A DNA stretch of 46,719 nucleotides, taken from the NCBI GenBank assembly GCA_913058495.1, contig CAJXQC010000023.1, forward strand, positions 1 through 46,719, read 5' to 3'. Made by a program: the position numbers and the translations under genes. The notes below the pieces were generated by a model that worked only from the letters and a program-made list of their open reading frames with translations, searched no databases and had not been told where the DNA came from. This DNA is from an uncultured Balneola sp. Its GTDB lineage: Bacteria > Bacteroidota > Rhodothermia > Balneolales > Balneolaceae. The first letter of the stretch is position 1. Each line of letters begins with the position of its first letter. Positions 1-46,719 of the stretch are shown here, piece by piece.

Positions 1-38
1 TTTTGTCTTGATACAAAAGTAGCAAAAGATCAAGCCGA
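1..38. repeat. Partial hairpin repeat at the window edge
   Basis: TTTTGT (1-6) and ACAAAA (13-18) are inverted around a six-base loop, followed by AGTAGCAAAAG. The same design, with a longer 8-bp stem, occurs at 37636-37655. The window starts inside the left arm, so this copy is cut. Confidence 0.5.
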
Positions 39-195
39 AGTATTTAAGACGGGTTAACTGATCCTGCGCTGAATAATCCTAAAGGTCTTCGTTCGATCAG
101 ATACATTTCTACACTCTTCACCTGAAAGGATTATTCCTGCTTCGCAGAAGCATCCGGATCATGCTCTCTTCTCCGTCTTAAATACTAAGGGCGAG
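39..195. repeat. Nested palindromic (MITE-like) repeat, left copy
   Basis: Fourteen-base terminal inverted repeats (39-52 and 173-186, core TATTTAAGACGG) enclose a second inverted pair, GAATAATCCT (70-80 region) with AGGATTATTC (127-136 region), and CTGCG with CGCAG outside it. No coding capacity is seen. An inverted, diverged copy closes the window at 46576-46719, so this is a dispersed non-coding element that could be mobilised in trans. That role is inference. Confidence 0.7.
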
Positions 196-269
196 TTTTT
201 CAAGAAATGCCACCACTAAGCTGTTAAGGAATTATATGACATCTAAAAAGATGACCTGGAAAGTTGAAA

Positions 270-899
270 TTACTTCACCTTCTTTCCTTCCAGTAAAAGC
301 TCTATGGTCTTTTTAATTCTTCGCTTTTTTGTTTCTTCTTTTTTGGCATCGTGAATCCACCCCACATATTCTCTTCGGTGACTGAAAGCTAAGGAATCAA
401 AAAAGGTTTGGGCTTCGGGGTTCGCATCCAGTTCTTTTTGGAGGTCTTTGGGCGGAATTACTGTTTTAGTTTTGCGATCAACACCGGGCGGATCTTGTCC
501 AAATTTCGAGGGTTTCTTCTGAGCTCCTTTTTTGGCCAGACTCATGATCGACCAATCCGTATTCATTGAGATCAGTTTATTGGGATTCATTTTTAACCCG
601 TTTACTATTCCCCAAATAATATCCCGGTTCAGATCAGAAGAAATACTGCCGCTCTTTTTGGGATAAGCCACCCATAATTTTCCATCCTTTTTAGAGAATT
701 TCTGATTCTTTGGGAGTAGTTCTGCCAACTCATCTTCATTATGAACGAAAATTATGACTGAGTCGTAAGCTTTTTTAGTTGCAGAATTTTTATCAAGACT
801 TAACCCCTCAAAGTCAATTTCTAATTTCTCAGGACAATTGATCAATAAAACATTTTGCTCTTCTTTGATGTTTAGTTTTTTGATCAGCGCCTTGTTCAC
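270..899 (-). CDS. YdeI/OmpD-associated (OmdA-like) family protein
   Basis: A 209-residue cytoplasmic protein without signal peptide or membrane segments. The C-terminal third matches the YdeI/OmdA family pattern: PPKDLQKELDANPEA, then FDSLAFSHRREYVGWI and a run of basic residues (KKRRIKKTIELL). The N-terminal ~130 residues look like the small domain found as stand-alone proteins in many bacteria (LWVAYPKK, RDIIWGIVNGL, DWSIM). The protein is therefore a two-module version. Family members are linked to peptide or bacteriocin resistance, but the biochemical role is unknown. It starts at GTG with no nearby ATG. It lies 8 bases downstream of the PAP2 gene on the same strand and may be co-transcribed with it. 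Confidence 0.7.
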   Translation of the reverse strand: MNKALIKKLNIKEEQNVLLINCPEKLEIDFEGLSLDKNSATKKAYDSVIIFVHNEDELAELLPKNQKFSKKDGKLWVAYPKKSGSISSDLNRDIIWGIVNGLKMNPNKLISMNTDWSIMSLAKKGAQKKPSKFGQDPPGVDRKTKTVIPPKDLQKELDANPEAQTFFDSLAFSHRREYVGWIHDAKKEETKKRRIKKTIELLLEGKKVK

Positions 900-907
900 G
901 AATAGTC

Positions 908-1696
908 CTACAATTTTAATGAGATTGAAATTCCACCACCATTATTCATAATGATTGGAGTAAAATTGACCTTGTCAGACATCTCATTTATTCTCATGTG
1001 TTTTTTAGAAAGATAGCGAGCCCAATATGTGCCTATCAACGCTCCTGCCGTTACATCTGATAACCAGTGTTTTCCGTGAGCAATTCGTGCAATAGACGTC
1101 CCTAGCGGAATAACTAACAAGGAATAGGTAAATGCATTGGGATAGTATGATACCCACGGAACAAAAAGAGCAAAAGCTGTGGAAGCATGACCGGACGGAA
1201 AAGATGTTTCCCCGGGGTGGAAAAAATCAAAATCATGTGGCCCGTCATTTTCATAAGGACGTGATCTGGCAAATACAAATTTCGAAATATTCACTGTGAT
1301 TGCAGTGTTAATTACCGCCTGAAATGAGGTAAAGGCTGCATCCTGTAATTTGGAGTTTTTAGTTAATAGGGTTGCACCAAATATTGCAGCTGAAGCAGGG
1401 GCAACTATTCTAAATGTCCCAAACTCATTTGTTGTCTTAAGAAAATCAGACCCATAATATCTGTTTTGTATAAAAGAACTGTTTGCCTGGTCAAAATTTG
1501 TTAACCCACCTAATGCAATTCCTGTATATCCTATTGCTACCCAATTAGTGATTGTAAAGTCATTGGTTAATGAAACCGGATCATTTAAAAACCAGTTTGA
1601 AAACCTTTTGCTTGATTCATAATCCTGTGCTAGAATTCCTGATGTAAGGAAAAGTGTCATCAGAATTACTGATTTTATTCTTTTTAAATGCTTCAT
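908..1696 (-). CDS. PAP2-family phosphatase, exported
   Basis: A 262-residue membrane-associated phosphatase of the PAP2 superfamily (phosphatidic acid, undecaprenyl-pyrophosphate or similar lipid phosphates as substrate). All three signature motifs are present: KFVFARSRP (139-147), SFPSGHAS (165-172) with the acid/base His170, and ARIAHGKHWLSD (203-214) with the nucleophilic His. An N-terminal signal peptide (about 1-23, ending ILAQ) precedes an extended region, so the active site probably faces the periplasm. It starts at ATG 1696. The natural substrate cannot be read from sequence; recycling of a lipid carrier is one possibility and is inference. Confidence 0.85.
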   Translation of the reverse strand: MKHLKRIKSVILMTLFLTSGILAQDYESSKRFSNWFLNDPVSLTNDFTITNWVAIGYTGIALGGLTNFDQANSSFIQNRYYGSDFLKTTNEFGTFRIVAPASAAIFGATLLTKNSKLQDAAFTSFQAVINTAITVNISKFVFARSRPYENDGPHDFDFFHPGETSFPSGHASTAFALFVPWVSYYPNAFTYSLLVIPLGTSIARIAHGKHWLSDVTAGALIGTYWARYLSKKHMRINEMSDKVNFTPIIMNNGGGISISLKL

Positions 1697-1779
1697 GACA
1701 ATGTATTAGATATGACTGCCTCCACTCATTCTACAAAACCGTGATGTCAAATCAAAAAAGATAGTGCCTTCATCCCAAT

Positions 1780-3168
1780 TCAAAATCTCCCGCAAACCAA
1801 CGCCTGCTCAACTCCCGGTGTCATTTCATCCAATCCGTCAATGAACTTATCCTCTCCAATCAGAATATCTGCAATTTGTCCGCTGTATTTAATAGCAGTT
1901 TCTCTCATAAATCCCATCATCGGCCAGCCCCATAATGCGGAAAACAGTACTCCATCTTCTTCAAAATATGGATCGGTTAAATAAGTACACTCAATTACAT
2001 TTTCAACGGCACTTCTGTTTGTGGCACTTCCTCCCACCAGATCAATAACCACGGTTCCGTCTTCAAGTAAATTCTTAGCATGCTCTTTGGTCACCAGATA
2101 ATTTACCCCACGCAAATGAGCCGGTTGTTCAGCTCCGTTTATGATCAGATCTGCATCCTTTAAATACTCTTCAATAATTCCTTTTTGAGTTTGGTCCTTT
2201 CCAAGCACATGTATAGTTCGGACTCCATTTCGATGACATTCATCAATTGCGCCCATTCCTACATTTCCATATCCGAGAACTACAGCTACTGCATCTTTAG
2301 GAGATTTCTTCTTGGAACTTTTATCTTTCAATAATTCCAATCCGTAACGAGCACCCGCTCTGCCTGTTTCATGAAGTGCTTCGATCTTTCTTTTACCAAA
2401 TTTCGGGGATGGATTTACAAGCCGGTAATATCGTAAAGCTTCATCACCATGATCGCTTATAAAAGATTGAATGTCGAATGTTCTTCCCTCTTCTGTTTTT
2501 GAGATGATTTTGTTCGGATCATCAAAAGATTTAGAATCGTATACAACAACTGAGTTTCTGTTCAGAGAACCCAACTCTTCCACATTTACATCTTCAGGAT
2601 GTAGAACCAAACTTTTCGGAGAATGATCCATAAAGCGACGAACGGCTCCACTCATTCTTTCACTGTATCCAATTATATGGAATTCAACTCCGCTCACTCC
2701 AGCTCTTCTGATATCAGCTTCCAGACAATTTTCAGCTGCCATTAATCCCAGTATCAGATCGTTCGGAATTTTTTCGGGTGACTGAACCACGTATTCCATC
2801 GCCACCACGTTGATCTTATGATCCTGAAGGAGTTTTGCCCGTTCCGGAAACGAACTGAAATGTGCCATACAGAACAAAGTACTTTTTGATTCCATTAAAG
2901 GAATACTTTCCATCGCAGGTCCTTTGAATTTGATGACCATTTCTTTGTTTTGATAGAGTTCCTCATTGTTCTGAAGCTTAGCGCCCGCTTCGACAAATTC
3001 TTCATCTGAAAATCCGACTCCCTCTCCTGCGCCATGCTCTACAAATACATCGCAGCCAAAGTCGACTAATTTTTTAACATCATCCGGAATAAGAGCTACT
3101 CTTTTTTCTAATGCTCCGGGATTTTCAGGTGACTCGATCTCTTTCGCAAGTCCAATGGTTTTGTACAT
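1780..3168 (-). CDS. Alanine dehydrogenase/PNT-family NAD(P)-dependent dehydrogenase
   Basis: A 462-residue soluble enzyme with the AlaDh/PNT fold. Residues ~1-135 form the N-terminal domain, with the typical EKRVALIPDDVKKL stretch and the VIKFKGP segment. The dinucleotide-binding motif GYGNVG sits at residues 299-304. In ordinary alanine dehydrogenases that motif lies near residue 175, so a ~120-residue block (about 180-290) separates the two halves. The chosen ATG at 3168 begins MYKTIGLAKE, the natural family start; the longer reading frame to 3222 would run into the VOC gene. One base separates it from that gene, which suggests co-transcription. Oxidative deamination of alanine is possible, but a related amino-acid dehydrogenase is equally compatible. 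Confidence 0.75.
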   Translation of the reverse strand: MYKTIGLAKEIESPENPGALEKRVALIPDDVKKLVDFGCDVFVEHGAGEGVGFSDEEFVEAGAKLQNNEELYQNKEMVIKFKGPAMESIPLMESKSTLFCMAHFSSFPERAKLLQDHKINVVAMEYVVQSPEKIPNDLILGLMAAENCLEADIRRAGVSGVEFHIIGYSERMSGAVRRFMDHSPKSLVLHPEDVNVEELGSLNRNSVVVYDSKSFDDPNKIISKTEEGRTFDIQSFISDHGDEALRYYRLVNPSPKFGKRKIEALHETGRAGARYGLELLKDKSSKKKSPKDAVAVVLGYGNVGMGAIDECHRNGVRTIHVLGKDQTQKGIIEEYLKDADLIINGAEQPAHLRGVNYLVTKEHAKNLLEDGTVVIDLVGGSATNRSAVENVIECTYLTDPYFEEDGVLFSALWGWPMMGFMRETAIKYSGQIADILIGEDKFIDGLDEMTPGVEQALVCGRF

Positions 3169-3169
3169 A

Positions 3170-3529
3170 TTATTCTTTTGCTTCAAAATTAGGGTTCTGG
3201 ATGATGCCGAAAAGATTCCCAAAAGGATCTACTACCGTAGCAACATATACATTCCCGCCAACGTGCATGATTTCCTCATCGGCGGTAGCTCCCAGTTCGA
3301 TAAGTTTATTCCAGGTTTCCTGTATATCTATAACTCCCCAATACACGATAGAACCTGCGGTTCCGGGAGTTCGCTCAGGTTGTAGGCCTAACTCATAGCC
3401 CCCGATATCAAAGCCCACATAAAACTCTTCGTCAAAATATGGTTGCTCACCTAAAGCAACGGAATACCATTCTTTAGCTTTTTTCAAATCCGGTGCGGGA
3501 TAAATTACAGTTCGAAGTCCTTTAAACAT
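3170..3529 (-). CDS. VOC (glyoxalase/bleomycin-resistance fold) family protein
   Basis: A 119-residue single-domain protein of the vicinal-oxygen-chelate superfamily. It shows the paired beta-alpha-beta-beta-beta modules: LRTVIYPAPDLKKAKEWYSV at the start, then GFDIGGYELGL, and a second module ending VVDPFGNLFGIIQNP, the usual family closing strand. Members bind a metal and act as lyases, dioxygenases or resistance proteins; which applies here cannot be told. It starts at ATG 3529 and is the first gene of a probable two-gene unit with the dehydrogenase, whose start codon is one base beyond its stop. Confidence 0.85.
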   Translation of the reverse strand: MFKGLRTVIYPAPDLKKAKEWYSVALGEQPYFDEEFYVGFDIGGYELGLQPERTPGTAGSIVYWGVIDIQETWNKLIELGATADEEIMHVGGNVYVATVVDPFGNLFGIIQNPNFEAKE

Positions 3530-3705
3530 ATCAGCTGATTTAATTGATTCATAAAATGGTGAAAATACCGGAGATTAAATAGACACGATTTATTAAAAAT
3601 CTTACCATATTAAGTAGAAATCAATCTTTCTTCGACATTTCCTTTTTCGAAATCACCGTTTAAATGCATTCTGAGAATTTTAGATATTAAATATGCAATT
3701 AAATG

Positions 3706-3736
3706 TTGATACATAGCAGAATTACCCCTATCTTTT
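3706..3736 (+). promoter_or_regulatory. Candidate Bacteroidota-type promoter for rplM-rpsI
   Basis: TTG at 3706-3708 and TATCTTTT at 3729-3736 are 20 bases apart. This fits the phylum's -33 TTG / -7 TAnnTTTG pattern, with the last G replaced by T. It would give a leader of about 30 bases before the GTG of rplM. Confidence 0.4.
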
Positions 3737-3772
3737 TCGACTTTCCAAGAAAACACAAAAACGAGTTTAATC

Positions 3773-4216
3773 GTGGATACTTTAAGTTTTAAAACATACT
3801 CAGCAAAACCTTCCGACATTGAAAAGAAGTGGGTTTTGATCGACGCTGAAGATCAGCCATTGGGCCGCTTGAGTAGTGTTGTAGCATCAATTTTGAGAGG
3901 CAAGAATAAGCCAACTTTCACTCCTCACATGGATACCGGTGACAATGTAATCGTTATCAATGCAGAAAAAGTGAAGTTGACCGGTAAAAAAATGACCGAT
4001 AAAACATATTTCCATCACACATTTTATCCTGGTGGTGAGCGCTTTATTACAGCTGAAGATATGTTGAAAAAAGATCCTACCTCTCTTGTAATGAAAGCTG
4101 TTAAAGGTATGCTTCCGAAAACTAAACTTGGCCGTCAGTTATTGACGAACGTCAGAGTTTATGCCGGACCTGTACATAACCAAGCAGCTCAGAACCCTGA
4201 AATCATCGAGCTTTAA
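3773..4216 (+). CDS. rplM: 50S ribosomal protein L13
   Basis: A 147-residue large-subunit protein, normal length for the family. Recognisable segments are KKWVLIDAEDQPLGRLSS near the N-terminus, HMDTGDNVIVINAEKVKLTG in the centre and AVKGMLPKTKLGRQ toward the end. It binds 23S rRNA early in assembly. It starts at GTG 3773 with no Shine-Dalgarno sequence, as is common in this genome. It is followed 12 bases later by rpsI, the universally conserved L13-S9 pair. Confidence 0.98.
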   Translation: MDTLSFKTYSAKPSDIEKKWVLIDAEDQPLGRLSSVVASILRGKNKPTFTPHMDTGDNVIVINAEKVKLTGKKMTDKTYFHHTFYPGGERFITAEDMLKKDPTSLVMKAVKGMLPKTKLGRQLLTNVRVYAGPVHNQAAQNPEIIEL

Positions 4217-4228
4217 TCGATTTATAAC

Positions 4229-4615
4229 ATGGCACAAGCTAATTACATAGGAAGAAGAAAAACCTCAACTGCGCGTTTGTACATCAAACCGGGAAAAGGT
4301 GAATTCATAGTCAACAAATTACCAATAGAAGAATATTTACCTGTAAAAGCTATGCAGAACATAGCTACACAGCCAATGAACGTAACCGAATTTGAAGGTA
4401 AGTACGACATCAAAGTTACTGTACGTGGCGGTGGAAAATCAGGACAAGCCGGAGCAATTTCTCATGCACTTGCACGAGCTCTGGATGGTGAGAACGAAGA
4501 AGTACATGACGTATTGAAAAGTCATGGACTACTTACACGTGATGACAGAATGGTAGAGCGTAAAAAGTACGGTCAGCCAAAAGCGCGTAAGAAGTTCCAG
4601 TTCTCTAAGCGTTAA
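4229..4615 (+). CDS. rpsI: 30S ribosomal protein S9
   Basis: A 128-residue small-subunit protein. It begins ANYIGRRKTSTARLYIKPG and ends in the conserved FQFSKR tail that reaches the P-site tRNA. The GGGKSGQAGAISHALARAL core is intact. It starts at ATG 4229 and sits directly behind rplM, so the two are co-translated partners. A 131-base structured gap separates it from rpsB, so rpsB may carry its own leader within the same transcript or be driven separately. Confidence 0.98.
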   Translation: MAQANYIGRRKTSTARLYIKPGKGEFIVNKLPIEEYLPVKAMQNIATQPMNVTEFEGKYDIKVTVRGGGKSGQAGAISHALARALDGENEEVHDVLKSHGLLTRDDRMVERKKYGQPKARKKFQFSKR

Positions 4616-4640
4616 TATATTTACGCAAACAACAAATTAA

Positions 4641-4720
4641 CCACACATATGTGGCGACTCAAAGCCTGGTGTTTCGGTCTTGAACCGGGATTGGTTTTTG
4701 GGATTGACCCACGTAGCGGA
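4641..4720 (+). ncRNA. Candidate cis-acting RNA leader of rpsB-tsf
   Basis: An outer helix pairs 4648-4654 (TATGTGG) with 4709-4715 (CCACGTA), seven pairs with one G-U. Inside it 4671-4678 pairs with 4684-4691 around a five-base loop (CTTGA). An alternative local hairpin is CCACA-CATA-TGTGG (4641-4654), mutually exclusive with the outer helix. The element ends 26 bases before the rpsB start, in the usual place for S2 autoregulation. No covariation test was possible. Confidence 0.45.
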
Positions 4721-4746
4721 TTAACCTAAACACATATCTTAAAACA

Positions 4747-5628
4747 ATGCCTAAAGCAGCTTCAATTGAAGAACTATTAAAGTCCGGTGCACATTTCGGT
4801 CACCTGACTCGCCGTTGGAATCCAAAGATGAAAGATTTCATCTTTATGCAACGCAACAACATTCACATCATTGACCTTAAAAAGACTCAACAGTATCTGC
4901 AGGATGCTCTTGATGAAATTCAGAAACTTTCCCGTGCCGGAAAGACTATTCTTTTTGTAGGTACAAAAAAGCAATCAACCGAGATCATCAAAACAGAAGC
5001 TATCCGTTCAGGAATGCCTTTTGTAACTCACAGATGGTTAGGCGGTATGCTTACAAACTTTTCTACGGTTCGTAAAAGTATCAGTCGTATGCAAGAGATC
5101 GAGCGTATGAAGACTGACGGAACAATGGATGAGCTTACTAAGAAAGAAGGTTTGATGCTTGAAAGAGAGCAGGAAAAACTGGAAAACACTTTAGGTGGTA
5201 TTGCTAACATGGGCAGACTTCCGGGTGCAATTTTCGTAGTTGATATCCTTAAAGAACATCTTGCAGTAAACGAAGCTATTAAACTTCATATCCCTGTAAT
5301 CGCTATGGTTGATACCAATAGTGATCCTGATGTACCTGATTTCATTATTCCTTGTAATGATGATTCCGCAAGAACGATCCAATTGGTTTCTTCACAAGTA
5401 GCTGACGCTATCATTGAAGGTGCAGCTGAAAGAGAAGCGCATCAAGAAGAAGAAGTAATGGAAAGTGCTGCTTCTGAAGCTAAAGAAGACAACGAAACTC
5501 CAGAAGTAAAAACAAAACTTCGTTCTCGTAAGAAGAAAAAATCAGGCGACTCAAAGAAAAAAGCTGATGAGCCGACTGTAGAACCGGTTGACGCTAAAGA
5601 GTCTACTGACACTGACGAAGAAGAATAA
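4747..5628 (+). CDS. rpsB: 30S ribosomal protein S2
   Basis: A 293-residue protein. The first ~230 residues are a complete S2: [59 protein letters not shown] and [14 protein letters not shown]. The remaining ~60 residues form a low-complexity tail rich in Glu, Lys and Asp, with a lysine/arginine cluster ([16 protein letters not shown]) between acidic stretches; the E. coli protein (241 residues) lacks such an extension. S2 docks late on the 30S subunit and helps hold S1. It is followed 30 bases later by tsf, the classical rpsB-tsf operon. Confidence 0.98.
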
Positions 5629-5658
5629 TTTTAACTTTCAAAAACACTATTCAGAGAA

Positions 5659-6492
5659 ATGAGTATTTCTGCTGCTGACGTAAAAAAACTAAGAGACATG
5701 ACCGGAGCGGGCATGATGGACTGCAAAAAAGCATTGTCCGAAACAGATGGCGATTTTGATGCTGCTGTTGAATTGCTTCGTAAAAAAGGTCAAAAAGTAG
5801 CTGACAAGCGTGCTGATCGTGATGCAAAGGAAGGATTGATTCTTTCCAGAGTTAGCGATGATGCTAAAAAAGCTGTAGCTATTGAAGTGAACTGCGAAAC
5901 AGATTTCGTGGCTCGTAACGAAGATTTCCAGGCTCAGGCTGATGGCTTTCTGAACGCGGCTTACGAAGGTAACATCGACAACATCGATGACCTGTTAAAA
6001 GCTGAAGTTGATGGAAAAGCAATTGCTGACCACTTACAGGAAATGGTTGGAAAGATCGGTGAGAAGATCGAGATCTCTAACTGCATTCTGGTAACTACTG
6101 AAGGATCTATCATTGACTATATCCACGCCGGAAACCAACTTGGTGTTTTAGCTGAGTTTGATGGCGATGTAGAAAATGAAGACATCGCACGCGACGTTGC
6201 AATGCAGGTAGCTGCAATGAATCCATTGGCAGTTACGCGTGATGAAGTTGACGCTACAACTGTAGAAAAAGAATTGGAAATTGCTAAAGAGCAATTGATC
6301 AATGAAGGTAAGCCAGCTGAGATCGCTGAAAAAGCTGCTCAGGGAAAACTTCGCAGATTCTACGAAGAGCGTGTTTTGCTTGAACAAAAATTCGTTAAGG
6401 ACAACGGAATTACCGTAAAACAATATCTGGAGCAAAATAACACTCCACTTATTAAGTCCTTTCGCAGAATTCAATTAGGCGAAGAGGCTTAA
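5659..6492 (+). CDS. tsf: Translation elongation factor Ts
   Basis: A 277-residue guanine nucleotide exchange factor for EF-Tu. The N-terminal UBA-like domain reads VKKLRDMTGAGMMDCKKAL, and the TDFVARNEDF motif near residue 80 carries the Asp-Phe pair that opens the EF-Tu nucleotide site. A two-lobed core and a C-terminal module follow. It is co-transcribed with rpsB and is closed by a strong intrinsic terminator 18 bases after its stop, which separates it from pyrH. Confidence 0.98.
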   Translation: MSISAADVKKLRDMTGAGMMDCKKALSETDGDFDAAVELLRKKGQKVADKRADRDAKEGLILSRVSDDAKKAVAIEVNCETDFVARNEDFQAQADGFLNAAYEGNIDNIDDLLKAEVDGKAIADHLQEMVGKIGEKIEISNCILVTTEGSIIDYIHAGNQLGVLAEFDGDVENEDIARDVAMQVAAMNPLAVTRDEVDATTVEKELEIAKEQLINEGKPAEIAEKAAQGKLRRFYEERVLLEQKFVKDNGITVKQYLEQNNTPLIKSFRRIQLGEEA

Positions 6493-6510
6493 TCAAATTT
6501 TCTTTACCTT

Positions 6511-6546
6511 AAGGCTGTTTTGAATTTTCAAAACAGCCTTTTTTTT
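6511..6546 (+). terminator. Intrinsic terminator after tsf
   Basis: A perfect 13-bp stem (6511-6523 with 6528-6540, core AAGGCTGTTTTGA) with a four-base loop runs directly into eight T residues. It should end the rpsB-tsf transcript. Confidence 0.93.
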
Positions 6547-6573
6547 GACCCATAATTTCAAAAACCAACTACA

Positions 6574-7293
6574 GTGGCAAATAAATACAAACGCATCCTT
6601 TTAAAACTCAGTGGCGAAGCACTTTTAGGAGCTCAGGGACACGGAATTGACGGAGATATACTCACTCAATATGCTGAAGAGATAAAAAGTGTACAGAAAG
6701 AAGGCGTTGAAGTTTGTGTAGTTATAGGCGGAGGAAATATCTTCCGTGGTGTAAAAGGAGCTACTGAAGGAATGGATCGTGTGCAGGGCGATTATATGGG
6801 AATGCTTGCAACGATGATCAACAGCATGGCTTTGCAGGATGCTTTAGAACAACAAGGCGTTCAAACAAGATTGATGAGCGCCATCAGAATGGAGGCGATT
6901 GCCGAGCCTTTTATTCGTCGGAGAGCTGTTCGTCACCTGGAAAAAGGTCGCGTAGTAATTTTTGGAGCCGGAACCGGAAATCCTTATTTCACTACTGATA
7001 CTGCCGGAGCTTTACGTGCCATCGAAATTGAAGCAGATGTAATTTTGAAAGGAACCAGAGTGGATGGTATTTATGATTCTGATCCGGAGAAAAATGACGA
7101 TGCCAAAAAATACGATCGTATTACCGGTGATGATGTTTTAAAACAGCGTCTGTCTGTGATGGATCTTACCGCATTCACTCTTTGCCGCGAAAATAACACT
7201 CCGATCATCGTGTTCAACATGAATGAAAGAGGGAATTTCAAGAAGATCGTGGTAGACGGAGAAGACGAAGGAACTACGGTTGTTTGGGAATAG
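6574..7293 (+). CDS. pyrH: Uridylate (UMP) kinase
   Basis: A 239-residue bacterial UMP kinase of the amino-acid-kinase fold, which phosphorylates UMP to UDP with ATP. Motifs are [14 protein letters not shown] at the N-terminus, [30 protein letters not shown] for substrate binding, and [14 protein letters not shown]. It starts at GTG 6574. Although it lies behind tsf, as in many bacteria, a strong terminator stands between, so it needs its own promoter or read-through. Its stop is 5 bases from the stop of the convergent kinase gene. Confidence 0.97.
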
Positions 7294-7298
7294 GTAAA

Positions 7299-9557
7299 TC
7301 AGTTTTTCAAATTGTAGGTGCTACCAGATCCAGAAATTTCCGATTTTATAAACTCAAACTCTATACTTAGACCAGTTTCCTTAATTTTATTAATCACCAA
7401 ACTGGATTCAAGTTGTTGTAATAAGGTTTTTATTAAGGTAAAACCTAAACTCTTTTGATTTCCGATTGAAATTGTGCTTGGAATTCCCCTACCATTATCC
7501 ATTACTTTTAAAGTCAATTTATCTTGTCCTAAAAGACTCACTTTGATTTTTCCTTTATTCCTACCTTCAAAAGCATGCTTATAACTGTTTGAAACCAATT
7601 CATTTATAATTAACGAAAGTGGAATAGCCTGATTTATGTTTAATTCTACATCATCAATTTCAGTTTCAAGAAGAATGGATTTATTTGGCTTTTTTAGAGC
7701 ACCTTCAACCGAACCTAATAACTTGGTTAGGTAGTCTTTGTAGTTTATATTAGAGAAATTAGCAGACTCATATAAACTCTCATGAACCATTGCCATCGAT
7801 TTTATCCTCATTTGACTCGTAAACAATGCTTCTTGAGCTTGCTTATTTTCGATTTCATAGCACTGTAGCTGAAGCAATCCTGAAATAACAGCCAAATTAT
7901 TTTTCACCCTATGGTGTATTTCTGATAACAAAGTCTCTGAATGTGCCAATAACTCTTTGAGCTTCTTTTCATTATTTTTCTGAACAGAAACATCCTGTCC
8001 TGTTCCTAGTAAAAAAATTTCCTCTCCAGAATGCATAACGGAGGAATTAAACAAGTATGGAATCTTCTTACCCGTTTTATTTACAAGATTAGCCTCAATT
8101 GCTTCTGTTTTTCCTTCTATAACCCTTTTGAAATAATTCTCTATTCGTGCTTTATCTTCATTCAGAAAATGGTCAGTTGGTTTTAATTCACTAATCTCTT
8201 CTCTAGTATATCCAGTCGTTTCCAGCACATTATCATTCCAACGAATAGCTTCTCCCGAAGCGTTATACATAAAAAAATTAATAGGCAGTGAATTAATTAT
8301 ATCTTCACCTATTTTTTTTTCCGTTTTAAGTTCAGTTATATCTTGAAGAGCTACAACTGCTCCTTGTATCTCATTATTTTGATCTTTGATAGGTTTTCCA
8401 TTTACCATAATATGTCGAATAGGGTGCCCTTTTAATACAATATCAATTTCTTGATTCGTGATTTCTTTACCCCTTAATGCCTTAGAAATAGGGTGTTTGT
8501 CTTCAGATATTTTTTTTCTTTTCCCATTCTTTTCAACTACGTAATATGTTGCATCTCTATTTGGAGGCAATGAGGAACCCGAAAGCCCATGTAATTCTCT
8601 TGCCTTATCATTAAATATGGTAAGATTCTTATTCTTATCACAAGCAATAATTCCTGTGTTTATCGTTTCTAAAACATTTTTTTGAAAAATCTTTTCTTTA
8701 TTAAGCTTTCGCTCAACGGATCTCCTTATAGAAATATCTCGGGCGGTAGCATACCATTTATCATTATTTCTACTAATACTTATACTGAGATCTAATTCTT
8801 GCCCTTCTTTAGTTTTGAAAACCCCTTCCTTTTCAAATTTAGCGAATCCTGTATTCCCCTTCCACATATCAAAACTCTTCTTAAAGCTTTCCTCAGGAGA
8901 TAATAAATCAAAGAAAGATTGGTCTAATGCCTCTTTATCAGAATAACCAAATATTCTTTCGATTTCTTTATTCACATACTCAACTTCGAATGTTTCACAA
9001 TCTATGATGAACATTAAGTTTGTAGAATTTTCAAGAAATATAGCTCTCTGCTTTAGCTCCTCATTTTTCCTTTTTAATTCAAGCCTTGCTGTTACTTCTT
9101 TTGATAATGTTTCTAAAGCATCTTTTTGAAACTGAGAAAGTTTTTTATGTTCGGTACCAAGTACACAGATTGAGCCTATATTGTGCTTAGACTTACTTTT
9201 AATGTTGGCCCCTGCATAAAATCTCACATTTGGATCTGCTGTAACTAATTTATTGGACTTAAATCTTTCGTCTTTTGTAGCATCTTCGACAACCATGAAT
9301 CTATCTCTCTTTATCGTATGTGTACAAAAACTTTCTTTTCTGGGCATTTGTTCCAAATCCATCCCAAAACTGGACTTTGTCCACTGTATATCTTTATCAA
9401 TGAAATTAATCAGTGCATACGGTACGTCACAAATCTGAGCGGCCAATTGAGTTAAATTAGATAGTGCACTTTCTTCGTTAGGGGAAAGATTATGAATATC
9501 ATAAGAGTGTAAAGACTTAAGCCTTTCTTCTTCCTGATTCGATTTATTTTCTAACAT
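7299..9557 (-). CDS. GAF-PAS-PAS-PAS sensor histidine kinase (HisKA_2 type)
   Basis: A 752-residue cytoplasmic sensor kinase without clear membrane helices. Domain order is GAF (~20-165), PAS (~175-285), PAS (~290-410), PAS (~420-535), HisKA_2 dimerisation domain with EIHHRVKNN (phospho-acceptor His at 548 or 549), and an HATPase domain with NELVSNSYKHA (~652-662) and DNGRGIP (~690). This kinase type, with HHRVKNN in place of the usual H-box, is common in light, redox or general stress sensing. No response regulator lies nearby, so its partner is elsewhere. It starts at ATG 9557. The GAF domain resembles that of the kinase at 10628, suggesting shared ancestry. Confidence 0.9.
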   Translation of the reverse strand: MLENKSNQEEERLKSLHSYDIHNLSPNEESALSNLTQLAAQICDVPYALINFIDKDIQWTKSSFGMDLEQMPRKESFCTHTIKRDRFMVVEDATKDERFKSNKLVTADPNVRFYAGANIKSKSKHNIGSICVLGTEHKKLSQFQKDALETLSKEVTARLELKRKNEELKQRAIFLENSTNLMFIIDCETFEVEYVNKEIERIFGYSDKEALDQSFFDLLSPEESFKKSFDMWKGNTGFAKFEKEGVFKTKEGQELDLSISISRNNDKWYATARDISIRRSVERKLNKEKIFQKNVLETINTGIIACDKNKNLTIFNDKARELHGLSGSSLPPNRDATYYVVEKNGKRKKISEDKHPISKALRGKEITNQEIDIVLKGHPIRHIMVNGKPIKDQNNEIQGAVVALQDITELKTEKKIGEDIINSLPINFFMYNASGEAIRWNDNVLETTGYTREEISELKPTDHFLNEDKARIENYFKRVIEGKTEAIEANLVNKTGKKIPYLFNSSVMHSGEEIFLLGTGQDVSVQKNNEKKLKELLAHSETLLSEIHHRVKNNLAVISGLLQLQCYEIENKQAQEALFTSQMRIKSMAMVHESLYESANFSNINYKDYLTKLLGSVEGALKKPNKSILLETEIDDVELNINQAIPLSLIINELVSNSYKHAFEGRNKGKIKVSLLGQDKLTLKVMDNGRGIPSTISIGNQKSLGFTLIKTLLQQLESSLVINKIKETGLSIEFEFIKSEISGSGSTYNLKN

Positions 9558-10070
9558 TAGTCATTTTTTAATTCTCTCAAACGACATTGATATTTCGAAA
9601 AAAGTTCCCTAAAACATGTTATAAGAATAATATATTGATCAAATTTTTCTTATAAATGCTAACTCTACTATCTTTACTCGTCATACATCAAGTTTATAAA
9701 ATATTAAGTTTATGATTAATTTTTGATTATATAATTCCAATATATCCTAGCTTTAATCCTAAACTCAGGTCAGATTATTTAGAATTACTTAATAAGGAGA
9801 TGTCATGCTCAATTAATGACTGGGAACGTGTTCATAGTTTTCTACAAAGGAGGGAAGCACCTTGAGTTCGTAACGAAATATAACTATCAATCTTAAAATT
9901 TTTCTGGTTTCAGAAATAATTATCGGTAACTATACTCTAAAATCATTAAAATCCTGATTTAGAATTCCATTCATACTGTTCAGTCATGGAGTCTCAGAAG
10001 CTGCTACTCCTAATGTTACAAGCATGTTATCTATAATATATGTAATGTCTAATAATTTTATTTTCAATAA
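9558..10070. other. AT-rich intergenic stretch, no gene recognised
   Basis: About 510 bases upstream of the PAS kinase. No reading frame of useful length, tRNA or known RNA is seen. The segment at 9793-9880 is slightly more GC-rich and has a 21-codon open frame from 9801, without support from context. It may hold the kinase promoter. Confidence 0.5.
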
Positions 10071-10102
10071 AAAAGCCCGACTTCTTTCGAAACCGGGCTT
10101 TT
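10071..10102 (-). terminator. Intrinsic terminator after the cold-shock gene
   Basis: AAAAGCCCG (10071-10079) pairs with CGGGCTTTT (10094-10102). Read on the minus strand, a T-rich run follows the stem, placed 20 bases beyond the cold-shock stop. Confidence 0.85.
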
Positions 10103-10122
10103 GAAAATCATTGAATTAACGA

Positions 10123-10332
10123 TCATTCAAGAACATACACATCAACTGCGCTGAGTCCTTTGTCCGTTTCTTCAATTTTAAATTCTACAGATTCTCCATC
10201 TTTGATACCTTCGTTAAATCCAAGGTTCTCGATGTTGTTTCTGTGCATGAAAACATCTTTGCTTCCATTTTCAGGTGCGATGAATCCAAATCCTTTTTCT
10301 GCATCGAACCATTTTACTTTACCGTATTCCAT
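10123..10332 (-). CDS. Cold-shock domain protein (CspA family)
   Basis: A 69-residue single-stranded nucleic-acid-binding protein with one cold-shock domain. RNP1 is KGFGFIAP and RNP2 is DVFMHRNNIE; the domain starts GKVKWFDAEKG. I chose ATG 10332 (MEYGKVKWF), which gives the normal family length; the frame stays open to 10356 but would add eight atypical residues. It acts as an RNA chaperone in the cytoplasm, usually with a long regulated 5' leader. The AT-rich region upstream (10333-10440) leaves room for one. A terminator follows. Confidence 0.95.
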   Translation of the reverse strand: MEYGKVKWFDAEKGFGFIAPENGSKDVFMHRNNIENLGFNEGIKDGESVEFKIEETDKGLSAVDVYVLE

Positions 10333-10627
10333 TATAAAAATATAAATATTGCTCACATGTACAGATCGTATTCACAAAAAATTGTGAATTGTTATCATTT
10401 TCGGCTGTGAAAATTAAAAATTGTGTTTACAAACTAGAGAAGGGAAAACAAATACTGTACTAACTACTAAGAAATGCCGATACCTGACCTTTAACTTGCT
10501 TCCTTAAGGTCGCCTTTATTTGAACCAATCCCAAACGGCATACAATACGTAACTTGCTTTTACATGAGATAAATATTGTGTATGTGATATTTAAATCTCT
10601 ATTATGGGTAAATTAAGATAGGTTATT

Positions 10628-11821
10628 ATGGATACATCTAATATTTCGGGTAAGAATCGAGCTTCTTCACTTCTTGAACTTTCTCTGGACTATAATGAGA
10701 AGGATCAGGTACTGGCAAGGTTTTCAGAATTGATCTGCCATATTTCAGGGGCGCTGTACTCTCAGATCAATTTAATTGATGATGAAAATCAATGGACAGT
10801 CGCAGAGTGCGGAATGGAATTCGAACACATTCCTGTAGAGCAATCTATTTGCCATATCACGATAAGCAAAGAAGATATATATGAGATCAAAGACTTCAAT
10901 ACTGTAGAGAGATTCGAAGATCATCCATTTGTCGTTAATAACCCTTTCTTAGTTTACTACCTGGGGCTCCCATTTAAAGATGAAAAAGGGACTTTTATCG
11001 GCTCTTCTTGCCTGCTGCATACGGAAACTCTTGATCTAACCGATCAACAAATACATAGTTTAAAACTAGTCAATCAGCAGGTAGCTGATTATCTGGTCCT
11101 GAAAAAGAAAGCTAGTGTTCAATCAGATAAGCTCACTAAACAGGAAAAGCTGGTAACTAAAACCCGGCATGACATCAGAGGTCCCCTCTCCGGAATTATT
11201 GGATTTTCCAGCCTTTTGGAAACTGAAATTGAGGATAATAAAACCCTCAAGAACATTGGCATGATCAAACAATCTGCAAAAAACCTGTTGGAATACGCGG
11301 AAGGAAGTCTTCAGTACGAAATTGACAGGAAAGAAAGCGAGGTTGCCACTTCTGTATCTACAATCATTGACAGAGTAAGTTCTCTTTATTCCATGCAAAG
11401 CACATTAAAAGAAATTGATCTGCTTTTTGAAAATCAATGCACAGAAAGTTGCTCGATAAATACAATGGCATCCAATCAGATCATTAACATTATCGGAAAT
11501 GTAGTTTCTAATGCTATAAAATTTTCTCCTGTGGAAGGCTCTATTGAAATATCCTTTGGTAAAACTAAAGTAAAAGACGACAACTTCATTAAAGTTATCA
11601 TTGAGGATAACGGAACAGGAATTCCAAAAGAAAAACTGGAAGCCCTGCATAAACTCCAGTATGTACAATCTCAGAAAACAGATTCTGATATACAAGGATT
11701 TGGAATTGGCTTAGTGGAAGCACTTCGTTTATTAGATCAAAAAGGTGGTAATTTCTTGATCTCATCTGCCATAAATGAGGGCACAAAAGTAGAGTTGAAT
11801 TTCCCGCTTCAAGAAGAGTAG
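10628..11821 (+). CDS. GAF-domain sensor histidine kinase
   Basis: A 397-residue soluble kinase. The GAF domain spans ~20-155 (IDDENQWTVAECGMEFEHI is its core, close to the GAF of the kinase at 7299). A short helical linker leads to HisKA with H-box RHDIRGPLSGIIGF (His181) and an HATPase domain with N-box IGNVVSNAIKFSP, G1 box EDNGTGIP and G2 box GFGIGL. It has no receiver domain and no neighbouring regulator. It starts at ATG 10628. It is divergent from the cold-shock gene, sharing a 295-base AT-rich region that should hold both promoters. The signal is unknown. Confidence 0.9.
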   Translation: MDTSNISGKNRASSLLELSLDYNEKDQVLARFSELICHISGALYSQINLIDDENQWTVAECGMEFEHIPVEQSICHITISKEDIYEIKDFNTVERFEDHPFVVNNPFLVYYLGLPFKDEKGTFIGSSCLLHTETLDLTDQQIHSLKLVNQQVADYLVLKKKASVQSDKLTKQEKLVTKTRHDIRGPLSGIIGFSSLLETEIEDNKTLKNIGMIKQSAKNLLEYAEGSLQYEIDRKESEVATSVSTIIDRVSSLYSMQSTLKEIDLLFENQCTESCSINTMASNQIINIIGNVVSNAIKFSPVEGSIEISFGKTKVKDDNFIKVIIEDNGTGIPKEKLEALHKLQYVQSQKTDSDIQGFGIGLVEALRLLDQKGGNFLISSAINEGTKVELNFPLQEE

Positions 11822-11925
11822 GCGTTTAAAATAATATTCAAAATATAGTTAAGATTTTCGGATATAATCCTTATATTTAAAGCCTTTTTCGGATACGAAT
11901 TGAACGCAAAAAACATCCAAATCCA

Positions 11926-12084
11926 ATGAAACGTACATTTCAACCAAGTAATAGAAAACGCAAGAACAAGCATGGCTTCAGAGAGCGTATGTCTACAAAA
12001 AACGGACGCAAAGTAATTGCAGGCCGACGAGCTAAAGGTCGCCACAAGCTGAGTGTTAGTGATGAGCGAAAAGGAGCAAAGTAA
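11926..12084 (+). CDS. rpmH: 50S ribosomal protein L34
   Basis: A 52-residue very basic protein, too short for many gene finders. It reads [18 protein letters not shown] at the start, followed by [20 protein letters not shown], the conserved L34 body, and a short extra tail (DERKGAK). Its 3' end overlaps the start of rnpA by 23 bases in another frame. The rpmH-rnpA-yidC order is the standard bacterial arrangement. Confidence 0.97.
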
Positions 12085-12493
12085 CATAACTGTTGCTCCA
12101 CCTCGTAGATTTACCTTACCAAAATCTCGAATCTTACGAGGTAAGCGAAATTTCCAGAATTTATTTTCCGGAACAGCGCTCATTAAATCACCATCGGTGA
12201 ACCTTCGCTATACTACGCTTAATCTTTCTGAGTGGGATTTTAAAATCGGATTTATCTCCCCAAAAAAAACAGGCAATGCTGTACAAAGAAATAATGCTAA
12301 ACGAGTCATGAGAGAATCATTTCGTCTAAATCAGCATGAAATCATTGATACCGTACAGGAACTGGGTATTGGTCTTCACTGCGTGCTCATTGCGCGCACT
12401 ACAAACCTCAGATTTGCAGAAGTTCAAACTCATGTAGTAACTATGATGGATGAGCTACGTAACCGACTGCTTTCTACAAAAAAAACTATTTAA
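12062..12493 (+). CDS. rnpA: Ribonuclease P protein component
   Basis: A 143-residue basic protein that assists RNase P RNA in tRNA 5' processing. The family signature is seen in the centre: [20 protein letters not shown], with the RNR-type motif RNNAKR and basic helix. I chose ATG 12062 over GTG 12053 or 12059 because it is the only ATG; all three place the start inside rpmH. The first ~20 residues (to [11 protein letters not shown]) are an extension before the conserved core. The overlap suggests translational coupling with L34. Confidence 0.93.
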
Positions 12494-12505
12494 AACCGCA
12501 GACTT

Positions 12506-14305
12506 TTGGATAAAAACACCGCAACCGGACTTGGACTGATTTTTTTAATAATGGTGGCTTGGTTTGTTGTAAGCATGCCCAGCGAAGAAGAACGTGCTGC
12601 ACAAGTTGCAGAAAGGGCAAGGCAGGACAGTCTGGCTCAAATTGAGTCTGTAGAAAATGAAGCTCAATCTCCTTCTGTAACTGATCAAACTCCGTCTCAG
12701 CCGAGTATCAGAGAACAGGCTTCTGAACGAGAAGCTGCTGCTCCACAATCGGGCATCTTCTCCAACACTGAGGCAACAGAGCAATCAGAATTTGTGGTTA
12801 CCACTCCGCTTTACACCGCGGTATTCTCAAGCAAAGGAGCCGGACCTGTTTCTTTTACGTTTTCAGAATATGACTCCTGGGCCGGAGCACCTTTCCAGTT
12901 GATCTCGGATTCAACAAAATCAGCGTATAATTTTGGATTTTTGACTACTGAAAATCTGAATGTAGACACCCAGAATCTTTTGTTTACCCAGATCACTACC
13001 GGTTCTTCTCTCACTCTTAATGAAGGCGATACCAGAGAACTCAAATATGCTCTTCAGCTCAGCGACGGTCGCCAGATTGTTTATACATATACTTTTTTAG
13101 CGGACACCTACGAAATCGACTTTGATGTTCAATTTATTGGTGTCAGCGATTACATTATTGGAAGAGCTGTAGATTTCGGCTGGACATCAAAGCTGAATGC
13201 TTCTGAAAAAGATAAAAAGCAAGAAGGCATCGATGCAGCTGCTTATGTTTATCTTGGGGAGGAACTGGAAAAATTCAAAGTTGATGAGCCTGGACGTCAG
13301 GAAGAAACTTTTAATGGAAATATTGACTGGTCAGCTACCCGCACAAAGTTCTTTACTCAATTCATTAAACCACAGCATCAAACAGAAAGTGCTTTTCTAA
13401 CAGGTGAAGTTACCGGCGAAAACGACGATCCGTTAACAAAGCATAAGTACACTGCTTCAATCACCTCTTCTATTCCCGATGATGGCGTTCTTTCTTATAA
13501 GCTCTTTGTTGGTCCGTTGAAATATTATGAGATCAAACAAGTAGATGAACATGCCTACGACATGGTTGAAGTTGGTTACAACTGGCTTCGCTGGTTCTCT
13601 GATCCCTTTGTTCGTTTTATTGTAATTCCTTTTTTCACATTCTTTAGTGGATTCATCAGCAACTATGGTGTACTGGTAATCATTTTTGCAGCTGCTGTAA
13701 AACTGGTTCTCTCCCCACTTACTTTTAAGAGTTACAAGAGTATGGCTGCAATGAGAGAACTTCAGCCTCAACTCAAAGAACTGCAGGACAAGTACAAAGA
13801 TAATCCGCAGAAGCAGCAGCAGGAAACCATGAAGCTTTATAAGAAGAATAAAGTGAATCCACTAGGTGGATGTTTACCTAATCTTCTTCAGTTCCCGATC
13901 CTGATCACACTTTGGAGATTTTTCCAGAATTCTATTCTGCTCCGCCAGGAAGAATTCTTATGGGCAAGTGATCTTTCAGCTCCGGATTATATTATAAACC
14001 TGCCTTTTTCTATTCCGTTTTTAGGTGATGCCATTGGTGGTTTTGTATTACTGATGTCGTTAGCAATGGTATTTCAGAGCAGATTAACCGGTGGTATGAG
14101 TGGAGGAGGCGGAAGCAATCCTATGGCTCAGCAAATGAAGGTATTGCAGTACATTTTCCCGGTCATGTTGTTATTCATTTTCAACAGTTTTGCTTCGGGT
14201 TTAAGTTTGTATTATCTGATCTTCAACGTGTTATCGATTGTACAGCAACTTTATATAAATAAAACGCTTGGGAAAGGGGAAGAAACAACACCTGCAAAAG
14301 CATAA
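12506..14305 (+). CDS. yidC: Membrane protein insertase YidC
   Basis: A 599-residue inner-membrane insertase. An N-terminal membrane anchor (GLGLIFLIMVAWFVV, ~8-23) is followed by a Gln/Ser/Glu-rich linker, a large periplasmic beta domain (~95-345), and five C-terminal transmembrane segments from ~365 on, including the conserved cytosolic hairpin (KSYKSMAAMRELQPQLKEL). The translation starts at TTG 12506 (MDKNTATG), the expected family start; no ATG is near. It inserts Sec-dependent and Sec-independent proteins. It lies 12 bases behind rnpA. The small yidD gene often found between them is absent. Confidence 0.97.
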   Translation: MDKNTATGLGLIFLIMVAWFVVSMPSEEERAAQVAERARQDSLAQIESVENEAQSPSVTDQTPSQPSIREQASEREAAAPQSGIFSNTEATEQSEFVVTTPLYTAVFSSKGAGPVSFTFSEYDSWAGAPFQLISDSTKSAYNFGFLTTENLNVDTQNLLFTQITTGSSLTLNEGDTRELKYALQLSDGRQIVYTYTFLADTYEIDFDVQFIGVSDYIIGRAVDFGWTSKLNASEKDKKQEGIDAAAYVYLGEELEKFKVDEPGRQEETFNGNIDWSATRTKFFTQFIKPQHQTESAFLTGEVTGENDDPLTKHKYTASITSSIPDDGVLSYKLFVGPLKYYEIKQVDEHAYDMVEVGYNWLRWFSDPFVRFIVIPFFTFFSGFISNYGVLVIIFAAAVKLVLSPLTFKSYKSMAAMRELQPQLKELQDKYKDNPQKQQQETMKLYKKNKVNPLGGCLPNLLQFPILITLWRFFQNSILLRQEEFLWASDLSAPDYIINLPFSIPFLGDAIGGFVLLMSLAMVFQSRLTGGMSGGGGSNPMAQQMKVLQYIFPVMLLFIFNSFASGLSLYYLIFNVLSIVQQLYINKTLGKGEETTPAKA

Positions 14306-14337
14306 TTGTTTCAGGATCTTTTTGCGATCGTTTCAGA

Positions 14338-14362
14338 AGGCTGATTATCGTATTTTCAGCCT
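14338..14362 (+). terminator. Weak terminator-like hairpin after yidC
   Basis: AGGCTGA (14338-14344) pairs with TCAGCCT (14356-14362), seven bp. It is followed only by a mixed AT stretch, so it may terminate inefficiently or be incidental. Confidence 0.35.
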
Positions 14363-14377
14363 CATAATTTTACCCGA

Positions 14378-15280
14378 TTGATAAAAAAATATCTCACAGA
14401 TCTAACACTTATTGGTGTTGCGGTAATCTGGGCTTTAAATTTCAGCGTTGTAAAAATAGCGCTCAATGAATTTGACCCATACAGCTTTAATGCTATCCGC
14501 TTTTTCCTTGCTTTCGCATTGCTGTATTATGCAGCCAAAAGAAAGGGTTTTTCCCTTAAAGTAAAGAGAGAGCACTTCTGGGCTTTGGTAGGTATCGGTC
14601 TTATCGGAAACCTCCTTTATCAAATGTTGTTTATAGTCGGAATAAACCTGACCAAAGCAGCTAATGCCTCGGTAATGCTGGGCACTATTCCGATTTGGGT
14701 GGCTTTACTTTCTCAGTTCTTTACAGACGAAAAACTTACAATTGTAAAATCTATCGGGGTATTCTTTGCCTTTTCGGGAGTTGCTATGATAGTTGCCGGC
14801 GGAAATAATGATATCTCATTTCAGTCTGAGACTTTTTTGGGCGATATAATTACTATTATTTCTGCAATTGTATGGGCTGTTTACACTATACTATCCAGAA
14901 AGTACTTGAAGTTTTATAACTCCACTCAGTTTTCTGCATTTATGGCTCTTATTGGATTTATTTGTCTTTCATTGATCGGACTCCCATCACTGATTCAAAT
15001 AGATTGGAGCTCTATTTCTCCAAAGGCTTATGGAGGTGTATTATATTCAGGCACGCTTTCTGTTGGAATTGCGTACTTAATATGGAACAATGGAATCGTG
15101 AAAATCGGTGCTGTTCGTACTGCTACATACCAAAATCTGGTACCTGTTCTGGGATTGGTTTTTGGAGTGATTATTTTGGATGAAGTACTCACCCTATTTC
15201 AATATATTGGTGCTCTTTCCGTTATTGCGGGCATCGTAATGGCAAGACTCCCTGTATCTTTATACAAGGTTAAAAATTAA
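14378..15280 (+). CDS. EamA/DMT-family transporter
   Basis: A 300-residue inner-membrane protein with about ten hydrophobic helices in two repeats of the EamA domain (~8-140 and ~155-290). Typical features are AVIWALNFSVVKIAL in helix 1 and IWAVYTILSRK at the start of the second half. Substrates of this drug/metabolite superfamily vary (amino acids, nucleotide sugars and others) and cannot be read from sequence. It starts at TTG 14378, with no earlier or nearby ATG giving the first helix. It is followed 12 bases later by the polysaccharide export gene and may share its transcript. Confidence 0.88.
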   Translation: MIKKYLTDLTLIGVAVIWALNFSVVKIALNEFDPYSFNAIRFFLAFALLYYAAKRKGFSLKVKREHFWALVGIGLIGNLLYQMLFIVGINLTKAANASVMLGTIPIWVALLSQFFTDEKLTIVKSIGVFFAFSGVAMIVAGGNNDISFQSETFLGDIITIISAIVWAVYTILSRKYLKFYNSTQFSAFMALIGFICLSLIGLPSLIQIDWSSISPKAYGGVLYSGTLSVGIAYLIWNNGIVKIGAVRTATYQNLVPVLGLVFGVIILDEVLTLFQYIGALSVIAGIVMARLPVSLYKVKN

Positions 15281-15292
15281 TTAAATTCATTT

Positions 15293-16999
15293 ATGTTTAA
15301 ACACTATTCCGCCAAAAATTTATTAGGGATTTTATTTCTTTTCATTTGTTCATCTTTTCTGAATGCACAAAATAATGGGAATCAGCAAGAAGATGGTTTC
15401 AATATCGATTTATCCGATGTCTTTGGAGGTTTTTATTATACAGATCCTCTTAGTGTGCAACTTGCTTCCAGAATTAATCCCATTGAAGCTTCTCTGGATC
15501 TGGAAAATTATGTTTTAGGTGTAAATGACCTGATCTCCATAAAAATAGATGGAGCTCAGTCTCTTTTTCTACGTGGACTATTAGTCAATCCTCAGGGAGA
15601 TGTAACCCTGCCCGTTGTTGGACCTGTAAATATAAATGGGCTTTCTATTTCAGAAAGTGAGAAAAAAATTGAAGAAGCTACTGCTCCCCATTTAAAAAAT
15701 GCATCTGTAACAATAACTATAGATAGCCCAAGACCGGTAATTTATCATGTAACCGGAGGTGTTCCCTATCCGGGTAAATATTTAACCTATCCACAATCAC
15801 GGGTTGATCAGGCCATCTTTTCTTCTGTTACTTCCGGGAACAGAGATCTTTCCAAGTCTATCCCTAATTCCAGTGATTTTCTTACAAATGATAATTACTC
15901 ATTCAGATCAATTAAAATTTATCACTCTGACGGTACAGAATCGGAAGCAGATCTTGTTAAATATTTTAGAACAGGAAGTCTGAAAAGTAATCCTTTTGTT
16001 AAGCACGGAGATCTAATTAACATTATTCCCACTAATCGTGAGACTCCAAAAGTCAGTATTTCGGGAGCTGTAAAAGCAGATTATGAATTCGAATATAAAA
16101 AAGGAGATACTCCTTCTCTCATTCTAGAATTTGGTGGAGGGTTTGAAGAAACCGCTGATACTACTAAGCTTTTTGTATACAGAAGAGCTGTTAACGGAAT
16201 TGAGCAGATTGTTGTAAAGCCTGAAGACTGGGATTCTTTTAACTTATTGCCAAACGACAGAGTGGTTGCTCCATTCGGAGATGAATTTGATGCCTCTGCT
16301 TCAGCCTGGGTATACGGAGAAGTAAGTATTCCCGGAAACTTCCCGGTTGAAAGTGGGTCAACAACAGCATTGGAACTGTTGCAAACCGCAGGTGGACTTT
16401 CTCCCGAAGCACTACCAGCTGCAGCTTATCTGGTCAGAAGTGGTGGGCAGAAAAATGAGATCCCAAATCAGTTTAATGCTGATTTAATGAAGAGAACATC
16501 CGATCAATATCTACAAGGCCTTGAATATCTGGATGCTGAAACCAGACTTTCAAAAAACAAGGTATATATTGATCTTTCCGATGATTCTCAGCTTCAGGGT
16601 CTTAAAATTTTTGACGGAGACCGTCTTTATATTCCCAAAGATGATCAAACTATTTTCGTTTTCGGACAGGTTAACAATCCCGGATATTTTGGATACTCGG
16701 GCACCAAAACTGTAAATGAGTATATCACTCAGGCCGGTGGGTTTGCCCTTTCTGCAGATAAGGACAGGATCTTTATTTTGAAAGCAGGGAATGCAACCTG
16801 GTTTAAAGTTGGAGATACTGATTTGAGCTCCGGTGACAAGATCTTTATAGATCGTCAACCGGTTGAAGAACTTAATGCGAAAAGAGCTTACGATATTCAG
16901 AAACAGCAACTCAGAAATCAAAGAACACAATTGATCATGACTGCTATTACAACGATCACAGGCATAATTACTACTTATGTAGCTGTAAGAAGACTCTAA
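15293..16999 (+). CDS. Outer-membrane polysaccharide export protein (Wza-like, SLBB)
   Basis: A 568-residue exported protein. A signal peptide (~1-25, ending FLNAQ) is followed by the polysaccharide export domain (~70-150: YVLGVNDLISIKIDG, VNPQGDVTLPVVGPV) and several SLBB-type domains (~155-210, ~250-290, ~335-380, ~455-500; for instance VYGEVSIPGNFPVESG and VFGQVNNPGYFGYSG). The last ~25 residues are a hydrophobic or amphipathic helix (IMTAITTITGIITTYVAV), in the place where Wza forms its outer-membrane barrel. No lipobox cysteine is present. It opens the exopolysaccharide locus and would conduct the polymer across the outer membrane. Confidence 0.9.
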   Translation: MFKHYSAKNLLGILFLFICSSFLNAQNNGNQQEDGFNIDLSDVFGGFYYTDPLSVQLASRINPIEASLDLENYVLGVNDLISIKIDGAQSLFLRGLLVNPQGDVTLPVVGPVNINGLSISESEKKIEEATAPHLKNASVTITIDSPRPVIYHVTGGVPYPGKYLTYPQSRVDQAIFSSVTSGNRDLSKSIPNSSDFLTNDNYSFRSIKIYHSDGTESEADLVKYFRTGSLKSNPFVKHGDLINIIPTNRETPKVSISGAVKADYEFEYKKGDTPSLILEFGGGFEETADTTKLFVYRRAVNGIEQIVVKPEDWDSFNLLPNDRVVAPFGDEFDASASAWVYGEVSIPGNFPVESGSTTALELLQTAGGLSPEALPAAAYLVRSGGQKNEIPNQFNADLMKRTSDQYLQGLEYLDAETRLSKNKVYIDLSDDSQLQGLKIFDGDRLYIPKDDQTIFVFGQVNNPGYFGYSGTKTVNEYITQAGGFALSADKDRIFILKAGNATWFKVGDTDLSSGDKIFIDRQPVEELNAKRAYDIQKQQLRNQRTQLIMTAITTITGIITTYVAVRRL

Positions 17000-17010
17000 T
17001 TTCTTTTTGG

Positions 17011-17895
17011 CTAAAACCTGTTCCTAATTGTTTTACCAAGTTCTTTAATTCCTTGTTTAGAGACAAAAATAGATCTCAGGATGTAGCTGATTCCGGTTAG
17101 CACCTGTCTTTTCTTCAAAGACTCGATCCCAAATCTGTAATAATGATTGGATCTGAGTCTTTTTTTAATGTCCGGGTTTAATCCAAACTCCCGGATATAC
17201 TTTTCGGCAAGCTCAATGGTTCTGAGCATCATCCTTTTTTTATCAGCGCTGTAGTTCTTTTGGTGCTCATGCCTGATGCACAAAACTTCATCTATATAAA
17301 AGAATTTATATTTATGAGCTATTCTGATCCACAGATCATAGTCATCTCCGCCCCATTTAATTGAGTCGTCAAATAACCCGACATCATCCAATACTTCTTT
17401 TCTGATAAGCACTGTCGGGGAACTGATTAAATTTCTGAGGAGCATTAACTCCAGGTTTTCAATTATTGTAGGTTCGGGCTCTATTTCTTTTTTCCGCTCT
17501 GTAACATCCCCGTTATCAAAGCGCACTTCCAGATTTGAATAAATTAAACCGTAATCGTAACCCAGCCCATTTAAAGCCTTCACTTGTTTTTGAAGCTTAT
17601 CAGCGAACCACTCGTCATCCTGATCAAGTAACGCTATGTATTCTCCATTGGAGTTGTTTATGCCCTTGTTCCTTGTTGCAGAAATTCCTGAATTGGAATC
17701 ATTTTTCAGAAATTTAATCCGGTCATCTTCTAAATATCTTTCGATGATTCTTGCAGAATCATCTTCAGAGCCATCATCAATAAGTAATAATTCCCAGTTT
17801 TGATATGTCTGCCTAAGCACACTTTTTATACTCCGGTCAAGGAAATCCTCTCCGTTATAGACCGGCATTATTATTGAAACCAAATCTTCTTTCAA
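17011..17895 (-). CDS. Family 2 glycosyltransferase
   Basis: A 294-residue GT-A enzyme. The N-terminus has the nucleotide-sugar fold (VSIIMPVYNGEDFLDRS, LLLIDDGSEDDS), the metal-binding DQDDEW (near residue 95) and a catalytic-region motif WGGDDYDLWIRI. The C-terminal ~60 residues hold no strong membrane helix. It transfers a sugar from a nucleotide donor onto the growing lipid-linked repeat unit at the cytoplasmic face. It overlaps the upstream flippase gene by four bases (ATGA), so the two are translationally coupled. It is convergent with the SLBB exporter gene. The sugar is unknown. Confidence 0.92.
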   Translation of the reverse strand: MKEDLVSIIMPVYNGEDFLDRSIKSVLRQTYQNWELLLIDDGSEDDSARIIERYLEDDRIKFLKNDSNSGISATRNKGINNSNGEYIALLDQDDEWFADKLQKQVKALNGLGYDYGLIYSNLEVRFDNGDVTERKKEIEPEPTIIENLELMLLRNLISSPTVLIRKEVLDDVGLFDDSIKWGGDDYDLWIRIAHKYKFFYIDEVLCIRHEHQKNYSADKKRMMLRTIELAEKYIREFGLNPDIKKRLRSNHYYRFGIESLKKRQVLTGISYILRSIFVSKQGIKELGKTIRNRF

Positions 17896-19385
17896 TTCTG
17901 CCCCCGGGTTATTTTTTTGATTCTGAGCCTTAACTCTTCATCAAATACATAGAACCAAAATGATGCAGTCAACACTGTTAATAAAACTGCTACACATAGG
18001 GATTTAAGAGCAAATCCCAATTCCGAATATGCGATAGTAAGGGACAATATTACAGGCAAAATTGCTCCAATCAATAAAGGAAGCAGATTAAAATCTACCT
18101 TGAATTGTCTTATTGAATACATATGTAATAGTACAAAATCTAAAATCATTCGTATCGCAGATGCATACGCTGCCCCAACAATTCCAAAGCTATCTGTAAG
18201 CACTACCAAAAGTGTTAGAAATACGGGCAACTCAAGCACATGAAATTTTGCCGTTATATCCGGGCGACCGACTCCCTGAATAAATGAAAATGGAATCCTT
18301 GCCAAAAAATTAAATAATGCACCCACTGTTACCACTTGAAGAACTACATAGCTTTCTGTTGCAAAATTTTCATCGATCCAAATAGCCAGGAAATCTCTAC
18401 CGAAGCAAATAAATAAAACTGCAAAAATACCACTAGCCAAAAGTAAGAGATTGAAACTGGCTTTGTATAACTTTGAATTCTGAATTTCATTAAAGTTTTG
18501 ATTTCTGGAGAATACCGGAAATAAAACACTCACCAGCGCGCTGGGAAGCATCCCTACTCTTTGAGTGATTTCGCTTGCTGTGGAATAATAAGCCACATTT
18601 TGCATTCCTTCTTTGGAAGCTACGATCAACCTGTCTAACGCCGTCATAACAGGACTTACTATTGTTGAAACAGTTATCCATCCTCCAAAACTGAATAATC
18701 CTTTAATGTAGTTTTTCCGAAATGCTCCATTAGTTTCAGTAGTATTCAATTTCGAATTACTTATGGTTCTGTATACAATGAAGTGGATCACTTTTACAGC
18801 TGTCAGGTATGCAATAAGAAAAGCCAGATCTTTTGTGAATTCCATCAGCGCAATTATTCCAAGATAAGTAGCTGCTCCAAGAATAATCTGAACCAGAGTA
18901 ATGGACTTAAACTCATGCAGTGCTTCTAAAACTCCCCTGTAACTGTTGATCATAATGGAAAAGGGTATTCCAATTGATAAAAAAGTAAGACCTCTTATCA
19001 CCTCACCAAGGAAGTCTTCCGGTGGCTTCAAGTACTTAACCGTTACAGGCTCTGAAATAACAAAGAAGATCAATCCACCAAAAATTCCTAGCAGAAAAGT
19101 AAGTGTTACGCCTGTTTTAAAAATATCAGCGATTTCCTGATCCTTATTTTTCCCAATTCTTTCTGATATCAGTTTTGTAATTGCTCGTCCTAATCCCAGA
19201 TCAAAAAGATTGAAATAGCCGATAAAAACCAATGCAATAGTAAACGCCCCGTATTTTTCCTCACCCAATCCTTTAATAATAATTGGTATACAAATCAGCG
19301 AAAGAAGAATTGGAAACACTTTACTGACAATGCTAAAAAAAGTATTGGAAATGATCCCCTTTGATGTATAATCTTTATTGATCAC
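17892..19385 (-). CDS. Wzx-type oligosaccharide flippase
   Basis: A 497-residue integral membrane protein with 12-14 predicted helices across the whole length, of the polysaccharide biosynthesis/MATE-like fold. The N-terminal pattern GIISNTFFSIVSKVFPILL followed by FDLGLGRAITKLISE is typical of O-unit and EPS flippases. It moves the lipid-linked repeat unit from the cytoplasmic to the periplasmic face. It is the first gene of a two-gene leftward unit with the GT2 gene and is divergent from the GT4 gene at 19440, with 54 bases between them. Confidence 0.9.
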   Translation of the reverse strand: MINKDYTSKGIISNTFFSIVSKVFPILLSLICIPIIIKGLGEEKYGAFTIALVFIGYFNLFDLGLGRAITKLISERIGKNKDQEIADIFKTGVTLTFLLGIFGGLIFFVISEPVTVKYLKPPEDFLGEVIRGLTFLSIGIPFSIMINSYRGVLEALHEFKSITLVQIILGAATYLGIIALMEFTKDLAFLIAYLTAVKVIHFIVYRTISNSKLNTTETNGAFRKNYIKGLFSFGGWITVSTIVSPVMTALDRLIVASKEGMQNVAYYSTASEITQRVGMLPSALVSVLFPVFSRNQNFNEIQNSKLYKASFNLLLLASGIFAVLFICFGRDFLAIWIDENFATESYVVLQVVTVGALFNFLARIPFSFIQGVGRPDITAKFHVLELPVFLTLLVVLTDSFGIVGAAYASAIRMILDFVLLHMYSIRQFKVDFNLLPLLIGAILPVILSLTIAYSELGFALKSLCVAVLLTVLTASFWFYVFDEELRLRIKKITRGQN

Positions 19386-19439
19386 TAATATTATTTAAAG
19401 AGTGTTTAGAATCTGATTGGTTTAAAGTATCTTCAATCG

Positions 19440-20612
19440 ATGAAAATAGCCTTAATTAGTCATCTTTACCCAACAAAACTTTATCCCCATCAAGGAAAGT
19501 TTATACAAGATCAGTATAACTTATTAGCTGATAATGGCAATAATGAGGTTGAGCTTATTGTGCCCACCCCTTTCGCACTACCTTTTACCAAAAGATGGAA
19601 GGCTAATCACAGCTCATTGCTGAGCGACCAATCTAGAAGTTTCAGGGTAAGATATCTTTCTTTTCCGGGAAGAAGATTTCCTAAAGTCATAAAACGAAAT
19701 CTATCAAAAAACGTATTATCCTTTCTATTTCGCAAAAGGTTTGACATCGTTCATGTTCATTGGGCTTATCCTGATGGTTTAATTATTCCGGAATTAAAAA
19801 AAGCCGGACTTAGATCAGTGCTAACCGTTCATGGAAGTGACTGGTACCAGACCAAAGATTCCGGGGAGCTTTCCGGTCTTATCGAAGAATCTTTTAGCAG
19901 CACAGACAGAGTTCTTTACTCAGGTCCTAAATTAAAAAAAGATATTGAAGCAAGGTTTCCGGAATTAAGTAAAAAGTCAGACATCATCTATAATATGGTG
20001 GATACAGAATCTTATTCTCCGCTCTCTTCTGATGATAAAAAGATGGTCAGAAAAAAACTGAACTGGGAACCTTCTAAAAAACATGCATTAACTGTTGCAA
20101 ACATCCGTCATGAAAAAGGATTAGATCTGCTGATTGATACCATTTCTAAAAATAAAGAACTCGCCGATATTCAATTCCATATTGTTGGAAACCTGGAAAA
20201 CACTGAATATTCTGATTCAGTAATTAGGCTGATCGAAGATAATCCCCTTAAAAATATTGATCTGATCCCGGCAGTACCACCAACAGAACTTATAAAATAT
20301 TACCAGGTAGCAGATTTTTATATTCTCCCAAGCCGGAGAGAAGGATTTAATGTTTCTATACTGGAAGCTACTGCCTGCGGATTACCATTGGTTTGCACTG
20401 ATGTTGGCGGAAATGCTGAAGTAATAGATAAGGGAGCAGGAATAATTACCCACGGCCTGAAAAATGCTGACCCGTCAGATATTCTGGAAATGGCCGAAAC
20501 TCATTCAGATTATAATCCTGAAAAGCTGAATGAATTGATTACCATTAATTACGGGAAGTCCTCATTTTTGAAAAGACTCATTACAAACTACAGGGGTGCA
20601 TTAAACAGCTAA
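19440..20612 (+). CDS. Family 4 glycosyltransferase
   Basis: A 390-residue GT-B enzyme with the retaining GT4 pattern. The N-terminal half starts IALISHLYPTKLYPHQGKF and contains HVHWAYPDGLI. The C-terminal donor domain shows VANIRHEKGLDLLID and the E-x7-E motif in SRREGFNVSILEATACGLP, followed by DVGGNAEVI. It acts at the cytoplasmic membrane in EPS repeat-unit assembly. Its last 12 bases overlap the 3' end of the convergent polymerase gene at 20601. Confidence 0.93.
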   Translation: MKIALISHLYPTKLYPHQGKFIQDQYNLLADNGNNEVELIVPTPFALPFTKRWKANHSSLLSDQSRSFRVRYLSFPGRRFPKVIKRNLSKNVLSFLFRKRFDIVHVHWAYPDGLIIPELKKAGLRSVLTVHGSDWYQTKDSGELSGLIEESFSSTDRVLYSGPKLKKDIEARFPELSKKSDIIYNMVDTESYSPLSSDDKKMVRKKLNWEPSKKHALTVANIRHEKGLDLLIDTISKNKELADIQFHIVGNLENTEYSDSVIRLIEDNPLKNIDLIPAVPPTELIKYYQVADFYILPSRREGFNVSILEATACGLPLVCTDVGGNAEVIDKGAGIITHGLKNADPSDILEMAETHSDYNPEKLNELITINYGKSSFLKRLITNYRGALNS

Positions 20613-21869
20613 TTCGGTTTCTTCACTTCTTCCTACAAATTTAGAAGCACAAAACAGAAGCCCAATATTAATAGTTAAGATACTGTGTAGTTGCATGCCT
20701 CCCAGAAATTGGAAAAAAATTATATATGCAAAAAAAGAAGCGAATAGAGCAAGACTTATTGCAGTACTTTTTCTCTCTTTCTGGTAATTTTTTACACTAT
20801 TCCATCCAATCTTTAATGTTTTCCATAGTATAAACAGGTAAACTAAAAATCCTATTAACCCTAATTCAGCTAGTATTTTATAAAACTCATTATGAGGCTC
20901 ATATACACCTCCTACTTCTTGTGGAGGGTGATATTCTTGAAATACCGTTGAAAACCCTTGATATCCAATTCCAAAAGTATAACTATCCAACCACATGTAT
21001 ATTGATGTTTCGAGCAAAATCAGTCTGAACCGTGAAGAGTCTTCAGATGTTCCCGCGAATATGTCCACAACCCGATCGCCGACACTAAACACAATATTCC
21101 TTACTCCTTCACTGCCCAGGAAAACAATAACGAGTACTATAAACCCATATATTATAAAATCAAATTTTCTCTGATATAGAATAATTATAATTATTCCAAA
21201 AAATAACGCTACCCATGTGCTTCTGGAATATGTAAGCAATACTGCTCCAATAAGGATTCCAGAGATGCAGAATAAAATTATCTTCTTTTTATTCGTTTTA
21301 GCTTCACCAATAAATGCCACTAGTAACATTATTGGTAATATGAAATTACTTCCAAAAATATTAGGGTCTCTTTCTGCTCCGCTAGATCGGATTATTTTCT
21401 TTCCTTCGTTTATATAATTAAAAGCAGCAACCTCAGGATTTAAAATAGACTCAACCAAGCTGGGAATTGCAACTACACATGCAGCAAAAACCGTTGCATA
21501 ACAAATGATTTTTAACTCTTTTAGTGTATTTACAGAGTTATAGATCAAGTATGTTAAACCAATAAGAACGATATATCTGGTTGCATCAAATAAGCCCTCA
21601 TCTCTTTCCGGGCTGTAAATAAGAGAAAAGAAAATAATTGCTAAAAATACTAAATACTCCATCTCTAAGCCGTAGAAATAGAATGATAGTTCTTTGCTTG
21701 CAATCTTTCTAAAAATGAAAATGCCTACGGCAATAACCAATGCAATTTGAAAAGCACTAAGTGGAATTGCTGCTCCTTCAGCCAGATATACCATACCCGA
21801 TAAGTACGCACCTACTATAGTCGGGATTATAATAACAAGACCACTAAAGGTTCTGTTAACAGAAATCAT
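20601..21869 (-). CDS. O-antigen ligase/polymerase family protein (Wzy- or WaaL-like)
   Basis: A 422-residue polytopic membrane protein with about 11-12 hydrophobic segments and one larger periplasmic loop (~270-335). In that loop the sequence GYQGFSTVFQEYHPPQE then EPHNEFYKILAELGLIG carries the His-containing stretch typical of the family. In this setting, next to a chain-length protein and a flippase, a Wzy polymerase role is likelier than lipid A ligase. It overlaps the upstream chain-length gene by four bases (ATGA), so the pair is translationally coupled. Confidence 0.87.
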   Translation of the reverse strand: MISVNRTFSGLVIIIPTIVGAYLSGMVYLAEGAAIPLSAFQIALVIAVGIFIFRKIASKELSFYFYGLEMEYLVFLAIIFFSLIYSPERDEGLFDATRYIVLIGLTYLIYNSVNTLKELKIICYATVFAACVVAIPSLVESILNPEVAAFNYINEGKKIIRSSGAERDPNIFGSNFILPIMLLVAFIGEAKTNKKKIILFCISGILIGAVLLTYSRSTWVALFFGIIIIILYQRKFDFIIYGFIVLVIVFLGSEGVRNIVFSVGDRVVDIFAGTSEDSSRFRLILLETSIYMWLDSYTFGIGYQGFSTVFQEYHPPQEVGGVYEPHNEFYKILAELGLIGFLVYLFILWKTLKIGWNSVKNYQKERKSTAISLALFASFFAYIIFFQFLGGMQLHSILTINIGLLFCASKFVGRSEETELAV

Positions 21870-23065
21870 TTCCAGCTTGTTAATGAATCTGAAAATTCTT
21901 TTAACCGTTCATAATCTTCCTGTGAGTTTTCTTTAACGGATCTTTTCCATTCTTGAATTAATACAGTAATTAGAGATACTATAAAACCAAACATAAATAT
22001 TGCTATAATTATGTAGGCTCTTTTCGGGCCATCTTTATAAGTTGGGTAAAGTGCCGGATCTATGATCCTAAGGCCGGAATTAACCTCTTCAAAATTTAGT
22101 TTTTGTTGCTCAAACTGAGGATATAAAACTTTATATATTTCTTCCTGAACAACCACGTCTCTATATCTTCTAAGATACTCTATAAATAACTCCGGCATTT
22201 CAGAGGCCGACTGAAACATATCAAAATTTTCTGTTCCCCTTCCTGTTCCGTTTACAAGTTGATTATATTTTCTTTCAAACTCTTGTTTCCGAATTCTAAG
22301 ATCTGAAATTTTAGAACTGTTTTCTCCTAAAACCTCCTTGATGTATCCAATTTCAACTTCCAGCTTTACTATTTCAGTTCTAAGCGCTGCAATACCTTCT
22401 ATTTGAGCTCTGGCTTGCTCCTCAACTTCTAGAATTCCGTATCTCGTTTGAAAACTTACAAGGCTGTCTTCTGCAATCTGAAGCTCTTCTTCATTCTGTT
22501 CTAATCTATTCTTTAACAGAAGATATCCATCCTCAACATTTTTACGGTTTAGATCTTCAACTTTAAGCTCTACTTGATCATAATAATATTTGACCAGTTC
22601 AAACGCTCTTTCAGGATCTCCATCTGTATAAGAAATAGCGATCGAAATAATCGTATTGAATCCTAAACCACCCTCTCTTTTTTCTTCAACAACTATTTGA
22701 TTATCAAGCTTTTTTCTTAAAGCTTCAGGGACATCGATGCCATATACTTCTTTCAGGTTAAATTTTTCAATAACATCATTTTGAATCTCTTTGTTTCTTA
22801 TTAATACTAAAGTTTGATCTGAAGTTACATTACTTCCATTAACTGAAAGATTTGCTAATCCACTTAGTATACCACCACTGGAAAAATTAACTGAATTTCC
22901 ATCTGTTACAATAAATGAAACTTCAGATTTATATGATTTTGGCCAAATAAAAGCTAAAACAAAACCAATGATCGTAGCGATTAACGTTATAGTAAGAATC
23001 AGCTTTTTCCTTTTTGCAAATATTGTAAAAAGGTCCAGCATATCTATTTTCGAAGTTTCTTTCAT
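21866..23065 (-). CDS. Wzz-type polysaccharide chain-length/co-polymerase protein
   Basis: A 399-residue protein with an N-terminal membrane helix (~20-40, LILTITLIATIIGFVLAFIW), a periplasmic Wzz domain, long coiled-coil segments (~170-290, rich in Glu, Leu and Lys) and a second membrane helix (~348-368, IIIAIFMFGFIVSLITVL). Only a ~30-residue cytoplasmic tail follows, so there is no tyrosine kinase domain; the protein is a stand-alone co-polymerase. It would set polymer length together with Wzy, whose gene it overlaps, and contact the SLBB exporter. The first gene may be either this one or the GT gene 19 bases upstream. Confidence 0.9.
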   Translation of the reverse strand: MKETSKIDMLDLFTIFAKRKKLILTITLIATIIGFVLAFIWPKSYKSEVSFIVTDGNSVNFSSGGILSGLANLSVNGSNVTSDQTLVLIRNKEIQNDVIEKFNLKEVYGIDVPEALRKKLDNQIVVEEKREGGLGFNTIISIAISYTDGDPERAFELVKYYYDQVELKVEDLNRKNVEDGYLLLKNRLEQNEEELQIAEDSLVSFQTRYGILEVEEQARAQIEGIAALRTEIVKLEVEIGYIKEVLGENSSKISDLRIRKQEFERKYNQLVNGTGRGTENFDMFQSASEMPELFIEYLRRYRDVVVQEEIYKVLYPQFEQQKLNFEEVNSGLRIIDPALYPTYKDGPKRAYIIIAIFMFGFIVSLITVLIQEWKRSVKENSQEDYERLKEFSDSLTSWK

Positions 23066-23084
23066 TTTAATATCGTGTTTTTAT

Positions 23085-24236
23085 TCAATTATAGCCTGAA
23101 GCAAGAGTACTATACAAGGTAAGCAGTTTTTCCTCTTCTTTCTCCCAATTATATGTATCCAATATAGCTTTTCTTCCATTTTCGCCCATTTTCTTTCTTA
23201 AGTCATCTTCCTGCTTAAGTCTTAAAACAGTTTCTTTAATCTTAGAAAAATCTCCCGGATCTACAGCAATACCAACATTTAATGGCTCTAAAAAAGCTTT
23301 CCACGCAGGGAAATCAGTATAAATAATTGGCAAACCTGCCGCCATATATTCGAAAAACTTGGTTAGTTGTTTTTGTGCGTAATGTCTGGTTTTAGGAAAA
23401 ATAGCTAAACCTGCAATCCACTCTTTTCCATTATAGGCTTTAACAATCTTATCAAACGGAACTGATTTACCACTCCCGTTTCCTTTTAATCTAGACTTAC
23501 TTCCTTTTATGCTATCAATTAATTCTTTATATAAATAAGGACTACAAGACCCAACAATACTAATACTTGAAAGTTCTGATTTATCCATGTGATTTAGAAT
23601 CTTTGCATGCAAATATGCACCCCTGTCTTCTGTTACACTGCCAGTATATAATAAACTATCAGGGGATTTTCTTTCTACAATCAAATTGGTTGCCCAGTTT
23701 AGCTTCGGGTAATTTAATACTTCAAAAGCTTCAGGAAATCTTTCTTTATAATACTTCTCAGCAATAATCGTCGTTAGCTTTTTATGTGCAATTGCTTCAA
23801 ACATCCTCAAAACATAGATCACAGTCTTTTTAACAATCGCGGGTAAATATTTTTTCTGCTCAATAGCAGTTACTGAGTCTTCATGAATGTCATAAATTAC
23901 TTTATAACCAAATAACTTTAAAAGTAACCCAATTGGTAATAGTTCTGGATCATGAAAATGAAAAATTGTACCTGCAGGATAGTTAATAACCTTTTTAAAA
24001 AGGATTGGAATTATTTTTATAATCCTATCTGTTTTTTTTTTAGCCGGTGGTAAAGCTACAATATTTATTCCATCTACCACTTCATCTTTTTCATGTTGAA
24101 TAATCAAATCAACATTGTATCCATTACTCGCTAATGACTTTGAAATTTTATTAAATATCCTGTTATCAAAAACGTGATGTGCACTTGAAATTTGAACGAT
24201 TTTTTTTCCCGAGTTCAAGTCACCAACCTTCAACAT
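23085..24236 (-). CDS. Glycosyltransferase, GT-B fold
   Basis: A 383-residue GT4-like enzyme. N-terminal features are KIVQISSAHHVFDNRIFNKI and the FHFHDPELLP segment often seen in EPS glycosyltransferases, followed by KVIYDIHED. The C-terminal donor half contains FFEYMAAGLPIIYTDFPAW, with Glu in the usual E-x7-E place, and IAVDPGDFSKI. It starts at ATG 24236, 17 bases inside the preceding GT2 gene, implying coupling. It would act on the cytoplasmic side in repeat-unit assembly. Donor sugar unknown. Confidence 0.88.
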   Translation of the reverse strand: MLKVGDLNSGKKIVQISSAHHVFDNRIFNKISKSLASNGYNVDLIIQHEKDEVVDGINIVALPPAKKKTDRIIKIIPILFKKVINYPAGTIFHFHDPELLPIGLLLKLFGYKVIYDIHEDSVTAIEQKKYLPAIVKKTVIYVLRMFEAIAHKKLTTIIAEKYYKERFPEAFEVLNYPKLNWATNLIVERKSPDSLLYTGSVTEDRGAYLHAKILNHMDKSELSSISIVGSCSPYLYKELIDSIKGSKSRLKGNGSGKSVPFDKIVKAYNGKEWIAGLAIFPKTRHYAQKQLTKFFEYMAAGLPIIYTDFPAWKAFLEPLNVGIAVDPGDFSKIKETVLRLKQEDDLRKKMGENGRKAILDTYNWEKEEEKLLTLYSTLASGYN

Positions 24237-25290
24237 TTAGAATGTTTTTCCTTAAAAATTGATAAATATATCCACAAAAATAACTAAGGTTTATCAAAAG
24301 AATACTGAAAAAAACATTAATAATATTTGTGAGTGTTCCTGGCTTTTTATCTTCTTCTCCATCCCAAATTTCTTTATCGAAAACTTTTCTCATTTCTATG
24401 CAAACACGAATACTTTCAAAAATAAAAATTGAAATGATTGATAACGATATAGCAGTAGAAGCTAAACTCCATTTAAAAATAATCAAATCTATCAGATAGA
24501 AAGTAATTAATGTGATTATTAAATATATCGGAGCTTTAGTTCTGAAAGGCATCTCTCCGTTATGTATTGAAGACGTTATAAATCTTCCCCTTCCGTATTT
24601 AAAATATTGTTTAAATAAATCTAAAAAATTTGCTCGGGGATAGTACCAGCTTTTAATCTTTGGAGTTATAAATATGCTACTTGCTCCATATTTTTCAATC
24701 AATCTAAGATTCAATTCAGAATCCTGATTAGTAACATTTTTTGTACTAAAGCCACCTATTTTTTTTAAATCTTCTGTCCAGAAGCACCCCAAAAAAACTG
24801 TATCTCCAAAACCTTCAAAGGTTTGGTCCATATACTTAGCCCCTCCGTTTCCGAAAAAACTTTGTACAGCTAAGGCAATACCTGATTGAACTACATTCTT
24901 TGCCTTATACCTTTGAGATCCCCCTACATTTCTTGCGTTCGATGTAAGCAAAGCTTCCACACAGTTTTCAATATAGTTTATATCATACTCACAATGACCA
25001 TCTGCTCTTAAAAATACTTCCCCTTCAGCTAACTCTATCATTTGGTTTAATGCAAATGATTGAAACTTATCAGAATTATTCAGCAACTTTATTTTGTCAT
25101 ACTTTTTTTCCAACTTTTTAACAATTTCTATCGTGCTATCAGTACTTCCTCCATCAGCAATAATTATTTCTTTTAAATTTGGGTAGCCCATTCCCAAAAA
25201 ACACTGAATTACATCCTCAATAAAGTTCTCTTCATTTAAGACTGGTATTGCAATTGTTACCGATGGCTTTCGATTTACAGTTTTTTCCAC
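24220..25290 (-). CDS. ExoA-like family 2 glycosyltransferase, membrane-bound
   Basis: A 356-residue GT-A enzyme. The N-terminal domain has PSVTIAIPVLNEENFIEDVI, IIADGGSTDST and the acidic LRADGHCEYD. The C-terminal part contains WYYPRANFLDLFKQYFKYGRGR and two to three hydrophobic helices (~250-350), as in ExoA of succinoglycan synthesis, which works membrane-anchored. It starts at GTG 25290. It is a clear paralogue of the gene at 26512; the central block from NGGAKY to the PRANF motif is nearly colinear. It heads the leftward unit of GT2, GT-B, wzz and wzy genes. Confidence 0.9.
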   Translation of the reverse strand: MEKTVNRKPSVTIAIPVLNEENFIEDVIQCFLGMGYPNLKEIIIADGGSTDSTIEIVKKLEKKYDKIKLLNNSDKFQSFALNQMIELAEGEVFLRADGHCEYDINYIENCVEALLTSNARNVGGSQRYKAKNVVQSGIALAVQSFFGNGGAKYMDQTFEGFGDTVFLGCFWTEDLKKIGGFSTKNVTNQDSELNLRLIEKYGASSIFITPKIKSWYYPRANFLDLFKQYFKYGRGRFITSSIHNGEMPFRTKAPIYLIITLITFYLIDLIIFKWSLASTAISLSIISIFIFESIRVCIEMRKVFDKEIWDGEEDKKPGTLTNIINVFFSILLINLSYFCGYIYQFLRKNILNVEGW

Positions 25291-25369
25291 AAAAATTTTA
25301 TGGTATTAATTTAGAATTAATTAAAGTATAATAACTATTTTCTTCGAGACATTTCTTTGAAAACTCTTT

Positions 25370-26500
25370 ATGAAAATACTTTTGATTGGTCGGCTGGTAA
25401 TTTCAACAAAACTGATTCTAGTTTTAAAAAAAACTGGATTAAACTTCACAACTATCAGTACTGAGACTGAACCAATTTCAAAAAAAATAGTATCCAACCC
25501 TATTTTTGAAACCTCAAACTATTTAGGTCGGTTCTATGCTTTCTTAAGCATTCCTTTTGCTAAATATACACGTTTTTTGTTTTCTATTCCCTTTCTAACC
25601 AATCTTTTGCCAAAATCTTTTTTAGAAAAATTAACATCTTTATTCAGCACAGAAAAACCTGATGTTATTATTGGAAATTGGGGTGTTGGAATTTTACCTG
25701 AAATTAATCTGCTAAAATCTCTATTTAAACTTAGAGAAACTCCAGTAATTTTAAATATGGAAACCTTTCCTACCGGATGGGATTCTAAAGTCCGTGAATA
25801 TTTAGAACTTGTTTTCTTACGGCTTTCGTTGAAAAATATTGAAGGGCTCATAATTCCAACTAATGAAATGTATGAACTGCTTCTTTCCAAGGGTATCTCG
25901 TTGGATAAAAAAATAATTTACAAACGCCCTTTTTATTTCCCTATGTCATACTTCGAACGATCTGCACCTGAGGATCAACAAGCCAAATATGATCTGATCT
26001 TTCTCGGAAAACCTGACTTATTTAGAAGTTTAAACACTGTACAAGATCAACTGATTGAAATTGCGAATTCAGGTGTTTCTATTGGTTGTTCTGAGCTTTT
26101 TCAAGTAAACCATGAAAACATTCATACATTTAAACCTTTTAATATATACGATTCTGATTTTGATTTCTTAAGTCTTTCTAAACTTTATAAAGCAGCCCTT
26201 ATTACTTTCAATATTGATAATAAGAAACCGCAACCTCCAAGGTTTGAAACCTCATTGCCTCATAGATTCTTACTCCCTTTAGCATTGAAGCTTCCTGTTG
26301 TTATTCCTAAAAAGGGCTTTAATGGGATGGGCAAAATAATTGAGGAATATAAAATAGGTTTTCGGTACGATTCAGTACAAAAACTCAAAAAATATCTTTA
26401 CTCTATCCAAGTAGAAGAATCCAAGTCCAATATTTATAAAAACAAAAAATATCTGGATTTCAATATAGATTCTTTTAAAGAATATTTAGAGAAGTTTTAA
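25370..26500 (+). CDS. Probable glycosyltransferase-like protein of the EPS locus
   Basis: A 376-residue protein that I do not recognise by motif. It looks like a GT-B fold: a Rossmann-like opening (MKILLIGRLVISTKLILVL), a central segment GNWGVGILPEINLLKS, an EMYELLLSKG region and a C-terminal half with YDLIFLGKPD and LPLALKLPVVIPKKG. The typical E-x7-E donor motif is not evident. No signal peptide or convincing membrane helix is present. It lies alone on the plus strand between two ExoA-like genes, so a role in the same polymer is inferred from position only. It starts at ATG 25370. Confidence 0.55.
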   Translation: MKILLIGRLVISTKLILVLKKTGLNFTTISTETEPISKKIVSNPIFETSNYLGRFYAFLSIPFAKYTRFLFSIPFLTNLLPKSFLEKLTSLFSTEKPDVIIGNWGVGILPEINLLKSLFKLRETPVILNMETFPTGWDSKVREYLELVFLRLSLKNIEGLIIPTNEMYELLLSKGISLDKKIIYKRPFYFPMSYFERSAPEDQQAKYDLIFLGKPDLFRSLNTVQDQLIEIANSGVSIGCSELFQVNHENIHTFKPFNIYDSDFDFLSLSKLYKAALITFNIDNKKPQPPRFETSLPHRFLLPLALKLPVVIPKKGFNGMGKIIEEYKIGFRYDSVQKLKKYLYSIQVEESKSNIYKNKKYLDFNIDSFKEYLEKF

Positions 26501-26511
26501 TGAACCTTCAA

Positions 26512-27576
26512 TTACCAGCCATTTAATTTAAATATTCTAGCTTTTATAAGCTGAAAAGAATACCCCATAAAATGAGCTAAATGCATTATTATCAAAGCTA
26601 ATAAAGCAAATAAACTAATACTAAAAGGCTTGGGTATAGTCTTATTGTTATTTCTCCAAACTTTTTCTTTAAAATAGTTTCTATGCTTTAGAGAAATTCG
26701 CATTGAATCAGCAATTGTCACAAAAAGAATAGCTGCCAAAATATAAATTGAACCTAAAATTCTATCAAAAAATAAATGATCAATAATAAAGTATGGGATC
26801 ATTACACAAAAAAATACGAACGGGGCCTTACTTCTAAAAGGGATTTTGCCTTCATGCGCAATCGATGTAAGTAGTCTGCCTCTTCCATAATTAAAATATT
26901 GCTTAAATAAACCCGAAAAATTAGCCCTTGGGTAATACCACAGCTCTATTTTAGGATCTATATATATTTTTCCGTTTAAATGTTCAATTATCCTATAGTT
27001 TATCTCAGCATCTTCATTTGTATGGTTTGATTCCCGATATCCTTGTAGCGCAATTAAATCTTTGGTCCAAAAACAACCCATTGGAACCGTATCAGAGTAA
27101 CCTTCATAATATGGGTTGTAGTGTTTTGCACCACCGTTACCAATTAAACTCAATACAGCTACTGCTGTGCCAGCTTGAACCAGGTTTTGTGCTAAGAACC
27201 GTAATGCTCCACCTACATTTTTAACTTCAAACCTATGCAATGATTCAATGCATCTTGATATATAGGAATCACCGTATTCACAATGTGCGTCTGCTCGGAT
27301 AAAGACCTCTCCTTTTGCTATTTCAATCATTTTATTTAAAGCATATGACTGATATTTATCAGGGTTGTTAATCATAACAACCCTTGAATCATTTTTAGCA
27401 ATTCTTGTTATTATTTCCTTTGTATTATCTTCGCTACCACCATCTGCAATTAGAATTTCTAAGAGATTTGGATAATCCATATCAAGAAAACCATGAATTA
27501 CCTGCTCAATGTGTTCTTCTTCATTATAGGTAGGGATCGCAATAGTAACTGAAGGAAAATTCTCTCTATTAGACAT
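26512..27576 (-). CDS. ExoA-like family 2 glycosyltransferase, second copy
   Basis: A 354-residue GT-A enzyme with PSVTIAIPTYNEEEHIEQVI, ILIADGGSEDNT, the acidic IRADAHCEYG and WYYPRANFSGLFKQYFNYGRGR, followed by hydrophobic helices (~255-345). I chose ATG 27576, which leaves seven residues before PSVTIAIP, as in the paralogue at 24220; a TTG at 27597 would add seven residues. Duplication followed by divergence would let the pair add different sugars. It sits 35 bases beyond pyrB on the same strand, at the edge of the polysaccharide locus. Confidence 0.9.
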   Translation of the reverse strand: MSNRENFPSVTIAIPTYNEEEHIEQVIHGFLDMDYPNLLEILIADGGSEDNTKEIITRIAKNDSRVVMINNPDKYQSYALNKMIEIAKGEVFIRADAHCEYGDSYISRCIESLHRFEVKNVGGALRFLAQNLVQAGTAVAVLSLIGNGGAKHYNPYYEGYSDTVPMGCFWTKDLIALQGYRESNHTNEDAEINYRIIEHLNGKIYIDPKIELWYYPRANFSGLFKQYFNYGRGRLLTSIAHEGKIPFRSKAPFVFFCVMIPYFIIDHLFFDRILGSIYILAAILFVTIADSMRISLKHRNYFKEKVWRNNNKTIPKPFSISLFALLALIIMHLAHFMGYSFQLIKARIFKLNGW

Positions 27577-27611
27577 TAAAAAATTTTCGATAACCAATCC
27601 TTTTTTAGAAT

Positions 27612-28562
27612 TTAAACCCTATTCCCACCACTCAGCAAATAAAGCACGGCCATTCTTACCGCTACACCGTTGGTAACCTGATTGAGGATAATAGCTCGAT
27701 CGCTGTCAGCGACTTCACTTTCCATTTCCACTCCACGATTAATCGGTCCGGGATGCATGATCTTAAAATCCGGGTACTTTTCCAGATGTTCTAATTTTAT
27801 CCCAAATCGTTCATGATACTCTCTTAGCGATGGAAATAATTCCGTCCCTTTTCCCTGTCTCTCAAGTTGGATTCTCAACGCCATGGCGATATCACACCAA
27901 GCTAACGTCTCTTCCAAATTATGAGAAACGGTAACCCCAAGATCCTTCGCAAAAACCGGCATAAGTGTTTTAGGACCGCAAATTACAACCTCAGCGCCAA
28001 GTTTTGTTAAACCGATTATATTGGACCGAACTACTCTGCTGTAAGCAATATCCCCAATTATAGCGATCTTCTTTCCCTTTAAATCAGGATGAATTTGCTG
28101 CATGGTAAACATGTCCAGCAATGCCTGAGTTGGATGTTCATGTGCTCCATCTCCTGCATTCAAAATAGCTGCATCTACACATTGCGTTAAAAAGTGAGGA
28201 ACTCCCGGACTTTCATGCCGAACTACCACCATATCAATTTTCATAGAACTGATATTCTGTATGGTGTCTTTAAGTGACTCTCCTTTTTTTGTGGAAGAAG
28301 TACTTGCCGAAAAATTCACTACATCAGCTCCCATTCTTTTCTGAGCAAGCTCAAAAGATAAGCGTGTTCTTGTGCTGTTTTCGTAGAAAAGATTAACGAT
28401 GGTTTTGTCTCTTAATGTCGGGACTTTCGGTACCGGACGATCCAGTATTTCTCTGAAATATTTTGCCTGTTCCAACACAAATCGGATATCGTCAGCGGAG
28501 TAATCTGCCAATCCCAAAAGATGTTTTTGAGTGAAGTTATATTTTTCCAGATCTATGCTCAT
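27612..28562 (-). CDS. pyrB: Aspartate carbamoyltransferase catalytic subunit
   Basis: A 316-residue enzyme that condenses carbamoyl phosphate with aspartate, the committed step of pyrimidine synthesis. The carbamoyl-phosphate site FYENSTRTRLSFELAQ, the GESLKDT loop, HEHPTQALLDMFTM and MHPGPINRGVEM are all intact. No regulatory subunit gene (pyrI) is adjacent, which fits control through PyrR instead. It overlaps pyrR by four bases (ATGA), so the two are coupled. Confidence 0.97.
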   Translation of the reverse strand: MSIDLEKYNFTQKHLLGLADYSADDIRFVLEQAKYFREILDRPVPKVPTLRDKTIVNLFYENSTRTRLSFELAQKRMGADVVNFSASTSSTKKGESLKDTIQNISSMKIDMVVVRHESPGVPHFLTQCVDAAILNAGDGAHEHPTQALLDMFTMQQIHPDLKGKKIAIIGDIAYSRVVRSNIIGLTKLGAEVVICGPKTLMPVFAKDLGVTVSHNLEETLAWCDIAMALRIQLERQGKGTELFPSLREYHERFGIKLEHLEKYPDFKIMHPGPINRGVEMESEVADSDRAIILNQVTNGVAVRMAVLYLLSGGNRV

Positions 28563-29113
28563 ATATCTTCCTCCACATCTACTAAATACACCGCATCCTC
28601 ACCATCAAACTCCTGAACTTTTACTCTGATCTCTTCATTCTCGTGAGTTGGAACATACATTCCTGTAAAATCTGCTGCTACCGGCAATTCCCGATGACCA
28701 CGATCTACCATGCAACAAAACTGAATTTTTCTGGGTCTTCCGTACGCCATTAAAGCATCCATGGCTGAACGAACTGTTCTTCCGGTGTACAACACATCAT
28801 CCACTAACATGATATCTCTGTCATACAAATCAAAAGGAATCTCCGTGATCTGCACTTCCGGCATTTTAAGTTTTGAGCGAAAATCATCCCGGTAAAAAGT
28901 CACATCAAGCACTCCGAAGTCGATATCTATATCGAATTCTTGTTTGATTACCTCTACAATACGGCGACCGATGTAAACGCCCCGGGTTTGCATACCTACA
29001 ATGGCAAGTCTGGTTGGGTCTTCATAAGATTCAAGGAATTGATGAGCAAACCGCAAATAAGTGCGATTCAGGTCTTCCCCGGTCATGATCTGTGCTTTCT
29101 GCAATGGATCCAT
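28559..29113 (-). CDS. pyrR: PyrR bifunctional pyrimidine regulator/uracil phosphoribosyltransferase
   Basis: A 184-residue phosphoribosyltransferase-fold protein. The PRPP-binding motif is MLVDDVLYTGRTVRSAMDAL, with the LAIVGMQTRGVYIGRRI region upstream. In Gram-positive bacteria PyrR binds pyr mRNA and promotes termination when UMP is high, and also has weak uracil phosphoribosyltransferase activity. It is the first gene of a pyrR-pyrB unit and is divergent from sucC. I could not find the well-known PyrR-binding loop sequence or an attenuator in the ~160-base leader, so the mode of control here is open. Confidence 0.93.
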   Translation of the reverse strand: MDPLQKAQIMTGEDLNRTYLRFAHQFLESYEDPTRLAIVGMQTRGVYIGRRIVEVIKQEFDIDIDFGVLDVTFYRDDFRSKLKMPEVQITEIPFDLYDRDIMLVDDVLYTGRTVRSAMDALMAYGRPRKIQFCCMVDRGHRELPVAADFTGMYVPTHENEEIRVKVQEFDGEDAVYLVDVEEDI

Positions 29114-29277
29114 AGGTTTTTAAATTCACCCAAATTTAAGCCACATTCAACTCAAATCACAACCTTTTGTGAAATGAAATAATCGAACATTTCATTTTCT
29201 TTCCTTTAGCTCCTATTCTCCCTATTTTAGAAGTCTTGAAAAATCGCTTTTTTAACACTTAAAAAGAATACTGTTAC

Positions 29278-30483
29278 ATGAAAATCCACGAGTATCAAGC
29301 TAAAGAAATTTTAAAAGAATACGGAGTTGCCGTTCCTGACGGAATTGCTGCCACTACCGTTGAAGGTGCCGTTGAAGCCGCTGAAAAAATGAAAGAGAAC
29401 GGAGCTTCACTTTTTGTTGTAAAGGCTCAGATTCATGCCGGCGGACGTGGAAAAGGACGCACTAAAAAGAACAATGCAAAAGGCGTTATCCTTTGCAAAA
29501 CTATTGATGAAGTTAAAGAAGCTGCTGAATCTCTTTTAGGCGATGTACTTGTTACTATCCAAACCGGCGAAGAAGGACAGCTTGTTCAAACCATTTATGT
29601 AACGGATGGCGTTGACATCAAAAAAGAATTTTATGTAGGCGTGCTACTTGATCGCGCAGTTAGTAAAAATGTGATCATGGCTTCTACCGAAGGTGGAGTT
29701 GAGATCGAAAAAGTTGCTGAAGAAACTCCTGAAAAGATCATCAAAGAATGGATCGAGCCGGGAATGGGACTTCAGGTAAATCAAGCTCGTCGTATTGCTT
29801 TTTCTCTTGGTTTAGAAGGCAAAGCGCTCAAATCTTGTATCAAATTCATCATGGCTTTGTATAAAGCATATGAAGAAACTGATTCTGATATGTTCGAGAT
29901 CAATCCGTTGATCGTAACTCCGGATGACGAAATTTTCGCTCTGGATGCTAAAGTGACATTTGACGGAAACGCATTGTACCGTCATCCTGATCTGGCTGAG
30001 TTGAAAGACGAAGCTGAAGAAGATCCTGCAGAACTGGAAGCTTCTAAGTACGACCTGAACTACATCAAACTAGACGGAAACGTAGGTTGTATGGTTAATG
30101 GCGCCGGACTTGCTATGGCAACGATGGATATTATCAAACTTTCAGGTGGTGAGCCTGCTAACTTCCTTGATGTTGGTGGTGGAGCTAATGTTGAGACGGT
30201 TAAAAACGGATTCAGAATTATTCTGGAAGATAAAAATGTGAAGGCGATTCTTATCAATATCTTTGGTGGAATTGTTCGTTGCGATCGTGTAGCTAATGGT
30301 GTTATTGAAGCTGTTAAAGATCCGGAAATTGCTGAAAAAGTACAGAATGTGCCTATCATTGTTCGTCTTCAGGGTACTAATGCTGAAGAAGCTAAAGAGA
30401 TCATCGACAATTCAGGAATGAATGTGATTTCTGCTGTTCTTCTTAAAGAAGCTGCAGAAGCGGTTTCTAAAGTAATGGCTTAA
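29278..30483 (+). CDS. sucC: Succinyl-CoA ligase (ADP-forming) subunit beta
   Basis: A 401-residue subunit. The N-terminal ATP-grasp domain begins [17 protein letters not shown] and includes [13 protein letters not shown]. The C-terminal CoA-ligase domain includes [18 protein letters not shown] and [14 protein letters not shown]. It makes ATP (or GTP) from succinyl-CoA in the citric-acid cycle. Its partner sucD does not follow; instead a repeat and a terminator close the transcript, so the alpha subunit must be encoded elsewhere. Confidence 0.97.
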
Positions 30484-30493
30484 ACCAAAGCAT

Positions 30494-30540
30494 CATCCTG
30501 AACCATGTGCTGAACTTGATTCAGTATTGTTTCAGGATCT
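30494..30540. repeat. Dispersed 47-bp hairpin repeat, copy A
   Basis: Starts CATCCTGAACC and ends TTTCAGGATCT. The ends pair (ATCCTGAA with TTCAGGAT) and the middle holds CTGAA-CTTGA-TTCAG. It is identical at 46 of 47 positions to 45565-45611; a shortened inverted relative lies at 36949-36974. Confidence 0.85.
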
Positions 30541-30560
30541 GCTACTTTATTTATAAAATA

Positions 30561-30594
30561 AAAAAAGCCCGGCTCATTGAGTCGGGCTTTTTTT
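30561..30594 (+). terminator. Intrinsic terminator after sucC
   Basis: AAAAAAGCCCG (30561-30571) pairs with CGGGCTTTTTT (30583-30593); four more pairs (one G-U) close the stem over an ATT loop. T runs flank both sides, so it can act in both directions, also for the TonB receptor gene. Confidence 0.93.
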
Positions 30595-30621
30595 GTTCTG
30601 TTTGAATCTGTCCCCGTTTAT

Positions 30622-30669
30622 TCCTCCACCCGTAGGGGTAATTCATGAATTACCCCTACGGGTGGAGGA
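30622..30669. repeat. Perfect 48-bp palindrome
   Basis: Positions 30622-30645 are the exact reverse complement of 30646-30669, centred on CATG, with no unpaired loop. The arms read TCCTCCACCCGTAGGGG then TAATTCA. It lies between the convergent ends of sucC and the TonB receptor gene. Confidence 0.95.
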
Positions 30670-30732
30670 CGGTGCTTTAGGTGTGATTTATCACCTGTTA
30701 TGCAATTAATTTACAATGACTTTTAAACTATT

Positions 30733-33138
30733 CTAAAACTCCCACTTCACTTGTAGTAAGAAATTTCTTCCGGCTTGCGGGTAGTAGTAATTGAATCGTT
30801 GTTCTCCTCCAAGTACATAACCATATGTATATCCGTTGGTTTCATATTTCTCATCCAACAAATTGTTGATCATCAAATTTGCTGTGATCGCCTTTACAAA
30901 ACTCAGGTTCGTAAATGTATAACTGATTCTAAGATCATTTACCAAGTAAGGATCAATTGAACGAGCATCATTTTGAGTGTTATCCAAATACTGCTTAGAA
31001 ACGTATTTCGTGGTCAGTTCAGTTGTCAAACCATTATCAGAGAAACCCAGAATTGAATTAGCAATGATACTTGGCGAAAGCGCTATATCAGTATCAGAGA
31101 AATTTCTCTCGATCTGACCATCATTATCATAATCGTCTATGAACTCCGTGTAATTTTCGATCTTATTTTTGCTGAATGTTGCGTTTGCAGCCCAACTGAA
31201 GTTTGATGTTATGGAAATACCCCCTTCCAGCTCTATTCCCAATCGCGAACTATTCGGCACGTTTTGACGAACCACTCCACCAACATCATTGATTTGTCCG
31301 GTAACTACTAACTGATCTTCATACAGCATTGCGTATCCATAAGCACCAACAAAGAAACGACCGAAATCTCCGCGATATCCCGTTTCAACATTATACAATC
31401 TTTCCGGATCAGGACGGCTGGCTGTTGATGATTCCACATATTCTGACCTTGTTGGTTCTTTGCCCGCTACTCCAAATGATGCGAACACTCTGTTTCCTTC
31501 ATTGACCAAATAACTCAGACCGAATTTCGGGTTCAGAAATACGATGTCATCAGAGCCACGCACATCTACTACAGTATTGTTCTGAATATCAACTCCGTCA
31601 AATTCATAATTGATAGTTCGCACCTGCATATCCAGATAGGAACTCAGATCTTCATTGAAGAAATACTGTGCCTTACCGTACACATTAAAATCTGTTTTAA
31701 CGGCATCGTTATCATAATAACGTTCTTCAAATTCGCTGTCACCTGCAAATCGTGCCCAGATCACTTCACCGAAATGAGCTCCCTCATATCTGTTCAACCC
31801 ACCACCAAAGGTAACATTCCAATCTTGTGAATGAGTGTACTTACTTGAGAAAACCATTCCGTAAAAATCATTGTCTAACCAACGTCTTCTTATCAGGTCT
31901 GTTTGGGTTGGATCTCCGAAATTTTGAGGTGAAATTCCATAATCAGATAGATCTTCGTCCGCTTTATACTCCTCGTAATAACCTTCTCCTTTTGTATAAT
32001 GCAGCGAGGCATTCAGCGACCAATTATCCTGTAATCTGTAAGAATAGTGAAGCTGGTAATAGTCCTGACGATAGTTATCGACTTGGTTTTGATAAGGACT
32101 TCCGCTTTTTTCAGTTCCTGCTTCATTAAATGTTCTGTTTCCGCTTTCCAGAACACTCTCTTCAACTCCGTACCAGGATTGATAAGTGATTTCCTTTCCT
32201 GAGAAAATGTCGGCTTTTAACAAACTTCTCTCTCCTCTTTTTGAACCTGACAGATAGAAGGAATTCAGGTCTGATTCAGCACGATCGATATATCCATCAG
32301 ACATGATCTTTGAAAGTCTTCCTTCAAAACTCCAGCCGTTTTTCATCAAGCCGGAACCCAACTGAATATTTGCTTTACGCGTGTTGAATGATCCAATCCC
32401 TGTGTTAATTTCAGTGTACGGATCCAGACTATTTGAACTTGTTTGAAGGTTGATGGAGCTACCGAAAGCGCCCGCTCCGTTTGTTGAAGTTCCTACTCCA
32501 CGTTGAACCTGAATATTCTCGATGGATGAAGCTATATCCGGAAGGTCAACCCAAAACACTCCGTGCGACTCTGCATCATTTACCGGAATTCCATTTATGG
32601 TCACATTAATTCGCGAAGGATCAACACCTCTGATACGAATGCCCGTATATCCTATTCCGGCTCCGGCATCTGATGTCACAACGGTAGATGGAGTCAGGTT
32701 TAATAAGTAAGGCACATCCTGACCAAGATTCCTTTTTTGTATTTCTTCCTTATCCAGATTTGAAAAAGTAACGGGAATAGATTCATCCACTCTTGTGGCT
32801 TCTACCAGAACTTCGTCGCTAACATAAGTGTCCGGAAGCAACAAAATTTGAAGATCGGACTGACTTCTAACAACGGTTACAGTTTTACTTTTGAAACCAG
32901 TGAAACTGATTCTTAATGACCTTTCTTCGTCTTCTAACAGATCGATCTCAAAAGAACCGTCTGTGTTTGTGGAAACACCGTTGTTAGTTCCGGTTTGTAA
33001 AACAGTGGCCCCGATCAAAGGTTCTTTTGTCTGAGCTTCCAGTACTTTACCGGAAATTTGAATTTGTGCAGCTGCAAAAGTTGACAGCATGGTGATTAGG
33101 ATCGCCACCATCAGCGATGATTTGATTAGTTGAAACAT
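30733..33138 (-). CDS. TonB-dependent outer-membrane receptor, probable thiamin transporter
   Basis: An 801-residue outer-membrane receptor. After a signal peptide (~1-24, ending FAAAQ) comes a carboxypeptidase-regulatory-like beta domain (~27-110), a plug domain (~115-235; VPYLLNLTPSTVV, GIRIRGVDPSRINVTING, VQRGVGTSTNGAGAFG) and a beta barrel ending in the aromatic residue of LQVKWEF. It needs TonB/ExbB energy. A complete TPP riboswitch lies in its leader, which makes thiamin or a precursor the best substrate guess; TPP-controlled receptors of this kind are known in Bacteroidota. No PnuT-like permease or thiamin kinase gene is adjacent. It starts at ATG 33138 with GAGG upstream. Confidence 0.9.
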   Translation of the reverse strand: MFQLIKSSLMVAILITMLSTFAAAQIQISGKVLEAQTKEPLIGATVLQTGTNNGVSTNTDGSFEIDLLEDEERSLRISFTGFKSKTVTVVRSQSDLQILLLPDTYVSDEVLVEATRVDESIPVTFSNLDKEEIQKRNLGQDVPYLLNLTPSTVVTSDAGAGIGYTGIRIRGVDPSRINVTINGIPVNDAESHGVFWVDLPDIASSIENIQVQRGVGTSTNGAGAFGSSINLQTSSNSLDPYTEINTGIGSFNTRKANIQLGSGLMKNGWSFEGRLSKIMSDGYIDRAESDLNSFYLSGSKRGERSLLKADIFSGKEITYQSWYGVEESVLESGNRTFNEAGTEKSGSPYQNQVDNYRQDYYQLHYSYRLQDNWSLNASLHYTKGEGYYEEYKADEDLSDYGISPQNFGDPTQTDLIRRRWLDNDFYGMVFSSKYTHSQDWNVTFGGGLNRYEGAHFGEVIWARFAGDSEFEERYYDNDAVKTDFNVYGKAQYFFNEDLSSYLDMQVRTINYEFDGVDIQNNTVVDVRGSDDIVFLNPKFGLSYLVNEGNRVFASFGVAGKEPTRSEYVESSTASRPDPERLYNVETGYRGDFGRFFVGAYGYAMLYEDQLVVTGQINDVGGVVRQNVPNSSRLGIELEGGISITSNFSWAANATFSKNKIENYTEFIDDYDNDGQIERNFSDTDIALSPSIIANSILGFSDNGLTTELTTKYVSKQYLDNTQNDARSIDPYLVNDLRISYTFTNLSFVKAITANLMINNLLDEKYETNGYTYGYVLGGEQRFNYYYPQAGRNFLLQVKWEF

Positions 33139-33157
33139 AGTTCCTCTTCTTTAGGAA
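33139..33157 (-). promoter_or_regulatory. Ribosome-binding site within a small hairpin
   Basis: On the minus strand AGAGGAA lies about three bases before ATG and can pair with TTCCT upstream (plus 33153-33157 with 33141-33145). A strong Shine-Dalgarno sequence is unusual in this window, so translational control by the upstream riboswitch is plausible. Confidence 0.45.
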
Positions 33158-33259
33158 TGCCCGGTCGCCGTAATTTGATTTGGCTTCCCGGCAAAAATTA
33201 TAAGTTTATTTAAAAAAGAGGAGGCGAAACAAGCGCATCTTAAATATAGATAAGCGAAC

Positions 33260-33342
33260 AGGTTTTCCTCCGCCGGTATTACCCGGATCAGGTAGTAGGG
33301 TGTAATCTCAGCCTCAGCATTTTGCTAAAGCACCCCTAACCT
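33260..33342 (-). promoter_or_regulatory. TPP riboswitch (THI element)
   Basis: On the minus strand the conserved blocks appear in order: AGGGGTGC, GCTGAGATTACACCC, ACCTGATCCGGGTAATACC and GGCGGAGGAAAACC. P1 pairs AGGTT (plus 33338-33342) with AACCT (plus 33260-33264). It binds thiamin pyrophosphate. A small upstream hairpin (GTAGC-AAAA-GCTAC, plus 33345-33358) precedes it. The expression platform is the ~120 bases before the receptor gene; no T-rich terminator is seen there, so control is probably translational. Confidence 0.96.
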
Positions 33343-33436
33343 TTGTAGCTTTTGCTACGGTTGTAAAACTACGCACTATTTCATCAAAACACGAAAAAAA
33401 CTGTTAACTTTACCCATTAATTTTAAGGCTCCTGAT

Positions 33437-33952
33437 ATGAAACGAATCCGACCAATTTTACTTTTGATTGCATGTGCATTAACTGGCTCTTGTGAACTGA
33501 AAAAAGAGATGAGCTCCGTTAATCCGACTAATTGGGACAAACGATCTGCCGATATTTCGCAACTCAATTACCTTGAATCCGGGAAAACATATCTATCTGT
33601 TTACTCTCAAATTTATAGTCGAAATGAGCACCGCACTCATGACCTTACGGTAACAATAAGTATGAGAAACTTAAATCCTGCTGATACCATTTATATCAAA
33701 AAAGCCGAATACTTCGATAGTCATGGAGCTTCTATCAGATCTTACTTTGATAAACCAATATATCTTGCCCCTATGGAAACAGCGGAAATTATAATCGATG
33801 AGAGTGACAAAACCGGTGGACCAGGAGCAAATTTTTTATTCGATTGGGGAATAAAAAGTACTTCAAATAGTCCCCTTTTTGAAGCTATCATGATATCTAC
33901 TTCCGGACAGCAAGGTCTTTCATTTACCACACAAGGTGTGGAATTACACTAA
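33437..33952 (+). CDS. DUF3124-type lipoprotein
   Basis: A 171-residue secreted protein with a lipoprotein signal peptide (LLLIACALTGSC, Cys19), so probably anchored in a membrane. The mature part matches the DUF3124 pattern in outline: YLSVYSQIYSRNEHRTHDLT, VTISMRNLNPADTIYIKKAEYFDS, and IYLAPMETAEIIIDESD. The fold is likely all-beta, and no function is known. It is divergent from the TonB receptor gene and is followed 39 bases later by an M28 peptidase gene on the same strand, also encoding a lipoprotein. Confidence 0.8.
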   Translation: MKRIRPILLLIACALTGSCELKKEMSSVNPTNWDKRSADISQLNYLESGKTYLSVYSQIYSRNEHRTHDLTVTISMRNLNPADTIYIKKAEYFDSHGASIRSYFDKPIYLAPMETAEIIIDESDKTGGPGANFLFDWGIKSTSNSPLFEAIMISTSGQQGLSFTTQGVELH

Positions 33953-33991
33953 TGCCTTTTACATATAATTAATACCGTAAAACGAATTTCT

Positions 33992-35254
33992 ATGAAACTG
34001 AAAATACATTCCACCTCTGCATTTTTGATTCTTTCGGCACTCACTTTCTTTGTTGCGTGTAATGAATCCGGAGACATTACCCCCGCTGATATTGAAAAGC
34101 ACATCACTTTTCTGGCAAGTGATTCCCTGCAAGGTCGTGAAGCCGGTTCCGCTAACGAAGCTATAGCAGCGAACTATATTGCTGATAACTTCAGAGATTT
34201 TGGTTTGGAACCTGCAGGAGATAACGAAACCTTTTTCCAGGAATTCACCATTAATACCGCTGTGTTGAGAAATCCTCATGCCGGAGATGATGCCGAAGGC
34301 GAAAAATTACTTTCCAAAAATGTAGTTGGTTTATTACAAGGAACCGGCAACTCTGATGAGTTGATCATTATTGGAGCACATTATGATCATTTGGGTTTTG
34401 GAGAATTTGGTTCCTTATACCGCGGAGAGCAAGAACGCATTCACAATGGCGCTGATGATAATGCTTCGGGAACTGCCGGAGTGCTTGAACTGGCTGAATA
34501 TTTCTCCGCAAATCGCCCCAAGAAAGATATTTTGTTTCTGGCTTTTTCAGGTGAAGAAATGGGGTTACTGGGCTCTGCTTATTATGTAGATAATCCAACA
34601 GTAGATCTGGAAAACGCCCTTGCTATGATCAATATGGATATGATCGGTAGAATGGTTGATAAAAAACTGATGATCTTCGGAATTGGAACCGCTGAAAACT
34701 GGACAGCCATTCTGGATTCTGCCAATACCGGAAATCTGGATCTGAATTTGGTCAAAGACGGGACCGGAGCCAGCGATCACACCAGTTTTTATTATAAAGA
34801 AATTCCCGTGCTTCATTATTTCACGGATACGCACGCCGATTACCACCGACCCTCTGACGACACCGAGTATATAAATATGAATGGCACAGCTTTGGCGCTT
34901 CATCATTTAGTGCGGGTAATCGTGCAACTGGATGAACTACAAAAAGACGAACTGGCTTTTGTGGAAGCTCCCGGTGAACAACGTCAGTCTATGAGTTTAG
35001 AAGGACCAACCTTGGGCGTGCTCCCGGATTACGGCTATGAAGGTGAAGGAATGAAGATCACGGGCGTAACTAAAGGCAGAGCGGCTGCAAATGCCGGAGT
35101 TAAAGGTGGAGATATTATCGTAGGAATTGCCGGCGAAGAGCTTGCCGATATTTACGCTTATATGGCCATGCTGAACAAACTCAAAAAAGAGCAAAAAACT
35201 ACCATTACAGTCCTCAGAGATGGCGAAAGAATGACGATGGATCTGGAATTGTAG
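33992..35254 (+). CDS. M28-family metallopeptidase with C-terminal PDZ domain, lipoprotein
   Basis: A 420-residue exported peptidase. The lipobox FVAC places Cys23 as the lipid anchor. The zinc-site motifs are complete: AHYDH (His130), GADDNASG (Asp155), SGEE (188-189), INMDMIGRM (Asp216) and a late histidine in YHRPSDD. Residues ~340-420 form a PDZ domain (ITGVTKGRAAANAGVKGGDIIVG), which could bind substrate or partner. It probably trims peptides in the periplasm or at the cell surface. It starts at ATG 33992. It is the last ordinary gene before the cassette array. Confidence 0.93.
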   Translation: MKLKIHSTSAFLILSALTFFVACNESGDITPADIEKHITFLASDSLQGREAGSANEAIAANYIADNFRDFGLEPAGDNETFFQEFTINTAVLRNPHAGDDAEGEKLLSKNVVGLLQGTGNSDELIIIGAHYDHLGFGEFGSLYRGEQERIHNGADDNASGTAGVLELAEYFSANRPKKDILFLAFSGEEMGLLGSAYYVDNPTVDLENALAMINMDMIGRMVDKKLMIFGIGTAENWTAILDSANTGNLDLNLVKDGTGASDHTSFYYKEIPVLHYFTDTHADYHRPSDDTEYINMNGTALALHHLVRVIVQLDELQKDELAFVEAPGEQRQSMSLEGPTLGVLPDYGYEGEGMKITGVTKGRAAANAGVKGGDIIVGIAGEELADIYAYMAMLNKLKKEQKTTITVLRDGERMTMDLEL

Positions 35255-35348
35255 GATTGGATTTGTTCAAAACTTCAGTTCAATATTCTTGTACTGAATA
35301 AATCCTAACTTCTTTGTTTACTAGTATTTTAAGATTGTTTTATGGATT

Positions 35349-35385
35349 TTATCCGGACAAACTCGGAAAACCCTTGTCTGGATAA
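35349..35385 (+). terminator. Hairpin at the left edge of the cassette array
   Basis: TTATCCGGACAA (35349-35360) pairs with TTGTCTGGATAA (35374-35385), 12 pairs with one G-U. It may terminate the M28 transcript; no run of Ts follows. It lies seven bases before the first GTTATGTG core and could also be part of the attachment site. Confidence 0.5.
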
Positions 35386-35425
35386 TATTATGTTATGTGT
35401 ACCAAAAATCTAAACCAATAATCAG

Positions 35426-35779
35426 ATGGGTGTAAGCTACAGTTTAGTTAACTATACAAAGAAAGAGTATGTAATCTTTGATAAAGTTCTTGCCAGCAAA
35501 GCACGAGAATTAGCTGGAAACCCAGCTTCTGCAGCTATCTCAACTTGGTATTTGTTAAACAATATTGGTGACAATATTTCTTTTATCTCCGATACATATA
35601 ATGAATGGCCATTCCCTGAAGGATCGCGAGATGAATTAATGAATTATACAGAAGTAACAAATAGGATTGTTTCCTCCTTAATTTCAGAAGCTATTCTCGT
35701 AGATGAAGGAAAGGAGTTCCTATTTGATGATGATAAAGATATTTACTTTAGAAAACTCCGCAATATATGGTTAGAATAA
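35426..35779 (+). CDS. Hypothetical protein in cassette 1
   Basis: A 117-residue soluble acidic protein with no signal peptide or membrane helix; I do not recognise the family. Visible segments are MGVSYSLVNYTKKEYVIFDK, then a tract with NPASAAISTWYLL, and a tail with DDKDIYFRKLRN. It starts at ATG 35426, 27 bases after the GTTATGTG core, and stops nine bases before attC1. That packing is typical of a cassette gene. Cassette proteins are often unknown and can serve in stress, phage defence or addiction, but nothing in the sequence points to one of these. Confidence 0.7.
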   Translation: MGVSYSLVNYTKKEYVIFDKVLASKARELAGNPASAAISTWYLLNNIGDNISFISDTYNEWPFPEGSRDELMNYTEVTNRIVSSLISEAILVDEGKEFLFDDDKDIYFRKLRNIWLE

Positions 35780-35788
35780 ATGCGGGTA

Positions 35789-35919
35789 CACATAACAAGC
35801 GTTTTAAGTCGAACTCGGGAAGTGGCTCCGCTATTTTTAACTTTCAGGTAACTGATTAATTCTGTTACTTTCAAAAAAACCGAAAACCCTTCGCCGCTTA
35901 AACGCGGGGTCGTTATGTG
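35789..35919 (+). other. attC-like recombination site 1
   Basis: The R boxes CACATAAC (35789-35796) and GTTATGTG (35912-35919) are exact inverted repeats. The L boxes GCGTTTTAAG and CTTAAACGC pair with one extra T on the 5' side, an extrahelical base as in true attC sites. A GGGGTC spacer sits opposite AA. The ~90-base middle is variable and contains GTAAC/GTTAC arms. Confidence 0.75.
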
Positions 35920-35949
35920 GCTTACTTATTAAACTTCTATATTTTTTTG

Positions 35950-36405
35950 ATGAAATATTTATTTGCTCTACCTCTCATAATCATCTTAGTATTTTCTTCA
36001 AATAGCTATTCACAGAGTCTATTTCCAAACACTTTTGAAGATTGTAATACGGAAAGGTTTGCTCTAGAAATGGATACTACAACCGCAAAAATTGCAGATT
36101 CAAAATTAATTTCTATAATAACAACTGGATTGGATCAACAAAATCTTGAAAATGTTAATGGAATTATGGCTCTTCAAGTAATAGTCGAACTTGATGGAAG
36201 CTCATGCTTGTTAAGTTACGACAATCGACTAAATATCGAAGGTTTTGGTTCGAAGCTAAAAACAGAAATTGATAAGAATTTGAAATGGCTAGAACCATCA
36301 AAGAAAGTAGCGGCAATTGTATCCATACGTATTCAAGATGGATTAATAGAATTTAAAAGGTTAGGAATGGGCGGGGATAAAGGTATTCATGAACTCCAAA
36401 ACTAA
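35950..36405 (+). CDS. Exported hypothetical protein in cassette 2
   Basis: A 151-residue protein with a clear signal peptide (YLFALPLIIILVFSS, cut after SYSQ). The mature part, with ALQVIVELDGSSCLLSYD, then KNLKWLEPSKKVAAIVSIRI, faintly resembles TonB C-terminal-type domains, but the likeness is weak. I start at ATG 35950; a GTG at 35917 would begin inside the attC site. It ends 20 bases before attC2. Like the first cassette gene it lies on the plus strand with its own short spacer. Confidence 0.7.
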   Translation: MKYLFALPLIIILVFSSNSYSQSLFPNTFEDCNTERFALEMDTTTAKIADSKLISIITTGLDQQNLENVNGIMALQVIVELDGSSCLLSYDNRLNIEGFGSKLKTEIDKNLKWLEPSKKVAAIVSIRIQDGLIEFKRLGMGGDKGIHELQN

Positions 36406-36425
36406 TTCTATTGTCAAGCCCTCGC

Positions 36426-36534
36426 CACATAACAAGCGTTTCAAGTCGGACGCAGGCAGGATTCGCTAGTAAGTTTGTAAGCAATAAAAATTTTCAGTTA
36501 CTTCAACAAAAAACGAAACGCTGGGTCGTTATAA
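36426..36534 (+). other. attC-like recombination site 2
   Basis: ATAAC (36429-36433) pairs with GTTAT (36528-36532); AGCGTTTC (36435-36442) pairs perfectly with GAAACGCT (36515-36522). The spacer GGGTC lies opposite a single A. The middle, ~70 bases, differs fully from attC1, while the R and L boxes are shared. This is the pattern expected of attC sites. Confidence 0.75.
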
Positions 36535-36574
36535 ATCTTGCCACTTCGGCTCATAAAATAAAGTATAGTAGTTC

Positions 36575-36757
36575 ATGAGAAATACAATTAAAACAATTCT
36601 TTACCTCTTAACAATTTTACTGACTTTCCAAACATTTTCTATAGCTCAGTCCATTGAACTTACCGACTCAGAAGTTGAGAGATTTCTATGTAAAAAATGG
36701 GTTATTCAGTATATGGATATGCAAGGGATGAAAGGTCATTTTAAACCAGCTGTATAA
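36575..36757 (+). pseudogene. Short exported ORF in cassette 3, probably truncated
   Basis: Sixty residues: a signal peptide (LYLLTILLTFQTFSIAQ) and then SIELTDSEVERFLCKKWVIQ, a start that looks like a small secreted lipocalin-like protein cut off after ~35 mature residues by a TAA. It begins 42 bases after the attC2 core, as a cassette gene would. The following ~70 bases have no continuation in the other frames that I can read. Either a truncated cassette gene or a very small protein. Confidence 0.5.
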
Positions 36758-36830
36758 AATTAGAATCAAAACACCATTTTAATAGCATTGCTTACAATTT
36801 TTGAATTGAATTATGTCAACTAAGAATAAG

Positions 36831-36849
36831 GTCTAACAAGCGTTTCAAA
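36831..36849 (+). other. Half attC site (5' arm only)
   Basis: GTCTAAC (36831-36837) fits the RYYYAAC core, and AAGCGTTTC (36838-36846) repeats the L box of attC2. No matching 3' arm (GAAACGCT, GTTA) follows before the RRM gene; a repeat begins about 35 bases on. The site appears broken. Confidence 0.6.
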
Positions 36850-36882
36850 CGTACTTGGTTAGGGTTCGGAACAACGGAAAGC

Positions 36883-36974
36883 ACCACTCGTCATTTTGAG
36901 CTTGATGTAGAATAAGTAATTGATCGGATTAACGAATGAGCCTTTAACAGATCCTGAATCAAGTTCAGGATGAC
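36883..36974. repeat. Relics of dispersed repeats
   Basis: 36949-36974 is the inverse of a shortened version of the 47-bp repeat at 30494 (GTCATCCTGAAC joined to TTGATTCAGGATCT). An imperfect related stretch, GTCATTTTGAGCTTGATG, lies at 36889-36906. The surrounding gap 36758-37103 holds no gene other than these and the half attC site. Confidence 0.6.
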
Positions 36975-37103
36975 CCTACTATTCTGACCCACTCTTGTTC
37001 TCTCCCTAACATTAGGGAATCCCGACAATAAACCTGACCTCTACTGAAAGCTTACCTTTATTACTATTTTTGGGAGTGAGCAGAATTCTAATATCATATA
37101 TTC

Positions 37104-37340
37104 ATGAAAATACTAGTCCGAAACCTTACACGAAGCATTACAGAAAAAGAAATACAAGAACTTTTCGAAAAATACGGTGTGGTTGAAAGCTGTAACTTGG
37201 TTCTGGATAAAAGCACGCGAAAGTCAAAGGGCTTTGGTTTTGTTGAAATGCCGAACTCAGATGAAGCTAAGACAGCAATAAAACAGCTGAACGGTAAGAA
37301 GTTTGTAAATCACCCCATCAGAGTTAAACAAGTGGATTAA
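37104..37340 (+). CDS. RNA-recognition-motif (RRM) RNA-binding protein
   Basis: A 78-residue single RRM, common as stand-alone protein in Bacteroidota and cyanobacteria. RNP2 is ILVRNL at residues 3-8 and RNP1 is KGFGFVEM (~43-50); the rest has the usual beta-alpha-beta pattern with KEIQELFEKYGVVESC and AIKQLNGK. It binds single-stranded RNA in the cytoplasm; targets are unknown. It starts at ATG 37104, 260 bases after the broken attC site, and is followed by a repeat-rich region. Confidence 0.93.
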   Translation: MKILVRNLTRSITEKEIQELFEKYGVVESCNLVLDKSTRKSKGFGFVEMPNSDEAKTAIKQLNGKKFVNHPIRVKQVD

Positions 37341-37892
37341 GCCCACAGATCCTTCGGAAATATACGATGACACCACATTTTTGTTCTCGTTTTGTAGCTC
37401 TACTGCGAAACACGGTTGGAAAACTCTGGCTTCAATGAGATTACTTACTTACATGCATTACTCTTAAATGGTGAAAATCACTCTTTCAGAAATCCGGCAT
37501 TGAGATGGTGAAGGAATAGCTGATCATCATAACAGAATCTCAACGAATAAAACCTGTTCGCAAAGCGAGCATTTGGTTTTATTCAGAGGTTCGCCGATGA
37601 TCTGCCCGGAAGCATCTCCGCCGGGAGCTTTTGGTACTTTTGTCGGTACAAAAGTGCAGAAATGAATGAGATGAAAACTGATCTTTAACTCTTCCAGAGT
37701 TATAAATACCCAAATTTATGAGTAATCATCATGTTCAACTCTGGAAGAGTTGGTGCACAGATCTTACTCCACTCCTAAACCTATTTCTGAATTTTCGCAT
37801 CTACCCAACTGTGCAGATCCTTCGGAAGTATCCTCAGGATGACTTTTTGGAATAAATATTACCTTCAATCAATATTGAACATTCATTATTCA
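37341..37892. repeat. Repeat-rich intergenic region between the RRM gene and argH
   Basis: No gene is seen. It holds: a CAGATCCTTCGGAA-type fragment at 37345 and again at 37816; a hairpin at 37545-37584 (GAATAAAACC with GGTTTTATTC, inner TGTTCGC with GCGAGCA); CCCGG/CCGGG at 37605-37625; ACTTTTGT-CGGT-ACAAAAGT at 37636-37655; a 15-bp inverted pair AACTCTTCCAGAGTT (37687-37701) and AACTCTGGAAGAGTT (37737-37751); and AATATTGAA/TTCAATATT at 37871-37904, which runs into the argH stop. Confidence 0.8.
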
Positions 37893-39191
37893 TTATTCAA
37901 TATTCAATACCCTCTCCATCCTCTCCTGAATTTCTTCCAACATCAAATTTCCGATACTGCCTTCGTGCGTATGTTTCAGTTCTTTTGGAGGTGCAAAACT
38001 TCCATCTTCGATCTGTTTTGACACTTGCTGATAGGCTTCGCGAAAAGGAATTCCCTTAACCACTAATTCATTAACAGCCTCTACAGAAAAGATGAGTTTA
38101 TATTTTGGATCATCCAAAATGTCCTTAACCGGTTCAATTTTTGACACAGAATAAGAAGCGATTTTCAGACAGCTTTTCATTTCTTTGATGGCCGGGAATA
38201 ACAATTCCTTTAACAGCTGAAAATCTCTGTGATACCCGGAAGTGAGATTACTTAAGGTCATCATGATCTGATTCGGAAGCGCCATCAGCACATTCGTTTT
38301 GGCACGAAGCAATTCAAATACATCCGGATTTTTCTTGTGAGGCATAATACTGGAGCCCGTTGTAAGCTCATCAGGTAATTTTAAGAACTGAAAATTCTGA
38401 CTATTGTACAGGCACACATCAGCGGCTAGCTTATTCAACGTTGAAGCCAGATTTGCCAGCGCTGAGGCAACAACCTGTTCTGTTTTTCCTCTTCCCAATT
38501 GAGCGTACACTGAATTATAGACCATACTTTCAAATCCAAGTAAGTCAGAAGTCATTTGTCGGTTAAGCGGAAAGCTAGAACCATAACCTGCCGCAGATCC
38601 CAGTGGATTTCTGTTCACAACTTTATACGCGCCGTTCATGATCTCAACGTCATCAACTAAACTCTCTGCGTAGGCAGAAAACCACAATCCGAAACTACTC
38701 GGCATTGCCGCCTGAGTATGCGTATATCCCGGCATCAAAACGTCTTTGTATGTGTCTGCCTGATCAATGAGTGCAGAAAATAAGTCGTTGGTAAGCGATC
38801 GTATTTCTTCTAGTTGTTCTCTCAGAAATAGGCGAATATCTACTAAAACCTGATCATTTCTGGAACGCCCGGAATGGATTTTTTTACCTACGTCACCCAG
38901 TTTTTTGGTGAGCATCAATTCGATCTGGGAATGTATATCCTCCACATCATCTTCGATCTGAAACTTTCCTTTTGCAATGATCTGCTCCTGAATAGTCTCC
39001 AGTTCTCTGATCAAAATCTCCAGCTCAGACTTTTCCAATAAGCCTACAGATTCCAGCATAGTGATATGAGCAATGGTTCCACGCACATCATGTTTTGCCA
39101 GTTCAAGATCCAGCTCACGATCTTTCCCAACCGTAAACTCTTCAATAAATTGATCGGTTTTAATTCCCTTTTCCCAAAGTTTTTTTGCCAT
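37893..39191 (-). CDS. argH: Argininosuccinate lyase
   Basis: A 432-residue enzyme of the fumarase/aspartase superfamily that splits argininosuccinate into arginine and fumarate. The signature loop GSSIMPHKKNPDVFELLRA carries the catalytic serine, and the SGRSRNDQV and TVLMPGYTHTQ-like (VLMPGYTHTQAA) motifs are intact. It is the last gene of the arginine operon. A 110-base run of hairpin repeats separates it from argE', so its expression may differ from that of the earlier genes. Its stop codon lies inside an inverted repeat. Confidence 0.96.
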   Translation of the reverse strand: MAKKLWEKGIKTDQFIEEFTVGKDRELDLELAKHDVRGTIAHITMLESVGLLEKSELEILIRELETIQEQIIAKGKFQIEDDVEDIHSQIELMLTKKLGDVGKKIHSGRSRNDQVLVDIRLFLREQLEEIRSLTNDLFSALIDQADTYKDVLMPGYTHTQAAMPSSFGLWFSAYAESLVDDVEIMNGAYKVVNRNPLGSAAGYGSSFPLNRQMTSDLLGFESMVYNSVYAQLGRGKTEQVVASALANLASTLNKLAADVCLYNSQNFQFLKLPDELTTGSSIMPHKKNPDVFELLRAKTNVLMALPNQIMMTLSNLTSGYHRDFQLLKELLFPAIKEMKSCLKIASYSVSKIEPVKDILDDPKYKLIFSVEAVNELVVKGIPFREAYQQVSKQIEDGSFAPPKELKHTHEGSIGNLMLEEIQERMERVLNIE

Positions 39192-39209
39192 AATCTTTCT
39201 CCTTTTATT

Positions 39210-39331
39210 CTCCCCTTTTAGGGGAGATGAAAGTCCAAACAGTTCTTTGGACTTTCTGAGGGGTGTTGCCAGTTTGTATGATTGGCAACACCCTCCGTCC
39301 GCTAACCCGCGGACACCTCCCTCGAAGGAGG
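39210..39331. repeat. Hairpin repeat cluster between argE' and argH
   Basis: Five back-to-back inverted pairs: CTCCCC/GGGGAG (39210-39226), GAAAGTCCA/TGGACTTTC (39229-39256), GGGTGTTGCCA/TGGCAACACCC (39261-39293), GTCCGC/GCGGAC (39297-39314) and CCTCC/GGAGG (39316-39331). The last two lie inside the 3' end of argE' and encode its final residues. Confidence 0.85.
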
Positions 39332-40393
39332 ATTTAATTCCAGTTTATTTAATAACTCAATATAAGTTTCGATTCCTTCTTCGATTTCGCTCAGATAAAT
39401 AAATTCATCGGCGGTGTGTGAGCGATGTGTGTCTCCCGGTCCCATTTTAATACACGGAAACGGCATGTGAACCTGATCCGACATAGTTTGCGAGCCATAG
39501 GCTTTTATTCCAAGCTCTTTGCCTTTCATTACTAAAGCATGATTCTCAGAAATACCGGATGCGTTCAGATTCAATGATCTTGGATTTACTTCACAATTCA
39601 CATGATCTTTAATGAGATCAACAGCTTCTTTGTTAGTGTAATGCTCATTCGGGCGGACATCAACAACGAACTTACATTCATCGGGTACCACATTGTGCTG
39701 TGAACCTGCCTCGATCTGCGTCACCGTCATATTCACTTTCCCGAGTACTTCCGATCTCTTTTCAAATTCATAATTTCTGAACCACTCGATATCTTTCATC
39801 GCTTTATAAAGCGCGTTTTCTCCTTCACTTCTTGCAGCATGTCCACTTTTCCCGTGAGCAATACAATCCAGAACGATCAACCCTCTTTCAGCAATCGCCA
39901 TATTCATTGATGTCGGTTCTCCTACCACTCCAAGATCGATCTTTCCCAATTCTTCTAACACAATTGGAACTCCTTGTTTGCCTGAAGTTTCCTCTTCAGC
40001 AGAGGCCAGAAAAACCAGATTGTAGTTTTGATCAGTCCCTGCCAAATGAATAAAAGTATGCAACAAACTAACCAGTGGCCCGCCGGCGTCGTTACTTCCC
40101 AATCCGGTCAATTTCCCCTCTTCAATCGTTGGACTGAAAGGATCATAACTCCACTTGGAAGAAGCGTTCACAGTATCGTGATGAGAATTCAGAAGAATCG
40201 TCGGCTTTGTTTCATCTCTTTCTCCTGCCCACGCCCAAACGTTATTCTTCTTTCTCTGAGCATCAAAACCTTGCGCCTTCAAATACTCTTCGATCACATC
40301 CGCAGTCTTGTCCTCCTCCCCGCTGTAGGATTGAATAGAAATGAGTTGTTTTAGTAATTCTATGGCGTTTTCGAACAATTCATCTTTCTTCAC
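39302..40393 (-). CDS. argE': N-acyl-ornithine/citrulline deacylase, M20 family
   Basis: A 363-residue zinc-dependent deacylase. The M20 ligands are present: HHDTV, GSNDAGG, AEEETSG, and GPGDTHRSHTADEF at the C-terminus, with a GHAARS dimerisation-domain motif in the centre. In pathways with an ArgF'-type transcarbamylase this enzyme removes the acyl group from N-acyl-citrulline rather than from ornithine. It starts at GTG 40393 (MKKDELFENA). The last residues (PPSREVSAG) are encoded by intergenic repeat sequence, so the natural C-terminus probably ended near LLNKLEL. Confidence 0.9.
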   Translation of the reverse strand: MKKDELFENAIELLKQLISIQSYSGEEDKTADVIEEYLKAQGFDAQRKKNNVWAWAGERDETKPTILLNSHHDTVNASSKWSYDPFSPTIEEGKLTGLGSNDAGGPLVSLLHTFIHLAGTDQNYNLVFLASAEEETSGKQGVPIVLEELGKIDLGVVGEPTSMNMAIAERGLIVLDCIAHGKSGHAARSEGENALYKAMKDIEWFRNYEFEKRSEVLGKVNMTVTQIEAGSQHNVVPDECKFVVDVRPNEHYTNKEAVDLIKDHVNCEVNPRSLNLNASGISENHALVMKGKELGIKAYGSQTMSDQVHMPFPCIKMGPGDTHRSHTADEFIYLSEIEEGIETYIELLNKLELNPPSREVSAG

Positions 40394-40443
40394 ATTGACC
40401 TCCCCTGACTTATAATCAAATTTACAATTCCCGGGTAGTTCCT

Positions 40444-40525
40444 CCCCTCCTCCAACAGGAGGGGAAAACTCATTTTCAAATAACCAAATCTGCTTAAAGA
40501 GTCCTTCTCCTTGGACAAGGAGAAG
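40444..40525. repeat. Hairpin repeats between argB and argE'
   Basis: CCCCTCCT (40444-40451) with AGGAGGGG (40457-40464), and CTTCTCCTTG (40504-40513) with CAAGGAGAAG (40516-40525). Both are near-perfect stems with short loops in the 166-base gap of the operon. Confidence 0.8.
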
Positions 40526-40559
40526 ACAGAAGAGGTCGAAACTAAATGGATTAGCATTT

Positions 40560-41321
40560 TCATTTCACTAACCTCGTTCCTTTTTCTTCCCCTTTAAATA
40601 CATCAAATCCAACAATTCTGACTTTTTTAGCTCCTGCATTCAACGCTTTAAAACCCAGATCCAGCTTAGGGATCATTCCTTCTTTTATGATGCCATTTCC
40701 TTCCAGATGACGATATAACAATAAATTCATTTCGGTGATCAATTTCTCGCCATTCATAACGCCCTCAAGATCAAAACACAGATCCATTGCAACATCTCCG
40801 TGCTCTGCCAATCCTGAAGCAATAAAACCCGCGATATTATCTGCGTTTGTGTTCAATAGCTGTCCATTGCCGTCGTGTGTCAGAGGTGCAATTACTGGTG
40901 TAATTCCTTCGTTCAACAAACTGTTTAAAACCGTCGCGTCTACCTGTTCGATATCTCCCACAAAACCAAAATCTATAGGTTCCGGATCTCTTTTTTTCGA
41001 CTGGATCAGGTTCATATCAGCGCCGGAAAAACCAATTGCGTTACAACCCAAAGCCTGAAGTTTTGCCACGATCTTTTTATTCACCAACCCGCCATAAACC
41101 ATGGTCACCACATCGATCATATCGGAATCGGTAATTCTTCTGCCATTGATCATTTTGGATTTCAGTCCCAGCTTTTCTGCTACATCAGAAGCTATTTTCC
41201 CACCGCCATGTATCAGAATTTTCTTGTCTTCGATTCGAGCAAAATCCTGTAGAAACTGATCCAGATTTGCTTCGTCATCAATGACTTTACCACCGATCTT
41301 TATGACTTTTATTTCACTCAT
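40560..41321 (-). CDS. argB: N-acetyl (or N-acyl) glutamate kinase
   Basis: A 253-residue amino-acid-kinase-fold enzyme, the second step of the pathway. ATP and substrate motifs are IKIGGKVIDD, LIHGGGKIASDVAEKLGL and GRRITDSDMIDVV; FDLEGVMNGEKLI lies in the C-terminal half. The N-terminal helix that confers arginine inhibition in some homologues is absent, so feedback by arginine may not act at this step. It overlaps argF' by eight bases, so translation is coupled. Confidence 0.95.
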   Translation of the reverse strand: MSEIKVIKIGGKVIDDEANLDQFLQDFARIEDKKILIHGGGKIASDVAEKLGLKSKMINGRRITDSDMIDVVTMVYGGLVNKKIVAKLQALGCNAIGFSGADMNLIQSKKRDPEPIDFGFVGDIEQVDATVLNSLLNEGITPVIAPLTHDGNGQLLNTNADNIAGFIASGLAEHGDVAMDLCFDLEGVMNGEKLITEMNLLLYRHLEGNGIIKEGMIPKLDLGFKALNAGAKKVRIVGFDVFKGEEKGTRLVK

Positions 41322-42261
41322 ATTTCAGAATTTTATTGAATATAGTTTGAGCGGAAACAATTCTGTTGGCTGCCTCTTCGATCACCAGTGAATTCACGCT
41401 GTCGATTACTGCATCGCTCACAACCACATTTCTGCGAACGGGCAAACAGTGCATGAATTTTGCGTCGTTCGTCAGTTTCATTTTGGCTTCATCAACCATC
41501 CAGTTTTTATCTTCAGAAAGTATTTTTCCGTACTCTGAATAACTGCTCCAGTTTTTTGCATAGATGAAATCAGCGCCTTCAAATGCTTTTTTCTGATCGT
41601 ATTCAATATGCGCGTTCCCTGAAAATTCAGGAGCTAATTTGTAGCCTTCGGGATGAGTGATCGTAAGATCATACTCCGCCTTTTGAGTCCACAACGAAAA
41701 CGAATTCGCCACCGCCTGGGGAAGTGCTCTCGGGTGAGGTGCCCATGTCAATACTACTTTTGGTTTCTCTATCTTCTTATGAGTTTCAATAGTGATCAGA
41801 TCTGCAAAAGCTTGCAAAGGATGTCTGGTAGAAGATTCCAGATTTACCACCGGGACCGGACAATGTTTAAGAAACTGACTCAAAATCTGTTCTGAATAAT
41901 CTGCTTCGCGATCTTCCAGTTTTGCAAAAGCACGGATCGCCACCAGATCAAAATAAGATCCCATCACTGCAGCTGCTTCTTTGACGTGCTCTGCTTTATT
42001 TCCATTCATGACAGCTCCGTCAGCAAATTCCAGTTGCCAGCCACCTGCGCCCACATCAAATACCGTTACATCCACACCCAGATTCTGAGCCGCTTTTTGC
42101 GAGCTCAATCTGGTTCGCAAGCTTGGATTTAGAAACAACAAGCAGATCGACTTATTCCGAATGCTTCCCTTCTCTTTAAATGGATTTTTCTTTACTTCCA
42201 GCCCTTCCTGAATCAGGCTTTTCAGATCGTACACATCATCAATTGAGAAAAACTGTTTCAT
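41314..42261 (-). CDS. argF': N-acetylornithine/N-succinylornithine carbamoyltransferase (ArgF')
   Basis: A 315-residue transcarbamylase of the ArgF' subgroup, which uses acylated ornithine. The carbamoyl-phosphate site is SLRTR (47-51) in place of STRTR, and the C-terminal loop is HCLPVRRNVVVSD in place of the HCLP-A loop of ornithine carbamoyltransferase. HPLQAFADLITIE is intact. The residue that separates the two known specificities (Glu92 in the Xanthomonas acetyl enzyme, Pro90 in the Bacteroides succinyl enzyme, as I recall) is Ala90 here, in NKAEHV. A small residue at that place favours the succinyl form. It overlaps argD by four bases. Confidence 0.93.
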   Translation of the reverse strand: MKQFFSIDDVYDLKSLIQEGLEVKKNPFKEKGSIRNKSICLLFLNPSLRTRLSSQKAAQNLGVDVTVFDVGAGGWQLEFADGAVMNGNKAEHVKEAAAVMGSYFDLVAIRAFAKLEDREADYSEQILSQFLKHCPVPVVNLESSTRHPLQAFADLITIETHKKIEKPKVVLTWAPHPRALPQAVANSFSLWTQKAEYDLTITHPEGYKLAPEFSGNAHIEYDQKKAFEGADFIYAKNWSSYSEYGKILSEDKNWMVDEAKMKLTNDAKFMHCLPVRRNVVVSDAVIDSVNSLVIEEAANRIVSAQTIFNKILKYE

Positions 42262-43385
42262 GATAATTCTTCCTTTATAGCTTTTAAAAAATCCTCTGTT
42301 TCTCTTTTTCCAATTCCCAAAGCCGGCAACAATCGTAATGTGTTTTTATCGGATGAGGAACCCGTAAAAATGTGATGTTTATATAATAATGCCTTTCTCA
42401 TTTCAGCGATCTCAAATTCGAATTCCACTCCTATCATCAATCCTGCACCACGAACTTCTTTTACCTTCGGGAGCTTCTTCAATTCTTCCATCAGGTAGGC
42501 ACCCATTTCTTTTGCGTGCTTGATCAGGTTTTCCTTTTCCATCACTTCCAACACCGCCAAAGAAGCCGCACAGGCCAAATGATTTCCACCAAATGTTGTT
42601 CCCAGCATCCCGAATGAAGCCTCGAACTTTGGATGCGTGATAATTCCTCCTACAGGAAACCCATTGCCCATTCCTTTTGCCATGCTGATAATATCAGGCT
42701 CAACTCCTGAATGTTGATGAGCAAAGAACTTACCCGTTCTTCCAAATCCCGATTGTATCTCATCCAAAATGAGAACCGTATTTGTTTGATCACACAGCGT
42801 TCTAATATGCTTCAGTAATTCAGAAGTGGGTGCATGAATGCCGCTGATCCCTTGAATACCTTCGATCAAAACCGCACATACATCTTCTTGTTTTAAGACA
42901 GATTCCACTCCTTCAAAATCTTCCAATTTTAGTCGAACAATTTCTGCTCCTTCATTCACAGGAAACAAGATCTTCGGATTGTCGGTAGCTGCAACAGCAA
43001 GCGAAGTTCTCCCGTGAAATCCTTTTTCGAAAACCAAAATTTTCTTTCTTCCATTGTATGCAGATGCCATTTTCAGTGCATTCTCGTTGGCTTCTGCCCC
43101 AGAATTACACAGAAATAAATTCCAGTCTGCGTATCCCGAAAGTTCCCCTAATTTCTCTGCTAACTCTTTCTGAATTCCGATGGACACAGAGTTTGAATAG
43201 AATCCGATGTTGTTGATCTGTTCAGTGATGCGCTTCACATAATGCGGATGTGAATGTCCGATCGAAATAACGGCATGACCACCATACATATCTAAATATT
43301 TGGTTCCGTCTTCCGTGAAAACATAATTCCCTTTAGCTTTCACAGGCTCCACATCAAACAAGGGATAAACAGGTAATAAATCCAT
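42258..43385 (-). CDS. argD: N-acyl-ornithine aminotransferase
   Basis: A 375-residue PLP enzyme of class III. The substrate and cofactor region includes CNSGAEANENALKMA, EIQSGFGRTGKFFAHQH and the catalytic lysine in ISMAKGMGNGFPVGG. The sequence is near the usual length of ArgD. It transfers an amino group from glutamate to N-acylglutamate semialdehyde. It shares its start with the stop of argC (TGATG), so translation is coupled, and is followed by argF' with a four-base overlap. Confidence 0.95.
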   Translation of the reverse strand: MDLLPVYPLFDVEPVKAKGNYVFTEDGTKYLDMYGGHAVISIGHSHPHYVKRITEQINNIGFYSNSVSIGIQKELAEKLGELSGYADWNLFLCNSGAEANENALKMASAYNGRKKILVFEKGFHGRTSLAVAATDNPKILFPVNEGAEIVRLKLEDFEGVESVLKQEDVCAVLIEGIQGISGIHAPTSELLKHIRTLCDQTNTVLILDEIQSGFGRTGKFFAHQHSGVEPDIISMAKGMGNGFPVGGIITHPKFEASFGMLGTTFGGNHLACAASLAVLEVMEKENLIKHAKEMGAYLMEELKKLPKVKEVRGAGLMIGVEFEFEIAEMRKALLYKHHIFTGSSSDKNTLRLLPALGIGKRETEDFLKAIKEELS

Positions 43386-44350
43386 CAGAATGCACTCCCT
43401 TTTAATTTCAATCCGCTGGTTTCTTCCAGACCAAACATCAGATTCATATTCTGAACTGCTTGTCCTGAAGCGCCTTTTACTAAGTTGTCTATAACTCCCG
43501 TTATCAGTAATTGATCTCCCTCTTTCTGAAGATGAAGAACTCCTTTGTTAGAATTCAAAACTTGCTTTACATCCACAGCTTTTTCTGAAATATGAATAAA
43601 AGGATGACCGCTGTAATAGTCTTTGAACAACACAACGGCTTCTTCAAGAGTCAACTCTGTTTTCAGATAACAGGCTGCTAATATTCCTCTGGTAAACGCT
43701 CCGCGAAAAGGAACAAAATTAATAGTGCTATCAAAATCATTATTAAGCTGAGTTACACTTTGTGTGATCTCGCCCAAATGCTGATGAGTAAAGGCTTTAT
43801 ACACTGACGCATTGTTACTTCTCCAGCTAAAATGTGTGGTTGATGTTGGGTTTTGTCCGGCTCCGGTACTCCCCGTTATCGCTGACACATGAACATCATT
43901 GTTCAACAAATTAACTAAAGCCAGAGGTAACAGGCACAACTGAATACAAGTTGCAAAACATCCCGGATTAGCTACTTTTTCTGCTTTTTTGATCAGGTCT
44001 CTGTTCAACTCCGGCAAGCCGTAAACAAATTCATTTCCTTCGGATTTCAAACGAAAATCTGAACTCAAGTCAATGATCTTCGCCTTTTCAGGAATTACTC
44101 CGGACTCTATAATTCCTTTTGATTTACCATGACCTGAGCAAAGAAAAACAACATCCACTTCCTCATCTAACTGCTCATCAAATACCAAATCGATCTCACC
44201 GATCAGGTCCGGATGTGCTTCGTGAATTTTTTGTCCCGAGTGACTTATACTGACAACAGAAGTCAATTCCACTTTAGAATGATTGATCAAAATTCTGATC
44301 AACTCACCGGCTGTATATCCTGCGCCTCCTATTATTCCAACTCTAATCAT
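43385..44350 (-). CDS. argC: N-acetyl-gamma-glutamyl-phosphate reductase
   Basis: A 321-residue NADPH-dependent reductase. The N-terminal GIIGGAGYTAGELIRIL binds the cofactor, the catalytic cysteine is in NPGCFATCIQLCLLP, and FVYGLPELN precedes it. It reduces the acyl phosphate made by ArgB to the semialdehyde used by ArgD. It overlaps argG upstream by eight bases. Confidence 0.96.
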   Translation of the reverse strand: MIRVGIIGGAGYTAGELIRILINHSKVELTSVVSISHSGQKIHEAHPDLIGEIDLVFDEQLDEEVDVVFLCSGHGKSKGIIESGVIPEKAKIIDLSSDFRLKSEGNEFVYGLPELNRDLIKKAEKVANPGCFATCIQLCLLPLALVNLLNNDVHVSAITGSTGAGQNPTSTTHFSWRSNNASVYKAFTHQHLGEITQSVTQLNNDFDSTINFVPFRGAFTRGILAACYLKTELTLEEAVVLFKDYYSGHPFIHISEKAVDVKQVLNSNKGVLHLQKEGDQLLITGVIDNLVKGASGQAVQNMNLMFGLEETSGLKLKGSAF

Positions 44351-45539
44351 TGTTCTGTACCGATTGTTGAATGAGCGTTGCGTTTGCCAGGATCTTCGTA
44401 AAGCCTTTCACATCTTCGCCGCTCCAACCCTGATTCATCTCTCCGTACTGACCATGTTTTGATTGCATCAGATCAAATTCGGATTCAATACCGATCAATT
44501 CGAATTGCTTGGGTTCTAATTTCACAAATACCTTTCCGGTCACTTTTTGCTGAGTATTTTCCAGAAAAGCTTCGATATCTCTCATCACCGGATCCAGAAA
44601 TTGTCCTTCGTGCATCAACATTCCGTACCACTCGCCCAACTGATCTTTCCAGTACAGCTGCCATTTTCCTAGCACATGCTTTTCCAGCAATTGATGAGCT
44701 TTGATCAGGATCATGGGAGCTGCTGCTTCAAATCCAACTCGGCCTTTTATTCCGATGATGGTATCACCTACATGAATGTCTCTGCCAATTCCATAAGGCT
44801 GCGCAATTTCCTGAAGTTTTTTGATCGCCTGAACAGGAGTTAACTGCTCACCGTTAATTGAAATTGGTTCTCCATTTTCAAATCCAATTTCCACTGTTAA
44901 TTCATCGCTTTCAGAAACTTTTGTTGGCCACGCTTGTTCCGGTAGTGTTTGATGAGAAGTAAGTGTCTCTGCACCGCCCACGCTCGTTCCCCACAGTCCT
45001 TTGTTGATGGAATATTTTGCTTTCGCCCATTCTTTTTCCACTCCGTGACTTTTCAGAAATTCCACTTCTTCTTCACGGCTCAATTTCATATCTCTGATCG
45101 GTGTGATGATCTCCATCTCCGGAGCAAGCACATTAAAGATCAGATCGAAACGAACCTGATCATTTCCGGCTCCCGTACTTCCGTGTGCGATGGCATCAGC
45201 GCCGATCTTCTTGGCATATTCTGCTATTGCCACAGCCTGAAATACACGCTCTGCACTTACTGAAAGAGGATACGTATGGTTTTTTAACACATTTCCGAAT
45301 AACAGATATTTAATTCCTTTCTGGTAGAATTCCTGCTCAACATCAATGCAGACGTGATCTTCGATACCAAGATCGGCAGCTTTCTGTGCCAGTGCTTTTT
45401 GTTCTGCTTCATCAAAGCCACCAGTGTTTACAGCCGCTGTAAAAACTTCGTATCCTTTTTCTTTTGCCAGATGAATGGCGCAATAACTGGTGTCTAAACC
45501 ACCACTGAATGCTAATACTACTTTTTTATTTTTCTTCAT
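44343..45539 (-). CDS. argG: Argininosuccinate synthase
   Basis: A 398-residue ATP-dependent synthase of citrulline and aspartate. The P-loop-like VLAFSGGLDTSYCAIHLAKE binds ATP; HGSTGAGNDQVRFD and SINKGLWGTSVGGAETL lie in the substrate region. It is the second gene of the operon. The 97-base gap before it holds a copy of the 47-bp hairpin repeat, so termination or processing could act there. Confidence 0.97.
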   Translation of the reverse strand: MKKNKKVVLAFSGGLDTSYCAIHLAKEKGYEVFTAAVNTGGFDEAEQKALAQKAADLGIEDHVCIDVEQEFYQKGIKYLLFGNVLKNHTYPLSVSAERVFQAVAIAEYAKKIGADAIAHGSTGAGNDQVRFDLIFNVLAPEMEIITPIRDMKLSREEEVEFLKSHGVEKEWAKAKYSINKGLWGTSVGGAETLTSHQTLPEQAWPTKVSESDELTVEIGFENGEPISINGEQLTPVQAIKKLQEIAQPYGIGRDIHVGDTIIGIKGRVGFEAAAPMILIKAHQLLEKHVLGKWQLYWKDQLGEWYGMLMHEGQFLDPVMRDIEAFLENTQQKVTGKVFVKLEPKQFELIGIESEFDLMQSKHGQYGEMNQGWSGEDVKGFTKILANATLIQQSVQNND

Positions 45540-45564
45540 GGTTATTTCCTTTTACTTGAAAGGT

Positions 45565-45611
45565 CATCCTGAACCATGTGCTGAACTTGATTCAGTATAG
45601 TTTCAGGATCT
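45565..45611. repeat. Dispersed 47-bp hairpin repeat, copy B
   Basis: Same sequence as 30494-30540 except A for T at one position (TATAG against TATTG). It lies in the gap between the acetyltransferase gene and argG. Confidence 0.85.
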
Positions 45612-45636
45612 TCCTCCCTGCTTGGTATCTATAAAT

Positions 45637-46278
45637 TTAAAAGACCTTCAACGGTTTAATGAGTTTCTGAACTGAAGCGGTTTTCATCTGCACCCAGCGG
45701 TAAAACTTTCTGATGTTTGCTTCGCGTTCTTCTTTTGGTTTGTTATTCGGATGCTGAGGATCGTACAGCATTCCTGTGCATAAACAATTCTTACGATCAT
45801 TTCTGGAGAGGATGTCGTAATTCGGACAGCTTTGACAACCTTTCCAGAACGTATCGTCCTGAGTTAGTTCTGAAAACGTTACCGGCTTATAACCAAGATC
45901 CGAATTGATCTTCATAACCGGCAAGCTGGTCGTGATCCCGAACAACTTAGATTCCGGATACTTCTTCCCGGACAATTCAAACGCCTTCGCTTTGATCTTT
46001 TTCGCAAGCCCAAGTCCTCTGTAATCAGGATGAACGATCAGTCCCGAATTCGCCACATACTTTTTATTTTCCCAGATCTCTATGTAACAAAACCCGACCA
46101 GTTTATCCCCATCTAAGGCTATAACTGCATTTTCATTATCAAATTTGGTTTTGATGTACTTAGGATCACGTTTTGCAATACCTGTTCCGCGCTGTTGAGC
46201 TGCTTTTTCAATAAGTGCACAGATCTCTTCCGCATAAACTGCGTGCTTGGATGAACCGTAATAGATAGAAACCGACAT
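45637..46278 (-). CDS. GNAT acetyltransferase, probable N-acetylglutamate synthase
   Basis: A 213-residue protein whose N-terminal ~150 residues form a GNAT domain. The acetyl-CoA loop is YRGLGLAKKI, with GFCYIEIWE and ANSGLIVHPDYRG. The C-terminal part carries a Cys cluster (CQSCPNY, RKNCLCTGM) that may bind a metal. As first gene of an otherwise complete arginine operon, and with no argA or argJ elsewhere in the window, an N-acetylglutamate synthase (or succinyl-transferring) role is the best guess; the activity cannot be proven from sequence. It starts at ATG 46278, downstream of a candidate leader peptide. Confidence 0.82.
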   Translation of the reverse strand: MSVSIYYGSSKHAVYAEEICALIEKAAQQRGTGIAKRDPKYIKTKFDNENAVIALDGDKLVGFCYIEIWENKKYVANSGLIVHPDYRGLGLAKKIKAKAFELSGKKYPESKLFGITTSLPVMKINSDLGYKPVTFSELTQDDTFWKGCQSCPNYDILSRNDRKNCLCTGMLYDPQHPNNKPKEEREANIRKFYRWVQMKTASVQKLIKPLKVF

Positions 46279-46306
46279 GTGAGTAAAAGATGGAAATCCC
46301 GAAGGA

Positions 46307-46338
46307 TGAATTAGAATTGAACTGCTTTAATTAATTCA
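46307..46338. promoter_or_regulatory. Candidate ArgR-box-like inverted repeat
   Basis: TGAATTA (46307-46313) and TAATTCA (46332-46338) are exact inverted repeats. The 14-mer TGAATTAGAATTGA (46307-46320) differs from the ArgR pattern TGAATnnnnATTCA at one fixed position (and has a G in the AT-rich centre). It lies ~30 bases upstream of the first operon gene. Confidence 0.3.
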
Positions 46339-46380
46339 GATGAGATGGTAATCGTAGAAAACACGACATACCACTATGCG

Positions 46381-46446
46381 TTACCGCCGCCGCGGAATGC
46401 GCCGTACAGATCGTCTGTCAATTCTATGTGCAAGAGATTTTTGCAT
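46381..46446 (-). CDS. Candidate arginine leader peptide
   Basis: A 21-residue ORF starting ATG 46446: it begins MQKSLAHR and ends RRSVRRIPRRR. Eight of 21 codons are arginine (AGA, AGA, CGA, CGG, CGC, CGG, CGG, CGG), with three in a row at the end, then TAA. It is on the operon strand, ~100 bases before the first gene, in the position of a transcription-attenuation leader. Ribosome stalling at scarce Arg-tRNA could shift downstream folding. No T-rich terminator is seen between it and the acetyltransferase gene, so the mechanism is open. Confidence 0.5.
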   Translation of the reverse strand: MQKSLAHRIDRRSVRRIPRRR

Positions 46447-46575
46447 GGCTTGTAAAATGGGGAATTGAATCTTTTAAAACAAGGGATGATTTAACTTTAA
46501 TTTTAGATTATGTCATTTCTGTAGATGTCACTTAATTCGTTCACGCTTTAATAGAGATAATTATGGAAAAATTTG

Positions 46576-46719
46576 CCCTTAGGATTTAAGACGGAATAGA
46601 GAACATGATCCGAATGCGTCTGCGAAGCAGGAATAATCCTTTCTGGTGAAGAGTGAACTAATTGTCTCAGAATGAACGAAGACCTTTAGGATTATTCAGC
46701 GCAGGATCAGTGAACCCGT
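46576..46719. repeat. Nested palindromic (MITE-like) repeat, right copy (cut by window end)
   Basis: Inverted relative to the copy at 39-195: it starts GCCCTTAGGATTTAAGACGG and contains GGAATAATCC and GGATTATTCAGC. It shows scattered differences from the left copy, largest in the loop, and stops ~10 bases short of the far terminal repeat. Confidence 0.75.

Follow-up and report, generated by a model that had tools for sequence, protein, structure and literature searches.

How does an array of gene cassettes come to stand in a chromosome with no integron integrase (IntI) beside it? IntI excises cassettes as circles via the folded bottom strands of their attC sites and inserts them at attI. Clusters of attC sites lacking an integron integrase (CALINs) are about as numerous as complete integrons in the figures that we drew from one survey (2961 vs. 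2760), which in the passages concerned presents attI as poorly described outside class 1 (PMC9024848). Off-target insertion, loss of intI and rearrangement are the origins of CALINs put forward in excerpts from a second source (PMC8618304), and insertion at attG sites is described for IntI1 in portions of two others (PMC12444791, PMC12901181). The stretch analyzed here (the window) is contig C23, 46,719 nucleotides long, and comes from a draft genome of 3.40 Mb (47 contigs, 99.4% complete). We compared it with relatives from the Balneolaceae (phylum Balneolota), a little-studied family for which, as for stand-alone attI, our literature search, thin in its coverage of subscription journals, returned no paper on integrons. 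The genome under study is labeled G000 and the family genomes G001-G091, with C denoting a contig and L a fetched stretch; G002 is taken as Balneolaceae bacterium UBA3186, G004 as Balneola sp. HXMU1428-10, G020 as Gracilimonas amylolytica LA399 and G021 as Gracilimonas mengyeensis DSM 21985.

An earlier note on this DNA had described two complete inverted sites with shared R and L boxes, and cores at 35392, 35912 and 36528. Sequence inspection and a repeat search found both sites with the boxes as described, and two attC covariance models were used to judge them: R1, from 29 sites, and R3, a held-out model from 23 sites of other genomes only, in whose alignment 99.2% of pair cells hold standard pairs and 4 of the 17 pairs have changed on both sides. 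The covariance check proposed in the note gave two significant R3 matches, both on the forward strand: attC site 1 at 35793..35915 (TAAC ... GTTA, with L'' GCGTTT and L' AAACGC; 94.5 bits, E 3.9e-24), which keeps every model pair except one, and attC site 2 at 36430..36531 (62.7 bits, E 3.1e-15), whose right end carries the core at 36528. The second site has intact cores but is not complete, as an internal deletion of ~16 bp in its right half breaks 6 inner model pairs. The remaining R3 matches in the 46.7-kb window were site 1 on the reverse strand (E 0.035) and one weak match (E 0.36). Further along lies a broken attC reduced to its left half (R'' and L''; 36833..36873, forward strand), a 41-bp remnant that shares 90% identity, over 41 bp, with the corresponding half of an attC of 84 nt that is intact in G002.

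Across the whole genome R1 returned 15 attC matches with E < 1e-4, mostly clustered, on 7 of the 47 contigs (C23, C26, C30, C6, C19, C9 and C12), so the R/L blocks of the window are not general intergenic repeats. Neither outcome that the earlier note had named as fatal to its proposal, a lack of attC model matches or R/L blocks as ordinary intergenic repeats, was seen. A loose pattern, ATAAC-gap-AGCGTT, occurred 22 times in the genome and 22 times in a reversed control, so that only exact clustered copies are informative, and Rfam at a permissive threshold gave no match over 35200-37100. Bottom-strand folding, also suggested earlier, had a mixed outcome against shuffles (site 1, z -2.15; damaged site 2, z -0.04), and we set single-strand folding aside as proof of attC identity because its signal was weak even for intact attC sites (L019 bottom strand, z -0.98; L086 top strand, z -1.52). 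We regard the two window sites as true attC sites.

The three same-strand ORFs that had been listed are present (35426-35779; 35917 or 35950-36405; 36575-36757). Gene cassette 1 (35393..35912, forward strand) holds a 117-aa ORF at 35426-35779, and gene cassette 2 (35913..36528, forward strand) a 151-aa ORF at 35950-36405, for which 35917 is an alternative start; neither belongs to a known family. A third-cassette remnant (36529..36832, forward strand) holds a 60-aa ORF, probably truncated, at 36575-36757. The cassette ORFs had no Pfam or PADLOC match save a sub-threshold one to DUF3139 for the 60-aa ORF, and a sigma-70 promoter scan found 6 sites vs. 6.5 expected. A cassette inserted by IntI starts with bases that pair with R'' of its own attC. 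The start of cassette 1, GTTATGTGTACC, is the exact complement of its own R'' over 12 nt, and that of cassette 2 shows 10-nt complementarity, agreement that to all appearances marks both as integrase-inserted. The start of the third piece does not match R'' of the half-site that follows, which makes it a fusion or deletion product; the window array is partly decayed.

A search of the 91 remaining genomes of the family gave no match to cassette 1 at E ≤ 1e-4. Cassette 2 recurs with 96.5% nucleotide identity at a different locus and in a different attC array, on G002 contig C3 (L290); the alignment, 35891-36465, begins in attC sequence ~20 bp before the cassette border and stops inside the attC. 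The inner parts of the attC that accompany the cassette 2 gene are unrelated between the window (35950-36531) and L290, and the attC core seems to have been exchanged around the gene while the R'' end was kept. Related cassettes also occur in unlinked and intI-linked arrays, at 84% (G010 vs. G020, the G010 platform being one that retains an intI fragment) and 68% (G001 vs. G003), which fits a shared pool. Inside another array of G000 (C6:2033-2627, L017) are two small ORFs that by eye have a HigB/HigA-type toxin-antitoxin look, the first of them 95% identical to an ORF in an array of G029.

At 35392 the core does not belong to an attC. A motif scan of 30 intI loci yielded 15 with a recognizable attI, starting ~80-100 bp from the intI match; these 15 intI-linked sites, with no orphan site among them, were used to train a sequence-only attI model (R2), and the remaining loci (no match or a different end) were excluded. 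R2 matched the window over 112 bp, at about 35284..35395 on the forward strand (E 7.5e-7), with its model end 137 falling on 35395. A second place in G000 resembles this region: out of 118 bp (~35283-35400), the 96 bp at 35300-35395 are 84% identical to C26:40703-40798, likewise upstream of a cassette array. The right end of the window match, GGATAATATTATGTTA, is also the end of the intI-upstream attI in G002, G004 and G020. We thus have homology to intI-adjacent attI that ends at the crossover GTT immediately before the first cassette, with the crossover at G35392/T35393 and no adjoining intI, and the core at 35392 is an attI-cassette junction, the end of a stand-alone attI. We refer to such a site as a platform, about 110-134 bp in size.

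A hairpin or covarying arms in attI, where by eye each site had seemed to carry lineage-specific inverted arms, were rejected as a feature: own arms paired no better than swapped ones across 25 dereplicated attI. A tandem pair of attI-like units occurs at G029 C2:2943-3254 (L141), where by eye the outer one is without a normal crossover end, and two arrays, at G000 C12:1-2000 (L103) and on G002 C3 (L290), start by eye with a short attI-like stretch, a small inverted repeat followed by TATGTTA.

The platform lies directly behind a gene at 33992..35254 (forward strand) with 97% identical orthologs in G001, G004 and G005, whose product we take to be an M28-type peptidase with a PDZ-like end. On the other side the right flank (37012..37401, forward strand; 91% identical to G001 L084:429-815) contains a gene at 37104-37340 for an RRM protein (RRM_1, E 1.3e-24). 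Both flanks are shared with the sister genome G001 in the same gene order, the left to 35262 and the right from 37012, and between them the attI aligns over 35295-35395.

A search of the 46.7-kb window for intI homology was negative at E ≤ 1e-3. With its two R3-detected attC sites the locus is therefore a CALIN by definition, as the earlier note had called it, although that call missed the attI homolog at the array start and so described less than is there. An integron is complete when intI adjoins attI; here intI is on contig C30. The search of the remaining genome, which that note had recommended, found a single intI over the family cut-off, at C30:32157-33098 (435.5 bits), with 11 weaker matches below it. 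Residues 4-318 of the 321 in this IntI align with the solved integrase chain 2a3v (E 5.5e-82), and we take the active-site motifs to be present in that alignment. The resident IntI has an attI core, CATATTAATATGTTA, near that of an orphan attI on C19, whereas the window attI core is of a different sub-type; recognition of the window site by the present-day enzyme is consequently not assured, and it may have been an earlier IntI that filled the window platform.

The C30 intI adjoins metK, as do those of G002 and G003. Its protein is 67-68% identical to IntI of the congeners G002 and G004 and 76-80% identical to that of G021, G029 and G035, with which it has its attI sub-type in common, while the metK beside this divergent IntI is 98% identical (L020 vs. 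G002 L093), a pattern that suggests replacement of the intI-attI module at a fixed metK locus. At the metK locus of G001 intI is missing, and an attI piece and an array remain. In G001 (L084, L087 and L090) four places carry attI-like sites and attC matches number 18, with no intI match at E ≤ 1e-60. In G000 a single repeat interrupts three attC at the same right-half base (C30:34259, C26:41960 and C19:44; L294, L293 and L292); its right end is found also at C6:1, it is present in one of the eight genus genomes, and no complete copy was seen. It is probably an insertion sequence, and presumably recalls the IS1111-attC elements.

Over 89 family genomes R2 gave 65 matches at E ≤ 1e-6, 17 of them intI-linked and 48 unlinked, the latter spread over 25 genomes, of which 18 have intI elsewhere and 7 have no intI match (TIGR02249) at E ≤ 1e-60. 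In G021 six attI matches at E ≤ 0.01 accompany one intI match at E ≤ 1e-60. From the unlinked sites we assembled an orphan sample of 60 stretches, comprising the best R2 matches by E-value down to 2.8e-5 plus the C26 site of G000 (2.5e-4); G091 C74 was excluded for a partial intI adjoining it. An attC in the correct orientation lay within 3 kb downstream of 36 of the 61 unlinked attI, an inverted one in 0 of 61, and upstream attC were seen for 5 of 61, in a count whose members are not independent events, since orthologous sites from different genomes each entered the count, two stretches overlap and some of the attC had been in R1 training. Where at least 2.5 kb was available on both sides (n = 45) the figures were 31 downstream and 5 upstream; of those five, all but one (L149, L150, L152 and L160) resemble arrays of another attI further up. 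The other 25 of the 61 had no attC within 3 kb downstream, some of them being at contig ends.

Of the first cassettes behind attI without an adjacent intI, 32 had the next attC within 2.5 kb and borders that could be found; among these, 24 had start/R'' complementarity of at least 8 nt, vs. 22 of 992 swapped pairs. Fragments of intI (23-100 residues, 52-86% identity) were kept in 7 of the 60 orphan stretches, which implies that part of the orphan attI are decayed integrons; two more stretches contain a distant recombinase (L163, 36%; L156, 31%). In G020 an orphan attI shares 97% identity with the intI-linked one across 134 bp, and beyond this stretch the homology breaks off sharply at either end, arguing for copying of an attI unit, at least there. 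A second attI occurs 6 to 13 kb downstream of an intI-linked one, in the same orientation, in G025 (C4:764008) and G004 (C18:61706), so an array can apparently contain or run into another platform.

One platform with a fixed place and changing content is that on C26, beside a gene that we take to encode phytoene desaturase. It is orthologous in G000, G001, G002, G003 and G004: the flanks align with ~80-94% of nucleotides identical, those of G004 on both sides with G002 and with G001, and in G001, G002 and G004 the left alignment break falls at attI. R2 finds the attI in all of these species save G003, where only the last 24 bp are recognizable. Between the flanks the arrays align only in parts of attC and in a single stretch of 491 bp common to G001 and G002, and the five first cassettes have no mutual similarity at E 1e-4. 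The examined stretch shows no intI homology in any of the five species; with every first cassette different, filling probably continued after any local intI was gone. Turnover is absent from one other orphan array pair, in G001 and G004, whose cassettes are almost identical (100% and 96%) and which seems frozen.

At the peptidase platform of the window, an insert precedes attI in G001, and in G004 attI is broken, with attC still downstream. Within 420 bp past the peptidase gene no attI was seen in G002, G003, G005, G006 or G007, two of which (G003 and G007) by eye seem to share a gene after it, and no clean empty site was found at this locus. The peptidase ortholog of G002 is followed, ~13 kb further on and in the same orientation, by an attI of the other sub-type (C8:66254, L148).

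We consider it likely that the window holds an integrase-less chromosomal attI platform whose cassettes were inserted by an IntI encoded elsewhere, now or formerly. Two alternatives founder on the structure of the locus. The earlier note had allowed for the end of a larger array, and this gives way to the chromosomal flanks shared with G001 on both sides (to 35262; from 37012). The same flanks tell against an assembly artifact, in which the window array would be the separated end of an intI-linked array: arrays on C30, C19, C26 and C6 do end at contig edges in the common repeat, but that of the window is internal to its 46.7-kb contig, between genes in G001 order, and we regard the artifact as refuted on these grounds, with next to no probability left to it. 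Insertion by IntI into a chance chromosomal GTT site (attG) rather than an attI is known behavior for IntI1, going by the parts of two sources that treat it (PMC12444791, PMC12901181), and some arrays have only a short attI-like end (that on C12, by eye; that on G002 C3, E 0.013). At the window, however, the site fits a model of intI-linked attI over 112 bp and resembles another platform of the same genome at 84% identity, which would be unexpected of a chance site; this homology appears already to have largely refuted the attG explanation, which we hold to be very improbable.

The alternative that deserves most weight, though we think it rather unlikely, is that an ordinary integron stood here, lost its intI and has persisted as a decaying relic with no refilling since. 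The intI fragments in 7 of 60 orphan stretches speak for such losses, as does G001, without intI at its metK locus yet keeping attI piece and array there, and the damage to attC 2 and to the third attC of the window is what a relic would show. Against it, the window yielded no intI remnant, the place expected for intI is occupied by the intact peptidase gene, and the C26 platform has different first cassettes in all five species with no local intI in the stretch. What counts against filling in trans is in part the same evidence: the mismatch of attI sub-types, the intI remnants, the 7 of 25 genomes without intI and the damaged window attC. To these add the 25 of 61 orphan attI with no attC downstream, the frozen G001/G004 array pair and the G003 platform, where R2 did not detect the shortened attI.

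Filling in trans, our preferred explanation, would run as follows. An integron integrase from another locus, either the present one or one of the past, would have put cassettes into the attI at the G35392/T35393 crossover; beside the peptidase gene that attI now heads two whole cassettes and what is left of one or more others. Our data show the attC sites, the cassette ends, the attI homology, the lack of a nearby intI, the differing cassettes at an orthologous platform and the presence of cassette 2 at two loci; from these we infer that IntI works in trans on stand-alone attI, and which enzyme did so here. The window array is then best read as a CALIN founded on a dedicated attI without an integrase of its own, a seemingly novel form of integron, on which IntI would have acted in trans. 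A broader proposal, to which we give an even chance, is a distributed integron in which one integrase would serve several stand-alone attI docking sites, arising as discrete units of ~134 bp, fixed through speciation and each with its own fast-changing cassette array. Many CALINs of the family stand behind attI homologs, so that for these both chance insertion and simple breakage of an array fall away as explanations. Should a single IntI fill many attI platforms, the integron would extend over the whole genome and have more than one first position, rather than being confined to one locus. Named Gracilimonas strains offer both the sites and IntI that do or do not own them, which makes IntI/attI specificity and filling in trans directly testable.

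Measured against known systems, the window array agrees with CALINs in having at least two attC, cassette genes in one orientation and no neighboring intI, and differs in starting at an attI homolog, which the passages on CALINs in three sources do not name (PMC9024848, PMC8618304, PMC12444791). It shares attI, the attC family and cassette junctions with sedentary chromosomal integrons, of which G000 has one beside metK, but is without intI and belongs to a genome with several attI platforms. Like attG insertions its cassettes are away from intI, whereas its site is an attI homolog rather than a short consensus. In Xanthomonas, as covered in the relevant sections of one paper, integrase-free arrays likewise occupy the same loci across species with intI elsewhere, and intI has been replaced at a fixed locus; those sections mention no attI at the CALIN loci, unlike what we find here (PMC12444791). 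The Delta-attI-type gene cassettes of mobile integrons also carry attI sequence away from intI, but there, according to the part of the source that deals with them, the attI piece forms the 3' end of a cassette in a mobile array, whereas the attI of the window heads a chromosomal one (PMC12901181).
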